In this document: positions 1-64,000 of the stretch, piece by piece | How the letters are laid out: every line of letters begins with the position of its first letter | Position numbering within the stretch: the stretch's first letter is position 1 | From: an uncultured Bacteroidota bacterium | GTDB lineage: Bacteria > Bacteroidota > Bacteroidia > Chitinophagales > Chitinophagaceae | Assembly (NCBI GenBank): GCA_903903635.1 | Contig: CAIUZK010000026.1 | Span: forward strand, 1 to 64,000 | Length of the DNA: 64,000 nt | Reading direction: 5' to 3' | The notes under the pieces: model-generated | Seen by the model: only the letters and a program-made list of their open reading frames with translations | Told to the model about the DNA's origin: nothing | Databases searched by the model: none | Program-made: the position numbers and the translations under genes

Positions 1-108
1 CTGAATGAATATCAAACCGGAATCAAAGTAGACAAAAACCAATTGGACAAAAAACGAATTCGCTACCATCCCAACATCCCAGAACTCAACTACAGAATTT
101 ATCCTTAA
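1..108 (+). CDS. C-terminal fragment of a probable transposase (ISAzo13-like tail), truncated by the window edge
   Basis: Frame 1 reads LNEYQTGIKVDKNQLDKKRIRYHPNIPELNYRIYP then TAA at 106-108. The 'YxTGIKV...H/P..LNYxIxP' pattern resembles ISAzo13-family transposase C-termini. Not in the supplied ORF track. Confidence 0.45.
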   Translation: MNEYQTGIKVDKNQLDKKRIRYHPNIPELNYRIYP

Positions 109-281
109 TTTGTAGGAATTATTTTGAAAGTCTTACTTAGGCGTAACAAGGTTTATATATTGTTTATGCCAATGCAACATTGTAGTTCATTTTTTTTTTG
201 TATTATTACAAACCTTTTTTCGAAATATGCTGTCTATTAATGATAGCGTAGAATTATTTTATTGGTTTTAAGTGATAAGTT

Positions 282-3275
282 ATGAAGAGAATATTTACCA
301 GCCTCTGTATTGTTGCAGTATTATTTTTATCAGGCAGGTCCTTAGCGCAGGTTACGGTTACAAGCAGTGATTCATTAAGTTGTACAGATACATGTACAAC
401 ACTTACAGCTCATCTGGAAGGTGATTTACCAACAGATGCCGGTGTAACATCGGATGATGTATATTCAATACTTCATCCCATAGGTTTTACATTTAACTAC
501 TATGGAATAAACTATACGCAAGTAATATTGGGCGCGAATGGGACACTGGATTTTACTGCATCAGATGCAACCATGACAGACAATTGGTCGATTCTCGGGC
601 CATTGTTAGGTAATCCATATAAATACAATAATATTTGTGGACCATGGTGCGACATTGATATTTTTTTTACGGGAAGTCCTGTAGGTACCGAAACTTATTC
701 AACCGATGGAGTTGCTCCATTCAGAAAATTTGTTGTTACCTGGTGTGCCTGCAGTATGTTCTCTTGTGGAACCCAACATACTACCACACAGATTATTATT
801 TACGAAACCACGAACATAATTGAAGTGCATATTGCGGCTAAACCTGTGTGTGCAACCTGGAATGGTGGCTATGCAATTGTTGGAGTACAGAATGCAACCG
901 GAACCGCTGCAACAACAGCGCCCGGCAGGGATTATCCATCTGTTTGGACCATTCCCCCAACCGAAGCCTGGCGATTTACCCCTGTGGGTGGTGGGGCTTC
1001 TTATACAGTATCATCTATTGCTTATGCTCCAGTGCCCTATGCAACTTCCAGCATTTACTGGTATAATGCCAGTACTGGCGCTTATCTCGGAACAGGGCCA
1101 ACATTACATGTTTGTCCAACCACCACCACTACTTATAAAGCAGGCGCTCTGGGCTGTGCAGATACTTCTTTTGGATATTATACTGTTACACCAGGTGGTT
1201 TGATCACAATCACTACATCATTTTCCAATCCTACGCGTTGTGGGATTTGTGATGGCTCTATAGCAATAAATGGATTAACTCCGGGTAGTATAGATACAAT
1301 AACCTATACCCTGAGTGGTGTACCTCAACCTACTGTTATTGCTACAGTTAGTGTTGGTGGAAGTATTTTCCTTACAGGTTTGTGTCCAGGTACCTATTCT
1401 GACATAATAGCTCATCAGGGTCCTTGTTCATCATCGCCTGCCGGGCCGATTGTACTTACCTACCCGCCCATTTCAATAAGTGGTGTAGCCTCAACTAATC
1501 CATCTGCCTGTGGTGTTTGTGATGGAACAATAACCATATCAGGACTATATCCGGGACATAGTTTTACTGTTACCTACAACAAGGATGGTATTCCACAAAC
1601 AGCAGTATCAACTGCAAGCAGTAGTACAGGGACCATTACCTTAACCGGCCTTTGCGGAGCCGCGCCACCTTATGCGGGCACTGTTTATGACAACATTGTT
1701 GCATCGTTCGGCGTATGTGTAACTCCTCCGGCCGGTCCCGTTACTTTAGCAGCTCCGGCTCCCCCTCCAGCAACGCTTACTGCGCATACCAATGCTTCGC
1801 AATGTGGTGTTTGTGATGGTACCATTACAATCAAAGGAGTTCCGCCATTTTCATTGGATTCAGTATTTTATCTCTTCAATGGCTCACCAGCACCGGCTTT
1901 TGTAACTATTGCTCATGCCGATAGTACTATTTCAATTCTATCATTATGTGCAGGGAATTATACAACTTTCTCGATTAAAGTTGGTGAGTGTACCTATAAT
2001 GTTATTGGGGGGGCGACCATTACTCAACCTTCTATTACTAGTTTATTTACACAGACAGTTCATTATGGCTGCTCCGCTGATACGATGTTTTACCAGAACC
2101 TATCAACAACGCCCGGTCCACTTTATTATATTTGGCATTTCGGCGATGGCACAACGGATACATCAACTAATCCAAGCCATGTATTTGCTCAGGGGGTATA
2201 TACTGTAACATTGGTTGCTACAAACCTTCATTGTGTTGATAGCTTCAAAATGACAGATTCTCTTATCCATCCACTTGTTGCAGCATTTACAGACGATCCA
2301 AATATTATCTGTCAGGGTAGCGCTATCCAATTCACTAATAAGACTGATTCATTGAGTACTCCACCATTATCCTATATCTGGTATTTTGGTGATAAGAATT
2401 CATCTAACTTAATTAGTCCTTCGCATGTTTATCCAAATACTGGTACTTATAAAGTGCAACTTATTGCTTCAAATTTTGTACCCTGTTTTGATACTGCCAC
2501 AGCCATAGTTTATGTAGACTCCATCAGTCCTATCAATATCAGTGTTACGGATAGTGTGTTGTGCCGGAGCACCTTTGTTACCTTTACAGGTACTTATACA
2601 ACCATTGGTAATACAGGTGTTACGTGGAATTTCGGAGATGGGGACAGCTTATTCAATGTTAACCCGGTGTCGCATTCGTATGATGGTTTTGGAACGGATA
2701 CAGTTACTATCACTGCTCATTACAGGGCCTGCGCCAATACCACTACTACCAGAATTATACATGTATTTCTGGCTCCTGATTTATATCTAGGACCGGATAC
2801 TGCCATTTGTGCAGGAAGCGAATCAATAACACTCAGGGATGACATTAATACAAAATACCCTGGCACAAAATGGAAATGGAGCACCGGCCAGACCACACCA
2901 GCTATTGTGGTAACCCAGCCTGGTTATTATTCACTTCTGGTAAGCCTGAATGGTTGTGTGGCATCTGATACGGTTTGGGTAAAGGACGATTGCTACATGA
3001 ACATTCCGAATGTTTTCTCACCAAATGGTGATGGGTCGAACGATTATTTCTTCCCCCGTCAATATCTTACGAAGGGCCTTATTAGCTTTAAGATGAGTAT
3101 ATATAACCGCTGGGGACAGGAAATCTTTGAAACAAAGTCACTAGATGGGTCGGGATGGGATGGCAAAATGAATAATGCAGATCAGCCAGAGGGAGTATAT
3201 GTGTATTTAATTGATGCAGTATTTAAGGATGGTCAAAAAGAACATCACCAGGGTAATGTGACATTACTGAGGTAA
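282..3275 (+). CDS. Secreted PKD-domain protein with gliding-motility-associated C-terminal (CHU_C) domain
   Basis: Signal peptide MKRIFTSLCIVAVLFLSGRSLAQ; PKD motifs (YIWHFGDGTTDTSTNPSHVF, WNFGDGDSLFNVNPVSHSY); C-terminus NVFSPNGDGSNDYF...YNRWGQEIFE...WDGKMNNADQPEGVYVYLI typical of CHU_C. Confidence 0.9.
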   Translation: MKRIFTSLCIVAVLFLSGRSLAQVTVTSSDSLSCTDTCTTLTAHLEGDLPTDAGVTSDDVYSILHPIGFTFNYYGINYTQVILGANGTLDFTASDATMTDNWSILGPLLGNPYKYNNICGPWCDIDIFFTGSPVGTETYSTDGVAPFRKFVVTWCACSMFSCGTQHTTTQIIIYETTNIIEVHIAAKPVCATWNGGYAIVGVQNATGTAATTAPGRDYPSVWTIPPTEAWRFTPVGGGASYTVSSIAYAPVPYATSSIYWYNASTGAYLGTGPTLHVCPTTTTTYKAGALGCADTSFGYYTVTPGGLITITTSFSNPTRCGICDGSIAINGLTPGSIDTITYTLSGVPQPTVIATVSVGGSIFLTGLCPGTYSDIIAHQGPCSSSPAGPIVLTYPPISISGVASTNPSACGVCDGTITISGLYPGHSFTVTYNKDGIPQTAVSTASSSTGTITLTGLCGAAPPYAGTVYDNIVASFGVCVTPPAGPVTLAAPAPPPATLTAHTNASQCGVCDGTITIKGVPPFSLDSVFYLFNGSPAPAFVTIAHADSTISILSLCAGNYTTFSIKVGECTYNVIGGATITQPSITSLFTQTVHYGCSADTMFYQNLSTTPGPLYYIWHFGDGTTDTSTNPSHVFAQGVYTVTLVATNLHCVDSFKMTDSLIHPLVAAFTDDPNIICQGSAIQFTNKTDSLSTPPLSYIWYFGDKNSSNLISPSHVYPNTGTYKVQLIASNFVPCFDTATAIVYVDSISPINISVTDSVLCRSTFVTFTGTYTTIGNTGVTWNFGDGDSLFNVNPVSHSYDGFGTDTVTITAHYRACANTTTTRIIHVFLAPDLYLGPDTAICAGSESITLRDDINTKYPGTKWKWSTGQTTPAIVVTQPGYYSLLVSLNGCVASDTVWVKDDCYMNIPNVFSPNGDGSNDYFFPRQYLTKGLISFKMSIYNRWGQEIFETKSLDGSGWDGKMNNADQPEGVYVYLIDAVFKDGQKEHHQGNVTLLR

Positions 3276-3489
3276 TTGATAGATTATTAAAGGTTAAATA
3301 ATTATAGTGCCTGGAGCGTTTGATCAGTTTTAAGTTAAATGTTATTAGTAATAATGTTAGTAAACTAGTCCCGAAATCAACTGAAAGTTAGTATTTTCCT
3401 TCCCAATGAAAAGTTATTACCGGATTTTGAAAAAAAATGTGGTAAATGAGGTTTAAAAGTTATGAGTTTTAGAAAACTTACGTATTTTT

Positions 3490-3600
3490 AATACCCCTAA
3501 AACCAATGTCATTAACTTAAGCCCCAAACGTAATGCGGTCGGCGCTGAAGAAGCGGTGCAATGGATTACTGCCGTTAAGTTGATGACATTGCTCCTAAAG
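3490..3600. repeat. Short inverted-repeat element (MITE-like or IS remnant)
   Basis: AATGTCATTAACTTAA (3505-3520) and TTAAGTTGATGACATT (3575-3590) are inverted repeats with 15/16 complementarity, flanking ~54 bp of non-coding DNA. Confidence 0.5.
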
Positions 3601-3663
3601 CTATGATGTTATTTTGATTTGTGTAATGTTTTGAAATGGTTTTAGACTAATAATAAAAAATTT

Positions 3664-6600
3664 ATGAAAAAAATCTACCTCTTTCTTGTAATTACAATAC
3701 TGACTTTTGCAGGTATTGGCACATCCTTAGCCCAGATGGTAGGAACAAATACTTTTCTTCAAGGCCATTGGCTTGAAATCGGGATGATAAACAATGATGC
3801 CTTCGGGACAAGTACTGCTCCCGCAGGTTACCATCCACATGGTTCCGCAGGGGTGGGGGAAGTATATGACTGGGGTCATGACGGATGGGCAGTAGGCGCT
3901 CCCGCCTATATGGGCGACTACACACTTCCCGGATTCCCTACCGAAGGGTGGAGTATGCAGGTAAACGGGCTTTATAACAACGCCTGGCAGGCAGGAGGTT
4001 TTCCGGGTACAGGCTCTCTTACCGGTGCGCCTGTTTCCTATAGTAATGCAGGTGGCCGTATTATTGGTAACTGGTCGGGTACAGCCTCAGCCGGTGGCCT
4101 ATCGGTAAAGCAGGAAACACGTGTTGATACAGAAGCCTCATGGGTGGTAGTTACTACTTTGTTCAAAAACACAACTGCGGCGCCCATTGCGAATGTTTAT
4201 TATGAAAGAACATGCGATCCGGATAATGATGAAACATGGCCCGGGGGAAGTTTTACCACAGCAAATACTATTGTTCATCAAAATGATCTTGATCACAGGG
4301 TACAGGTTACAGCGATTGGAAATTTAGGCGCATCAGCCTTCATGTCATTATGTACAAAAGACTGTCGCGCAAAGTGCTTTATTATTCCCTTCAGCCTGAC
4401 TCCGGTAAATAGTTTAAGTGATATATGGAACGAGGCCGGAACAGCATCGGGCTACTATTATACCGGCTCCAATACAAACGATGAAGGTATCGGACTTGTA
4501 TATAATCTGGGTACAATTGCCCCTGGCGACAGCGCAATAATTTCGTATGCCTATGTATTTTCCAACAACAATGGTATTGATAGTGCATTGCCTGATCCGC
4601 AACTTGTGGTGAATGGCGTACCGGTTACCAATGCGCTTCCGCCAAACCCAACAATTGATACCTTTAACACCTGCTCGGTGCCTGGTATGACATCTTTACC
4701 TGTAAGTATTTTGTATGCTACCGATAAAGACTGGAGCTGGAGTAGCTGGACATGGACACCTTCAACAGGCCTGACTTCAACAACAGGGACTTCGGTTATT
4801 ATCAATATTAATTTGCTTACCGGCCCGACTACTTTTACCATTACAGGAACAGATAGTGCAACAGGCATGAAAGATTGTAATAACAAAGTATTCCTGCTGA
4901 CCATACTTCCTTGTCATACGGCACATAATAACAGTCCGTGTGAAGGAGATACGCTTAAGTTGTGGGATTTTGGCGATTCAACAGGCGCAACCTATGCATG
5001 GACAGGACCGGGAGGTTTTACGAGTACGCAGCAGTATATCAGCATATTCCCGGCTGTATTTTCTGATTCCGGACTATATCATGTAATCAAGACTATAGGT
5101 ACCGTACATGATTCAGATAGTACGTATGTATACATCAGACCAAAACCAATTCTAAATCTTACCACTAATGCGCCACTTTGCTTTGGTATGGTAGATACTT
5201 TAACTTTGGGCGTAACACCGTTTACCCCCGGAGAGACCTTCCTTTGGTCCGGCCCCGCGGGCTATACCTCGACACAACAATATCCGACAATTAATGGATT
5301 CGTGCCTATTGATTCGGGAATGTACAGGGTTATAGGTACAACATCATGGGGCTGTAAGGATACCGCATTTATTGATATAGGTATGATACCACAGCCACTA
5401 CCGCCTACCATTTCTCAACCGAGATATTGCCAGGGAACACCATTCGGAGCTTATACTATTTCCGGTTTGGTGCCGGGAGGATATGTGATCTGGTATCCAT
5501 CGGGTACAGGTGGAACCGGGACGCTTATACCTACACCAATTAATACTACGGTACCACAGAAAACCAAGGTTTACTTCAGTCAGAAATCAGGTGGTTGTGA
5601 AAGCAAACGAGATAGTATTACAGTTTGGGTAGTGACGACTCCTGCTGCACCAACAGTAACCGGAACAATGCAGTATTGCCAGTTTATCGGGCCTGTGACT
5701 ACACTTAATGTTATGCCAGCAACAGCCGATACGCTCAGTTGGTATTATGCCGCTACCGGAGGTATTCCATATTATACGGAGCCGTTACCTAATATTACTA
5801 CGGCCGGAATTTATAATTATTGGGTGAGCCAGACAGATACCGGTTGTGAAAGTTCAAGAACACCTGTAACTATAACCATTCACCCTAAACCATCGCCACC
5901 GATCGTAACTCAAACTCCATGGTGTCAGTTCAGGACTCCCGGTCCTGTAGTAGCTGCTCCAAGCGGTATCGGGGACTTCCTGTTGTGGTATGGACCGGGA
6001 GTTACGGCCGGATCAACTGTTGCTCCTACCCCAGGTTCATTAATAGCACCGGATACAATATCATACTATGTTACAGAAACAACAATTTATGGTTGCGTGA
6101 GTGATAGTTCGCTTGATGTGGTAGTTATTAAAGTTAAGCCACCGGTACCACTAACCAAGGACATAGCCTATTGCCAGCATGATATCGCCAAGCCATTGAA
6201 CTGGCTTGTGGACAGCATCGCTACGTCGCATCTGAACTGGTATTATAATGGCACTTCAGTTACCCCTACTCCCACACCAGTGACCGATACATTGCCCGGA
6301 ACTTATACGTGGTATGTAAGCCAGACTGTGCCAAACAATATCACGGGTTGTGAAGGCGATAGTGCATCAGTAAGTGTAAGGATTGTATATAAACCTGTAT
6401 TCGGAATTCAGGTAAGTGCGCCCTTTGTTTGCCAGTATGACTCTTTAACTCTTTCTTATTGTTGTGGTCCTGCACTTTTTGCTGCGGGCTATTTGTGGAC
6501 ATTGCCAGCAGGCGCAACAGCCGTTGGCGGAACAAGTATTTACGACTCAATAATCAGGGTGGAATTTGATGCGGCAAACCAGAATAATTATGTGGTTCTG

Positions 6601-7497
6601 CGTGCCAGTGATGACAGTAACTTCTGTGCTTCATATGACACAGTTCGAATCAAAGTAATAGCACAGCCCACAATGCTTGCATTTACCAAGGGTGATGTTT
6701 GCCTTGGTGATACTACACTTCTGGGGTTGACCGACAGGAGTTCCGGCGCATCTATTTATACCTGGTATATAGATAGTGTGTTAATGGCCAATTCAACAGC
6801 TATAACAACAATATCGGCCAATTCAAACAGCGGCGGCCCATTCCTTATCAGTTGGGTAGATAGTGGTAAGCACGTTGTTATGGTTACCACGAAGAGCACT
6901 GAGGGATGTAAATCCAGACCAGCTTTTGATTCAATAAATGTACATGCATCGCCGGATGCATCGTTTAAAATTCTCGGTATTGATTCAGGTAGTGTTTTCG
7001 GAGATAAGTTCTGTCTGGAAGATAGTGTGCAGTTCTCTGCCAATGCTATTAATTACAGTTATTCCTACGCCTGGGCACCATCACATTCATTTGCCAATAT
7101 TAACCAGGCGGTTATCTTTGGTAAGATGGAAAGTACGCATAGTATAATAACACTTAAGGTTACTGATCCATTCGGATGTTATGCCACTACGAATATGGAG
7201 CTTACACCAGGAACCTGTTGTGCAGTAACTTTCCCGGATGCATTCACTCCTAATGGTGATGGTAAGAATGATGTTTTCCGTCCGATATTCCCGGCTGGAA
7301 GTTTCCATAGATTCCATAAGTTCCAGGTTGCCAATCGTTGGGGAGCTGTGGTATTTGAAGGAGGAAACAGCAATACATCGTGGGATGGAACCTTGAATGG
7401 AGTGCCGCAAGATATGGGTGTATATTTTTATTATATCAAATATGACTGTGGTGGATCTACTTTTGAAACCAAGGGTGATGTAACACTGATAAGATAA
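3664..7497 (+). CDS. Secreted multi-Ig-like surface protein with CHU_C C-terminal domain
   Basis: Signal peptide MKKIYLFLVITILTFAGIGTSLAQ; C-terminus VTFPDAFTPNGDGKNDVFRPIF...ANRWGAVVFEGGNSNTSWDGTLNGVPQDMGVYFYYIKYDCGG...GDVTLIR. Confidence 0.9.
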   Translation: MKKIYLFLVITILTFAGIGTSLAQMVGTNTFLQGHWLEIGMINNDAFGTSTAPAGYHPHGSAGVGEVYDWGHDGWAVGAPAYMGDYTLPGFPTEGWSMQVNGLYNNAWQAGGFPGTGSLTGAPVSYSNAGGRIIGNWSGTASAGGLSVKQETRVDTEASWVVVTTLFKNTTAAPIANVYYERTCDPDNDETWPGGSFTTANTIVHQNDLDHRVQVTAIGNLGASAFMSLCTKDCRAKCFIIPFSLTPVNSLSDIWNEAGTASGYYYTGSNTNDEGIGLVYNLGTIAPGDSAIISYAYVFSNNNGIDSALPDPQLVVNGVPVTNALPPNPTIDTFNTCSVPGMTSLPVSILYATDKDWSWSSWTWTPSTGLTSTTGTSVIININLLTGPTTFTITGTDSATGMKDCNNKVFLLTILPCHTAHNNSPCEGDTLKLWDFGDSTGATYAWTGPGGFTSTQQYISIFPAVFSDSGLYHVIKTIGTVHDSDSTYVYIRPKPILNLTTNAPLCFGMVDTLTLGVTPFTPGETFLWSGPAGYTSTQQYPTINGFVPIDSGMYRVIGTTSWGCKDTAFIDIGMIPQPLPPTISQPRYCQGTPFGAYTISGLVPGGYVIWYPSGTGGTGTLIPTPINTTVPQKTKVYFSQKSGGCESKRDSITVWVVTTPAAPTVTGTMQYCQFIGPVTTLNVMPATADTLSWYYAATGGIPYYTEPLPNITTAGIYNYWVSQTDTGCESSRTPVTITIHPKPSPPIVTQTPWCQFRTPGPVVAAPSGIGDFLLWYGPGVTAGSTVAPTPGSLIAPDTISYYVTETTIYGCVSDSSLDVVVIKVKPPVPLTKDIAYCQHDIAKPLNWLVDSIATSHLNWYYNGTSVTPTPTPVTDTLPGTYTWYVSQTVPNNITGCEGDSASVSVRIVYKPVFGIQVSAPFVCQYDSLTLSYCCGPALFAAGYLWTLPAGATAVGGTSIYDSIIRVEFDAANQNNYVVLRASDDSNFCASYDTVRIKVIAQPTMLAFTKGDVCLGDTTLLGLTDRSSGASIYTWYIDSVLMANSTAITTISANSNSGGPFLISWVDSGKHVVMVTTKSTEGCKSRPAFDSINVHASPDASFKILGIDSGSVFGDKFCLEDSVQFSANAINYSYSYAWAPSHSFANINQAVIFGKMESTHSIITLKVTDPFGCYATTNMELTPGTCCAVTFPDAFTPNGDGKNDVFRPIFPAGSFHRFHKFQVANRWGAVVFEGGNSNTSWDGTLNGVPQDMGVYFYYIKYDCGGSTFETKGDVTLIR

Positions 7498-7516
7498 TAA
7501 TATCATAATATTATAA

Positions 7517-7562
7517 TAAAAGCACAAAGGCTACCATCAAGTGGTGGTCTTTGTGCTTTTAT
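7517..7562 (+). terminator. Intrinsic terminator-like hairpin
   Basis: aaaagcacaaaggctaccatcaagtggtggtctttgtgctttta just after the 3664-7497 stop. Confidence 0.7.
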
Positions 7563-7782
7563 ATAGTATTGATTTGCAATTAATTACAAGAAACAATATT
7601 GGTTTATTACAAACATCAAGTCATTCGATGAAATACATCAAATGGCATGGTGATTATAAAATTATATAATGATACCCATCCAATTTATAAGTTTTGACTG
7701 TCTTGATAAAAGAGGGTATTTTCTCAACTAATTTGTAAATAACAAAAATATCATTAATTTTATTGTCAAACATAGGCTCAAC

Positions 7783-10700
7783 ATGAGATACTTATATACT
7801 GTTGCAATTGCAATTCTACTATCATTTACTGCAAAAGGTCAATTCATGATCATTTCCAATTTTACTGGTACCAGCTTTTACGGTTCATTGGGAGTGACAG
7901 TTACTTCGATGGGTAGTGTTTCTACAGGTGGAGGTAGTTGCCTGGGTGCACCACTTGAATATTGGGCTGGTCAAACAGGTCCCGGAGCTTATATTTATAC
8001 AGTTAGTGCACCTGTATACCGAATCAGGGTGCATACCTGGGGTATTAACGGAGGTCCGTTAGGCTCTGGAGAATATTGTCAGATGTACATAAACGGAGCT
8101 ATTTATGCCCTGACTCCTGCAGACGTTACTTCCTACACGGAATGTTTACCAGGCGGTGGTCCTATGTATATTTCCGCTGGTCGGTGGATGGGCCCTGTTG
8201 GTCTGACTTCGAACTATAACGGTGGTGATTATATTATTAGTGTGTGTACCGGAATTTCGTCTTTTGAACTTTGGTGTAATGGTTCACTGTCTGGTGTTGC
8301 GTATCACGTTGAAGTGGATACTGTAAGACCACCAGCATGTGTACATGCCGTGAATAACAGCCCATGTATAGGAGATACACTGAAGCTGGATATGGAGGGT
8401 GACTCTACAGGCGCTACCTATAGCTGGACCGGGCCAGGTGGCTTTACCAGTACACTTCAAAATCCATTTATCTATCCATCTACATTCCCTGATTCGGGCT
8501 TGTATCATGTAATCAGGTATGCAGGTGTTGTGAATGATACCGACAGTACTTACGTTGTAATTCATCCGAAGCCGGTAGTGAACGTTACGAATAATTCACC
8601 TTTATGTTCTAATATTACCAGCACATTGCAATTGGGTGTAACTCCTGATTCTACAGGTGAGACTTTTTTATGGGTCGGGCCACCTATATCGGGTTTTACT
8701 TCTACCTTACAAAATCCGAACTTCACAACCTTTGTAGCGGCAGACACCGGTAATTACTGGGTATATGCAACAACACAATACGGTTGTAAGGATACAGGTC
8801 ATACCCATGTTTCAGTAGTTGACCCACCGCCAACACCGACGGTGTCTGATATGAACTATTGTCAGGGTGAAATATTTGTTCCTTTCACACTGGGTGGTAT
8901 TATTCCAGGAGATACTGTGTTATGGTATACTACACCAACAGGAGGCTTTAGCTCTACTATTGCAATTACAGTTAATACCGCTGTGCCTGGTATGTATCAT
9001 GTATGGGTAAGTCAGAAACTGGGTCAATGTGAAAGTGGAAGGGGAACGGATTCAGTCAGAGTAACGACTACACCACCAGCTCCAGTTGTTACCGGACCAA
9101 TGCAGTATTGCCAGTTCATCGGGCCTATTGTTACGCTAACCGTTACTACAACACCGAGTGGGGTTGCGAGGTGGTATACAATGGCGACCGGAGGATCATT
9201 TACCCTTGCTCAACCCTATATTAATGTAAATGCTGCAGGCGTACACAATTATTGGGTAAGCCAGATAGACTCAGGTTGCGAAGGACCAAGGACACCGGTT
9301 ACGATTACTATTCATCCAAAACCAGCGCCACCTATTATTACGCAAACACCATGGTGTCAGTTCAGAACACCTGGTCCTGTATCAGGAGTGCCAAGCGGAA
9401 CAGGGGACCAACTGTTATGGTATGGTCCGGGCGTTACTGCGGGATCAATAGTGGCACCTACACCAGGCACGTTCGTTGCACCGGATACGATTAAGTATTA
9501 TGTTACCGAGACAACTATTTATGGATGTGTGAGTGATAGTACTCTTGATGTAGTGGTTATTAAAGTTAAGCCACCTATTCCGGTAACAAAGGATATTTCT
9601 TATTGTCAGCATGATATTGCCAAACCATTGAACTGGCTTGCAGACAGCATTGCTACATCACACCTTAACTGGTACTATCATGGCACTTCTTTAAACCCAA
9701 CTCCTATTCCGGTTACTGATACACTTCCCGGTACATATACATGGTATGTAAGCCAGACAGTACCAAACAATGTCACCGGATGCGAAGGCGACAGTGCATC
9801 GGTGAGTGTGAGAATTGTGTATAAACCGGTCTTCGGAATTCAGGTAAGTTCACCATTCGTATGTCAGTTTGATTCAATTAAATTATCTTATTGTTGTGGT
9901 CCAACGTTGTTTGCTCCGGGATATTTGTGGACATTACCTGCAGGTGCAATAGCGGTAGCGCATACGAGCATTTATGACTCATCAATAATGGTTCAGTTTG
10001 ATTCGGCAAATCAGAATAATTATGTTATTCTGAGGGCCAGTGATGACAGCAACTTCTGCGCAGGTTATGATACTGTCCGTATTAAAGTGGTTAAACAACC
10101 GGATATGGCCACCTATACTAAACCTGATGTATGCCTTGGCGATACAGTTCAATTAGGTCTGGCAAATATCTCTCCTGATGCGTTCGCTTACTATTGGTAT
10201 ATCGACAGTGTGCCAATGTCCAGTTCTACTGCAATAAGAATGATATCTCACAATTCGCACAGTGGCGGGCCATATACCATTAGTTGGGTAGATAGCGGTA
10301 AGCATGTGATAACCATTACTTCTACAACAATAGAAGGATGTAAATCCATGCCGGCATATGATTCAGTAAATGTTCATACAATGCCGGATGCATCGTTTAT
10401 TATACTGGGAGTTGATTCGTTAAGCAAATTCGGAGATAAATTCTGCCTTGAAGACAGTGTTCAGTTCTCGGCCAATAAAATCAATTACAGGTATTCATAT
10501 GAATGGTCTCCTGCACACTATTTCGATAACCTGAATACACCGGTTATCTTTGGAAAAATGGAGAGTGAAAATAGTCTTATTACCCTTAAGGTAACCGATC
10601 CGTTTGGGTGTTATGCCACTACAAGCCAACTGATAAAACCAGCAACCTGTTGTGCAGTAACCTTCCCGGATGCATTCACCCCTAATGGTGATGGTAAGAA

Positions 10701-10929
10701 TGATGTTTTCCGTCCTATTTTCCCTGGAGGTAGTTTCCACAGGTTCCATAAGTTCCAGATTGTAAATCGTTGGGGTGCATTAATGTTTGATGGAGGTAAT
10801 AGCAATACATCATGGGATGGTACTTTAAATGGTGTGCCACAGGATATGGGTGTTTACTTTTATTACATCAAGTATGATTGCGGAGGGGCAACTGTTGAAA
10901 CTAAGGGAGATGTTACTTTGATCAGGTAA
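7783..10929 (+). CDS. Secreted multi-Ig-like surface protein with CHU_C C-terminal domain; tandem paralog of 3664-7497
   Basis: Long stretches nearly identical to the preceding protein (MQYCQFIGP, PWCQFRTPGPV, YGCVSDS.LDVVVIKVKPP, CCAVTFPDAFTPNGDGKNDVFRPIFP); distinct N-terminus; signal peptide MRYLYTVAIAILLSFTAKGQ. Confidence 0.9.
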   Translation: MRYLYTVAIAILLSFTAKGQFMIISNFTGTSFYGSLGVTVTSMGSVSTGGGSCLGAPLEYWAGQTGPGAYIYTVSAPVYRIRVHTWGINGGPLGSGEYCQMYINGAIYALTPADVTSYTECLPGGGPMYISAGRWMGPVGLTSNYNGGDYIISVCTGISSFELWCNGSLSGVAYHVEVDTVRPPACVHAVNNSPCIGDTLKLDMEGDSTGATYSWTGPGGFTSTLQNPFIYPSTFPDSGLYHVIRYAGVVNDTDSTYVVIHPKPVVNVTNNSPLCSNITSTLQLGVTPDSTGETFLWVGPPISGFTSTLQNPNFTTFVAADTGNYWVYATTQYGCKDTGHTHVSVVDPPPTPTVSDMNYCQGEIFVPFTLGGIIPGDTVLWYTTPTGGFSSTIAITVNTAVPGMYHVWVSQKLGQCESGRGTDSVRVTTTPPAPVVTGPMQYCQFIGPIVTLTVTTTPSGVARWYTMATGGSFTLAQPYINVNAAGVHNYWVSQIDSGCEGPRTPVTITIHPKPAPPIITQTPWCQFRTPGPVSGVPSGTGDQLLWYGPGVTAGSIVAPTPGTFVAPDTIKYYVTETTIYGCVSDSTLDVVVIKVKPPIPVTKDISYCQHDIAKPLNWLADSIATSHLNWYYHGTSLNPTPIPVTDTLPGTYTWYVSQTVPNNVTGCEGDSASVSVRIVYKPVFGIQVSSPFVCQFDSIKLSYCCGPTLFAPGYLWTLPAGAIAVAHTSIYDSSIMVQFDSANQNNYVILRASDDSNFCAGYDTVRIKVVKQPDMATYTKPDVCLGDTVQLGLANISPDAFAYYWYIDSVPMSSSTAIRMISHNSHSGGPYTISWVDSGKHVITITSTTIEGCKSMPAYDSVNVHTMPDASFIILGVDSLSKFGDKFCLEDSVQFSANKINYRYSYEWSPAHYFDNLNTPVIFGKMESENSLITLKVTDPFGCYATTSQLIKPATCCAVTFPDAFTPNGDGKNDVFRPIFPGGSFHRFHKFQIVNRWGALMFDGGNSNTSWDGTLNGVPQDMGVYFYYIKYDCGGATVETKGDVTLIR

Positions 10930-10949
10930 TTGATTTTTCGAAATAACAT

Positions 10950-10983
10950 AAAATACCATCGTTTAGACGGTGGTATTTTTTTT
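10950..10983 (+). terminator. Intrinsic terminator-like hairpin
   Basis: aaaataccatcgtttagacggtggtattttttttg downstream of the 10929 stop. Confidence 0.7.
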
Positions 10984-11063
10984 GAAGGATTTTTATGTTA
11001 CTTTTATGTATTGCAGTAATTCCGATAATACATAGCATGAAATAAACATCATGGGTATTCCGG

Positions 11064-11230
11064 ACTAAGGGCATGTAAGAAAATAAAGGTTACTTTTTAT
11101 CTTGTTCTTTTCCATTTTTGCTTCGTTGTAAAAGTCTTTAAATAGCTAACTATTCGCAGATTTTACGCCTTGCAAAAATGAAAAATAACTGCGTCAAAAA
11201 GCAACCTTTATTTCCTTACAAGCCCTAAGT
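11064..11230. repeat. Long-hairpin interspersed repeat, copy A
   Basis: Ends ACTAAGGGC...GCCCTAAGT; imperfect complementarity over ~83-bp arms; core TTCGTTGTAAAAGTCTTTAAATA...TATTCGCAGATTTTACGCCT shared with copies at 26304 and 41590. Confidence 0.8.
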
Positions 11231-11284
11231 AAACAGGTTATATATTGATTGGAAATTATCCATTAAACAGGTACAATTTTAAAA

Positions 11285-13744
11285 ATGAAAAGAAAAGCAA
11301 TTATTTCGGTTTGTATGGTGCTGGCAAGTTTCTGCCAGGTGAATGCAAAAGGGCCGGCAGATGGTAACAACAGGCTTTATTTTATTGAAAATAGCGGTCA
11401 GGTTGTTGATCAGTTTGCTCATTCCAGAAATGATATTCAATTTGTGTTGCGGGGCAAGGGTGTAAACTTGTTTGTAGGTAATGGCCAGTTACATTATCAG
11501 TTTAGCCACGTGTCGAACAATAGCGTTTTGCCGGATGATAATAACAAATATGAGAAAATTGAGCGCCCTGCCGGAAGTACTGGTAAAGAATTGGGTTATG
11601 ATAAACTACCGGGAAAGGAATTTACCAGTTACAGACTTGATGTGGAGTTGGCAGGGGCAAATCAGGATGCAACGGTTATTAAAGAGCAGATGCTTCCTTA
11701 TTATGAAAATTACTACCTGCCCGGTTGCCCTGCAGGTGGCGCTACAGCTCATACTTTTGAAAAAATAACCTACAAAAATATTTACCCGTCAATTGATTGG
11801 GTGATTTATATTAAAGACAACAAACTGGAGCATGAATTTGTTATAGGCAAGGGTGGAGATGCAGCCAATATTAAACTGAAATACAGTGGTCAGGATAAAA
11901 TGAAAATAAACCAGGATGGCAGTTTTACCGTATCAACCCCCATGGGGAGTGTTACTGAGCATGCGCCATTCAGTTATAATTCAACCGGCGTTATATTTTC
12001 TTCGTACAACCTTGACAAGAGTGTGCTGGGTTATACAGTGAACGGGAAAGGCAGTATGGTTATTGATCCGGGTATATTGTGGGCTACGTATTATGGGCCA
12101 GATTCTCTGGCTACCGATTTTTATGCCTGTGTAAGTGATCATGCAGGTAGTATTTATGCCGGTGGCCTTACCTGGGGAGGAACAAGTATTGCCACATCGG
12201 GAAGCTACCAATCGGTTTATGGTGGCGGATGTGATGCATTTCTGGTAAAATTTGATACTTCAGGTAACAGGATATGGTCTACCTATTATGGTGGTACCGG
12301 CGGAGATTGGGGTATAGGAGTATCGTGCGATAAAGACGGGAATGTTTACATGGCCGGGGTAACACAGGGGAGTTTGACCGGGATAGCAACAGCAGGTTGC
12401 CAGCAGCCTGTGTATGGTGGTGGTTTGGAAGATGGATTCCTGGTGAAGTTTACAGCGAATGGTATCAGGAAATGGGGCACCTACCTGGGTGGTACCGGTG
12501 CCGAAATACCAGGGGCGGTAGTATGTGATACAATAGGGCATGTGTATGTAGGTGGATTTACAACTGGCAGCACTACTAATATATCAACACCTGGCAGCTT
12601 CCTGCCTGCAACCGGCGGTGGTTATGAAGATTACCTGGTGCAGTATGATACCGCAGGGGTAAGGCAATGGGGTACCTATTATGGAGGTAGTGGGGCTGAA
12701 TATGGAGGTAGTGTTTGCTCAGATGGCGTTAATGTTTTTATGACCGGATATACTTCAAGTACTACCGGGATGACTACCCTGGGATGTTACCAGCCTGTAT
12801 ATGGAGGTTCCAATGATGTATTTGTAGCCAAATTTGACAACACAGGCCTTCGTAACTGGGGTACATATTATGGCGGTGCGGCAAGCGAAACCGCCGGTGG
12901 TATAACCTGCGATTATGGCGGTAATATTTTGATTCTGGGAGCCACCAATAGTGATGCGGGCATTGCCAGTCCGGGATGTTTTCAGGCGGTAAGGGGCGGA
13001 GGTACGGATGCGTTTCTGCTGCAACTGGAGCCTGAGTTGGGTGGCCGCTTATGGTGTACCTATTATGGCGGACCAGGTGCCGAAAACATAGATATGAGCC
13101 GCATTACAGCCGATGATTCGGGTAATGTATACATTATAGGTTCTACTACCAGCCTTACAGGAATAGCCACAATAGTTGGTTGGCAGACTGGTTATGGCGG
13201 TGGCGCAAATGACGGATTCTTTGCCAAGTTCACCGGTTCAGGCAACGAAAAATGGAGTACTTACTATGGCGGTGTGGGTGATGAAATGGCCAAGGGGCTG
13301 ACCTTTGATGCCCATTGCGTGTATATGTGCGGTAAAACAACCAGCAATAACAATATAGCCACTGCGGGCGCATTTCTGCCTACTATTCCCGATCCGGCGG
13401 CATCTACCTACTATTATGGTTTTCTTGCCAGGGTAGGGGTAATAGATACTCCGGATATCACTCTTTATACCGGCACTGAGCCAGCGGCAATGAACTTCGC
13501 AGTTTTCCCGAACCCCAATAACGGATCGTTTGTGCTTGCGGGCACTGTGCATGGCGTACAGGGCAACCTGCAGATTACGGTAACTGATGCAGCAGGAAGG
13601 GTAGTAATGACTGATCATGCTGCTATTATTGGCAGTGTAATAAACAAGTCAATATCTTTTGAACCTGAAATGTCCGCCGGGGTTTATTTTCTCAATCTGA
13701 AATGCGACGGGGTAGGGAAAACCCTGAAACTTGTGAAAGAATAA
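11285..13744 (+). CDS. SBBP-repeat beta-propeller surface protein with T9SS type-A sorting domain
   Basis: Repeated WGTYYGGTGAE...DxxGNVYxxGxT motifs; C-terminal FAVFPNPNNGSFVLAG...AAGRVVM...GVYFLNLKCDGVGKTLKLVKE; N-terminus NRLYFIENSGQVVDQ typical of SBBP proteins. Confidence 0.88.
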   Translation: MKRKAIISVCMVLASFCQVNAKGPADGNNRLYFIENSGQVVDQFAHSRNDIQFVLRGKGVNLFVGNGQLHYQFSHVSNNSVLPDDNNKYEKIERPAGSTGKELGYDKLPGKEFTSYRLDVELAGANQDATVIKEQMLPYYENYYLPGCPAGGATAHTFEKITYKNIYPSIDWVIYIKDNKLEHEFVIGKGGDAANIKLKYSGQDKMKINQDGSFTVSTPMGSVTEHAPFSYNSTGVIFSSYNLDKSVLGYTVNGKGSMVIDPGILWATYYGPDSLATDFYACVSDHAGSIYAGGLTWGGTSIATSGSYQSVYGGGCDAFLVKFDTSGNRIWSTYYGGTGGDWGIGVSCDKDGNVYMAGVTQGSLTGIATAGCQQPVYGGGLEDGFLVKFTANGIRKWGTYLGGTGAEIPGAVVCDTIGHVYVGGFTTGSTTNISTPGSFLPATGGGYEDYLVQYDTAGVRQWGTYYGGSGAEYGGSVCSDGVNVFMTGYTSSTTGMTTLGCYQPVYGGSNDVFVAKFDNTGLRNWGTYYGGAASETAGGITCDYGGNILILGATNSDAGIASPGCFQAVRGGGTDAFLLQLEPELGGRLWCTYYGGPGAENIDMSRITADDSGNVYIIGSTTSLTGIATIVGWQTGYGGGANDGFFAKFTGSGNEKWSTYYGGVGDEMAKGLTFDAHCVYMCGKTTSNNNIATAGAFLPTIPDPAASTYYYGFLARVGVIDTPDITLYTGTEPAAMNFAVFPNPNNGSFVLAGTVHGVQGNLQITVTDAAGRVVMTDHAAIIGSVINKSISFEPEMSAGVYFLNLKCDGVGKTLKLVKE

Positions 13745-13762
13745 CCTGCAGTATCCTGATTA

Positions 13763-14200
13763 TCAGAAGGTATAGCCCTTGATATACTCCATACGTGTAG
13801 CGGTGCGGGTACAGATCACCTCAAAGTAGTCGTAAAAGGTAGTGTCTTTGGCTACTTTGAATCCAATGATAAATGAGCAGGGCATATTGCCCTTTCTAAG
13901 TATCGGAATCAGGTCTTCGCCGCCCTTGGGCATGGTGAACTTGCCAGATGCGGAATTGGGCCCGTAACCGGCCTCTACATCGTAAACTCCTCTTTCTATA
14001 AGGCTGTCGGCTATTACTTTTACCGTGCATTTGGTATGGTTAAGCGTATCGTCGAGTACCGTTTCCTGCATTGTGGCTACCACTGTGCCGGGGCGGGGCA
14101 TGCCATGCGGTCCATTTTCATTTTTATTATCAGCGGATCCGGTACAGGAGCCTAGTGCTATGGCGGCAGATATACCGAGAACAAGTACTTTATTTTTCAT
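13763..14200 (-). CDS. Hypothetical lipoprotein
   Basis: Internal start MKNKVLVLGISAAIALGSCTGSADNKNE gives a lipobox (ALGSC); the track's longer start (14305) is less likely. Confidence 0.6.
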   Translation of the reverse strand: MKNKVLVLGISAAIALGSCTGSADNKNENGPHGMPRPGTVVATMQETVLDDTLNHTKCTVKVIADSLIERGVYDVEAGYGPNSASGKFTMPKGGEDLIPILRKGNMPCSFIIGFKVAKDTTFYDYFEVICTRTATRMEYIKGYTF

Positions 14201-14238
14201 GCAGCTTGTACCAATTGCTATCTGGTATTTATTACTGA

Positions 14239-14409
14239 ACCTGGTATTCATTGCTTTGTTCAAAAAAAAGTGATGATTATGTATTAGGAATTGTTGATGC
14301 CCCAAAGTCAGGGGTGAATCCTGAACAGGATAAAATAGTTATTTCGATAGCGCTGAAAGATGGATATCTGCTAACCTATATGATACGGGGCAATAGCATG
14401 CTTTTCTAA
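14239..14409 (+). pseudogene. Orphan C-terminal reading frame with no obvious start codon (possible gene remnant)
   Basis: Open frame ...SKKSDDYVLGIVDAPKSGVNPEQDKIVISIALKDGYLLTYMIRGNSMLF* ending 14409; protein-like composition, no suitable ATG at its left end, preceded in frame by TGA at 14236. Confidence 0.3.
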
Positions 14410-14414
14410 GTTGA

Positions 14415-15293
14415 TCATAACGGCATATCTACCCTGACCTGCCTTGAAAAGGCTTTACCATTGGCATCTTTACCGTCTATCTTCCACATTACAGAACGGA
14501 GAATTATGTAACATGGTTTTTGATTTACGGCACGCGCATTGCGAACGCTTTCTTCCCATTCCTGTGTTTTGCGGCGGCTGAAATGATGCTTGCGTGCTGA
14601 TTTTGCAACAGCATTCCTGATCTCCCCCCTGTTGGCTTCTGAATAGTCGAGTGATTTTGCATCAAGCCCAGTGATTTTATAAATATTGTTTGATCCGCTG
14701 AGCGACTGCCATGCAGTTGTAGTTGATAAACTTTCCAGGGGTAATGTGCCCAGATTATTTTTAACAGCGATCACCGTCTGGTAACGCTGCGAAACTTTGG
14801 TTACACCAGGTGTAACCTGAAGCTGATTGCCCGCAATAGTCCCGCTAACAAAACTAAAAACAGCCCCCGATGCTTTTTCCAGGTTGGCTTTCCCTGATAA
14901 CTTTGCAGTCACATTAGGTATCAAAACCGTTGCGACCTTAAAATCGGCCTTAATTCCGTTGCCGCTCAATTGAACTGATGGGGCTACCTGCTTTACCGGA
15001 GTTGGTGTGACTGAGGTAGTTGCAGCAGTATTTTTGGGTGTATCGGCAACAGGTTTTGTTTCAATTTTTTTGGCTGCTTCAACCGAGTCTTTGATATCGG
15101 CTGTTTTGATCTTCGGCTGCAGATCAGTAACAAGGTCGCGCAGTTTTTCAGGATCTTTTTCTGTTACAATTGTAGAAGAATCACCCAAAACAATTGGCCC
15201 ATGATTTTTAGACTGAATATTATTGCAGGAAAAAAGCAATACTGCAGAAGCTATGAAGGCGATATATGTTGACCGATTTTCCATACAAAACAA
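14415..15293 (-). CDS. Hypothetical lipoprotein
   Basis: N-terminus MENRSTYIAFIASAVLLFSCNNIQ (lipobox LLFSC); 292-aa ORF. Confidence 0.65.
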   Translation of the reverse strand: MFCMENRSTYIAFIASAVLLFSCNNIQSKNHGPIVLGDSSTIVTEKDPEKLRDLVTDLQPKIKTADIKDSVEAAKKIETKPVADTPKNTAATTSVTPTPVKQVAPSVQLSGNGIKADFKVATVLIPNVTAKLSGKANLEKASGAVFSFVSGTIAGNQLQVTPGVTKVSQRYQTVIAVKNNLGTLPLESLSTTTAWQSLSGSNNIYKITGLDAKSLDYSEANRGEIRNAVAKSARKHHFSRRKTQEWEESVRNARAVNQKPCYIILRSVMWKIDGKDANGKAFSRQVRVDMPL

Positions 15294-15382
15294 ATTTCAG
15301 ATACGAATGTAGTTTACAAAAAGCCAAAAGCCAAAAGTCGGCAATCAAAAACTAATGGAATATAGCCAGATGAGAATAGCGG

Positions 15383-17359
15383 CTAATAAGCGATCAGTTT
15401 TTGTACTATACCATCCAAACGGCTATTGGCCATAAAGTTATGTTCCAGTTCAATTGCAAAAGGTATTGGAGTGTCGAGGCTGGCACAACGCATTACCGGT
15501 GCATCCAGGTTTTCAAAACAATGTTCTGATATCCAGGCAGCCAGCTCACCGCCTATACCTCCCACAAGGATGTCTTCATGCAACAATAATACCTTGCCTG
15601 TGCGTTGCACAGCAGCTTTAATGGCTTCGTAATCCAGAGGCAGCAATGTGCGCAGATCAAGAATATCGATAGATATGTCTGTGTGCTTTTTTGCATACTC
15701 CATGGCCCAATGCACACCCATTCCGTAGGTGATAATAGAGATGTCAGTTCCGTTCTGCACAGTTCTGGCCTTGCCTATCTCCACCATATAATAATCATCA
15801 GGTACCATTCCGCTTATACTCCGGTACAGGGCCTTATGCTCGAAAAACATTACGGGATTGGGATCATTAAAAGCAGCAATAAGCAATCCCTTTGCATCTT
15901 CCGGTGTTGACGGATAAACGACTTTCAGACCGGGAGTATGAACAAACCATGCTTCATTGCTCTGGGAATGAAAAGGACCGGCACCTACGCCGCCACCAGT
16001 TGGCATACGTATCACCACATCGGCATTTTGTCCCCAGCGGTAATGTATCTTGGCCAGATTATTAATGATCTGGTTGAATCCTACTGTTACGAAATCAGCA
16101 AACTGCATTTCCATCATCGACTTAAAACCCTTGATGGATAAGCCCAGTGCACTGCCTACAATGGCACTCTCACATAAAGGGGTATTGCGCACCCTTGCCT
16201 TTCCAAATTGCTGAACAAATCCTTCGGTAACCTTGAATGCACCACCATATTCTGCAATATCCTGCCCCATCAGCACCAGGTTAGGGTGTCTTTCCATCGA
16301 TTGCCTTAAGCCATCACTTATAGCCTGAATAAATTTTTTCCCGGTTGCCGCTGCTCCTGGTTTAACAGATGCAGAAGTACATGGGGCATAGACATCTGCC
16401 AATTCTTCGCTTGTATTTGCCTTAATTGCAGGAGCTTCAAAACCGCGGGCGATGCCATCTTCAATTTCCTTTTGTATTGTTGCCCTGATAAGTGTGATAG
16501 CCTCATCATCAAGCAATTTCTGGTTCTTAAGGTACTCCTCGTAATTGGCAAGCGGGTCTTTTTTGCCCCAAATTTCGAATAATTCCCTGGGCACATATTT
16601 CACGCCGCTGGCCTCCTCATGGCCCCGCATTCTAAAGGTCATGCATTCCACCAGTATTGGCTTCTGTTCCTTGATGCAGTAAGCCCTGGCGGCTGCTATT
16701 TCCTTATAAACTTCAAGGATGTTATTGCCATCGATGGTGATACCTTTAATACCATATCCTATAGCCTTGTCGGCAATTTGCCGACATATAAACTGCTCAC
16801 TGCTGGGTGTACTTAATCCATAGCCATTATTCTCTATCAGAAAGATAACAGGCAGGCCCCAAACCGCAGCCACATTGACTGCCTCGTGAAAATCGCCCTC
16901 GCTGGTTCCGCCATCTCCGCTGAATGCCAGTGAGATTTTGTTTTCCTTCCTTAATTTATGAGCAAGGGCAACACCATCGGCTATAGCCAGTTGCGGACCC
17001 AGGTGGCTGATCATGCCGCAGATGTGGTATTCGTTGGCGCCAAAATGGAATGACCTTTCGCGTCCCTTACTGAATCCATCTTTACTGCCCTGCCACTGCA
17101 TAAACAATTTATCGAACGGCATTTTACGTGCGGTAAACACCCCCAGATTGCGGTGCATGGGCATAATATACTCATCAGGATCCAACGCCATTGTAGCGCC
17201 CACAGCTATGGCTTCCTGCCCTATGCCGCTGAACCACTTACTGATACGCCCCTGGCGTAGCAGCACCAGCATTTTTTCTTCAATCATGCGCGGCCGCACC
17301 AATTCCATATATAATTGCAACAGTTGTTCGTCAGATATGCCTTTACGGTCGAATTGCAT
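15383..17359 (-). CDS. 2-oxo acid (2-oxoisovalerate-type) dehydrogenase E1, fused alpha and beta subunits
   Basis: N-half RQGRISKWFSGIGQEAIAVG...SFSGDGGTSEGDFHEAVNVAAVWGLPVIFLIENNGYGLSTP (E1 alpha, TPP motif); C-half DGLRQSMERHPNLVLMGQDIAEYGGAFKVTEG...NTPLCESAIVGSALG (E1 beta). Confidence 0.92.
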   Translation of the reverse strand: MQFDRKGISDEQLLQLYMELVRPRMIEEKMLVLLRQGRISKWFSGIGQEAIAVGATMALDPDEYIMPMHRNLGVFTARKMPFDKLFMQWQGSKDGFSKGRERSFHFGANEYHICGMISHLGPQLAIADGVALAHKLRKENKISLAFSGDGGTSEGDFHEAVNVAAVWGLPVIFLIENNGYGLSTPSSEQFICRQIADKAIGYGIKGITIDGNNILEVYKEIAAARAYCIKEQKPILVECMTFRMRGHEEASGVKYVPRELFEIWGKKDPLANYEEYLKNQKLLDDEAITLIRATIQKEIEDGIARGFEAPAIKANTSEELADVYAPCTSASVKPGAAATGKKFIQAISDGLRQSMERHPNLVLMGQDIAEYGGAFKVTEGFVQQFGKARVRNTPLCESAIVGSALGLSIKGFKSMMEMQFADFVTVGFNQIINNLAKIHYRWGQNADVVIRMPTGGGVGAGPFHSQSNEAWFVHTPGLKVVYPSTPEDAKGLLIAAFNDPNPVMFFEHKALYRSISGMVPDDYYMVEIGKARTVQNGTDISIITYGMGVHWAMEYAKKHTDISIDILDLRTLLPLDYEAIKAAVQRTGKVLLLHEDILVGGIGGELAAWISEHCFENLDAPVMRCASLDTPIPFAIELEHNFMANSRLDGIVQKLIAY

Positions 17360-17517
17360 AAGCGGTATTTGTGGGGCAAAAGTAAGAAGGGGAAGGGAAA
17401 AGTTGCTACCGCTTTTAAAAATGGGAAAAATGGATCAATTATTACTGTAAAGCAAAGAAGAAACCATAAAAATGGGAATTTGGATTAAATTTGATTGTTC
17501 AAAGAAAAATCCAAAAA

Positions 17518-19377
17518 ATGAATTCTGAATTTGTGGTTGACATATTGAACAAAATTAACTACTGCATCAACAACAATACCTTTCAGGATGTTGAAGGATC
17601 AAAAGTAGAATTGAAGGATCTTTCTTCGGGTTCTGAATGGACATCAATGAAAGAAACCATATGCGCGTTTCTCATTACAGATGGAGGCATTATTATTTGT
17701 GGAGTCAGGGAAAGAAATAATCGTTATTCATTCACCGGATTTGACAGAGCAAAAGAGCCGACATTAATTAGCCTTCAACGTGAGACATTCAAAGATGATA
17801 AAGATGTTACTTTAACTGACCTGACAAACAATATTTTCTTCGACTATATATCCTTCAGAAATGGTGAAGTTGCTATAATATTAGTTAAGCCATTAAGCTA
17901 TGACTTGAAATATGTGAAGTATAACAACAAATATTTTCAACGACAATTATCACAGGATGCTGAAATCCCACTTTCTAAACTCCAGCAGCATAAGGAAAAT
18001 AAAAAAGACCTTGAATATGCTAAAGAAATCAGCAAAATAGAAGATGCAACAATAAATGATTTAAGCCTTGATAAAATTAATAGGTATGTAAATCTACTTA
18101 ACCTTGAAATACGTAATACTCCTTTAAAAGCAAGTTTGGCAAAAGCAAAAGAATTCCTGGTTAAACAACATTTTTTAAAAGGTGAAAACATCACCATACT
18201 GGGTATGCTTGTGTGTGGAGAGGACCCCTTCCATTTCTTAGAAAACAGGTGTGAGGTAGATTGTTATTATGACACAACTTCCGATATCAGTAAGGATAAA
18301 AAAACCTTCCGCAATGACGTAATAAGTCTAATGGAAGACACATTTAAGTATATATGGGGGCATATAAAAATCCAAAGGACTGTAAAAGGAGGAGGCTCAA
18401 GTGAGCCCGAATTTCCTGAAAAAATGATCCGCGAAGTTATTAATAATGCCTTAGCTCACAGAGACTACAACATAAACAAATTCATTACGGTCACTGTCGA
18501 GCCGGACAATTATATTGAAATAAAAAACCCAGGAAGCTTCCTGGAAAAAATAAAGCTCGAGATAAAACATGAAATTCCTGTCAGACGATTAATACAGGGG
18601 ATTCCTGAAAGCAAAAATCCAAAGCTTGCATCGGTATTAAAGGTCTTTGATAAAATTGAAAGCCAGGGCCGAGGTATGGCAGCATTAATTAATGCCGCCT
18701 TAGATAACCTCATTGACCTCCCTTACTATGAAATAAAAGACAATGTCATTTCACTTAAAATACAGACTGGTAAACTTGTTGATGAAGAGATTGAAAATTG
18801 GCTAAGAAGTTATGATAAATATCTTTTCAATAAACTAGAAAATCCTATTACAGATGAACACAAGAAAATCCTGGCCTACTTTTATAAATCAGAAATAATT
18901 AATCGAAAACGTTTTTATACTATCCTGTTAAACGAAGGCAATAACCATTTTGAAGTAATTGACCAACTTAGAAAAGCTGCAATAATTTTTGAACATCCAA
19001 ATAGCACAGATGAATCTCCAATATATATTTTGGATAGGGTTTTAATGAAAAACGATTTTACCCAAGAATTAATTTCTCTCATTGGTTATGATTATAAAAC
19101 CTTTGAAGATACAGGAAAGCAAATCATAAATTTATTGTACAGATTTACAAAATACAATGAAGAAGCAATAAAACCGTCTGAAATAACGCCAATTATATAT
19201 CGAATGGCATATGGGAAAAATATTGACCCTAAAAAATATGAATCATTAGGTAGAAAAGTCAGGAAGATTTGCAATGAGTTGTTTGAGGAGAATATTCTTG
19301 TGAAAGATTCCGATAAAGCCTACTCTTTAAACTTCAATTATAAGGGTAAAGAGAATAATTTGAGCCGGTTGATCTAA
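17518..19377 (+). CDS. AlbA_2/Schlafen-type putative DNA-binding, HATPase-like ATP-binding protein
   Basis: N-terminal ELKDLSSGSEWTSMKETICAFLITDGGIIICGVRE (AlbA_2-like) and EMIREVINNALAHRDYN...IEIKNPGSF (HATPase_c_4-like). ATG at 17518 preferred to the track's TTG at 17491. Confidence 0.75.
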   Translation: MNSEFVVDILNKINYCINNNTFQDVEGSKVELKDLSSGSEWTSMKETICAFLITDGGIIICGVRERNNRYSFTGFDRAKEPTLISLQRETFKDDKDVTLTDLTNNIFFDYISFRNGEVAIILVKPLSYDLKYVKYNNKYFQRQLSQDAEIPLSKLQQHKENKKDLEYAKEISKIEDATINDLSLDKINRYVNLLNLEIRNTPLKASLAKAKEFLVKQHFLKGENITILGMLVCGEDPFHFLENRCEVDCYYDTTSDISKDKKTFRNDVISLMEDTFKYIWGHIKIQRTVKGGGSSEPEFPEKMIREVINNALAHRDYNINKFITVTVEPDNYIEIKNPGSFLEKIKLEIKHEIPVRRLIQGIPESKNPKLASVLKVFDKIESQGRGMAALINAALDNLIDLPYYEIKDNVISLKIQTGKLVDEEIENWLRSYDKYLFNKLENPITDEHKKILAYFYKSEIINRKRFYTILLNEGNNHFEVIDQLRKAAIIFEHPNSTDESPIYILDRVLMKNDFTQELISLIGYDYKTFEDTGKQIINLLYRFTKYNEEAIKPSEITPIIYRMAYGKNIDPKKYESLGRKVRKICNELFEENILVKDSDKAYSLNFNYKGKENNLSRLI

Positions 19378-19422
19378 TTAAAACTTCACTTACCACTTCA
19401 TTTTTTTAGATTGTTTCTCCTT

Positions 19423-19518
19423 ATCCTCAAAACAGCATCTTATAAACGTCCTCCACCTTATTCACCGTCTTGATCTCTATTTTATAATTTGTTTTGTGCA
19501 GGCCCCTTGGCATTGGAC
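19423..19518 (-). pseudogene. Remnant of the radA 3' end
   Basis: Minus strand encodes GLHKTNYKIEIKTVNKVEDVYKMLF*, identical at protein level to the RadA C-terminus at 20193 but with several synonymous nucleotide differences. Confidence 0.8.
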
Positions 19519-19928
19519 TAAAGATCTTTAAATGGATTTACAATTTTAAGCGTCCCATCTACGACTAATCCATCCTGCATGTCTTCTGAAAATAAAATTT
19601 CGCATTCATTTTCAAGTGCTGTCGCAACTATTAAGCTATGCCAAAAACTAAATCTATACTTTATAGATAAATCAAATGCCCTTGTGATCGTGGATGAATA
19701 AATATTAACAACATTGAAATTTTCCAGGAGATTTTTGCCATGTCCAAAAGCCTCCTCTTTCGAAAGTTTTATTTTCCTTATGCAAACATTTACATTTTCG
19801 TTTACCACCTGGGTACTGATAGTTTTATCCGAATTGAGTAATGCAATAACTAGTTCCTTTCTCCGATCGTTGTCTGAATAGAGGTATAGAATTACATTGC
19901 TATCTATAAATGTTCGTTTATCGCTCAT
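19518..19928 (-). CDS. PIN-domain toxin (VapC-like)
   Basis: N-terminus KRTFIDSNVILYLYSDNDRRK and later FDLSIKYRFSFWHSLIVATALENECEILFSEDMQDG show PIN acidic motifs. Confidence 0.85.
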   Translation of the reverse strand: MSDKRTFIDSNVILYLYSDNDRRKELVIALLNSDKTISTQVVNENVNVCIRKIKLSKEEAFGHGKNLLENFNVVNIYSSTITRAFDLSIKYRFSFWHSLIVATALENECEILFSEDMQDGLVVDGTLKIVNPFKDL

Positions 19929-20142
19929 TTATTTCGTCCCTATTGAATTTAATTACAGATACGGGGTAGCGATATTTCGTATAGTCAATTGAAGATTGAT
20001 TACGCTTTTGGGCGTTTTTATTATCATTTGGGTCGTCACTGTGGAGGAAGTTTTTGATAATAGTCAATAAAGATTTCTTATCCTCATTACCAAGCAATGG
20101 AAGGAATTTTCTTATTTCTGCATCAATAACATTTGCCGCCAT
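19918..20142 (-). CDS. Antitoxin partner of the PIN toxin
   Basis: 74-aa ORF immediately upstream, overlapping the PIN ORF by 11 bp; size and position typical of an antitoxin. Confidence 0.65.
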   Translation of the reverse strand: MAANVIDAEIRKFLPLLGNEDKKSLLTIIKNFLHSDDPNDNKNAQKRNQSSIDYTKYRYPVSVIKFNRDEINER

Positions 20143-20192
20143 GAGTTCTGTTTTTACAAATTTACAATTTTATCAGAATTTCAAATCAATCC

Positions 20193-21569
20193 TCAAAACA
20201 ACATCTTATACACGTCCTCCACCTTATTTACCGTTTTGATCTCTATTTTATAGTTGGTTTTATGCAGGCCTTTTGCGTTGGCTTTAGGTATAAATATAAC
20301 ATCCATGCCTAGTTTGTCCGCCTCAGCTATTCGCTGGTCAATGCGGTTTACGGCACGTATCTCTCCGCTCAGGCCTATCTCGCCTACGAGGCAAATGTTG
20401 GAGGGGAGGGCTTTGTCTTCGTAGCTGGAGAGCAGAGAGCACACCAGCGCCAGCTCTATAGACGGATCTTCTATTTTCAGTCCACCGGCTATATTCACAA
20501 ATACATCCTTTGCGCCAAAATGGAATCCACCGCGTTTTTCAAGTACGGCCAGCAGCAATTGCAATCTCCTCAGGTCGAGCCCGCTAACGGTGCGCTGGGG
20601 GGTGCCGTATACAGCCGTTGTAACCAGAGCCTGCACCTCTATCATAAGTGGGCGGCTGGCCTCCATGGTAGCAGCTATGGCCACACCACTAAGTGGCTCA
20701 TCATGTTGCGATAATAATATTTCGCTGGGGTTGCTCACTGCGCGCATGCCCTGGGTTACCATTTCATAGATACCTAATTCTGAAGTGGAACCAAAACGGT
20801 TTTTCAGGGTTCGCAATATCCGGTAGGCATAATGCCTGTCACCCTCAAATTGCAATACCGTATCTACCATATGCTCCAATACCTTAGGTCCTGCTATTGA
20901 TCCGTCTTTGGTTATATGCCCTATGATGCAAACAGGTATATTAGTTGCTTTTGCAAACCGCTGCAGTTCGGCAGCACATTCCCTAACCTGCGATACACTA
21001 CCTGCGGCCGACTCTACATATGGCGATTCAAGCGTTTGTATTGAATCTATAATGAGCAGTTGCGGCTTTATCTTTTTTACTTCCTGAAAAAGAGTATTGG
21101 TATCGGTTGCGGTAAGCAGGTAGAGGTTATTATTCTTAACCCCTATGCGGTCGGCACGCAATTTTATCTGTTGTGCACTTTCCTCCCCGGATACATATAA
21201 GGTAACAATAGACCGCCAGTGCAATGCCAGTTGCAGAAACAATGTACTCTTGCCTATGCCAGGGTCGCCGGCTATCAGTATCACCGATCCGGGCACCATA
21301 CCACCACCCAATACCCTGTTCAGTTCACTGTCGGGCGCCATCATTCGGGCCTCATTACTTTGCACAACTTCATCCAGCTTGTAGGCTTTGCGCTGTTGCT
21401 TATTGGTATCATCATCCCAGCTTACACTCTCAGGTTTCGATTTATCTTCCCGCTGCACCACTTCTTCAACAAAAGAATTCCAGGCGCCACACGATGGGCA
21501 CTTACCTGTCCACTTTGGTGTTTCGTAACCACATTGTTGGCAAAAGAATGCTGATTTTATTTTGGCCAT
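20193..21569 (-). CDS. radA: DNA repair protein RadA
   Basis: CQQCGYETPKWTGKCPSCGAWNSFVEE zinc finger; GDPGIGKSTLFLQLA Walker A; KNRFGSTSELGIYEM; C-terminal Lon-like GAKDVFVNIAGGLKIEDPS. Confidence 0.97.
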   Translation of the reverse strand: MAKIKSAFFCQQCGYETPKWTGKCPSCGAWNSFVEEVVQREDKSKPESVSWDDDTNKQQRKAYKLDEVVQSNEARMMAPDSELNRVLGGGMVPGSVILIAGDPGIGKSTLFLQLALHWRSIVTLYVSGEESAQQIKLRADRIGVKNNNLYLLTATDTNTLFQEVKKIKPQLLIIDSIQTLESPYVESAAGSVSQVRECAAELQRFAKATNIPVCIIGHITKDGSIAGPKVLEHMVDTVLQFEGDRHYAYRILRTLKNRFGSTSELGIYEMVTQGMRAVSNPSEILLSQHDEPLSGVAIAATMEASRPLMIEVQALVTTAVYGTPQRTVSGLDLRRLQLLLAVLEKRGGFHFGAKDVFVNIAGGLKIEDPSIELALVCSLLSSYEDKALPSNICLVGEIGLSGEIRAVNRIDQRIAEADKLGMDVIFIPKANAKGLHKTNYKIEIKTVNKVEDVYKMLF

Positions 21570-21629
21570 TGAAATATAAAGATACGCTCTGAAAATTGGT
21601 TAATTAAATTTCATATCCTGACACCGCAG

Positions 21630-21657
21630 AAAAGAATGCTGATTTTATTTTGGCCAT
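21630..21657. repeat. 28-bp exact direct duplicate of the radA start region
   Basis: aaaagaatgctgattttattttggccat at 21542-21569 (radA 5' end) and 21630-21657. Confidence 0.85.
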
Positions 21658-22321
21658 ACCCCCGCCCTAAAGGGAGCTCTTCAGAGCAACCCAATAAGTA
21701 ATTATTAAGTAAGAATCAAAGATACAAGCAAAACCCCTGAATCTAAAAGGAAACAAGTAATTAGGCTTGGTGATGATTTAATGGTGGACTGTAATGCTAT
21801 TCCGTGCAATTATTTACAGTAAATAAGTAAAAGAAAAAGTACTTAGGAAGCTCAATATTGAGTTATTGCAGAAATCATATTCTCCTGCGAAGCCCCGGAA
21901 CATGGTCCCGTTTATTTAACGGGAGGGGTTTGGGGTTTTAGATATAAAAAAAGAGCCGCTGGAGGAATCCGGCAGCTCTTACTTACTAACCCATTAAATT
22001 CACAACTTGGTACAAATGTAACATTAGCTGGCTTAGGAAAAAAATGGAATTGCAATTGTTGTCAATCACTTTTATAGATATAATGTAAAATAATATTTTA
22101 GTTATAGAATCTATTGCAAATCAGCATGTTTAGTATTTTATTTTTATATAATTCAACTGACACAGCCTGTTTTACTTAATTGTTATATTAAAATTAATAG
22201 AAAATATTACAACCTATAATGTTTATAAATAATGTTTTTTTACCTGCTGAATGGTTAAAATATCATAAACCTTGTGGTCAATTTAGGCAGTAGGTGTACT
22301 TTGCAGTCTGAAACAGGATTT

Positions 22322-24052
22322 ATGACCACATCATTTGCTCCATTGCACCAAAAAGAAAGACAACTATTACCGGCAGATTTTAAAGTTACGGACTGGGATC
22401 ATCTTCTTCCTTACTTCGAAGAATTAAAAAACAGACCTCTATCCGGTAAGGAGCAATTGGAAAAATGGCTTGCTGATGTTAGCGAACTGGAAGCGGTTAT
22501 CAGTGAGGATGCCTGCTGGAGGCAAATAAAAATGACATGCGATACAACAGATAAATCCTGTGAAGAAGCATTTACCTATTTCTGTATGGAGATAGAACCC
22601 AAGATGAAACCGTATGCTTTTGAACTAAATAAAAAATTGCTGGAATGTCCTTATTCAAAAGAACTGGATGGAACTTTGTTTTTCCCCTACCTGCGTAGTG
22701 TAGATAATGCAGCCAAACTGTACCGTGATGAAAATGTACCCCTGCAGGCCGATATGAATTTGCTAGCCCAGCATTATGGTGTTATCAGTGGCGCCATGTC
22801 GGTTGAAGTAGATGGTAAGGAATATACCATGCAGCAGGCCGCAAAGTTTTTGCAGAACCCTGATCGAAACATCAGGGAGCGTGTTTTCAGAAAAATGGCC
22901 GCACGAAGGCTTGAAGACAAAGATAAATTAAACGAACTATTTGATAAGCTGCTTGAATTACGTCAGCAGGTGGCCATTAATGCCGGATTCTCCAATTACC
23001 GTGATTATAAATTCAGGGAACTGGGAAGATTTGATTACTCGGCCGAAGATTGCTTTGCTTTTCATGATGCAGTGCGTGAGCATATCTTGCCATTACAAGC
23101 AAGACTTACCCGTTTTCGCCAGCAGCGATTGGGTCTGGAAATCATGAAACCATGGGATGGGGATGCTGAACCAGCGGGTACTGAACCGCTACACCCTTTC
23201 AAAGACGGAGCCGAACTTTGCTCAAAATCGCAGGAAGTATTTACAAAACTGAATCCATTCTTCAGTGGTTGCCTGCAAACAATGGAGCAAATGCACAGGC
23301 TTGACCTTGAGAGCCGCAAAGGCAAAGCTCCCGGAGGTTATAACTGTCCGCTTGCCGAAACCGGGGTGCCGTTTATATTTATGAATGCCGCCGGAACCAT
23401 GAGCGATGTGATCACAATGATGCACGAAGGAGGCCATGCGGTGCATAGTTTCCTATCTCACGACCTTAAATTATCGGCTTTCAAGGAATACCCTATGGAG
23501 ATTGCCGAACTGGCAAGCATGAGCATGGAGTTGTTTTCGATGGAGCACTGGGATGTTTTTTTCCCCGATGAAAAAGAACTGCAGCGCGCTCAACTGGAAG
23601 AACTGGAGCGGGTGATCAGTGTATTGCCATGGATAGCTACAATTGATAAATACCAGCATTGGCTCTATACAAATCCCGGACATACTGTTTCGCAAAGAGA
23701 AGCACAATGGATCATCATCCTTAGTGAATTCACTAATGGCATTACTGACTGGTCGGAATTTGAAGAATACCGTACCAATCTTTGGCAAAAACAGTTACAT
23801 CTTTTCGAAGTGCCGTTCTATTATATCGAATATGGTATTGCTCAACTGGGAGCTATTGCTATGTGGCAGCAATATCGGATCAATAAGGAACAGGCCCTTA
23901 CCAATTATATGAAGGCATTAAGCCTGGGCTATACCAAAACCTTAAAAGAGCTATATCTTGCTGCGGGTATAAAATTTGATTTCTCCCCTGCTTACATTAA
24001 AGAACTGGCTGATTTCATTATTCCCGTTTTGAATGAAAAAGGAGTAAGCTGA
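22322..24052 (+). CDS. M3 family oligoendopeptidase
   Basis: HEGGHAVHSF zinc-binding motif; EYPMEIAELASMSMEL; ATG at 22322 (MTTSFAPLHQKERQ) preferred to the upstream ATG at 22274. Confidence 0.9.
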   Translation: MTTSFAPLHQKERQLLPADFKVTDWDHLLPYFEELKNRPLSGKEQLEKWLADVSELEAVISEDACWRQIKMTCDTTDKSCEEAFTYFCMEIEPKMKPYAFELNKKLLECPYSKELDGTLFFPYLRSVDNAAKLYRDENVPLQADMNLLAQHYGVISGAMSVEVDGKEYTMQQAAKFLQNPDRNIRERVFRKMAARRLEDKDKLNELFDKLLELRQQVAINAGFSNYRDYKFRELGRFDYSAEDCFAFHDAVREHILPLQARLTRFRQQRLGLEIMKPWDGDAEPAGTEPLHPFKDGAELCSKSQEVFTKLNPFFSGCLQTMEQMHRLDLESRKGKAPGGYNCPLAETGVPFIFMNAAGTMSDVITMMHEGGHAVHSFLSHDLKLSAFKEYPMEIAELASMSMELFSMEHWDVFFPDEKELQRAQLEELERVISVLPWIATIDKYQHWLYTNPGHTVSQREAQWIIILSEFTNGITDWSEFEEYRTNLWQKQLHLFEVPFYYIEYGIAQLGAIAMWQQYRINKEQALTNYMKALSLGYTKTLKELYLAAGIKFDFSPAYIKELADFIIPVLNEKGVS

Positions 24053-24712
24053 TCATGAATGTTTGATGTGATGGAAGCGGGTACCAGGTACTTCTCCTCT
24101 CCTTCTTATAAACTGCCTGAATTGTTTAGGGGAAGGACTGAAGTTGTATGTAGCGGTATCTGTGGTTTCTGTGATCTCCCGCAGGTTATCGAGATCTTTC
24201 GGGTTTCCGATTGCTGAAATTGTTAGAGTGCCCCGTGCGAGGGCTATCTGCTTAACAGCCCATGCATTCTTATTGCTGTCGTTCTTAACGAGGTCATTCA
24301 GAAAATAGTAGCCTTTGAATTTTTTCATAACGCCATTTTCTGATATCAGAAACAAGGTATCTACATAATGTACCCGGCTGATAATTGAATCTCCTTTTAT
24401 GGAAACATTGGTAGCTAAAACAGAATCGGAACCTTTACCTGAATACAGCGTGTCGTGCCCGACATGCCAGCTACCCTGAATGCTATCTTTGTGATCAGCA
24501 ACCTGGTAATCGTAAGTGCGCAGCATAATTTTATCAGAAATGCTTACGGTCGATTCCCCATCTTCAGACAGGTAATCCCCTTTTAGTTTATCGGGGAAGG
24601 AGGATAGGGCCGCTACATTGGCCGGCTGTGGCTCATTGAATGTAATGGCCGGCCCGCAACCCCAGCTAAGAAACAGGATGATAAAAGCAGTAACTAATTG
24701 AAGTTTTTTCAT
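24053..24712 (-). CDS. Hypothetical lipoprotein
   Basis: MKKLQLVTAFIILFLSWGCGPA lipobox; 219 aa. Confidence 0.65.
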   Translation of the reverse strand: MKKLQLVTAFIILFLSWGCGPAITFNEPQPANVAALSSFPDKLKGDYLSEDGESTVSISDKIMLRTYDYQVADHKDSIQGSWHVGHDTLYSGKGSDSVLATNVSIKGDSIISRVHYVDTLFLISENGVMKKFKGYYFLNDLVKNDSNKNAWAVKQIALARGTLTISAIGNPKDLDNLREITETTDTATYNFSPSPKQFRQFIRRRGEVPGTRFHHIKHS

Positions 24713-24764
24713 GGGCTGATTTGTTAATCAAATATATTAAAAGTAGCGTTTGCGACTAAAAAAA

Positions 24765-26252
24765 TTATTTGAATCCCACTCTGTTCAATCCTGCTTTAGC
24801 CTGATTATCTATCGAATTCTGAAAATCATGGGCGGGCATATCCAGGCACTCTTTATAACAGGCAATTGCCAAAGGATATTTAGCCGTTTTCTCATAAATC
24901 CTGCCCTTTTGCAGGGCTGCTCTTGCGGCAAATTGCTCATGCCTGTCTTTGCCTGTGGTAATGGTATATTGATAATAGAGTAAGGCGTTATTATTATCAT
25001 TCAATTCTTCAAAAACTCTGCCAAACCTGAAAAAATATTCGGCCCTGTCGCCGGGGTCTGTAAGGAGTTTCAGGTCGATTGTTCTGAGCAAGGCATCAGC
25101 AGTTCTGTAATAGCCACCCTCTATAAGCAGGCGGGATTGCAGCAGTTTTTTATTGGGCCAGTTCTCTGAAGTCCCGAATTTCTGAGCCAGTTTATCAGCA
25201 TCCAGCCTTGCCGACCCCTGTGCTTTTATTTGCCTGCGGCAAGATGCGGCCTGTACCTTATTGCCTGCCATGTACCAGGCCAGCGCCATTTTAGCCCAGG
25301 CGTCTTTAATGAAAATGTCGCTTTTATTGCCCTTAAGATACCTTTGGAAATAAGGCACACAGGCTGTGTCTGCCCTGGTATATAATGCTATTCCCATAAG
25401 GTAATCGAATACCGGATAAGCTGCATAGTCAGGCTCAGCTCCTGCTGCCTGTAACACCTTTATGGCTGTATCTGCTTTACGGTAGTCCAGCGACAACGAT
25501 ACTTTTACAAATGTGTTCAACAGATTATTGTGTGTAAGAAATTGCGGACTGCTTAAATAATCCCAAACCTCCTTCTGTTCGGAGACAAGGTAAAACCTGG
25601 TAAACAGATAATACAAAACTGTTTCGGAGTATAATGGCTGGGCTGAATTATGGGCAGCTATAAATGAACCTAACTGATTTGTGCCTTTCCTTACATCGCC
25701 TGATATTCCAAACAAAGCAGCCAGCCACTTGTAGTTGGAAGGTAATGAACCGGCTACCGCCTCCTGTAATCCGGAAAAAATATTATTGTATTCAAATGAC
25801 GGGAACAGCTTTTTGTTTTCTTTAAGTAAAACAAAAGATTTCCTGAAATAGACAGCCTGGTGGTAATAATCGCCAAACCGGAGATTGATAAGGGCCCAAT
25901 GCAGGTAAACGCCTGATTTGCAAAACCGGTACCAGGGAGAATTATGATCCCCTTTTTCCAATTGTTCCAGCCGCTTGTCCATCTGGTCTTCGCGGTTATC
26001 ATACTCCTTTTTGTCGCAGTTCAGCAATAGGGTAATGCAGTCTTCATAATCTGCAAGGTAAACAGGCATTAAATTGTGGGGATTGACCTTTGACTCATTG
26101 CCCAGTAATACCCGACCCTCTGTAAAGTGCATAGACAGGATATTCAGATAGGCCTGGCTACAATTATCATTGTAATCGTAAACATAGCCTGTAGCATAAG
26201 ACTGCGCTGAAAAACACAATAAAAGGAATCCCCAAATGGCAAAACGCCTCAT
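24765..26252 (-). CDS. TPR-like repeat protein, exported
   Basis: Signal peptide MRRFAIWGFLLLCFSAQSYA; helical repeats such as AEYFFRFGRVFEELNDNNNALLYYQYTI and AALQKGRIYEKTAKYPLAIACYKECLD. Confidence 0.7.
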   Translation of the reverse strand: MRRFAIWGFLLLCFSAQSYATGYVYDYNDNCSQAYLNILSMHFTEGRVLLGNESKVNPHNLMPVYLADYEDCITLLLNCDKKEYDNREDQMDKRLEQLEKGDHNSPWYRFCKSGVYLHWALINLRFGDYYHQAVYFRKSFVLLKENKKLFPSFEYNNIFSGLQEAVAGSLPSNYKWLAALFGISGDVRKGTNQLGSFIAAHNSAQPLYSETVLYYLFTRFYLVSEQKEVWDYLSSPQFLTHNNLLNTFVKVSLSLDYRKADTAIKVLQAAGAEPDYAAYPVFDYLMGIALYTRADTACVPYFQRYLKGNKSDIFIKDAWAKMALAWYMAGNKVQAASCRRQIKAQGSARLDADKLAQKFGTSENWPNKKLLQSRLLIEGGYYRTADALLRTIDLKLLTDPGDRAEYFFRFGRVFEELNDNNNALLYYQYTITTGKDRHEQFAARAALQKGRIYEKTAKYPLAIACYKECLDMPAHDFQNSIDNQAKAGLNRVGFK

Positions 26253-26303
26253 AAGGTAAAGATAATGCTAAGAACAATCGGTTTTCAATTTAGCAAAACC
26301 GGT

Positions 26304-26466
26304 TTAGGAACGATGACGAAATAACTCCCACCATCTTACTTGTTCTATTCCATTTTTATTTCGTTGTAAAAGTCTTAAAATAATTCATTATTCGCAGATT
26401 TTACGCCTCACAAAAAAGAAATATAACTTCGCAATATGGTGGAACTTATTTCATCAACGTTCCTTA
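26304..26466. repeat. Long-hairpin interspersed repeat, copy B
   Basis: TTAGGAACGATGACGAAATAACTCCCACCAT...ATGGTGGAACTTATTTCATCAACGTTCCTTA; near-identical to the copy at 41590. Confidence 0.9.
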
Positions 26467-26532
26467 CTTATAAACTGAAAATTAAACCGGAATGTGAACT
26501 AAAGCATAAATAGGCATAATGGGTTTCAATCA

Positions 26533-26564
26533 TTTGCTGCAATTGACACTAAAACCTATCTTTG
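26533..26564 (+). promoter_or_regulatory. Bacteroidota-type promoter TTTG-N20-TATCTTTG
   Basis: TTTG at 26533 and TATCTTTG at 26557-26564 upstream of the 26592 CDS. Confidence 0.6.
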
Positions 26565-26591
26565 GCATATATTTGAAATGAAAATACTGTT

Positions 26592-27152
26592 ATGAAATTA
26601 TTCAAACAAATTGCAATTAGCCTGATTCTGACCATCAGCATTTTCTCTGGTGTTTTATACATATCCTGTATAAAGGATGCCTGTAAGGGAATTACGTGTC
26701 TTAATGGGGGGGCATGCAGTTCGGGTATGTGTAACTGTAAATCGGGTATTGGCGGAATGAATTGCCAGACCATTTACAGGAATCTTTATGGCTATACTTA
26801 CCATGGGTTGGTAAATGCAACAGGTAACCTGGACAGCCTTCATATGGTGGACAGCAGCATTAGCAATAACGCTCTGGTATTTACTGCCGGAACAGATACA
26901 GCCGATTACAATGCCATGCAACTGGCCTGGAACGATAATGCGGGTAATTTGATAGTAAATATGCCCATTACCCTGAAAAATAATTCTTCAGCCGGGTCTG
27001 ATTTTACAGTCACAACGATTAACTCAGATACCTTTACCTATTCAGGTTCAGGTTCGGTAAGTACTGTTAGCGCCTCCCTAAATCTGACACGCCGGCATCC
27101 CCATGGCGCATCTACAGTGGTTTTTGCGCTCAATAATTTTAGCAGGCAATAA
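26592..27152 (+). CDS. Lipoprotein with EGF-like domain
   Basis: Lipobox-like YISC; CKGITCLNGGACSSGMCNCKSGIGGMNCQT matches EGF-like spacing. Confidence 0.7.
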   Translation: MKLFKQIAISLILTISIFSGVLYISCIKDACKGITCLNGGACSSGMCNCKSGIGGMNCQTIYRNLYGYTYHGLVNATGNLDSLHMVDSSISNNALVFTAGTDTADYNAMQLAWNDNAGNLIVNMPITLKNNSSAGSDFTVTTINSDTFTYSGSGSVSTVSASLNLTRRHPHGASTVVFALNNFSRQ

Positions 27153-27262
27153 TTAAGGTAATTATTGTGGTTATTACTGTTTGCCTAAATCTTAAATAAA
27201 ATATAAAAAAGGCCTTTTGCTGTTGCTTTATACTATATCAGTCGGGAGACTGATGGTTATCA

Positions 27263-27294
27263 TTTGATAAACTAAGAGCAATACCATATCTTTG
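27263..27294 (+). promoter_or_regulatory. Bacteroidota-type promoter TTTG-N20-TATCTTTG
   Basis: TTTG at 27263 and TATCTTTG at 27287-27294 upstream of the 27326 CDS. Confidence 0.6.
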
Positions 27295-27325
27295 ACAAAA
27301 TTACAATCATTATAAAAAATCTATT

Positions 27326-27844
27326 ATGAAATCAATTAAGAACATTGCATTAGGCGCATTTCTGACAGTTAGCGCATTCTGCGCAGTAATGTACACTTCC
27401 TGCACAAAGGACAAGTGTAAAGATGTAGTTTGCCAGAACGGCGGAACCTGTACTGGTGGTAATTGTACCTGTACTACAGGATACGAAGGCACTAATTGTG
27501 AAACTTTATCGCGTGCAAAATTTGTAAAAAGCTGGAGTGCTAGCGATTTAATTTCAGGTGGATCAACACCATTAGCCTATACTGCGAGTATTGCAGCAGG
27601 GGTATCTACTGATGTAACAGCAGTTGTTATTGGCAATACTTTTTCTGATAATTTCTTTGTTGTTGGCCCAATTAGAGCAACTATTTCAGGTAATACAATA
27701 ACTATACCTAGTCAAAATCCAGACGGTACTAAGTATTCACTAACTGGTACAGGTACTCTGGCTAATGGTAAAATCACCCTGTCATATACTATTAAAGACG
27801 ATACCAATTCAGCTACTCAGGTTTACTCCGCTACGTGGCAGTAA
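27326..27844 (+). CDS. Lipoprotein with EGF-like domain (paralog of 26592-27152)
   Basis: MYTSCTKDKCKDVVCQNGGTCTGGNCTCTTGYEGTNCETLSRAKFVKSW. Confidence 0.75.
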   Translation: MKSIKNIALGAFLTVSAFCAVMYTSCTKDKCKDVVCQNGGTCTGGNCTCTTGYEGTNCETLSRAKFVKSWSASDLISGGSTPLAYTASIAAGVSTDVTAVVIGNTFSDNFFVVGPIRATISGNTITIPSQNPDGTKYSLTGTGTLANGKITLSYTIKDDTNSATQVYSATWQ

Positions 27845-27860
27845 TTCTACAAATTTTATA

Positions 27861-27898
27861 TAAATAATAAAGCCCCGATATCGGGGCTTTATTATTTA
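27861..27898. terminator. Perfect palindromic (bidirectional) terminator between convergent genes
   Basis: taaataataaagccccgat/atcggggctttattattta. Confidence 0.8.
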
Positions 27899-27914
27899 TA
27901 TAATTTAGATTGAC

Positions 27915-28343
27915 TTATTTACCTCCTCTTCTGTTGAATTTATCTTCCTGTGCCTTTTGCTGTTCAGGTGTCAAAGTTGGTTTGGACTGGTTACCAGGTT
28001 GTCTGCTATCAAACTTATTATCCTGTGCAGTTTTAACAGGTGGTGGTGGTGGTGCAGGGGTTGGTGCTGCAACCGGCTCTTTAGCTTTGTGCTCGTGATG
28101 CTTAGCAGAAGCTTCTGGCTTTGCTGCTGCTTTATTAGCCAATTCAATTGAGTCTGCCTTTATTTTAGCCATTGCATTAATAGTAGAATCATTCTTAGCC
28201 TTATTCATTTGGTCCTGCAATGCGGCATTGGCTTTAGTAATGGAATCTATTTTAGCCTGTTCGTTTGCCTGATTGTTGTTGTTGCTGCCACATGAAGCAA
28301 GTATCAAAGCGCTGCCTGCCAGCAAAAGAATCTGTTTTTTCAT
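27915..28343 (-). CDS. Small lipoprotein, Ala/Lys/Pro-rich
   Basis: MKKQILLLAGSALILASCGSNNNNQANEQ lipobox; low-complexity tail. Confidence 0.65.
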   Translation of the reverse strand: MKKQILLLAGSALILASCGSNNNNQANEQAKIDSITKANAALQDQMNKAKNDSTINAMAKIKADSIELANKAAAKPEASAKHHEHKAKEPVAAPTPAPPPPPVKTAQDNKFDSRQPGNQSKPTLTPEQQKAQEDKFNRRGGK

Positions 28344-28547
28344 TGTATGTCTTTTTTAGTTGGTGCAAAATTATTGCTATTATTTCAGAACTTATAAATA
28401 TTGTTCAAAAAAACACATAAATAAATTGTAAAAAACTGATTAACATAGATATTCGTATTTAATTATCTGCTGTTTATTTTAACCGGGTGTATTTCATTAC
28501 TATCCTAATTCCGGATAATTGCCTATTTTTAATTCAACAAAAAATTT

Positions 28548-29084
28548 ATGGTAGAAACCGAAGATCCAACAGAACGGCTTAAAGAAACATTGGAAGCTGC
28601 CGAAGAAAAAAAAGAGCGATGGACACTTCATGTTGCGCTTACCACCGCAATAATTGCTGTATTGGCTGCGGTGGCGGGTATGCTTGGCAACCACTATGCC
28701 AATGAAGCGATGCTGGAACAGATAAAAGCCTCAGACCAATGGGCCTATTACCAGGCTAAAAGCATCAAGAGCGAAATGGCATCAGGTACTATACAAGTAT
28801 TAACAGCCATGGACAAAACAATACCACCTGATATTGCAGAAAGGAAAAGCAGCCTTGAAAAGGACAAAGCGGGTATTAAAACGGAGGCTGAAGCATTAGA
28901 AAAAAAATCGGAAGCACATATGGGAACGCACGTTGTTTTTTCAAGAGCGGTAACCATTTTTCAGATCGCCATTGCAATATCCGCGATTGCAATTGTTACC
29001 CGCAAAAAATTTATGTGGTATATCAGTATGCTATTAACTGCAGCAGGTTGTTATTTCCTGATAATGGGATTTTTCACGAATTAG
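28548..29084 (+). CDS. DUF4337-like membrane protein
   Basis: ERWTLHVALTTAIIAVLAAVAGMLGNHYANEAMLEQIKASDQWAYYQAKSIKSE resembles DUF4337 proteins. Confidence 0.75.
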   Translation: MVETEDPTERLKETLEAAEEKKERWTLHVALTTAIIAVLAAVAGMLGNHYANEAMLEQIKASDQWAYYQAKSIKSEMASGTIQVLTAMDKTIPPDIAERKSSLEKDKAGIKTEAEALEKKSEAHMGTHVVFSRAVTIFQIAIAISAIAIVTRKKFMWYISMLLTAAGCYFLIMGFFTN

Positions 29085-29257
29085 CCGGCTATTTGTAAAT
29101 CTTAGCTGTGTATTGCAGTATCATTGCTGTTGGCAGACTTTCATAACCGATTGTTGTCAGGCAGGACTAACACTCAGCATATGCCTTTTAATAAATCCGG
29201 AAATCCAGCTTCGTAAAGACAGGACAGCAGTGAATAAAAGCAAAAGGTATTCCTGCT

Positions 29258-32200
29258 TTAATCAGCCTTTTCTTTTACCACCATTCCATTCAGGAACCAC
29301 AATACATCTTTCATCTTTTTGATGCTTTCCACCACCAGCAGGAAATTCTTGCCAACCTGTTTCAGGCGGGCATTCCTGGTTTGGGTTTGAATGTATTTGA
29401 GTATATGGTTAAAGGTGTCTGATTCAAAATACGGGGAGTCGGGATTACTTACAAAATAAAGCCGCATCTGCTGATTTTTGAGTATCAGTTTTTCGAAGCC
29501 CAGTTCACAGGCTACCTGGCGGCAGCGCAGCGTGGTAAACAGATCCTGTACCTGAGCGGGGATAGGCCCGAACCGATCCTGGAGCTCCAGCGAAAATTTG
29601 TTCATTTCTTCTTCTGTCTCAATATCGTCTAACTGAGTATAAACAGAAAGGCGCTCGGTAATGTTTTCAATATAGGTATCCGGAATCAGTATTTCCAGAT
29701 CGGTATCGATCGTGCAATCGCTGACGTAGTCTTTTTTGCGGTCGAGCTCATCTTTGAATACATCTTTAAAGTCGGATGTTTTCAGCTCCCGCATAGCCTC
29801 TCCCAGTATTTTCTGGTACATCTCAAACCCTATCTCGGCAATAAAACCACTCTGCTCACCACCCAGCAGATTACCCGCCCCCCTGATATCCAGATCGCGC
29901 ATTGCTATCTGGAAACCACTGCCCAGTTCATTGAACTGTTCCAGGGTTTGCAGGCGCTTACGGCTGTCGTTGGGCAACAGGCTCATAGGTGGCGCTACCA
30001 GGTAGCAAAAAGCCTTTTTATTGCTACGTCCCACACGGCCCCTGAGCTGGTGCAGATCGCTTAGCCCAAACTGGTGGGCATTGTTGATAATTATGGTATT
30101 GGCATTGGCAATATCTACCCCGCTTTCCACAATGTTGGTACAGCACAATACATCAAATTCGCGCTCTATAAATTTAAATAACGCTTCCTCCAACTGGTGG
30201 CCCTCCATCTGGCCATGAGCAGTACCTATATGCAGGTCGGGGCAAAGGTTACGTAATAGGGTAACCATTTCAGGCAAGCTCTGTACCCTGTTGTGTATGA
30301 AAAATACCTGCCCGCCTCTTTCTGCTTCATAGTAGATGGCATCCCTGATAGCATATTCATCAAAAACCAGCACCTCGGTATGCACAGGTTGCCTGTTAGG
30401 CGGTGGTGTATTGATAATGCTGAGGTCACGTGCATTCATGAGTGAGAACTGAAGCGTTCTTGGTATTGGTGTAGCCGTCAAGGTTAGGGTATCAACACTT
30501 GCTTTTAGCTCTCTCAGTTTCTCTTTTGATGAAACCCCGAATTTCTGTTCTTCATCTATGATCAGGATACCAAGATCCTTGAATTTTACATCTTTTCCCA
30601 GCAGGCCATGGGTTCCTATCACAATATCTATTTTTCCCTCCTCAAGCTTCTTGAAAATTTCTTTCTTTTCTTTTGCCGACCTGAAACGATTGACATAATC
30701 CACATTGCAGGGAAAATCCTTAAGGCGCTCTTTAAAGGTATTAAAATGCTGGAAGGCAAGGATGGTCGTCGGCACCAATATGGCAGCCTGCTTGCTGTCG
30801 GCTACTGCCTTGAAAGCCGCACGCACTGCGATCTCTGTTTTACCAAAACCCACATCGCCACATATCAGCCTGTCCATAGGCGCGGGTGATTCCATGTCGC
30901 GCTTCACATCAGCCGTAGCCTTGCCCTGGTCAGGGGTATCTTCATAGAAGAAAGAAGCCTCCAGTTCCGTTTGCAGATAACTGTCGGGTGAAAACGCAAA
31001 CCCTTCTGATGCCTTTCTTTTGGCATACAGCTTGATAAGGTCTGCGGCAATATCCTTGACCTGCTTTTTGGTTTTGCTTTTAAGCTTCTGCCATGCATCA
31101 CTACCCAGCTTGTTTACCCTGGGCACTGTACCTTCCTTGCCTGTATACTTACTTATTTTGTGCAGCGAATTGATGTTGACATAAAGCACATCATTATCCC
31201 TGTATATTATTCTTATTGCTTCCTGAAGATTGCCGTTTACTTCTATTTTTTGCAGTCCGCTGTATACGCCCACACCGTGGTCTATATGCGTTACATAATC
31301 ACCGGGGCTCAGCTCCCGCAATGCCCGCAGTGTAAGGGCTTTACCCTTGGAGTAGGCTTGTTTTACATTGTACTTATGATAGCGTTGAAATATCTGGTGG
31401 TCGGTATAACAAATGACCTTTTTATCATGGTCTATAAAGCCCTTGCTGATTGAGGTGCTTACCGGCACAAAAAGTACATTGGCATTTACATCATCAAAGA
31501 TGCTGCGCAGCCGCTCCAGTTGCTTAGGGTTTTCGGCAAAAATGTAGGCTACATACCTGGCAGCAATGCGTTTCTGAAGGTCTCCGATAAGCATATTGAA
31601 CTGCCTGTTGAAAACAGGTTGTTCCTCGGTGGCAAACAGGAATGTAGCATCGATGGCATCGCCGGTGATCTTTTCCAGCGAATGATTGTACCATTCCAGC
31701 AGATGCCGGTTCCTGATTTTTTCCTGCCAGTCGTTACCCGTTTCAAAATCAGCCTTCGAGATCTCTTTCAGCATCTCTTCTTCATGGTCGATAGCCACCT
31801 GTCCCATCTCCATTTTTTCGGGCAGGTCGGCAGCCATCTTCGCTAACCTGCCTATGGTAAAAGACAGGTCCTTTGCCCAGATAACGGTGTTTTCGGGCAG
31901 ATAATCGAGCAGCGAAATTTTTTCGGTGGTTTCGAATTTCGTTTCAATATTCGGCAAAATGGATACCTGCAGCAGCTTCCGTTCAGATAATTGTGTTTCG
32001 GGATTAAATATCCTTATGCTGTCCACCTCGGTATCAAACAACTCAATACGGTAAGGATGCTCATTGCCGAATGAATAAATATCAAGAATGCCGCCCCGCA
32101 TGGCAAACTGGCCGGGTTCGTACACAAAATCCTCGCGCCTGAAGCCTAATGAAACAAAGTGCTGTAATAATTCTTCTACTTTAAGTGTTTCACCTACTTT

Positions 32201-32644
32201 AATGCTGATCATGTTCTCAGCGAGGGATGAAGGATTGACTACCCGCTCAAATAAAGCCTCGGGATAGGTAACCAGCACTTTTTTGTTGACCCGCTTGCCG
32301 GTAAACTTTGTGAGTGCCTCAGTGCGCAGCATTACATGGCTGCTGTTCAACTCATTGAAGTAGCCTGTGCGTTTAAATGAATCAGGGAAAAAGAAAATAT
32401 CCAGCCCCTTGGTTAGGTGTTCCAGGTCGTTATGAAAATAAGCAGCTTCTTCCTTATCATTCAGAATAAACACATGGTTTACATCTGTATTCTGCCATAA
32501 AGCCGCCGCAATAAAGTTGACTGAAGACCCCCGCAGGTTATCAAGGTATATCCTTAATTTATGGCCGGGCAAAGTGATCCCTGCCGCAATTTGTTTTAAG
32601 CGGATATCATTTTGGTACAAACCCTGCAACACTTCCAGATTCAT
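29258..32644 (-). CDS. mfd: Transcription-repair coupling factor
   Basis: RLICGDVGFGKTEIAVRAAFKAV; DEEQKFGVSSKEKLRELK; TATPIPRTLQFSLMNARDLSII; GRVGRSNKKAFCYL; C-terminal TRCF domain. Confidence 0.97.
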   Translation of the reverse strand: MNLEVLQGLYQNDIRLKQIAAGITLPGHKLRIYLDNLRGSSVNFIAAALWQNTDVNHVFILNDKEEAAYFHNDLEHLTKGLDIFFFPDSFKRTGYFNELNSSHVMLRTEALTKFTGKRVNKKVLVTYPEALFERVVNPSSLAENMISIKVGETLKVEELLQHFVSLGFRREDFVYEPGQFAMRGGILDIYSFGNEHPYRIELFDTEVDSIRIFNPETQLSERKLLQVSILPNIETKFETTEKISLLDYLPENTVIWAKDLSFTIGRLAKMAADLPEKMEMGQVAIDHEEEMLKEISKADFETGNDWQEKIRNRHLLEWYNHSLEKITGDAIDATFLFATEEQPVFNRQFNMLIGDLQKRIAARYVAYIFAENPKQLERLRSIFDDVNANVLFVPVSTSISKGFIDHDKKVICYTDHQIFQRYHKYNVKQAYSKGKALTLRALRELSPGDYVTHIDHGVGVYSGLQKIEVNGNLQEAIRIIYRDNDVLYVNINSLHKISKYTGKEGTVPRVNKLGSDAWQKLKSKTKKQVKDIAADLIKLYAKRKASEGFAFSPDSYLQTELEASFFYEDTPDQGKATADVKRDMESPAPMDRLICGDVGFGKTEIAVRAAFKAVADSKQAAILVPTTILAFQHFNTFKERLKDFPCNVDYVNRFRSAKEKKEIFKKLEEGKIDIVIGTHGLLGKDVKFKDLGILIIDEEQKFGVSSKEKLRELKASVDTLTLTATPIPRTLQFSLMNARDLSIINTPPPNRQPVHTEVLVFDEYAIRDAIYYEAERGGQVFFIHNRVQSLPEMVTLLRNLCPDLHIGTAHGQMEGHQLEEALFKFIEREFDVLCCTNIVESGVDIANANTIIINNAHQFGLSDLHQLRGRVGRSNKKAFCYLVAPPMSLLPNDSRKRLQTLEQFNELGSGFQIAMRDLDIRGAGNLLGGEQSGFIAEIGFEMYQKILGEAMRELKTSDFKDVFKDELDRKKDYVSDCTIDTDLEILIPDTYIENITERLSVYTQLDDIETEEEMNKFSLELQDRFGPIPAQVQDLFTTLRCRQVACELGFEKLILKNQQMRLYFVSNPDSPYFESDTFNHILKYIQTQTRNARLKQVGKNFLLVVESIKKMKDVLWFLNGMVVKEKAD

Positions 32645-32784
32645 CGGGGTGCGAAGTTAGGGGAATTTGGTATTGCTCTCTAAATTTGATTATCAGACTG
32701 CACTAATTCAGAATTTACATTATGAAAACCTGAATTAATTTATAATTTACAATAACCACCTACCTAACCAATCAAGCTATTCCC

Positions 32785-32792
32785 TACCTTTG
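32785..32792 (+). promoter_or_regulatory. -7 box TACCTTTG upstream of tatC
   Basis: Exact TAnnTTTG; -33 element weak. Confidence 0.4.
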
Positions 32793-32810
32793 CCCGCCTA
32801 AAGTACCATT

Positions 32811-33665
32811 TTGAGCATTTTCAGTAATTTATTAAATAAAAGGAATACTAATCCTCAGGGGGAGATGGGTTTTCTTGACCATGTCGAGGACCTTCGCTGG
32901 CATATCATCCGCTCGGCGGCTGCTATTCTCATTGGTGCAATTATCATTTTTATTAAGGTTGAAGTGATTTTTGACAGAATAATCCTTGGCCCTGCTCATT
33001 CCAATTTTGTTTCTTATAAGTGGTTTTGCGCCCTGGGCCGGTTAATGCATTATGATGCTTTTTGCCTGCACGAGGTAAATATGAAATTTCAGAATACCGC
33101 AGTTACCGGGCAATTTATGATGAGCCTTTCCATTTCTATGTGGCTCGGATTCATTCTGGCTTTTCCATTCGTGCTCTGGGAATTATGGAAGTTCGTCAAA
33201 CCGGCATTGAAGCCTTCTGAAATCAAAATGGCCAAGGGGATTGTATTTTGGTGCTCCCTGCTATTTTTTACAGGTGTTCTGTTTGCCTACTATATTGTAG
33301 CGCCTTACGCGATCAATTTTTTTGGTAATTACCAGTTAAGTCCGAGTGTTCAGAACATTGTTACACTCGATAACTATTTCGACATGATCAGTACCCTGGT
33401 ATTGGCGCTGGGTGTTGTTTTCGAGATGCCAATACTGGTTCTGTTTCTTACACGTATTGGCGTATTTACCCCTCAATTATTGCGCAAACAGCGCAGGCTG
33501 GCCTTCCTGATCCTGTTTATTCTGTCAGAGATCATTACGCCTCCCGATTTGTTTAGTTGCCTGCTTGTTTTTATACCTTTATATATTCTATACGAAATAA
33601 CTGTACTGATAAGCACACGCACTTATAATGCAAGGCAGAAACGTAAAGCAGAAAATGACGATTAA
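32811..33665 (+). CDS. tatC: Sec-independent protein translocase TatC
   Basis: MGFLDHVEDLRWHIIRSAAAILIG...FVLWELWKFVKPALKPSE; TTG start predicted in track, alternative ATG at MGFLDH. Confidence 0.93.
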   Translation: MSIFSNLLNKRNTNPQGEMGFLDHVEDLRWHIIRSAAAILIGAIIIFIKVEVIFDRIILGPAHSNFVSYKWFCALGRLMHYDAFCLHEVNMKFQNTAVTGQFMMSLSISMWLGFILAFPFVLWELWKFVKPALKPSEIKMAKGIVFWCSLLFFTGVLFAYYIVAPYAINFFGNYQLSPSVQNIVTLDNYFDMISTLVLALGVVFEMPILVLFLTRIGVFTPQLLRKQRRLAFLILFILSEIITPPDLFSCLLVFIPLYILYEITVLISTRTYNARQKRKAENDD

Positions 33666-33668
33666 TTT

Positions 33669-34115
33669 ATGAACAACAATTTCAACCATAATCTCCCCAT
33701 AGCCATTGGTGCCGACCATGCGGGGTTTGAGTATAAAGAAGCGATCATAAAAATGCTTGTTGGTGCAGGCTGGCAGGTGGCCGACAAAGGCGCCTATAGC
33801 CTGGACAGTGTTGATTATCCTGACTTTGCCCATCCTGTTGCCTCCATGGTAGAAGAGGGGAAAGCTGCGGCGGGCATACTGGTATGCGGCAGTGGTAATG
33901 GCGTTAGTATGACCGCCAATAAACATGCAGGTATACGTGCAGCCCTCTGCTGGACCGATGAGCTTGCTTCATTAGCCCGGCAGCACAACAATGCGAATGT
34001 TCTTAGTATTCCTGCCCGTTTTGTTCCCATTGAACTGGCTGAGAAAATGGTTACTACTTTCCTCGCAACCGCTTTTGAGGGTGGCAGGCATGAGAAGAGA
34101 GTCAATAAGATCTAA
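33669..34115 (+). CDS. rpiB: Ribose 5-phosphate isomerase B
   Basis: IAIGADHAGFEYKEAI; GILVCGSGNGVSMTANKHAGIRAALCW; starts 4 nt after the tatC stop. Confidence 0.95.
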   Translation: MNNNFNHNLPIAIGADHAGFEYKEAIIKMLVGAGWQVADKGAYSLDSVDYPDFAHPVASMVEEGKAAAGILVCGSGNGVSMTANKHAGIRAALCWTDELASLARQHNNANVLSIPARFVPIELAEKMVTTFLATAFEGGRHEKRVNKI

Positions 34116-34146
34116 AAAAAGAGAAGCGCAATTATCAGATGTTCAT

Positions 34147-34181
34147 GTTACCTCTAAGGGAGATACCTCCCTTAGAGGTAA
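34147..34181 (+). terminator. Hairpin downstream of rpiB
   Basis: acctctaaggga-gatacc-tcccttagaggt perfect 12-bp stem. Confidence 0.55.
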
Positions 34182-34527
34182 TTTCATTTAGTGATGTTGA
34201 GCTATTGAATCCTGATGGTATTATTTCCGGCTTATCCACTTGCCAAATTCTAATTGAGGTTCCCCTGATAATTTCCTGCTACTAAATGTTCATTGTAGTG
34301 TTATGTCTAAAAACAGGCTGAGATAAAGGCCTACTTTGACCCATGTTGTCGTAAAGCCGTATTTGCCTCTGGATATAAAAACAGGCTTGCAAAATAAAAT
34401 TAACCAAGAGTTAATATTTCGCACAATAATTTCAATCATGGTTCGTTATTATTGTAAAGGGGCTATTTAAAAGTTGTGTATGAAAAGCGGGCGAAACGAT
34501 AATGGCGGCAATGAGGGGGTAAGCACA

Positions 34528-34535
34528 TATCTTTG
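34528..34535 (+). promoter_or_regulatory. -7 box TATCTTTG immediately before the YyaL-like start codon
   Basis: TATCTTTG ends 5 nt before ATG at 34540. Confidence 0.5.
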
Positions 34536-34539
34536 CGAT

Positions 34540-36618
34540 ATGCCGAACCGACTTATAAATGAGCAAAGCCCGTATCTGCTGCAACATGCGCATAATCCGG
34601 TAGACTGGTATCCGTGGGGGGATGAGGCTTTTGAAAGGGCCAGGGCCGGGCATAAGCCCGTGCTCGTGAGCATAGGGTATGCTGCATGCCACTGGTGTCA
34701 TGTGATGGAACATGAGAGTTTTGAAAATGAAGTGGTGGCTGCTTTTATGAATGAACACTTTGTGTGCATAAAGGTAGACCGCGAGGAGCATCCGGATGTG
34801 GACCATATGTATATGGATGCAGTGCAGGCAATTGCAGGAAATGGAGGCTGGCCGTTGAATGTGTTTGTAACGCCGGACAGGGCGCCGTTTTATGGTGGCA
34901 CTTACTATCCGCCCAGGGCCGGATACAACAGGCCCTCGTGGATGCAACTGCTGGGCAGGATGTATGAGGTATGGACAGAGCAGCAGGATGAAGTGATGGC
35001 GCAGAGCGGGCAACTGCTTGCGCATCTGAAACAGGCATCGTTGCAACTGACTGCCAGTGATAATGCTGTGCCGGATGCGGATGCAGGAAGAAAGATAGCT
35101 GATAATCTGCTGAAGCAGGCTGATAAGGAAAAGGGCGGCTTTGGGCATGCCCCGAAATTCCCGGGTACTATGGCTATAAGCTTCCTGCTGGAACACTACC
35201 ATTTTACTGGTTATGAAGCAGCATTGAAACATGCGCTGGTAAGCCTGGATGCCATGATTGCAGGTGGCATATATGACCAGCTTGGCGGGGGCTTTGCAAG
35301 GTATTCTACCGACAGGGAATGGCTGGCTCCGCACTTTGAAAAAATGCTGTATGATAATGCATTGCTGATATGCTCGCTATGCGATGCCTACAGTGTAACC
35401 AGGGATAATAAATACAAGCGTATTACTGAGGAGATCATAGCATTTGCGGAGCGGGAACTGAAGGATGTAAGGGGTGGTTATTATTGCGCGCTGGATGCAG
35501 ATAGTGAGGGTGAAGAGGGTAAGTTTTATACGTGGCAATATGATGAGTGGATGGCTGCATTTGAAGGGCAGCAACATACAGGAGAAGGTGGGCTTTGTGA
35601 TGAGGTGAGCAGGGTAGTGGCTGAAGCCTATTTTGGTGTGAAGCCTGATGGTAACTGGGAAGATACCAACATACTGCATGTGGCCAGTGATTTGGCAAAA
35701 GTAGCTGAAGCCCATGGCATAACAACTGAAGATGCAGGGCAACGCATAGATGCAGTGAAACGTATGCTGCTGGCCGTGAGAAGCAAAAGAGTGCGACCGA
35801 TAACTGATGATAAATGCCTGCTGTCGTGGAATGCACTGATGAGTATCGCGCTATCGAAAGCCGGGCTTGTGTTTTATGAAGCGGACAGGGCATTGAGTGA
35901 CCATTATCTGAGGCGTGCTGATGAACATATGGACTGGCTGATAGCTCAGTATAAAATAGATGGCAAGTGGTATCACACCTGGAAGAATGGCATAGCAAAA
36001 ATACCTGCCAAACTTGACGACCTGGCATACCTGGCCCAGGCAATGCTGCAACTGGGAAGCGCAACAGGTAATAATGCGCGGGTGCTTATGGCTGCTGAAC
36101 TGGTGGAAGAGATCATGGCTGATTTCGGGGCTGATAACGGGATGTTTTATTATACACCTGCATATCAGGAAGATATACCGGTGAGGAAGGTGGACATTTA
36201 TGACGGAGCTACCCCTTCGGCTAATGCGGTTATGGCTCAGAATTTGTGGATTTGTGGCGCTTGTATGGAAAGGAGTGACTGGATAGCACAATCGGAGCTG
36301 ATGATCAATTCGATGGCAGAAACGATTATAAGGCATAGTTATTCATTCGGATACTGGGGACAATTATTGCAACGGCAAATAAAGGGACAGAAAACGGTGG
36401 TGTGTGCCGGGAATAAGGCAAATGAAGCGCGGCTGGAAATGGCCGGAAAATACCTTCCGCAGGCTTATTTCCTTACTTTGCAAAAAGAAATATCTGAATT
36501 ACCGATACTGGAAAATAAATTTTTTGCTGATAAAATGTATATATTTGTCTGTTCCGGACATGCGTGTTTGTCGCCAGAAAGCAATGTGGCAGCAGTTATG
36601 CGGGTTCTGGAGGAGTAA
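34540..36618 (+). CDS. Thioredoxin-domain (DUF255/YyaL-like) protein
   Basis: [34 protein letters not shown]...[20 protein letters not shown]; start corrected from 34474. Confidence 0.93.
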
Positions 36619-36799
36619 AAAAAATGGATAATGATATTAGTTAATGCAAGTGGTTGGAGATATAGAAACAATTAACAATTTTTTGCAGAAGCTTGTATTT
36701 TTCGAAAAAACTTTGAATATTGTGCATCGGTTTTATGAAGAAAGTATGAAGAGGGTGAAATTATTTAGTTGCAACATTGCAAAAACAATAGATAGTAGT

Positions 36800-38065
36800 A
36801 TGAAAAAAACTTCCCTGAAGGTCTCAGCTTTAGCATTGCTCGTACTTGCTGCAAGCTGCGGGAAATCGGGCTCCAATGGCCAATTAGTAGGTGATCAGAC
36901 GAGACTGAATTACAAAGCGCCATTGCCGATAGGCATGGTCTATGTACCGTCGGGTTCCTTCAAAATGGGCGCCAGCGATGAAGATATCCGCGGCCGTAAC
37001 GACGCGACCATACATACCGTGCAGTTGGTAGGGTTTTATATGGATGCCACTGAAATATCCAACCAGGAATACAGACAATTTACCAACTGGGTAAGAGACT
37101 CTGTAGCCAATACTATACTTGGAAATTTCAAAGACATGCCGGATGGCTCACAGCGCCTCGACATGAGCAAGCATATTAACTGGAAAGATCCTGAGCTGCA
37201 GGATCAGCTTTCCTCAATCTTTATTCCTGCTGAGCTTTCGGGCTGGGGAGTGAAGACATATGATGTGAGCAAGTTTGTGTATCATTATTCTGTGTTTGAT
37301 TACCGTAATTCGGTAATGCATTCTACAGAATCGCAGATAAAGTTTGTGAACGCATTTGATGTTCCATCTTATCCGGATACTACAGTATGGATACGTCAGT
37401 TCAACTATGCATTCAATGAGCCGATAGCACAGCAATATTTCTGGTTCCAGGGCTTCAACAAATATCCAGTAGTGGGTGTTAACTGGAAACAGTGTAACGC
37501 TTTCTGCGACTGGCGTACAAGGGTATGGCGTTCAGAGCGTGAAAAAGAAAGGCAATATACCGAAAGCCGTTTCCGTCTGCCTTCAGAAGCAGAGTGGGAA
37601 TATGCAGCCCGCGGCGGCCGTAACGAATCTCCTTATCCATGGGGCGGTCCTTACATCATCAATAAAAAAGGCTGTTATCTTGCCAATTTCAAACCTCAGC
37701 GTGGTAACTATGCAGCAGATGGCGGACTTTATACTGTGCCAGTTGATAAATATGCGGCAAATGATTATGGTTTGAAAAATATGTCTGGTAATGTATCTGA
37801 GTGGACTTCTTCGGCCTTTAAGGGCGGCAACTACAACCAGATGGCAGACATCAATCCGGATGTGTCTTATAATGTACAGCCAGGTGATGCTACATGGGAA
37901 AGGCGTAAGGTTGTGCGTGGCGGAAGCTGGCGCGATGTGGCCTATTACCTCCAGGTAAGTACACGCGACTATGAATATCAGGATACCTCTAAGGCGTATA
38001 TTGGTTTCCGTTGCGTATACACAGAAGTTAACCCGGCCCTTACAAACAGGAAGGCAATCAGGTAG
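36800..38065 (+). CDS. gldK: Gliding motility/T9SS lipoprotein GldK (SUMF1-like)
   Basis: MKKTSLKVSALALLVLAASCGKSG lipobox; MVYVPSGSFKMGASDED...RLPSEAEWEYAARGG...GNVSEWTSSAF...VVRGGSW; followed by gldLMN. Start corrected from 36644. Confidence 0.92.
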   Translation: MKKTSLKVSALALLVLAASCGKSGSNGQLVGDQTRLNYKAPLPIGMVYVPSGSFKMGASDEDIRGRNDATIHTVQLVGFYMDATEISNQEYRQFTNWVRDSVANTILGNFKDMPDGSQRLDMSKHINWKDPELQDQLSSIFIPAELSGWGVKTYDVSKFVYHYSVFDYRNSVMHSTESQIKFVNAFDVPSYPDTTVWIRQFNYAFNEPIAQQYFWFQGFNKYPVVGVNWKQCNAFCDWRTRVWRSEREKERQYTESRFRLPSEAEWEYAARGGRNESPYPWGGPYIINKKGCYLANFKPQRGNYAADGGLYTVPVDKYAANDYGLKNMSGNVSEWTSSAFKGGNYNQMADINPDVSYNVQPGDATWERRKVVRGGSWRDVAYYLQVSTRDYEYQDTSKAYIGFRCVYTEVNPALTNRKAIR

Positions 38066-38110
38066 TATCAAAACATTCATCTATTAATAATCAAAGAAAA
38101 ATTAGCAAAA

Positions 38111-38932
38111 ATGAATCCAGTAGTTCTGTATTTTGAAACCAATCAGGGAAAATACGTAAAAAACCTGCTTATCGGCCTTGGAGCCTCCATAGTTCTTCTT
38201 GGGGCGCTTTTCAAGATCCAGCACTGGCAGGGAGGAGGAACAATGCTCACGATTGGTATGTGTACCGAGGCATTTATCTTCGCTATGCTTGGCCTGATAC
38301 CACCTCACCCCGATTATTACTGGGATCGTTTCTATCCGGACATCACTGAAAGTCCACACGTTGAAGCTTACCGTAAAGGGATCAAGGGTGGTCATTTACC
38401 AAAACCAGGTGAACCACCAACCAAGTCGCTTGACAAGATGCTGGAAGAAGCTCAGATTAATACACCTAACCTTAAGAAACTGAGTGATAATTTCACGAAT
38501 TTCAATAAGGCAGTAGGCCAGATAAAGGATATGTCTGACGTTACGGCTGCAACCGGTACTTATTCGCAGAGCGCACGTGAAGCGGCAGATGCACTGGGCC
38601 AGATGAAGAATACATTCATGGGCGCTACCAAAACAATGAGCGCATTCAATGAAGCCGCAGAAGATACTACCAAATTCCACGATCAGGTTGTAGTCTTATC
38701 TAAGAATCTGGGTACTTTGAATTCGATTTATGAAGTTGAGTTGTCGGATGCAAATAACCATCTGAAAGCAATGAATAAATTCTACAGCAGTCTGGTTAAC
38801 GCTTCTGATGCAATGGCTTCGAGCGCTAAGGATGCAGTTGATACAAGGGAGCAGATTTCGCTTCTGGCCAAGAACCTGACTACTTTGAACCAGGTTTATG
38901 GTAATATGCTGTCTGCTATGCAGGGCCGTTAA
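38111..38932 (+). CDS. gldL: Gliding motility/T9SS protein GldL
   Basis: Two N-terminal TM segments around GASIVLLGALFKIQHWQGGGTMLTIGMCTEAFIFAMLGLIPP; operon position. Confidence 0.92.
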   Translation: MNPVVLYFETNQGKYVKNLLIGLGASIVLLGALFKIQHWQGGGTMLTIGMCTEAFIFAMLGLIPPHPDYYWDRFYPDITESPHVEAYRKGIKGGHLPKPGEPPTKSLDKMLEEAQINTPNLKKLSDNFTNFNKAVGQIKDMSDVTAATGTYSQSAREAADALGQMKNTFMGATKTMSAFNEAAEDTTKFHDQVVVLSKNLGTLNSIYEVELSDANNHLKAMNKFYSSLVNASDAMASSAKDAVDTREQISLLAKNLTTLNQVYGNMLSAMQGR

Positions 38933-38978
38933 TATAGTAAGTGAAGAAACAATAACTATTCATAGTAAAAGCTAAATA

Positions 38979-40559
38979 ATGTCTATACCTAAAGAGCCGC
39001 GGCAGATAATGATCAACCTGATGTACCTGGTGTTGACAGCCCTGCTGGCCCTAAACGTATCAAATGAGATTCTCAACGCCTTTAAGACTTTGAGCCTCAG
39101 TATTGACAGGTCTAACCAATCGATAGACCAGAAAAATAGTGAGGTATACAACGATATAAAGCTGAATGAGAAGGCAGCAGGCCAGGAGGCCAAAGTAAAG
39201 CCATTCCGTATCAAGGCTGATGCAGTGGTGAAGGAAGCAGACAGCATGGTGAAATTTTTCAACAACTGGAAGAAAAGGATCATCATAGAAGCAGGTGGAT
39301 ATAATGTGGACCCTGAAGATTCAGCATTGCATATTCCTGCAAGAATGGATAACATTGATGCAACTACAAAATTGCTCGTTGAGATGAAGGGTGGTGATAC
39401 CATGAGGAAGGAAATTATCAGGTTAAGGGAATTCATGTTGAGCCAGTTGACCAGGGCTGATACGATTAAGCTGAGCCCGGTGATGCCATTGCGTATAATT
39501 GCGGCTAAGAAAAATGACCACAATCCTACAGGCGAATGGAATATTGAGAACTTTGAGCACATGCCGGCAATTGCAGCGATTGCCCTTTTCTCGAAATACC
39601 AGAATGACGTACGTAGCAGTGAGGCACTTGTACTAAACAGACTGTTTGAAGAAGCGCATGCAAAGGATATCAAGTTTGATACTATTGGTGCACTTGCGGT
39701 GCCAAAGCTGAGTTATGCCTTGGAAGGAGATAAGATTGAAGCATCTATTGTACTTGCAGCCTATAACAAGGACCAGAAACCTACTGTAACAGTATTGGCA
39801 GGTGGTGGTTCTACCAAGCCTGCTGTAAATGGTATTGTGCCATGGGAAACAGTTGCGAAAGGTGTAGGTATGCAGACTGTGCGTGGTAATATTGAACTGC
39901 AAACAGAAACCGGTAAGGAATCTAAACCATGGGAATTCAAATACATGGTAGGTACAACAGGAGCATCTATGTCACTTGATAAGATGAACGTATTCTATAT
40001 CGGTGTTGAAAATCCAGTTACCGTTGCTGCAGCCGGATATTCTGTAGAAGATGTATCATTGCAGGCAACAGGTTGTACTATTACCGGTGAGAAAGGAAGG
40101 TTTATAATTAAGGATCTTAAGGCTCCGGACCAAAATTTTCTGGTGAACATTATGGCTAAGTCCAAGGAAGGTAGTGTTAAGAATGTCGGTAATATGAAGA
40201 TACGTGTAAAACGTATTCCTAATCCGGTTGCAATGCTGAATGGTAAACCAGGAGGGGCAATGAATGCGGCATTATTCCGTGCTCAGATAGCTCCGGCTGC
40301 CGTGCTTGAGAATTTCGAATTTGATGCCAAGTATAAGGTTATCAGTTTCTCATTCATGATGATGCCTAAAGGAAAGGATATTGTAGGACCACTACCTGCA
40401 GCCAACAAAAATGGTGTTCGGTTCTCTGATGGTTCTAATATTGAGAAGGCTATGTCTACAGCCAAGGCTGGCGACAGGGTATTTATTGATGATATTAAGG
40501 CAGTAGGACCTGATGGATTGGTTCGTCCAATACCTGGATTGATAATAACTTTGAATTAA
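38979..40559 (+). CDS. gldM: Gliding motility/T9SS protein GldM
   Basis: MSIPKEPRQIMINLMYLVLTALLALNVSNEILNAF...; operon position. Confidence 0.93.
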   Translation: MSIPKEPRQIMINLMYLVLTALLALNVSNEILNAFKTLSLSIDRSNQSIDQKNSEVYNDIKLNEKAAGQEAKVKPFRIKADAVVKEADSMVKFFNNWKKRIIIEAGGYNVDPEDSALHIPARMDNIDATTKLLVEMKGGDTMRKEIIRLREFMLSQLTRADTIKLSPVMPLRIIAAKKNDHNPTGEWNIENFEHMPAIAAIALFSKYQNDVRSSEALVLNRLFEEAHAKDIKFDTIGALAVPKLSYALEGDKIEASIVLAAYNKDQKPTVTVLAGGGSTKPAVNGIVPWETVAKGVGMQTVRGNIELQTETGKESKPWEFKYMVGTTGASMSLDKMNVFYIGVENPVTVAAAGYSVEDVSLQATGCTITGEKGRFIIKDLKAPDQNFLVNIMAKSKEGSVKNVGNMKIRVKRIPNPVAMLNGKPGGAMNAALFRAQIAPAAVLENFEFDAKYKVISFSFMMMPKGKDIVGPLPAANKNGVRFSDGSNIEKAMSTAKAGDRVFIDDIKAVGPDGLVRPIPGLIITLN

Positions 40560-40582
40560 TTAACTTGCTAAATTATAAGGAT

Positions 40583-41503
40583 ATGACCATCCTGAATACA
40601 TTCAGAATTACGGCCTCAATGGCAATTTTATTTGCCGGGACCGCTAGTTATGCCCAGCCAGGCAGCACAACCGACCCATCCATTTCGGGTACAGGTTATC
40701 CTGGAGTAAAGGCCGACTGGCTGCCATCGAAGACTCCGGATGGAGCCTACGACCGTGTTCCGCATTACAGTACTCCAATACAATGGCAGCACCTTCGTGA
40801 AGATGATATCTTGTGGAAAAAACGTGTTTGGCGAGAGATAGATACGCGTGAAAAACAAAACGTAGGATTCCGCTATACTGGTGATGAAAATTCCGGTGGT
40901 GGTATGTTCATAGAAATATTGCTGGATGGAATTAAGAGGGGTAAGATCAAGGCATACAGTAGCTTTACTGATGATCGTTTTACAACTGTTATGACCAAAG
41001 AGGAAGTAATGGAGCAGATCGCAGGAAAGATTGATACAGTAACTATGATCGATCCGGTATCTGGTAATGAAATTGTAAAGTACATTAAGAAAGACTTCAG
41101 ACCTGAAACTATTCAGAGCTACAGGATCAAGGAAGACTGGATATTTGATCGCAACGAAGGCAAGATGATTGTTCGTATTGTTGGTATTGCTCCGGTAAGA
41201 GATGTAATTGTAGAAGGCCAGTTCCGTGGTCAGCAGGCCATGTTCTGGTTGCATTATCCGGATATTCGTGGTCTTTTGGCTCAATATGAGGTATACAATC
41301 CGGAAAATGATGTAGCCCGCTACACCTGGGATGAATTCTTTGAAAGCCGCAAGTTCTCCAGCAAAATTACCAAGATGAGCAATCCATACCAGGCTGATTT
41401 CAAGGAACTGGGAAATGGTATGAGCCCAATGGAAACTTTGTATGAAAGCCAGCATGCCGCTGAAGAGATCTTCAACAAAGAGCATGATATGTGGGTGTAC
41501 TAA
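40583..41503 (+). CDS. gldN: Gliding motility/T9SS protein GldN
   Basis: DDILWKKRVWREIDTREKQN...VIVEGQFRGQQAMFWLHYPDIRGLLAQYEVYNPENDVARYTWDEFFESRKFSSKI; ATG at 40583 likely. Confidence 0.92.
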   Translation: MTILNTFRITASMAILFAGTASYAQPGSTTDPSISGTGYPGVKADWLPSKTPDGAYDRVPHYSTPIQWQHLREDDILWKKRVWREIDTREKQNVGFRYTGDENSGGGMFIEILLDGIKRGKIKAYSSFTDDRFTTVMTKEEVMEQIAGKIDTVTMIDPVSGNEIVKYIKKDFRPETIQSYRIKEDWIFDRNEGKMIVRIVGIAPVRDVIVEGQFRGQQAMFWLHYPDIRGLLAQYEVYNPENDVARYTWDEFFESRKFSSKITKMSNPYQADFKELGNGMSPMETLYESQHAAEEIFNKEHDMWVY

Positions 41504-41564
41504 TTTGTGAATAATGCTATTCATAAGATTTTAATAAAATTATTATTACTGCAAAATAGTTGGG

Positions 41565-41590
41565 GCCCCGGAATTTCCGGGGCTTTTTAT
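41565..41590 (+). terminator. Intrinsic terminator after gldN
   Basis: gccccggaatttccggggcttttta. Confidence 0.8.
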
Positions 41591-41752
41591 TAGGAACGAT
41601 GATGAAATAACTCCCACCATCTTACTCGTTCTATCCCATTTTTATTTCGTTGTAAAAGTCTTTAAATAATTCATTATTCGCAGATTTTACGCCTCATAAA
41701 AAAGAAATATAACTTCGCAATATGGTGGAACTTATTTCATCAACGTTCCTTA
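41590..41752. repeat. Long-hairpin interspersed repeat, copy C
   Basis: TTAGGAACGATGATGAAATAACTCCCACCAT...ATGGTGGAACTTATTTCATCAACGTTCCTTA; nearly identical to copy B. Confidence 0.9.
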
Positions 41753-41792
41753 TTGATTATCTTGCAGGGATTATCTTGCAGGCGTTTTTTAA

Positions 41793-42518
41793 ATGATAAA
41801 TGTGATAAAACCAAGGATTGAAGTTTGTCTGTCACCGGCTTTGCTTCATTTGTATGATACAAAAGGGGTAACCGTAATTATTATTGATGTTTTCAGAGCT
41901 ACATCAACCATAATTGCTGCATTGCACAATGGAGCAAAATGTGTAATACCGGTGGCATCAGTCGCTGAATGCATACAATTAGGTAACACAATTCCCAACA
42001 GCATTACGGCAGGAGAAAGAGACGGGAAAATTGCGGAGGGATTACAATATGGTAATTCTCCATCAGAGTATCCTAAAGAATTTATTAAAGACAAAACACT
42101 GGTTCTTACCACAACAAATGGTACCCGGTTATTGCATATGGTAGAAGGGGCATCGGAGATTCTGATAGGATCATTTCTTAACCTTACTGCTATATCAGAT
42201 TATTTGCGCAAAAAAAATGAGCCTGTATTATTGGGGTGTGCTTCCTGGAAAGACCGTTTTAACCTTGAGGATACATTATTTGCAGGCGCTGTTATCAGCA
42301 GGTTGCAGGATACATTTGACATAAATTGCGATAGCGCCAGAGCCGCACGGCATTTGCATGACTCATCCGGAGGTAATTATATTGAATTTCTCAAAGAAAG
42401 TTCCCACTATAAAAGGTTGTCTGCTTATGGGTTGCAGGCAGATATGGCCTATTGCGCTACAGCCGATTTGCATCCGATTGTCCCCTATTTAAAGGGTGAC
42501 CGGATAGTAATAGACTAA
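41793..42518 (+). CDS. 2-phosphosulfolactate phosphatase family protein (ComB-like)
   Basis: VTVIIIDVFRATSTIIAALHNGAKCVIPV...AGERDGKIAEGLQYGNSPSEY...LTTTNGTRLL. Confidence 0.88.
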   Translation: MINVIKPRIEVCLSPALLHLYDTKGVTVIIIDVFRATSTIIAALHNGAKCVIPVASVAECIQLGNTIPNSITAGERDGKIAEGLQYGNSPSEYPKEFIKDKTLVLTTTNGTRLLHMVEGASEILIGSFLNLTAISDYLRKKNEPVLLGCASWKDRFNLEDTLFAGAVISRLQDTFDINCDSARAARHLHDSSGGNYIEFLKESSHYKRLSAYGLQADMAYCATADLHPIVPYLKGDRIVID

Positions 42519-42735
42519 ATAAAGGTTAAATTATAAAGATTGAATTGTTACCAATATAAAGTAGTAAGGAAAATTTGGTGCAATTGACCAATTTTTACCT
42601 AATTTTGCCGAATTATTGCAAAACTATTATTTATGGAGGCAAAGAATATCTGTATTCCAGCCAAAATCAATATATATAAGGCGATTGCAAAAAAATCATT
42701 TTAATTTCTTATAATTTGTTTAAATTGACTGTAAT

Positions 42736-45700
42736 ATGAAACGAGTTTACACCTCAAAACTGATCATTCTCATTGCCCTTTTGTCAGGATTTGGTTTGAA
42801 CGTTTTCGCACAAACTACCAACTTCACATTTAACGGTATCATTGGACCAGATGCCAGTGGAATTAACGGTAGTCCGCAGGCTTATGTTGTACCTGCGGGA
42901 GTAACAAAAGTGGCCGTAGATATGTATGGCGGTGCAGGCGGATGGCCTTGTTGCTCATGGACAGGTACCACAGGTGGCACAAGGGCTCTTGGCGGCAGGG
43001 TGCAATGTACTATGAATGTAACGCCAGGTACAACATTGCATGTATATGTTGGTGGTGCAGGTGCAAACAACCTAAATATCGGAACTCAGTGCCCTGGTGG
43101 ATGGAACGGTGGTGGCGTAGGTGGTGCAGTAGGATCTTCATTCTGTGCAGGCGGCGGTGGTGAATCGGATATCCGTACTTCTACATCCGGATCGTATGCA
43201 TCAAGTGTACTAATTGTAGCTGGTGCAGGTGGTGGTGGCGGTGATTTTGGTCCTGTTGGCGGTGCAGGTGGAGGAATTGTAGGTGGCACAGGACAATCAT
43301 ATCCATCATTAACAACAGTTGGCGGCGCTTGTGGAGGTGGCCAAACAGGGCCTTCGTGCATAACAGGTTCTGCTTTAGGAACTCAGGGGCAAGGAGGATC
43401 ATGTACTTGTTATTCTGATGGCGGCGGCGGTGCCGGCTGGTGGGGAGGAAATGGTGGTACTGCTGGCGACGGAGCTGGTGCAGGAGGATCATCTTACCCG
43501 GCAGCACCTAACGGAATAGTAACAGAGATAACGCATACTCAAGGATATTCAGCAGCTAATGGCAATGGTTTTGTATCAATTACTGTATTATGTACAAATC
43601 CAGGAACTATAGTTGGTCCTACCAATGTTTGCTCAGGTTCAACAATAACTTTATCTAATCCTGGTGCCAGCGGAGGTACATGGGTTAGCAGTAATACTGC
43701 AGTTGCAACAATCAATTCTTCAACAGGTGTACTTACTGGTGTTGCCAGTGGCACAGTAACTGTCACCTATTTGGAATCTAATCCTTGCGGTGGTATATCA
43801 GCAACAGCATCCATAACAGTAAATCCGTTGCCTTCAGCTATCTGGGGTATTGCAAGCACCTGTGAAGGTGGTGGTACAACGAGCTTAAATAACAGTTCAC
43901 CGCTTGGTACATGGTCGAGCAGCAACAGTAATGCAACAGTTGATGCTCCGACAGGAGTTCTTACCGGTGTAACAGCAGGTTATTCAGTAATAACCTATAC
44001 ACTTCCGACAGGTTGTTATTCTACTACAGATTTTACAATTAACCCTTTACCATCACCTATTTCTGGTACCAGTAATTTTTGTATGGGTACAACAGTAATG
44101 CTAATTGATCCAACAGTTACTGGTAGCTGGACCAGCGGTAATGATCTGGTTGCTACGGTTAATCCGATAAGCGGTGAAGTTTCCGGAGTATCCTTAGGCA
44201 TTGATACTATATATTATACCTTGCCTACTGGTTGTTATGTAATGTGGGAAGGTACGGTGAATCCAATACCTGATGTATTTGCCATTGCCAGCCAGACATT
44301 GTGTAACGGAGGGTCTACAACTCCTGTAGTATTTAGTGGGACTTATCCGGGAACAATCTTCAATTGGACAAACAGTGACAATTCTATAGGATTAGGTTTT
44401 AGCGGTACAGGTGATATTATTTCATTCCCTGCAACTAATACAAGCTATGTTCCTATATATGGTGCCATTAACGTTACTCCATTTATTAATGGTTGTCCGG
44501 GCACACCAACAGCGTTTGCAATTAATGTTAATCCTACTCCGAATGTTAATGCATCAGCTAACCAGGCAGTATGTAACGGTTTGACTACAACAGACATAAT
44601 CTTTACGGGTAATGTTGACAGTACTACCTTTACCTGGACCAGCAGTGATGCAAGCATAGGTATCGGCGCTGCGGGCACAGGCAATATTCTTTCATTCCAT
44701 GGTATTGACACATCGGCTGAGCCGATAACTTCTGTGGTTACAGTAATGACCAGTGCGCATGGATGTACGGGAAGTTCAAACAGTTTTACACTTACCATCT
44801 ATCCTAAACCATTGCTTAACAGTGGTCTTACACCACATTCAATTTGCGACAGCACAAACTTCTCTTACATTCCTGCAAGTGCAACATCTACAACAACTTT
44901 TAACTGGATGCGCGATACAGTTGTAGGCATTGCTAATTCACCGGCATTTGGAATGGATGATCCTAATGAGACATTGGTAAATAATTCGACTAATCAACTT
45001 TCGGTAATTTACATCTATGCACTTCAGGCTTATGGTTGTGTGGATACACAGAATGTTACCGTTGTCGTTAATCCAAAACCAACCTTATCTACAACTCTTT
45101 CACCTTCGGCAATATGCGATAGTACTGTATTCCATTATGTACCTAACAGCCTTACTGCCGGTGTTACTTACTCATGGAGCAGGGCTACGGTATCTGGAAT
45201 TACAAACCCATATGCTTCCGGTATCGATTCCATGAATGAAATTCTTGTAAATTATACTCCGGATCCACATACAGTTTATTATGTAGATACACTTACGATA
45301 GATGGTTGCCAGAACACACAGGTTGTTTCGGTAGCTGTTAATCCAAAGCCATTGCTGAATACGCCACACACAATAACACCAAGGAGATGCGACAGCACAC
45401 TGGTAACCTATGTTCCGGGTAGCGCTACAACAGGTACTACCTTTACCTGGAGCCGCGCGGCAATAGCTGGTAACCTGGCAGCCAACGGAGGCGATACAAT
45501 AAGTGAATATCTGGTAAACCATACTACAGCAACTGTTACGATAGTTTATGTGGATACACTGAAAGCTAATGGTTGCTGGAACACAGAAAATGTTTCGGTT
45601 AATGTAGCTCCAAAATTGTTGCTGACCAGTTCTCTGACACCACCATCAATCTGCGACAGCATTATCTTCAATTATACACCAACATCGGCTACTTCAGGTA

Positions 45701-46932
45701 CTTTGTTCTCGTGGGTTCGTCCATTTGTACTGGGTATAGGGTTACCTGCAGGCGCTGGTACCGGAAACCCTAACGAACAACTGGCCAACACAACTAATGA
45801 CAATCTGAATGTTGTATACCAGTATACGATAAATGACAGCGGCTGTACCAACACACAGAACGTTGTTGTGGTAGTTCATCCAACACCGGTGTTGTCATCT
45901 GATTTAGCTCCTTCGGTATGTAGCGGCACACCATTTATGTATGGTCCAACCAGCTATACCTTCGGTACTACCTTTAGTTGGAGCAGAGCTAAAGTTAGGT
46001 ACATTGCACCTGCAACTGATACCGGTAGCGGATTATCAATAATAGAAACACTGACAGATAGCTTGCTTACACCGGTTACAACTGGTTATGATATCAAGCT
46101 TACTGCAAATGGTTGCTCTCACCATCAATCACTTATTGTTACGGTTAATCCATCACCTGTAGCAGCTCCGATCTCCACTCATCCTGGTGGCACACAGTGC
46201 AGCAATACAATGTTCCAGAATTTCGGAACATCAATGCCTGCACCGGCTGGTCAGTATTATTTCTGGAGCGCTACCAATGCTGAAGTTTATGCTCAGGGTA
46301 GTGGCCACCAGTACAGCCTGATTGATTTCAAAACTCCGGGTACATCGGTTGTAACATTGAATACCCACATGAGTGGCTTCAGTTGTGTAACCAATAATAC
46401 CTTCACTGTATCAGTTGGGAGTGATGTTTCTGATATGCCACAGGTGGTTTATTATAATGGTCAGTTCATCTGTTTACAGAATGATTTCGACAGTTACCAG
46501 TGGGGTTATGATGATGCAATCACACTTGATTCAACTTTATTGGCAGGTGAGGTTAATCCTAACTACTTCAATAATTCACCAGATCTGACCTACAAATATT
46601 ATTGGGTAATTACCAAAAAGAGCAACGGTTGTTTCCAGAAGACTTACTTCAATATTCCATCAGGAGTTACCCCGGTTGGTTCATCTGACCAGGTTGGTAT
46701 AAAGGTTTATCCAAACCCAACAAATGAAATGCTGAATGTAGATATCAATTCTACACTTACGGGCAGCTATGATCTGGAAATCATGAACTTACTCGGTCAG
46801 AAATTACAGAGCAACACAGTTACAGACCATAAGTCAATGATTAATGTTTCCTCCTTACCGGCAGGTATTTATATGCTGGTAAGCTATCATGATGGAGTTA
46901 AGGTAGGCGCAGTAAGATTTGTTAAAAATTAA
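42736..46932 (+). CDS. Secreted surface protein: glycine-rich N-terminal domain, BIG2-like and PKD-like repeats, T9SS type-A sorting domain
   Basis: Gly-rich segment GGAGANNLNIGTQCPGGWNGGGVGGAVGSSFCAGGGGESDIR; repeats with ICDSTxFxYxP...TFxWSR; C-terminus IKVYPNPTNEMLNVDI...AGIYMLVSYHDGVKVGAVRFVKN. Confidence 0.87.
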   Translation: MKRVYTSKLIILIALLSGFGLNVFAQTTNFTFNGIIGPDASGINGSPQAYVVPAGVTKVAVDMYGGAGGWPCCSWTGTTGGTRALGGRVQCTMNVTPGTTLHVYVGGAGANNLNIGTQCPGGWNGGGVGGAVGSSFCAGGGGESDIRTSTSGSYASSVLIVAGAGGGGGDFGPVGGAGGGIVGGTGQSYPSLTTVGGACGGGQTGPSCITGSALGTQGQGGSCTCYSDGGGGAGWWGGNGGTAGDGAGAGGSSYPAAPNGIVTEITHTQGYSAANGNGFVSITVLCTNPGTIVGPTNVCSGSTITLSNPGASGGTWVSSNTAVATINSSTGVLTGVASGTVTVTYLESNPCGGISATASITVNPLPSAIWGIASTCEGGGTTSLNNSSPLGTWSSSNSNATVDAPTGVLTGVTAGYSVITYTLPTGCYSTTDFTINPLPSPISGTSNFCMGTTVMLIDPTVTGSWTSGNDLVATVNPISGEVSGVSLGIDTIYYTLPTGCYVMWEGTVNPIPDVFAIASQTLCNGGSTTPVVFSGTYPGTIFNWTNSDNSIGLGFSGTGDIISFPATNTSYVPIYGAINVTPFINGCPGTPTAFAINVNPTPNVNASANQAVCNGLTTTDIIFTGNVDSTTFTWTSSDASIGIGAAGTGNILSFHGIDTSAEPITSVVTVMTSAHGCTGSSNSFTLTIYPKPLLNSGLTPHSICDSTNFSYIPASATSTTTFNWMRDTVVGIANSPAFGMDDPNETLVNNSTNQLSVIYIYALQAYGCVDTQNVTVVVNPKPTLSTTLSPSAICDSTVFHYVPNSLTAGVTYSWSRATVSGITNPYASGIDSMNEILVNYTPDPHTVYYVDTLTIDGCQNTQVVSVAVNPKPLLNTPHTITPRRCDSTLVTYVPGSATTGTTFTWSRAAIAGNLAANGGDTISEYLVNHTTATVTIVYVDTLKANGCWNTENVSVNVAPKLLLTSSLTPPSICDSIIFNYTPTSATSGTLFSWVRPFVLGIGLPAGAGTGNPNEQLANTTNDNLNVVYQYTINDSGCTNTQNVVVVVHPTPVLSSDLAPSVCSGTPFMYGPTSYTFGTTFSWSRAKVRYIAPATDTGSGLSIIETLTDSLLTPVTTGYDIKLTANGCSHHQSLIVTVNPSPVAAPISTHPGGTQCSNTMFQNFGTSMPAPAGQYYFWSATNAEVYAQGSGHQYSLIDFKTPGTSVVTLNTHMSGFSCVTNNTFTVSVGSDVSDMPQVVYYNGQFICLQNDFDSYQWGYDDAITLDSTLLAGEVNPNYFNNSPDLTYKYYWVITKKSNGCFQKTYFNIPSGVTPVGSSDQVGIKVYPNPTNEMLNVDINSTLTGSYDLEIMNLLGQKLQSNTVTDHKSMINVSSLPAGIYMLVSYHDGVKVGAVRFVKN

Positions 46933-46956
46933 TTTGTACAATATAAAACCGCATAG

Positions 46957-48807
46957 ATGAAAAGATTGTTTTTTATCCTGTTAGCATCTAATATGGCTTA
47001 TTCAGCTATAGCTCAGGATCCTGCGAATAATAATAAGGTTGATTCAATATGGAAGCCAAAGCATTTTGCCCAGGATGCGCTTTTATCAAGATGGGTTGTT
47101 GATGTTAATCTGCTTGGTGGCGGAGCATCACAAACCTATTCTTCGCTTAATAATATCGGTAATTATTACAATGGTATTTCCAGTGTAAGCAATACCGGAA
47201 AGCTTACCTTCTCTAATGGTATAGCCTATGGTTTTGATGCTCAGCTTGCTTATTTCTTCGGGCACAAAAACAACTTTGGAATAGGCGTCGGATTTATGTA
47301 TCTGGAAGAGCAGGGAGATGCAAAGCTTGATCAGTACCATGTTGAATATCAGTCTACAGACAATAACAACAGTACTTTCAGGCAGCTAATCACTGCTAAT
47401 GGTCCAATAAAAGAGCAGCTCAGGATATCGAATATGAATATCCCTTTGTTGCTTAAGTACAAGCATCGTTTTTCGAACAGATGGGGCATAACTGCAGATG
47501 CGGGTGCATTGTTTAACCTGCAGATGAAGAGCATGTACAACAGCAATGCGAACTTCAATTACGAGGCGGTTTATAAACTTGTAGGAACAGGAACAGATGT
47601 TACCGCAGTTTTTGATAATACTCCTAATCCATCAGCAACCCAGGATCATATCATCACCAAAAGTGAGTATGTAAGGGTTAACCCGGGACAGGATGTAAAT
47701 AACTATTTCAACAATACACTGCGTAATGCAGGCTATAACGTAGGATTAGGCATACAACCAAATAAAAATTCAGGTAGTGTATCCTATACTACCGGATCAG
47801 TAGGATTGTTGGTTCAGCCAGGTGTGAATTATTATTTTTCCGACATGGTTGCTCTTAATCTGGGGCTTTATTTTGTTTATCAGCCATTTAGCAACACCAC
47901 TGCTGCTACAGGCAATATGCTTACAAATAAGCTGGGTGATTATTCTTCTGTTCTTGGTACTACCAAGGATGTAACGAATATGTCGTATGGTTTGAACGCA
48001 GGTGTTAGGATATACCTCGGCAAAGGCAAAGACAGCGATGGCGACGGAATACCAGACAGGCTTGATCGTTGTCCTGATGTATTTGGTTCAATCAGGTTCA
48101 ATGGTTGCCCGGATAGTGATGGTGATGGTATTGCTGATATTGATGATGCCTGCCCTCATGTACCGGGTATTGTTAAGTTCCATGGTTGTCCGGATAGTGA
48201 TGGAGATGGTATTCCGGATGCTGATGATGCTTGTCCTTATACTCCGGGTCTTGCAAAATACAAGGGTTGTCCTGATAGGGATGGCGATGGTATTATTGAC
48301 AAGGATGATCTTTGTCCGGATAAGGCAGGACTTGCTATCTACAAGGGATGTCCTGATACTGATGGAGACGGCATACCTGATAATGAAGATGCCTGCCCGA
48401 CTGTGCCTGGCGTTGCAGAATATCATGGTTGCCCTGCACCACCACCACCTGCTGCCAACGATGACAGCAAGGTATCTACTCCAATATTGTTTGAAGTAGA
48501 CCGTACCATTGTACATAAGTCATCTTATCCTACACTTATAGAAGCTGCCAAGAGGTTGAACGACCAGGCTGAATCTTTTGTAATCGTAGATGGTTATACA
48601 GATAATTCAGGCTCTAAATCTCATAATAAAGTGCTGTCTATGAACCGTGCAAAAGCGGTGAAACAACACCTTGTAAATATGGGTATTGATCCTAAACGTA
48701 TCAAAATAGTAGGACACTCGGAAGAGAATCCTGTTGCGCCAAACGATACACCTGAAAACAGGTTGAAGAACAGGCGTGCAGTAATGCACCTGAGCCTTGG
48801 AGAATAA
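46957..48807 (+). CDS. OmpA-family outer membrane protein with beta-barrel and thrombospondin type-3-like repeats
   Basis: DSDGDGIPDRLDRCPDVFGSIRFNGCPD repeated about five times; OmpA motif IVDGYTDNSGSKSHNKVLSMNRAKAVKQHLVNMGIDPKRI. Confidence 0.92.
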   Translation: MKRLFFILLASNMAYSAIAQDPANNNKVDSIWKPKHFAQDALLSRWVVDVNLLGGGASQTYSSLNNIGNYYNGISSVSNTGKLTFSNGIAYGFDAQLAYFFGHKNNFGIGVGFMYLEEQGDAKLDQYHVEYQSTDNNNSTFRQLITANGPIKEQLRISNMNIPLLLKYKHRFSNRWGITADAGALFNLQMKSMYNSNANFNYEAVYKLVGTGTDVTAVFDNTPNPSATQDHIITKSEYVRVNPGQDVNNYFNNTLRNAGYNVGLGIQPNKNSGSVSYTTGSVGLLVQPGVNYYFSDMVALNLGLYFVYQPFSNTTAATGNMLTNKLGDYSSVLGTTKDVTNMSYGLNAGVRIYLGKGKDSDGDGIPDRLDRCPDVFGSIRFNGCPDSDGDGIADIDDACPHVPGIVKFHGCPDSDGDGIPDADDACPYTPGLAKYKGCPDRDGDGIIDKDDLCPDKAGLAIYKGCPDTDGDGIPDNEDACPTVPGVAEYHGCPAPPPPAANDDSKVSTPILFEVDRTIVHKSSYPTLIEAAKRLNDQAESFVIVDGYTDNSGSKSHNKVLSMNRAKAVKQHLVNMGIDPKRIKIVGHSEENPVAPNDTPENRLKNRRAVMHLSLGE

Positions 48808-48827
48808 GGATCATTCTCGTGAGATAT

Positions 48828-48868
48828 AAATGAAGGGAGTTTATCCGAGGGATAAACTCCCTTCATTT
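48828..48868. terminator. Strong hairpin terminator
   Basis: aaatgaagggagtttatcc-gag-ggataaactcccttcattt, 19-bp perfect stem. Confidence 0.8.
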
Positions 48869-48975
48869 ATTAAATATTCAGACTTTTTTTAAAAATTAAC
48901 ATGCAAACAGGTAGCAATGGCCCGAAATTGCTAGTTTTGTAAAGTGAATCTGGGCTGGGATGTTGGATAACTAAA

Positions 48976-50019
48976 ATGATGTTTATGAATAAAAATTTTT
49001 TTATCCCCGGTAAGTCATTATTGACGGTGTTGATTGTTTGCGCATTTTGTATCTCAGCTTTGTTACCCGCATGCAATACCGGTTTAAATACACAGACAAA
49101 CAACGGGAAGGATGTGGCCAAAGATACAGGCGTATTTGTGCCCCCCGATACATCAACCATACCGCATGACCAGTTTGGTGATATGGTGAGATATGGCAGG
49201 GACCTGATCGTGAATACATCGAAGTATATTGGTCCTGATGGAATAGCAGGCAAGTATCTGGGCAACAAAATGAATTGCGGCAATTGCCACCTGGATGCGG
49301 GGACCCGGCCATTTGGTTTTAATTTTTTCAGTTCGCATGCCCGTTATCCTCAGTACAGGGGGCGTGAAAATAAAGTATTAACCTTAAGTGAGCGCATTAA
49401 TAACTGTGTAGAAAGACCACATAATGGTAGTCCGTTGCCGCTGGACAGCAAGGAGATTGTGGCTATGGTATGTTATTTCAAATGGCTATCGGCAAATGTA
49501 CCCATAGGACAACATGTGAAAGGTGATGAAATGCCGGAACTGGAATATCCCAACAGGCCGGCAGATCTGCACAAGGGGGAGGCCATCTTTCTGAAGGAAT
49601 GCGCCTCGTGTCATGGTATAAATGGAGGAGGTGTATGGAAGCCTGATTCAAGCGGTTATGTATTTCCTCCGTTGTGGGGCGAAAAATCTTATCAGAATGG
49701 GTCCAGTCCGTCGAGGGTTCTTAAACTTGCGCGATTTATCAAAGCCAATATGCCGGATAAAAAGGCTACCTGGCGCAAACCTTATCTGACTGATGAACAA
49801 GCTATAGATGTGGCTGCATATGTGAATGACGGCAGTATTCATCCCCGGCCCCAGAAGAAAGATAAAAACATTCCTGATTACCTTGATTTTAAGTACAAAG
49901 CTATAGATTACGAAGCAGGGCCTTATGTGGATACATTCTCTGCAACACAGCACAAATTCGGTCCTTATAAACCGATAATAGATTACCATAAAGCGCATAA
50001 TTTACCAGTGATATTTTAG
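48976..50019 (+). CDS. Dihaem c-type cytochrome, thiosulfate dehydrogenase (TsdA)-like
   Basis: CGNCHLDAGTRPFGF...PQYRGRENKVLTLSERINNCVERPHNGSPLPLDSKEIVAMVCYFKWLSANVPIG plus second haem site ECASCHGINGGG. Confidence 0.8.
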   Translation: MMFMNKNFFIPGKSLLTVLIVCAFCISALLPACNTGLNTQTNNGKDVAKDTGVFVPPDTSTIPHDQFGDMVRYGRDLIVNTSKYIGPDGIAGKYLGNKMNCGNCHLDAGTRPFGFNFFSSHARYPQYRGRENKVLTLSERINNCVERPHNGSPLPLDSKEIVAMVCYFKWLSANVPIGQHVKGDEMPELEYPNRPADLHKGEAIFLKECASCHGINGGGVWKPDSSGYVFPPLWGEKSYQNGSSPSRVLKLARFIKANMPDKKATWRKPYLTDEQAIDVAAYVNDGSIHPRPQKKDKNIPDYLDFKYKAIDYEAGPYVDTFSATQHKFGPYKPIIDYHKAHNLPVIF

Positions 50020-50228
50020 CCGGTAATCAATAGGCGATATGTGTATCAATACTTTTTGTGCCCCAAAGGCAAATCGGCTAAAAATGTGGTAACAGGAGGA
50101 TGGCATCAGGACTAGTGACAAGGCCAGGAAAGCTGTAGTGGGTTGTTTTCGGCGTAACACACGCCAGCCATATTGAGTTTTCTATATTGATAATTGAAAA
50201 GCAGGAAGATGCGGGGGTGAGATCAATA

Positions 50229-51707
50229 TTATTTCTTTGATGCGCTCCAGATAAGTTGTTCCATGTCTTTCTTTGAAAGAATGATACTGGCACGGTAGCT
50301 TGGTACAGGTAACCATTTATTATCAGGTTCACTCCATCTTTCTGCTGCAGCGCCCCAGATCAGCGTCTTATCCGGCTTCACGATCAATATTTTATTATCG
50401 GGTCCTGCTGTAGAAATAAATACAGATTTATCGGGCAATTCAAGCACATTACCCCCTGAAGGATACCCCTCAGGGCCATGCTCCTTACTGGCACACTCAT
50501 ATTCCCATACTTTGTTCAGATGTTCATTTGCAGTTTGCGGTTCCTTAAATTTTATTACAGAAGGATAACTTCCCGGATTGCAAACATTATTGTTGAAAAG
50601 GTAGATGTACCCATCTTGTCCTGGCCTGATGCTGTGCTGATCACAAAACATATGATTGTCTGCATTGGAGACGCCGGGGTTGAACAGTTCACCATAATTA
50701 TTGAGCACAGTACCTTCAGGATATTTTATTTTGATGATCCGGTTCAGGTATTTTACACTAATATAAATGATCTGGTTTTGCTCATCAAAATAAAATGAGT
50801 TCTCATGAAACAGGTCGATAATAGGGCGGTTGTTACGGGAAACATAATATTTAAGGTCCGATTCTTCGAAGTAATGCGATGTTTTCCATTGCCATACAAT
50901 ATTACCGGCAGCATCATACTCAGCCAAAACACCAAATACGGATTTAGGAACAGAAGTACGGTCTTCGAAATTTATTTTGATAGTATTATTGCTGCGCAGT
51001 GTGCAGAATAAGTTTTCATTGGCATAGATCATATAGTGCCCGTTACTGAGTCTTGTAAATTCATGGTGGTAGTACTCTCTGTTTTCGCCGCTGATAGCCC
51101 CGTTGTTTGGAGCCTTCCAAAGTATTGATCCGTCAATCGTTGTTTCCCAGGCATCGCTCTGGATGAAAGTTAATGAACCCCGTGAGGTGATTTTAAGGTC
51201 GCGTGGCTCTATATTTTTACCTTCAATAAGCGGGAGATACCAGACAGGCTTCCCTGCCATATCATAAATAACCTTCGTTCCATCCAGTATAATGTAAGCA
51301 TCTTTAAATTGCTGCGCTGAGGTAGTGATCCTAAGTCTTGATTTGGAGGTGTCTACCTCGGGAATAGTGCCTGTTGAAAAGTGAAAGAAAACAGCGCCTG
51401 TCTGGCTTTTGGCTTCAGCCTCAGGCACTATGCGCCATGTGTATTGGCAACCAAACCAGGGGACTTCGGCAATAACTTTGTTGGTTTTGCTATGTACAGT
51501 CTTGATGATGTTTTTTTTGAATTGTTTTTCATTATTCAGATTACCTGAAGCAATTTCAAGAATATAATTCTGTGGTTTATTTTTGGCCGGGAATGAAAAC
51601 CCGATCATGCGGTAATTGAGTATACTGGCTTCCTTGGGAGTAACCTGGGCGAAGATCAATACAGGTACTAGTAGTAAAGTTAAAACGAAACCAATGGCTT
51701 TTAGCAT
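50229..51707 (-). CDS. Arylsulfotransferase (ASST)-like exported protein
   Basis: Signal peptide MLKAIGFVLTLLLVPVLIFAQ at 51707; FTRLSNGHYMIYANE...GVLAEYDAAGNIVWQWKTSHYF...NADNHMFCDQHSIRPGQDGYIYLFNN. Start corrected from 51827. Confidence 0.65.
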   Translation of the reverse strand: MLKAIGFVLTLLLVPVLIFAQVTPKEASILNYRMIGFSFPAKNKPQNYILEIASGNLNNEKQFKKNIIKTVHSKTNKVIAEVPWFGCQYTWRIVPEAEAKSQTGAVFFHFSTGTIPEVDTSKSRLRITTSAQQFKDAYIILDGTKVIYDMAGKPVWYLPLIEGKNIEPRDLKITSRGSLTFIQSDAWETTIDGSILWKAPNNGAISGENREYYHHEFTRLSNGHYMIYANENLFCTLRSNNTIKINFEDRTSVPKSVFGVLAEYDAAGNIVWQWKTSHYFEESDLKYYVSRNNRPIIDLFHENSFYFDEQNQIIYISVKYLNRIIKIKYPEGTVLNNYGELFNPGVSNADNHMFCDQHSIRPGQDGYIYLFNNNVCNPGSYPSVIKFKEPQTANEHLNKVWEYECASKEHGPEGYPSGGNVLELPDKSVFISTAGPDNKILIVKPDKTLIWGAAAERWSEPDNKWLPVPSYRASIILSKKDMEQLIWSASKK

Positions 51708-52250
51708 GAAGTGAATTTTATGCTGGTTGCTTTGAACATAGCGATATAAAAATGACTGATTTCTGACAAAATTAAAATTTATAAGGTTATTGAGGGGAAA
51801 ATAAATTTCAGAAGAGCAAACCAGCATTTCATTAAAATTTCATGATTAGAATCAGTTTTAAAGACAAAATGTACTTTTGTATTAACACATAAAGCAATAA
51901 ATGAATAATTAGCTGAAAATTAATGAATTAGGGCATAAATGGTATTCCTGAGTAGTATTTGGATGGCATAAATCAACAATTACCGATTGGAATGGCAAAT
52001 CGCCCTGTAAAAATTTATTTTTAAGTATTTCGTCTAAAAAAAGGAGAAAAAAAATTTTTTTATTGAACAAATTGCATATCTTGGCAGAGTTAATAAAAAC
52101 ATAATTATGTGCCTGCGCTTAAAAACGTGGGTATTTTTTACCACCCTACTATCACCTTGTGAGCTTAGTTTTTATTAATAATTGCAGTAAAATCAAGTAG
52201 TACAGCACCGTTTTCAATATTAATTCAACGTTTTATTTAAAAATCCAGGT

Positions 52251-55200
52251 ATGAAGAAAGTCTATTTTTCTCTATTGATGGCATGTTTTAGCATACTTAC
52301 GCTAAACGCTATCGCGCAAACAACGACGTATAGTACCCCGGGGGCCTATACATTCACTTGCGGGTCCGGCTATTCGGCCGTTACCATTGATATGGCCGGA
52401 GCACAGGGTGGCGCTTCCGGAGCTGGCGCACCTGGAGGTAAGGGCGGCCGAGTACAGGCTACACTTACCGTATCTGCGGGGCAGGTGTTGTACATCAACG
52501 TGGGTGGCGCAGGAACTGCATATAGCTATTGCTCTGCAAGAGCTGGCGGGGCCAATGGCGGCGGTACCGGTTATGGATACGGCGGCGGCGGTGGCGGTAT
52601 GTCCGACATCCGTAAAGCATCCGGAGCATTTTCTTCAACCAATGAATACCTGGTTGCCGGCGGTGGCGGTGGCGCAGGTTATAATTATGGCAACAATACA
52701 GAGCAGGGCGGCGATGGTGGCGGCCTTATAGGTGGTGTAGGTTATCAGGGTAGCCCTGGCGCACCAACCCCATCATTATGCGGATCTGGCGGAACCCAGA
52801 CTGCTGGTGGCTCTGGTGCAACCAGTTATGGTACACCTGCAGGAACTTTCGGTCAGGGAGGAAATTGCACAGGTGGCCAATGTTATTCAGGCGGCGGCGG
52901 CGGCGGCTGGTATGGTGGCGGTACCGGAGCATATGGCGGCGGCGGCGGCGGTTCCTCGAATCTTGCCGGTACCGGTGTGCTTAGCGCTACTACAACTCCT
53001 GCTTACCAGTCAGGTAATGGTTTTGTAAGTATTACTCCGTTACCTCCTACGGTTACAGCAGCTCCTTCATCACTTGCATTCGGGGCGGTTTCGGTATCTA
53101 CTACATCAGCGCCAATGATTACCAATCTTACCGGTATCGCTTTAACAGGTGTTGCGCTTACCCTTACTCCTCCGGCGAATTTCCTTATTTCATTGGATGG
53201 TAGTACCTGGAGTTCAACACCGTTAACTTATACGTATGTTGGAAGTACATTTTCTCAAATACTTTTTGTAGAATTTAATCCGACAGCGATTACTTCATAT
53301 GCCGGTAACCTGGCAATATCAGGCGGCGGTCTTGCTGCAACCGTAAATGTGCCTTTAAGCGGTACTGGTACCAACCCATGTTCAGGTACACCTACTGCCG
53401 GCGCTGCTACCATCAACGGAACAACAACAGCTTCTGGAAACAGTAGTACCAATTTTACATTGAATGTGCCAAGTGCAACTGTAGGTGGTGGTATCACATA
53501 CCAGTGGCAGGTATCAACTACTTCTTCAACAGGCCCATGGACAAATATCGGTGGCGCCAATACGCAATCTTATGTTTACTCAGGTCTGGCAGGCAACAGT
53601 TGGTTCCAGTGTGTGGTAAGTTGTGGCGCTTCTTCGGCTACATCAGGTACAGTATCAGCAACATTTACTATGCCTGGGTCTTCATGTACACCAGTTTATA
53701 TGTACAATTGCTCCAGCTATCCGATGAGTTGCAGTATCAATTCATTAATAGGATTTGCAGGATCAATTTCGGATCCAGGAGCATGTGGACCAAATTATGT
53801 GGATAATACTGGTTCTATGAATGTAACACTTAAGGGTGGTACGACCTACAGTATTACCTATGGTCTTTCCACATCTTATTACAGTTCATTTGCAGCTCAG
53901 GTATGGATAGACTTTAATGATAATGGTGTAATGGAATCTTCAGAAACAGTTGGTGGTTTTGCACAAGGAGCATATAGCGTAACTACACCGGTCGGCACTA
54001 TTACACTTCCTGCAGGCGCTGCTCCAGGTGTTCATCGTATGAGAATTGAAGGTGTTTATGCGCCTACAAGCTATAGTGAGCCGAACTATCCAAGTATGAC
54101 AGGATGTCCGACCTCTTCTTATTATTACGGAAATACAAGGGATTATAAAGTTATTATTCCTCCTCCAACAGGATCGCTTGCTGCAACCAGTGTAAGTCCG
54201 TTTGGGAATGTTACTGTGGGTACAAGTTCGGTGCCTGTGGCATATACATCTTTAACCGGGACTACCCTGACTCCAGGTGTTGGTTTGCTTTCAGTTACAG
54301 CGCCTGCCAATTACCAGGTTTCTACAACAGGAAGTACATGGAGTAACAGCGTTTTTGTACCTTATATAGGAGGTACTTTGACTAGTAAGAATGTATATGT
54401 TCAGTTTAACCCGACTGCAGTAAGTTCATATACCGGAAACGTTACCGTTACAGGTGGTGGAATACCAGCAACAGTAAACGTACCTGTTTCAGGAAGTGGC
54501 GTAGCTACAGCATGTTCTGGCGCACCTACACCAGGCGCGGCATCTGTTACTCCAACATCGGGCGGTGGTGCTACAACATTTACACTTAGCCTTCCCGGCG
54601 TTTCAGCAGTTGGTGGATTAATGTTCCAGTGGCAGTACTCTACAGACGGAGGTACTACCTGGAATAATATTGCCAATGGAATTTATGCCACAGCCATCTT
54701 TACCGGAATATTTGCCACTACGCAATTCAGGTGCCAGGTTAGCTGCGGCACAGGCGCTGCGGTAAATTCTACACCGGTAACAGCAACCTATTCAGCAGGG
54801 GCTATGGCTGCTTCAAGTTGTACACCTACATTCTCTTCGGCAAGTGCAGCATGTTCATCTTATTCAATGTGGATGAGGATACAGTCATTAATTGGTACAT
54901 CCGGTTCGATAGCTGATGCTACTGCTTGTACCGGTACCGGATATGAGAATCTGACAGCTTCTTACACAGTTACATTGAGTTCAAATACTACCTACTCATG
55001 TACCTTAAACACGGGTGGTTCTTACCCAAGTTCTATGGGTGCACAGGTATGGATAGATTTTAATAATAACGGAATTTTCGAATCAACTGAAAGTGTGGGT
55101 GGTTATGGATTAAGCACAACCAGCAGTACTTCTCCTGTTATTACATTGACAATACCTGGAGGTGCTCCTTCAGGCAGTTTCCGCATGAGGGTAGTTGGTA

Positions 55201-58200
55201 ACTACAACTGTTGCGGTGCAACAACTTATCCGGGCATGAACCCATGTCCAACAACAGCAATTACTTATGGTGATGTTCGTGATTATACCTGCGTAATACT
55301 TGGTGGCGCTCTTCCATGTACCGGGGTTCCAACTGCTGGTATAGTAAGTGCAACACCAATAGCAAGTTGTAGCGCATTTACTGCAAATATGTTTAATGTT
55401 GGTGAGCCATCAGCACCTGGATCAGGTCTTACTTACCAATGGCAGACATCAAGTAGTCCAACAACCGGCTTTACAAATATTGCCGGAGCAACAAATGCAA
55501 GTTATCTGCCTGCAATTTCATCTATAGGAACTGTATACTTCAGAGACAGTGTAAGATGTGTACCAAGCGCTACAGCCGCAGTATCTTCATCACTTGGTCT
55601 GACACTGAATGCAGCGCCAACTGCTATTACAGGAACTGCATCAATATGTGCCGGAACTGTGACCACTTTATCATCTACACCAGGTGGCGGAACATGGAGC
55701 AGCAGCAATCCGGCCGCAGTTACCATTAATGCAGCTACCGGTGTTATCACTGGTGTTAGCACCGGAACTTCAACTATTACTTATGTATTGTCTACAGGCT
55801 GTTTCAGCACCAGAGTTGTAACAGTTAATCCGCAGCCATCTGCAATAACAGGTTCAGGTACTGTGTGCGGAAGCCTTACAACCGCATTGAGCTCTTCACC
55901 AGGTGGTGGTACATGGACCAGTTCCAATACCTCACTAGCCACAGTTGATCCTGCTACCGGAATAGTAACGGGCGGAGCATCAGGTAATCCTACAATTGTT
56001 TATACATTACCTACAGGTTGTTCTTCATCATTCCCGATGACTGTAAATGCATTATCGGCTATTACCGGTACTCCCAGTATGTGTATGAGTTACACAACAG
56101 TGCTGGCTGATGCTACACCAGGAGGTACCTGGAGCAGCAGTACAACCGGTGTTGCTACTGTTAATACTACAGGTGTGGTTACGAGTGTTTCGATAGGTAC
56201 AACAACAATTTCATATTCCATAGCTTCAACAGGTTGTACTGCAACCGTACTGGTGGCTGTTACACCTCCTCCAAGCGTATATAGTATGACTGGTGGCGGT
56301 TCTTACTGCTCAGGTACTACAGGAGGTGTTATAGTAGGTCTTACCGGATCGAATGCAGGTATGAGTTATACCTTATTTAATGGTACAACACCTGTATCGT
56401 CATTGATAGGTGCAGGTTTCGCATTCAATTTCCCTGCCGTATTTGGTGCAGGAATTTATACAGTAGTTGCAGGAAGTGGTACGCCATGCGCAACTAATAT
56501 GACTGGTACATCTACTGTTGTTATCAATCCGTTACCAACTCCATATGTTGTTTCAACATCTGGTGGTGGCGCTTATTGCGCTGGTGGTACTGGCGTTCAC
56601 ATTTACCTGAATTCATCTCAGATTGGTATCAACTACCAGTTATTCAATGGTACTACTCCGGTTGGTGGTCCTATATCAGGTACAAGTGCTGTACTTGACT
56701 TCGGCCTTGTTACCGCCGGTACTTACACAATAACCGGTTATAATACATCAACAACATGTACAGGGCCAATGGCTAATTCAGTAACGGTATCCATCAATCC
56801 ATTACCAACACCATTTACAGTAACACCTTCAGCAGGTGGCTATTGTGCAGGTGGTGCAGGTGTTACTGTTGGATTGAGCGGTTCACAGACTGGTGTAACT
56901 TATCAGTTACTGCTTTCTGGCGTTCCTGTTACAGGTGCAGTTCAGGCAGGTACAGGCTCAGCGCTTGTATTCGGTCTGATGACAGTAGGCGGAACATATA
57001 CAGTTCAGGCTACTAACAATACAACTGGTTGTTCAACTATTATGGGTGGATCATCTGTAATCACTGTTAATCCTTATCCAACTGTATTCTCAGTAACCGG
57101 TGGTGGTGGTATCTGCCCTTCAGGCGCTGGTGTTAGTGTTGGTCTTAATGGTTCTCAGGCAGGTGTGAATTATCAGTTATACAGAGGTGGTGTGTTGGTT
57201 ACCGGATCAGGCTATAACCTGCCAGGAACCGGCGCGGCACTTGATTATGGTTTACAAACAACTCCGGGCGCGTATACAGTTGTCGCTACAAATGGCGGAT
57301 CTGGTTGCGCAAGCAATATGTCATTGAGTGCAAATGTTGTACTTAATCCTGCTCCAACCTTGTTCTCAGTTACACCTACTACAGGTAGCTATTGTACAGG
57401 TGGCATAGGTGTGCATGTAGGTTTGAGCGGTTCTGTAACCGGTACCAACTATACTTTGTATAACGGTGCTACCATTTATGGCGCAGCAAGTGGTACAGGT
57501 TCTGCGGTTGATTTCGGATTAATGGTTGCTGGTGGTACTTATACTGTAGTTGCTCAGATTGTAACTACAGGATGTACTGGTAGTATGACCGGTAGTTCAG
57601 TAATAAATGTAAATCCATTACCTACTGCTTTCAATGTAACAGTTGCCGGTGGCGGCGCTTATTGTGCCGGTGGTGCAGGCCAGGTAATCGGTCTTTCAGG
57701 TTCAACTTCAGGTATCAATTACCAGTTGTTCAGAGGTGGTGTTGCAGTAGGAACAGCAGTTGCCGGTACAGGTTCTGCAATCAGTTTCCCTGCACAGACA
57801 ATAGCCGGATCTTATACTGTAGTAGGTACAAATACAGTTACTCTTTGTACTAACGCAATGACCGGTAGTGCTTCCATTACAGTTCTTCCAACACCAGTTA
57901 CTTATACAATAACCGGTGGCGGTGGTTTCTGCTCTGGCGGTACAGGTTTGCACATTGGTCTTGCCGGTTCTGATATAGGTATCAATTATCAGTTATACAA
58001 TACAGGTCTTGCCGTTGGCGCGCCGGTAGCTGGTCTTGGCGGGGTGCTTGATTTTGGGCTATTCACTACAGCCGGTACTTATACAGTTATAGGTACTAAT
58101 GGTACTACTTCATGTACAAGTACAATGACGGGAAGTCCGGTAATCAGTATCAATCCGTTACCTCCAGTTAATATTGTTTTACCAGGCGGAAGCACAAGTT

Positions 58201-61200
58201 TCTGCGCAGGTGGAACAGGTGTTGCTATTGGCCTTAATGGCTCAGTGACCGGTATCAATTATCAATTATACAATGGCACAACTGCTGTAGGCGCTCCGGT
58301 TTCAGGAACTACAGGTTCTGCTTTATCATTCGGATTACAGACAGCAGCAGGTACTTATACTGCAGTTGCAACCAATCCGGCAACTACATGTTCAATTAAT
58401 ATGACAGGTAGCACAGTAGTAATAGTTAAACCATTGCCTGTAGCATATAATGTAACAGGTGGCGGCGGTTATTGCTCAGGTGGTACCGGAATGCATGTTA
58501 ACCTGAGCAATTCTGTTCCAGGTGTTAAGTATCAGTTGTTCAACACTTCAGGCGCTGTTACCGGTGCATTACTTAATGGTACAGGCTTTGCTCTTGACTT
58601 CGGTCTGATTACTGTACCAAGTGTTTATACTGTTGTTGCAACAGATACAACTACTTTGTGTACTAATAACATGACCGGAAGTGTGACCATTTCTGTCAAT
58701 CCATTGCCAACCGCATTTGTTATCGGTGGTGGTGGTAACTATTGTGCAGGAACAGGTGGTACTCATATTACATTAAGCAACTCAACTGTAGGTATCAACT
58801 ATCAGTTGATGATTGGCACAACGCTTTCCGGCGCACCTGTTTCAGGTACCGGCAGCGCTCTTGATTTCGGTTTACGCACAGCAGCAGGTGTATATACTGT
58901 GGTAGCTACCAACGCTACAACAGGTTGCACCAGCAATATGACTGGTTCTGCTACAATAGCTATCAATCCTTTACCAACTGCATTCAATGTAATTGGTGGT
59001 GGTAACTATTGTCCAGGTGGACCAGGAGTACATGTAGGTTTGAGTGGTTCAGTAACTGGTACAGTATATCAGTTATACAATGGTGCAAGTATCGTTGGAG
59101 CTCCAATATCCGGTACAGGCGCAGCTCTTGACTTCGGTTATGTTACTGCAACAGGTACTTATACTGTGGTTGGAACTAACCTTGGTACATCCTGCTCTGG
59201 CAGCATGACAGGCAGCGTGGTTGTGGGTGTATCTCCATTACCGGTTGTTTATAATGTTACCGGTACAAGTAACTATTGCCCAGGCGGCGCCGGAAGCCAT
59301 GTTGGTTTGAGCGGCTCATCAACCGGTGTTTCTTATCAGTTATTTAAAGGCGGTATTATCTCAGGCCCTGCATTTACAGGTACTGGTTCCGCTTTGGATT
59401 TTGGTTTACAGACTACAGGTACTTATACAGTTATTGCAACAGGGGTATCTACTACTTGTTCCAATAACATGAATGGAAGCGCAGTAATAGGCATCAGCCC
59501 ATTACCTACTTTACATTCTGTAACCGGTGGCGGTAACTATTGCACCGGCGGTACCGGATTGCATGTAGGCCTGAACGGTTCGGATGCAAGTACATGGTAT
59601 CAGTTGTATAAGGGCTCTACCATGGTTGGTACTCCAATGGCAGGTACAGGGACTTCACTTGATTTCGGTTTACAAACTGCTCCTGGTGTTTATACAGTAA
59701 GTGCAAACAGTACATCAACTACATGTAGCAGCACAATGTCAGGAAGCGTAACAATCAGTACAATTCCATTGCCTTCAACATTTAGTGTATTAGGTGGTGG
59801 TAACTATTGCGCTGGCGGAGCAGGTGTTGATATTACATTAAGCGGTTCAGTTACCGGTGTAAATTATCAGCTATATAATGGTACTACTGCTGCAGGCAGT
59901 TCAGTATCAGGTTCTGGTTCTTCTATTGACTTCGGTATGCAGACAGCCGCAGGTACTTATACAGTAGTTGCTACTGACGGTACTACACTTTGTACAAACA
60001 ACATGACAGGTAGTGTAACTGTGGTTATCAACCCATTACCTACTCCATATGTTGTAACCGGCGGCGGTAATTTCTGCTCAGGTGGTACAGGCGTTCATGT
60101 AACGCTCGCAGGTTCTGATATTGGTACCACCTACCAGTTGTTCAATAGCGGTATCGCAGTGTCTGGTGCAATACCAGGTACTGGTTTTGTTCTTGACTTC
60201 GGTTTACAAACTGCAGCAGGTACTTATACTGTGGTTGGTACAAATGCTTCAACTACTTGTACCGGTAACATGACAGGCAGTGTAACAATAAATGTTAATC
60301 CATTACCAACAGCATATACTGTGTCTGGTTCAGGCAGCAGCTATTGTGCAGGTGGTGCAGGAATCGATGTCACATTAAGTGGTTCTGATATTGGCACCAA
60401 CTACCAGCTTTATAATGGCGCAAGTCCGGTAGGTGGCGCAGTTGCAGGCACAAGTGGCGCTATCGACTTCGGATATCGCACAGGTACAGGAACATATACA
60501 GTAATTGCTATTAACACATCTACTACATGTTCAGGTAGCATGACAGGCGCAGCGATTGTTGCTATCAGCCCGATGCCTATAGCTTATACAGTTACAGGCG
60601 GTGGTAGTTTCTGTAACGGATCAACCGGTGTTCATGTTGGTCTCAGCGGATCGAATACAGGCGTACTTTATCAGTTGTATCATGGTACTGCTCCGGTTGG
60701 ATCTTCAATTGCAGGAACAGGTGGTCCACTTGATTTCGGCGCTCAGACAGCAGCAGGTGGTTACTCAGTAGTAGCTACAAATACAGGTTCTACTTGTACC
60801 AATAACATGTCGGGTACTGTAACTATTACAGTTAACGCATTACCTGCACCATTCAACGTTACCGGTGGTGGTAATTTCTGTGCTACCGGTACAGGTGTAC
60901 CTGTTGGCTTAAGTGGTTCAATTTCAGGTAACTCATATCAGTTATACAAATCAGGAATCGCAGTTGGCAGTCCTTTGACAGGAACAGGTTCACTACTTGA
61001 TTTCGGATTGAAAACTGCTGCAGGCAACTATACCGTAATAGCTACCAACAGCACTACTACATGTTCTAACTACATGACTGGTACTGTTTCAGTAGGTGTA
61101 GATCCATTACCTGCTGCTTACAGTGTAACAGGTGGTGGTAACTATTGCCCGGGTGGTTCTGGTGTACATGTTGGTTTGGGTAATTCAGCAACCGGTACAA

Positions 61201-62732
61201 GCTACCAGTTGTACAGAGGAACTCTTGCAGCAGGAGCATCAATAGCCGGTACCGGTGGTGGTATAGATTTCGGAATGCAGAGTACACCAGGTACCTATAC
61301 GGTAATAGCAACAAATGGTACTACTTCATGTTCAAGCAACATGTCGGGTAGTGTAACAGTAGGTATTAATGCACTTCCTGCAGTTCATTCTGTGATCGGT
61401 GGCGGTACTTATTGTGCAGGTACAGGCGGTATACATATTGGTCTTGACGGATCAGATGCCGGTATCAGCTATCAGCCATATAATTCTTATTCTGCAACAG
61501 GTACTGCAGTTATCGGAACAGGTGGCCCGCTTGATATGGGTGCTGAAACTTCAACAGGAGTTTATACTGTATTGGCAACTGATTTGTCTACAGGATGCTC
61601 TAATAACATGAATGGTACAGCAACAGTAAGCGCTCACACTCCGGTTACTCCTTCAGTTAATGTTACAACAGGTGTAGGCGATACATTGTGCTCAGGTTCA
61701 TTGACTACATTCACTACAGCTACAGTTAATGGTGGTACATCACCATCTTATCAATGGACTGTGAACGGTGTTGTTACAGGTACTGGTAATCATTACACTT
61801 ATATCCCTCTGAACGGAGATGTGATAGGAGTGACACTTACCAGCAATGCACAGTGCGCTACTCCTGCAATTGTAAACAATTCAATGGATGTAGTAGTAAA
61901 TAATGTTCAGACTCCATCTGTATCAATAGCTGCTAATCCGGGTACAGAAGTTTGTGCCGGTACATCAGTTAACTTTACAGCTACTCCATCAGCAGGTGGC
62001 ACAGTGCCAACTTACTCTTGGCTCAGGAACGGTGCTAATGTTGGTTCATCACCAGTTTACAGCTACATTCCTGCAAACGGCGATCTGATCTATTGTATCA
62101 TGACCAGCAACTACCGTTGCCGTACTGCAAATACTGCAAACAGCAATCAGTTCAACATGGTGGTAGATCTGGCAGTTCAGCCAAATGTAAGCATCAGTGT
62201 TAACCCAGGTACACACATTGCTGCAGGTCAAACTGCTGTAATGACTGCATCAGTTCTTAATGGCGGACCTACTCCTTCTTACCAGTGGTATGTTAATGGT
62301 ATCCCTGCAAGCGGAGCTACTTACTCGGTATTTGTAAGCAGCAACCTTGTTGACGGAGATTCAGTAAGCTGCCAGGTAGTTAGCAGTGGTGGTTGCGCAG
62401 GATTAACAGGTGCTAATTCTGTTATCATCCATGTATCTGGTGTAGGTGTTAATCCGGTTACAATTTCCGGCAGCGATGTTAAGCTGGTTCCAAACCCTAA
62501 CAACGGATTGTTCACAATCAAGGGTAACATTGGCACAATAGCTGATCAGGAAGTTTCACTTGAAGTTACCAATATGCTGGGCCAGGTAGTTTATACAACT
62601 AAGGTTATAGCACGTAACGGTGATATCAATGAAGTGATCAGGTTATCTAATACGCTTGCAAATGGTATGTATATTCTGAATATGCACACTGAAACAGGCA
62701 ACCAGGTATTCCACATGGTAATTGAGCAATAA
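52251..62732 (+). CDS. Giant (3493 aa) secreted repeat protein with polyglycine N-terminal domain, GEVED-like modules, ~20 tandem ~89-aa repeats and T9SS type-A sorting domain
   Basis: Signal peptide MKKVYFSLLMACFSILTLNAIAQ; repeats PTxFxVTGGGNYCAGGxGVHVGLSGSxxGxxYQLYNG...GTGxxLDFGLQTAAGTYTVVATNxxTxCxxNMTGSVTIxINPL; C-terminus VKLVPNPNNGLFTIKGNIG...NGMYILNMHTETGNQVFHMVIEQ. Confidence 0.93.
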   Translation: MKKVYFSLLMACFSILTLNAIAQTTTYSTPGAYTFTCGSGYSAVTIDMAGAQGGASGAGAPGGKGGRVQATLTVSAGQVLYINVGGAGTAYSYCSARAGGANGGGTGYGYGGGGGGMSDIRKASGAFSSTNEYLVAGGGGGAGYNYGNNTEQGGDGGGLIGGVGYQGSPGAPTPSLCGSGGTQTAGGSGATSYGTPAGTFGQGGNCTGGQCYSGGGGGGWYGGGTGAYGGGGGGSSNLAGTGVLSATTTPAYQSGNGFVSITPLPPTVTAAPSSLAFGAVSVSTTSAPMITNLTGIALTGVALTLTPPANFLISLDGSTWSSTPLTYTYVGSTFSQILFVEFNPTAITSYAGNLAISGGGLAATVNVPLSGTGTNPCSGTPTAGAATINGTTTASGNSSTNFTLNVPSATVGGGITYQWQVSTTSSTGPWTNIGGANTQSYVYSGLAGNSWFQCVVSCGASSATSGTVSATFTMPGSSCTPVYMYNCSSYPMSCSINSLIGFAGSISDPGACGPNYVDNTGSMNVTLKGGTTYSITYGLSTSYYSSFAAQVWIDFNDNGVMESSETVGGFAQGAYSVTTPVGTITLPAGAAPGVHRMRIEGVYAPTSYSEPNYPSMTGCPTSSYYYGNTRDYKVIIPPPTGSLAATSVSPFGNVTVGTSSVPVAYTSLTGTTLTPGVGLLSVTAPANYQVSTTGSTWSNSVFVPYIGGTLTSKNVYVQFNPTAVSSYTGNVTVTGGGIPATVNVPVSGSGVATACSGAPTPGAASVTPTSGGGATTFTLSLPGVSAVGGLMFQWQYSTDGGTTWNNIANGIYATAIFTGIFATTQFRCQVSCGTGAAVNSTPVTATYSAGAMAASSCTPTFSSASAACSSYSMWMRIQSLIGTSGSIADATACTGTGYENLTASYTVTLSSNTTYSCTLNTGGSYPSSMGAQVWIDFNNNGIFESTESVGGYGLSTTSSTSPVITLTIPGGAPSGSFRMRVVGNYNCCGATTYPGMNPCPTTAITYGDVRDYTCVILGGALPCTGVPTAGIVSATPIASCSAFTANMFNVGEPSAPGSGLTYQWQTSSSPTTGFTNIAGATNASYLPAISSIGTVYFRDSVRCVPSATAAVSSSLGLTLNAAPTAITGTASICAGTVTTLSSTPGGGTWSSSNPAAVTINAATGVITGVSTGTSTITYVLSTGCFSTRVVTVNPQPSAITGSGTVCGSLTTALSSSPGGGTWTSSNTSLATVDPATGIVTGGASGNPTIVYTLPTGCSSSFPMTVNALSAITGTPSMCMSYTTVLADATPGGTWSSSTTGVATVNTTGVVTSVSIGTTTISYSIASTGCTATVLVAVTPPPSVYSMTGGGSYCSGTTGGVIVGLTGSNAGMSYTLFNGTTPVSSLIGAGFAFNFPAVFGAGIYTVVAGSGTPCATNMTGTSTVVINPLPTPYVVSTSGGGAYCAGGTGVHIYLNSSQIGINYQLFNGTTPVGGPISGTSAVLDFGLVTAGTYTITGYNTSTTCTGPMANSVTVSINPLPTPFTVTPSAGGYCAGGAGVTVGLSGSQTGVTYQLLLSGVPVTGAVQAGTGSALVFGLMTVGGTYTVQATNNTTGCSTIMGGSSVITVNPYPTVFSVTGGGGICPSGAGVSVGLNGSQAGVNYQLYRGGVLVTGSGYNLPGTGAALDYGLQTTPGAYTVVATNGGSGCASNMSLSANVVLNPAPTLFSVTPTTGSYCTGGIGVHVGLSGSVTGTNYTLYNGATIYGAASGTGSAVDFGLMVAGGTYTVVAQIVTTGCTGSMTGSSVINVNPLPTAFNVTVAGGGAYCAGGAGQVIGLSGSTSGINYQLFRGGVAVGTAVAGTGSAISFPAQTIAGSYTVVGTNTVTLCTNAMTGSASITVLPTPVTYTITGGGGFCSGGTGLHIGLAGSDIGINYQLYNTGLAVGAPVAGLGGVLDFGLFTTAGTYTVIGTNGTTSCTSTMTGSPVISINPLPPVNIVLPGGSTSFCAGGTGVAIGLNGSVTGINYQLYNGTTAVGAPVSGTTGSALSFGLQTAAGTYTAVATNPATTCSINMTGSTVVIVKPLPVAYNVTGGGGYCSGGTGMHVNLSNSVPGVKYQLFNTSGAVTGALLNGTGFALDFGLITVPSVYTVVATDTTTLCTNNMTGSVTISVNPLPTAFVIGGGGNYCAGTGGTHITLSNSTVGINYQLMIGTTLSGAPVSGTGSALDFGLRTAAGVYTVVATNATTGCTSNMTGSATIAINPLPTAFNVIGGGNYCPGGPGVHVGLSGSVTGTVYQLYNGASIVGAPISGTGAALDFGYVTATGTYTVVGTNLGTSCSGSMTGSVVVGVSPLPVVYNVTGTSNYCPGGAGSHVGLSGSSTGVSYQLFKGGIISGPAFTGTGSALDFGLQTTGTYTVIATGVSTTCSNNMNGSAVIGISPLPTLHSVTGGGNYCTGGTGLHVGLNGSDASTWYQLYKGSTMVGTPMAGTGTSLDFGLQTAPGVYTVSANSTSTTCSSTMSGSVTISTIPLPSTFSVLGGGNYCAGGAGVDITLSGSVTGVNYQLYNGTTAAGSSVSGSGSSIDFGMQTAAGTYTVVATDGTTLCTNNMTGSVTVVINPLPTPYVVTGGGNFCSGGTGVHVTLAGSDIGTTYQLFNSGIAVSGAIPGTGFVLDFGLQTAAGTYTVVGTNASTTCTGNMTGSVTINVNPLPTAYTVSGSGSSYCAGGAGIDVTLSGSDIGTNYQLYNGASPVGGAVAGTSGAIDFGYRTGTGTYTVIAINTSTTCSGSMTGAAIVAISPMPIAYTVTGGGSFCNGSTGVHVGLSGSNTGVLYQLYHGTAPVGSSIAGTGGPLDFGAQTAAGGYSVVATNTGSTCTNNMSGTVTITVNALPAPFNVTGGGNFCATGTGVPVGLSGSISGNSYQLYKSGIAVGSPLTGTGSLLDFGLKTAAGNYTVIATNSTTTCSNYMTGTVSVGVDPLPAAYSVTGGGNYCPGGSGVHVGLGNSATGTSYQLYRGTLAAGASIAGTGGGIDFGMQSTPGTYTVIATNGTTSCSSNMSGSVTVGINALPAVHSVIGGGTYCAGTGGIHIGLDGSDAGISYQPYNSYSATGTAVIGTGGPLDMGAETSTGVYTVLATDLSTGCSNNMNGTATVSAHTPVTPSVNVTTGVGDTLCSGSLTTFTTATVNGGTSPSYQWTVNGVVTGTGNHYTYIPLNGDVIGVTLTSNAQCATPAIVNNSMDVVVNNVQTPSVSIAANPGTEVCAGTSVNFTATPSAGGTVPTYSWLRNGANVGSSPVYSYIPANGDLIYCIMTSNYRCRTANTANSNQFNMVVDLAVQPNVSISVNPGTHIAAGQTAVMTASVLNGGPTPSYQWYVNGIPASGATYSVFVSSNLVDGDSVSCQVVSSGGCAGLTGANSVIIHVSGVGVNPVTISGSDVKLVPNPNNGLFTIKGNIGTIADQEVSLEVTNMLGQVVYTTKVIARNGDINEVIRLSNTLANGMYILNMHTETGNQVFHMVIEQ
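56265..61645 (+). repeat. ~20 tandem protein-coding repeats of ~89 aa (~267 bp)
   Basis: Manual partitioning of the translation into 20 units, most starting P[TVA]x[FY]xVxGGG and ending NPLP, usually two Cys per unit. Confidence 0.88.
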
Positions 62733-62758
62733 TCAGTTTTTTGTTAAGAATAGTCTGC

Positions 62759-62786
62759 TTACGGCCCCGGATTTCCGGGGCCGTAA
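62759..62786. terminator. Hairpin downstream of the giant gene
   Basis: ttacggccccgg-attt-ccggggccgtaa. Confidence 0.75.
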
Positions 62787-63372
62787 GTATTTATACCAGG
62801 TCGATATAAATGTCAGGAATTGGCACATGATTCTACCCATCCGGTGTTGATTTGAACTATAATAATAACCTGGGTTCAATCCAGGCTATTAATCTTTAAT
62901 TCCTCCGGACTATGCCTGTTTTTACTTTCTGATTTATATTACAGTGAATTGTTCTGAATTCATATAATTAAAATTGCATAGATATTACTTGTGTCGGATA
63001 AATATATATTGTTTTCCTTCTAACATTGGCCCTGAAATTGTCGCCCTATTATAAGGAAGCATTTATTTTTGATGGATAAAATTCAATTAAACATTTCGAT
63101 ATTTTCGCTATAATACAACGTATATTTATTTACATATTGTATTTATCGGACTAATGAAAAATTGTAAAAAGTGGTATTTGACTTTATAAACCATCAAGCA
63201 AAAAAAAAGTAAAAGGAATATTCTTTTATATGGGAATTTACGTATCTTAGTCGCAGATATTGGCAAGAAATGGCAGAACTGATGTAGTAAATTACGTCAG
63301 TTTTTGGCATCTGTTTTATATTTTTTACCGGAAATAGAAGAAAGAAAATTGGAAGTTTTTAAACAAGAAAGT

Positions 63373-64000
63373 ATGAAAAAAATTTATTTATTTTTAATTC
63401 TTTGCTGCTTAAGTATTGCAGGTTACGCACAAACTGCAGCATCTTATGGGTTGACGGCTACAACAGGTTCGTTTTCAACCATATCAGGGACCGGCACTGC
63501 TATTTCAGCAGGTGGTATGATATCTGATAATGGTGTTACAACCGGTATCTCCCTTGGCTTCAACTTCGTCTATTGCGGTACAACTTATACAACAGCGTCG
63601 GCCAGTGCCAATGGTTGGTTTTCGCTTGCCAATTCAGCGCTTGGAGCATCACCATCGCAAATAAATACTATCGGTTCATTGACTTCAATAAGCAGTGGTA
63701 CAGGTCTATTGATGCCTTTGTGGACAGACCTTTATGGAGTAAGCCAGACAGCTTATTACCAAACAACAGGAACTGCAGGAAGCAGAATATTCACAATGGA
63801 GTGGAAGAACTGGAGCGTATGTTGCGCTGCGGGTACTGCTGTTCTTAATTTTCAGGTAAAACTCTATGAAGGAACCAACCAGATTGAATACTGGTATGGT
63901 GGTTATTCAGGCACTGTTCCTACATCTTCCACTATTGGTATTTGCAACAGTACATCCGACTTTCAGACCTTGCCATTAGGGATTTCAACGTTTTCAAATA
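63373..64000 (+). CDS. N-terminal part of another secreted surface protein, truncated by the window end
   Basis: Open frame from ATG 63373: MKKIYLFLILCCLSIAGYAQTAASYGLTATTGSFSTISGTGTAISAGGMISDNGVTTGISLGFNFVYCGTTYTTASASANGWFSLANSALG...; not listed in the ORF track. Confidence 0.8.
   Translation, partial: MKKIYLFLILCCLSIAGYAQTAASYGLTATTGSFSTISGTGTAISAGGMISDNGVTTGISLGFNFVYCGTTYTTASASANGWFSLANSALGASPSQINTIGSLTSISSGTGLLMPLWTDLYGVSQTAYYQTTGTAGSRIFTMEWKNWSVCCAAGTAVLNFQVKLYEGTNQIEYWYGGYSGTVPTSSTIGICNSTSDFQTLPLGISTFSN

Follow-up and report, generated by a model that had tools for sequence, protein, structure and literature searches.

The MITEs described in bacteria that are palindromic over their whole length include ERIC/IRU, Correia/NEMIS, RUP, and YPAL/RU-2 (PMC2229807, PMC10969869). 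Long stem-loop transcripts are predicted for palindromic MITEs, and the orientation of ERIC affects mRNA outcome (PMC2229807, PMC10969869). The usual view is that MITE hairpins are a by-product of inverted ends. In the IS5 family (IS1031 group) and in PIF/Harbinger elements, inverted ends are accompanied by a 3-bp target duplication of TNA/TWA type.

Here we describe a 157-bp palindromic element found in three copies (A, B, and C) in the window, the whole 64,000-nucleotide stretch of DNA that was analyzed, which comes from a freshwater member of the Bacteroidetes, order Chitinophagales, having a genome of 5.27 Mb. The element resembles ERIC/IRU, Correia/NEMIS, RUP, and YPAL/RU-2 in that it is <200 bp, contains no gene, has inverted ends and target duplications, and is found in high copy number between genes. 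It differs from these families, which usually have 5'-TA-3' termini, in its 3-bp TWA-type duplication and in the retention of the 157-bp length across species. Another Bacteroidetes MITE, BrickBuilt of Porphyromonas gingivalis (PMC4596501), was compared by description. It carries a minisatellite and many copies of the present element have a 32-bp insert that can repeat in tandem, but the BrickBuilt repeats are 23 nt and its duplications vary in length. The element is a non-autonomous palindromic MITE-class element that is probably moved in trans. Judged from its sequences it appears to be a MITE of known kind with unusually good evidence that a strand-specific fold is under selection, and no report of hairpin covariation plus one-strand wobble tolerance for a MITE was found in the literature searched.

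Three copies of a 157-bp palindrome in the window

The features of the window are listed by coordinates, strand, and description.

11069..11225, minus strand (the best-folding strand): copy A, 157-bp palindromic element of subtype T2 (GGGCATGTAAG...)
11066..11068, strandless: left target-site duplication of copy A, TAA
11226..11228, strandless: right target-site duplication of copy A, TAA
11128..11167, plus strand: conserved core of copy A, which holds AAAAGT^CTT, the IS110-family insertion site in other copies
26307..26463, minus strand: copy B, subtype T1 (GGAACGATGACG...), 157 bp, TTA/TTA duplication
41593..41749, minus strand: copy C, subtype T1, 157 bp, TTA/TTA duplication

All three copies are at the positions given by an earlier sequence-only reading (chance matches to the core in shuffled sequences were 0 to 0.05). 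The span which that reading assigned to copy A, 11064-11230, does contain the element plus a few flanking bases, the true limits being 11069-11225. No ORF of 80 or more residues is present within the 157 bp. Copy C is located downstream of gldN (40565-41503). The ORFs that flank copy A (7783-10929 and 11285-13744) have type IX-type tail domains, that of 11285-13744 falling just below the cut-off, and elsewhere in the window an ORF of 3493 aa (52251-62732) has GEVED and Ig-like domains plus a type IX secretion tail. Searches of Rfam gave no match in the window and none to the element above the gathering score (five copies, E<=1).

The genome contains three main subtypes of the same length. T1 (GGAACGATGA) accounts for the majority of the copies including B and C, and T2 (GGGCATGTAAG) is represented by copy A and three more copies. 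The third subtype is T3 (GTGACGATGA). Additional arm variants are found in other Bacteroidetes genomes, one of which is labelled Chitinophagaceae. The T1, T2, and T3 sequences align without gaps across all 157 positions. AAATAA/TTATTT is common to copies A, B, and C at positions 13-18/140-145, and the arm differences among them are largely paired changes. The ungapped alignment and the common AAATAA at 13-18 therefore identify the arms of copy A as diverged homologues rather than replacements. Hence, the statement of the earlier reading that the outer arms of A bear no relation to those of the other two copies is incorrect; they are colinear homologues.

Copy number, target-site duplications, and nested insertion

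Roughly 100 sites in this genome and its relatives have received a copy of the element. A genome-wide search with the core, as the sequence-only reading had proposed, found the extra copies it predicted. The core pattern (<=3 mismatches) gave at least 73 matches in the 5.27-Mb genome versus 0 for a reversed-pattern control, and the T1 end pattern gave 183 matches in the same genome. Homologues are carried by 27 of 35 genus-level genomes, and the copies per genome within the genus range from 0 to >49. A diverged relative of the element having a recognizable core was found in G037, a genome from another family of the same order (about 75 copies that are 155-160 bp long and flanked by TAA/TTA, the limits of which were set using the duplication as a criterion and thus do not provide an independent duplication count). 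Plasmid and phage collections contained no match to the element.

Target-site duplication was assayed using 98 complete 157-mers, 96 of which had readable flanks. Identical 3-bp flanks were present in 70 of these 96 copies, whereas shuffling of the left and right flanks gave a mean of 30 and a maximum of 44 (1000 shuffles). The matching flanks were mostly TAA (36) or TTA (28). At one locus (L117) a T3 copy is nested within a T4 copy, and deletion of the T3 copy plus one TAA gives an exact 157-bp T4 palindrome having arms that pair. The 3-bp duplications, the nested insertion, and the copy number bear out the suggestion of the earlier reading that this is a palindromic mobile element. It is short and non-coding and has terminal inverted repeats, target-site duplications, numerous copies, and signs of having moved, as expected of a MITE. 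ERIC elements are about 127 bp with TA termini, and thus the length and the TAA/TTA duplication exclude the element from that family. Integron attC sites were considered in view of the strand-specific hairpin, and the 3-bp duplications at scattered sites argue against these.

Many contigs of the G000 assembly (C12, C27, C102, C142, C155-C159, C171, C177, C190, and others) have ends that fall inside element copies. The assembly thus seems to be broken at the element, which would account for assembly breaks in these genomes.

Covariation along the length of the hairpin

The folding z score of copy A is -8.5 for the plus strand and -11.5 for the minus strand, the latter fold having an energy of -67.8 kcal/mol. 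The terminal inverted repeats consist of the outer 22-28 positions, which pair with the opposite end. Covariation was tested using our own R-scape-like implementation (FastTree, APC-corrected G statistic) on 82 non-redundant copies, with a phylogeny-aware null in which the parsimony substitutions were re-placed onto random branches. Ten of 11781 column pairs were significant at E <= 0.05, and all 10 are on the hairpin diagonal (2-156, 3-155, 11-147, 19-139, 20-138, 22-136, 31-127, 50-107, 52-105, and 77-82). A covariation test of this kind had been named in the earlier reading, and the outcome upholds the claim made there that the arms remain self-complementary while their sequences change. 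Four of the pairs (31-127, 50-107, 52-105, and 77-82) are internal and lie outside any 20-bp terminal repeat, and therefore matched terminal repeats alone are an insufficient explanation.

Pairing is not perfect. At 7/151 an A.A mismatch is the commonest state (52 of 82 copies) and has persisted uncorrected. Of the 41 own-genome copies read, 27 share two mismatches, which lie within positions 19-23 (CTCCC/GGAAC). As the commonest own-genome T1 lineage was amplified despite these two mismatches and many copies have unpaired inserts, perfect pairing is not strictly required.

Preference for the minus strand

The consensus fold has a free energy of -58.3 kcal/mol on the minus strand versus -27.1 kcal/mol on the plus strand. 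The minus strand was the more stable, by a mean of 16 kcal/mol, in 82 of 82 copies, which is a count of related copies rather than of independent events. The plus-strand consensus conceals the asymmetry in wobble counts, and mirrored pairs were used instead. Among single changes that break a strictly mirrored outer pair, a count in which structure prediction is not involved, 73 gave G.U on the minus strand versus 26 that gave A.C on that strand (p = 2.5e-6). The same count made with the minus-strand structure was 99 versus 33 (p = 7.5e-9). Slid-pair controls gave a non-significant skew in five of six cases, with the caveat that the +3 slide was significant. A plain mutational strand bias was rejected as the likely cause because the arm transitions are balanced overall (G>A 74 and C>T 75; T>C 56 and A>G 64); moreover, the G/C trend at unpaired sites is in the opposite direction. 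Of 45 copies of the G037 relative, 44 are likewise the more stable on the homologous strand (these also being related copies), and G.U outnumbers A.C by 128 to 37 cells, figures that are per-sequence counts only from what are probably mixed subfamilies.

Taken together, the phylogeny-controlled covariation over the whole length, the wobble tolerance of one strand, and the recurrence of the same strand in a second family indicate that the fold itself is probably selected rather than being a by-product of the ends. The hairpin under selection is probably that of one strand, either RNA or single-stranded DNA. Note that in DNA, too, the better mismatch is G.T, and thus the wobble data do not tell RNA from single-stranded DNA. 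No promoter-like sites were seen inside copy A. The earlier reading had suggested selection on a hairpin of about 160 nt, and the hairpin covariation together with the strand-specific wobble tolerance provide evidence for this.

Indications of arm-to-arm copying and the ordinary MITE alternative

The alternative that survives best is an ordinary MITE in which complementarity arises from the need of the transposase for matching ends plus arm copying by template switching or hairpin repair, with no selected RNA or single-strand structure. The matching ends and 3-bp duplications fit this picture, as do several properties of the arms. The paired changes of the outer arms cluster on branches at neighboring positions (40 versus 25.6 expected, p = 0.0005), and among the own-genome T1 copies the right arm was altered to match the left in two and the left to match the right in one. 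Compensatory changes are known to arise by template switching (PMC8794818). Hence, within-element copying from arm to arm is indicated to occur to some extent, and template switching probably supplies variation in the arms. However, template switching accounts for neither the strand asymmetry nor the A.A that persists at 7/151. Moreover, significant pairs such as 52-105 and 77-82 lie deep inside the element, arm copying alone cannot restrict wobble tolerance to one strand, and the same strand is favored in another family. For these reasons we consider an ordinary MITE unlikely.

The earlier reading had also proposed exchangeable arms. This holds only in part, insofar as arm-to-arm copying is indicated and a chimera exists (L152) that has a T4-type end on one side, a T1-type end on the other, and an intact TAA/TAA duplication, although the subtypes themselves are homologous, diverged forms of a single colinear element. 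A shorter family of palindromes of about 77 bp (GTGAARYTTTCAAAATAACTTCCGC...), flanked by TAA/TTA and sharing this end architecture, was found at L036 and L154, and the L152 chimera has one end from each family. The shared ends and the chimera suggest that a single machinery serves several cores. A coreless 55-bp derivative having both T1-type ends and TTA/TTA flanks is present at L143:2020-2075.

Search for the mobilizing enzyme

MITEs usually, though not always, have the same ends as an autonomous element that provides the transposase. A search of about 0.9 Mb of loci for paired ends plus target duplication yielded neither an autonomous element nor a transposase having the ends of the present element. 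The DDE_Tnp_1, DDE_Tnp_1_2, and Y1 genes of the genus had no matching ends beside them, and across the genus PF01609, PF13586, and PF01797 lacked both matching ends and any tie to copy number. Thus, although the element is like the IS5-family (IS1031 group) and PIF/Harbinger elements in duplication type and inverted ends, it differs in that no such transposase with matching ends was found, and the genomes that carry many copies lack PF13586. The autonomous partner may have been lost or may be unassembled in these fragmented genomes. Two candidates were rejected. The long end pair at L154 encloses apparent host genes (histidine-kinase-like and AAA-type ORFs, the translations of which were judged by eye), and L085, where DDE_Tnp_1 is followed by half an element, has only one end and a disrupted core.

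Y1 transposition is known to leave no target duplication. A REP/REPIN- or IS200/IS605-type element, in which a Y1 (RAYT) transposase acts on folded single strands, would account for a strand-specific hairpin, and Y1 transposases are encoded in 33 of the 35 genus genomes. However, the element has 3-bp duplications, is 157 bp rather than 20-40 bp, and its presence does not track Y1 genes: G018 has 11 copies and no Y1 match, whereas G012 and G013 have strong Y1 matches and no element. We regard this mode of transposition as very unlikely.

A host function as an alternative, and the proposed mode of spread

The copies are nearly all intergenic, with one of 57 inside an ORF, and the adjoining genes are unrelated to each other and occur in all arrangements (25 ++, 12 --, 12 -+, and 7 +-). 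The idea that the host retains the element as a structured RNA gene or cis-regulatory hairpin, for its effect near particular genes, would be in keeping with the stable fold, the strand preference, and the intergenic locations, but is hardly credible given the unrelated neighbors in every arrangement, the range of copy numbers within one genus, the target duplications, and the lack of an Rfam family match.

The explanation we favor, and judge likely, is a non-autonomous palindromic MITE that is mobilized in trans and for which the folded minus strand is part of its competence to spread. A transposase acting in trans, putatively of the DDE type, would make a 3-bp staggered cut and would recognize ends that contain AAATAA at positions 13-18. 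The folded minus strand, as RNA or single-stranded DNA, would help make a copy competent to spread, and changes that keep this strand paired (compensated or G.U) would survive. Some of the paired changes would be supplied by template switching or inverted gene conversion from arm to arm. Spread might also proceed via a folded, single-stranded intermediate, an RNA or DNA hairpin of about 157 nt formed by the minus strand, that is recognized by structure and then inserted at a 3-bp staggered cut, the sequence being free where the fold is kept; we put this forward as a tentative and somewhat doubtful possibility. The idea that a mobile element is recognized as a folded single strand can be put to the test with the present element.

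The core is a landing pad for an IS110-family element

An IS having subterminal inverted repeats interrupts the core at AAAAGT^CTT in eight or more of the own-genome copies. In the relative G020 a core-attached IS (L311) encodes a 401-aa IS110-family recombinase (PF01548, E 8.9e-14; PF02371, E 4.2e-19), and at the junction the IS end AGCAGT is joined to CTTTAAATAG. A recombinase with the DEDD and Transposase_20 domains joined to the core site places the IS in the IS110 family. The AAAAGT^CTT site contains the CT dinucleotide described for the bridge-RNA targets of IS110-family elements (PMC11208160). As REPs and QMITE2 are known IS110 targets (PMC1525189, PMC10969869), insertion in the core is a further case of known behavior. 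It resembles the targeting of QMITE2 of Coxiella and of REP palindromes by IS1111/IS110 elements in the use of one exact core site beside CT, but both the palindrome and the IS are different and the target here is AAAAGT^CTT. The element thus offers a natural site of insertion to an element of the IS110 family (bridge-RNA type). IS110-family insertions and related loci include L060, L062-L065, L067, L073-L080, L134, L153, and L311, and related IS copies are also found at other sites, mostly before CT.

Other inserts are present in the element. A 32-bp insert (CATGCCTTCGCTAAAGCTATGGCAGTTAATAA) is found at the same place in the 3' arm of many T1 copies, sometimes in tandem, its carriers including L034, L045, L048, L060, L075, and L162. 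Other copies hold GATAGAGCTGCGCTCGTGCCCTTGCGGGCATGCC or a CCCGAAAGCTTTCGGG loop as modular inserts. At L080:1214-1289 a T1 copy contains a group II intron fragment (RF00029, E 3.6e-10), and a copy bearing an IS end is directly beside it.
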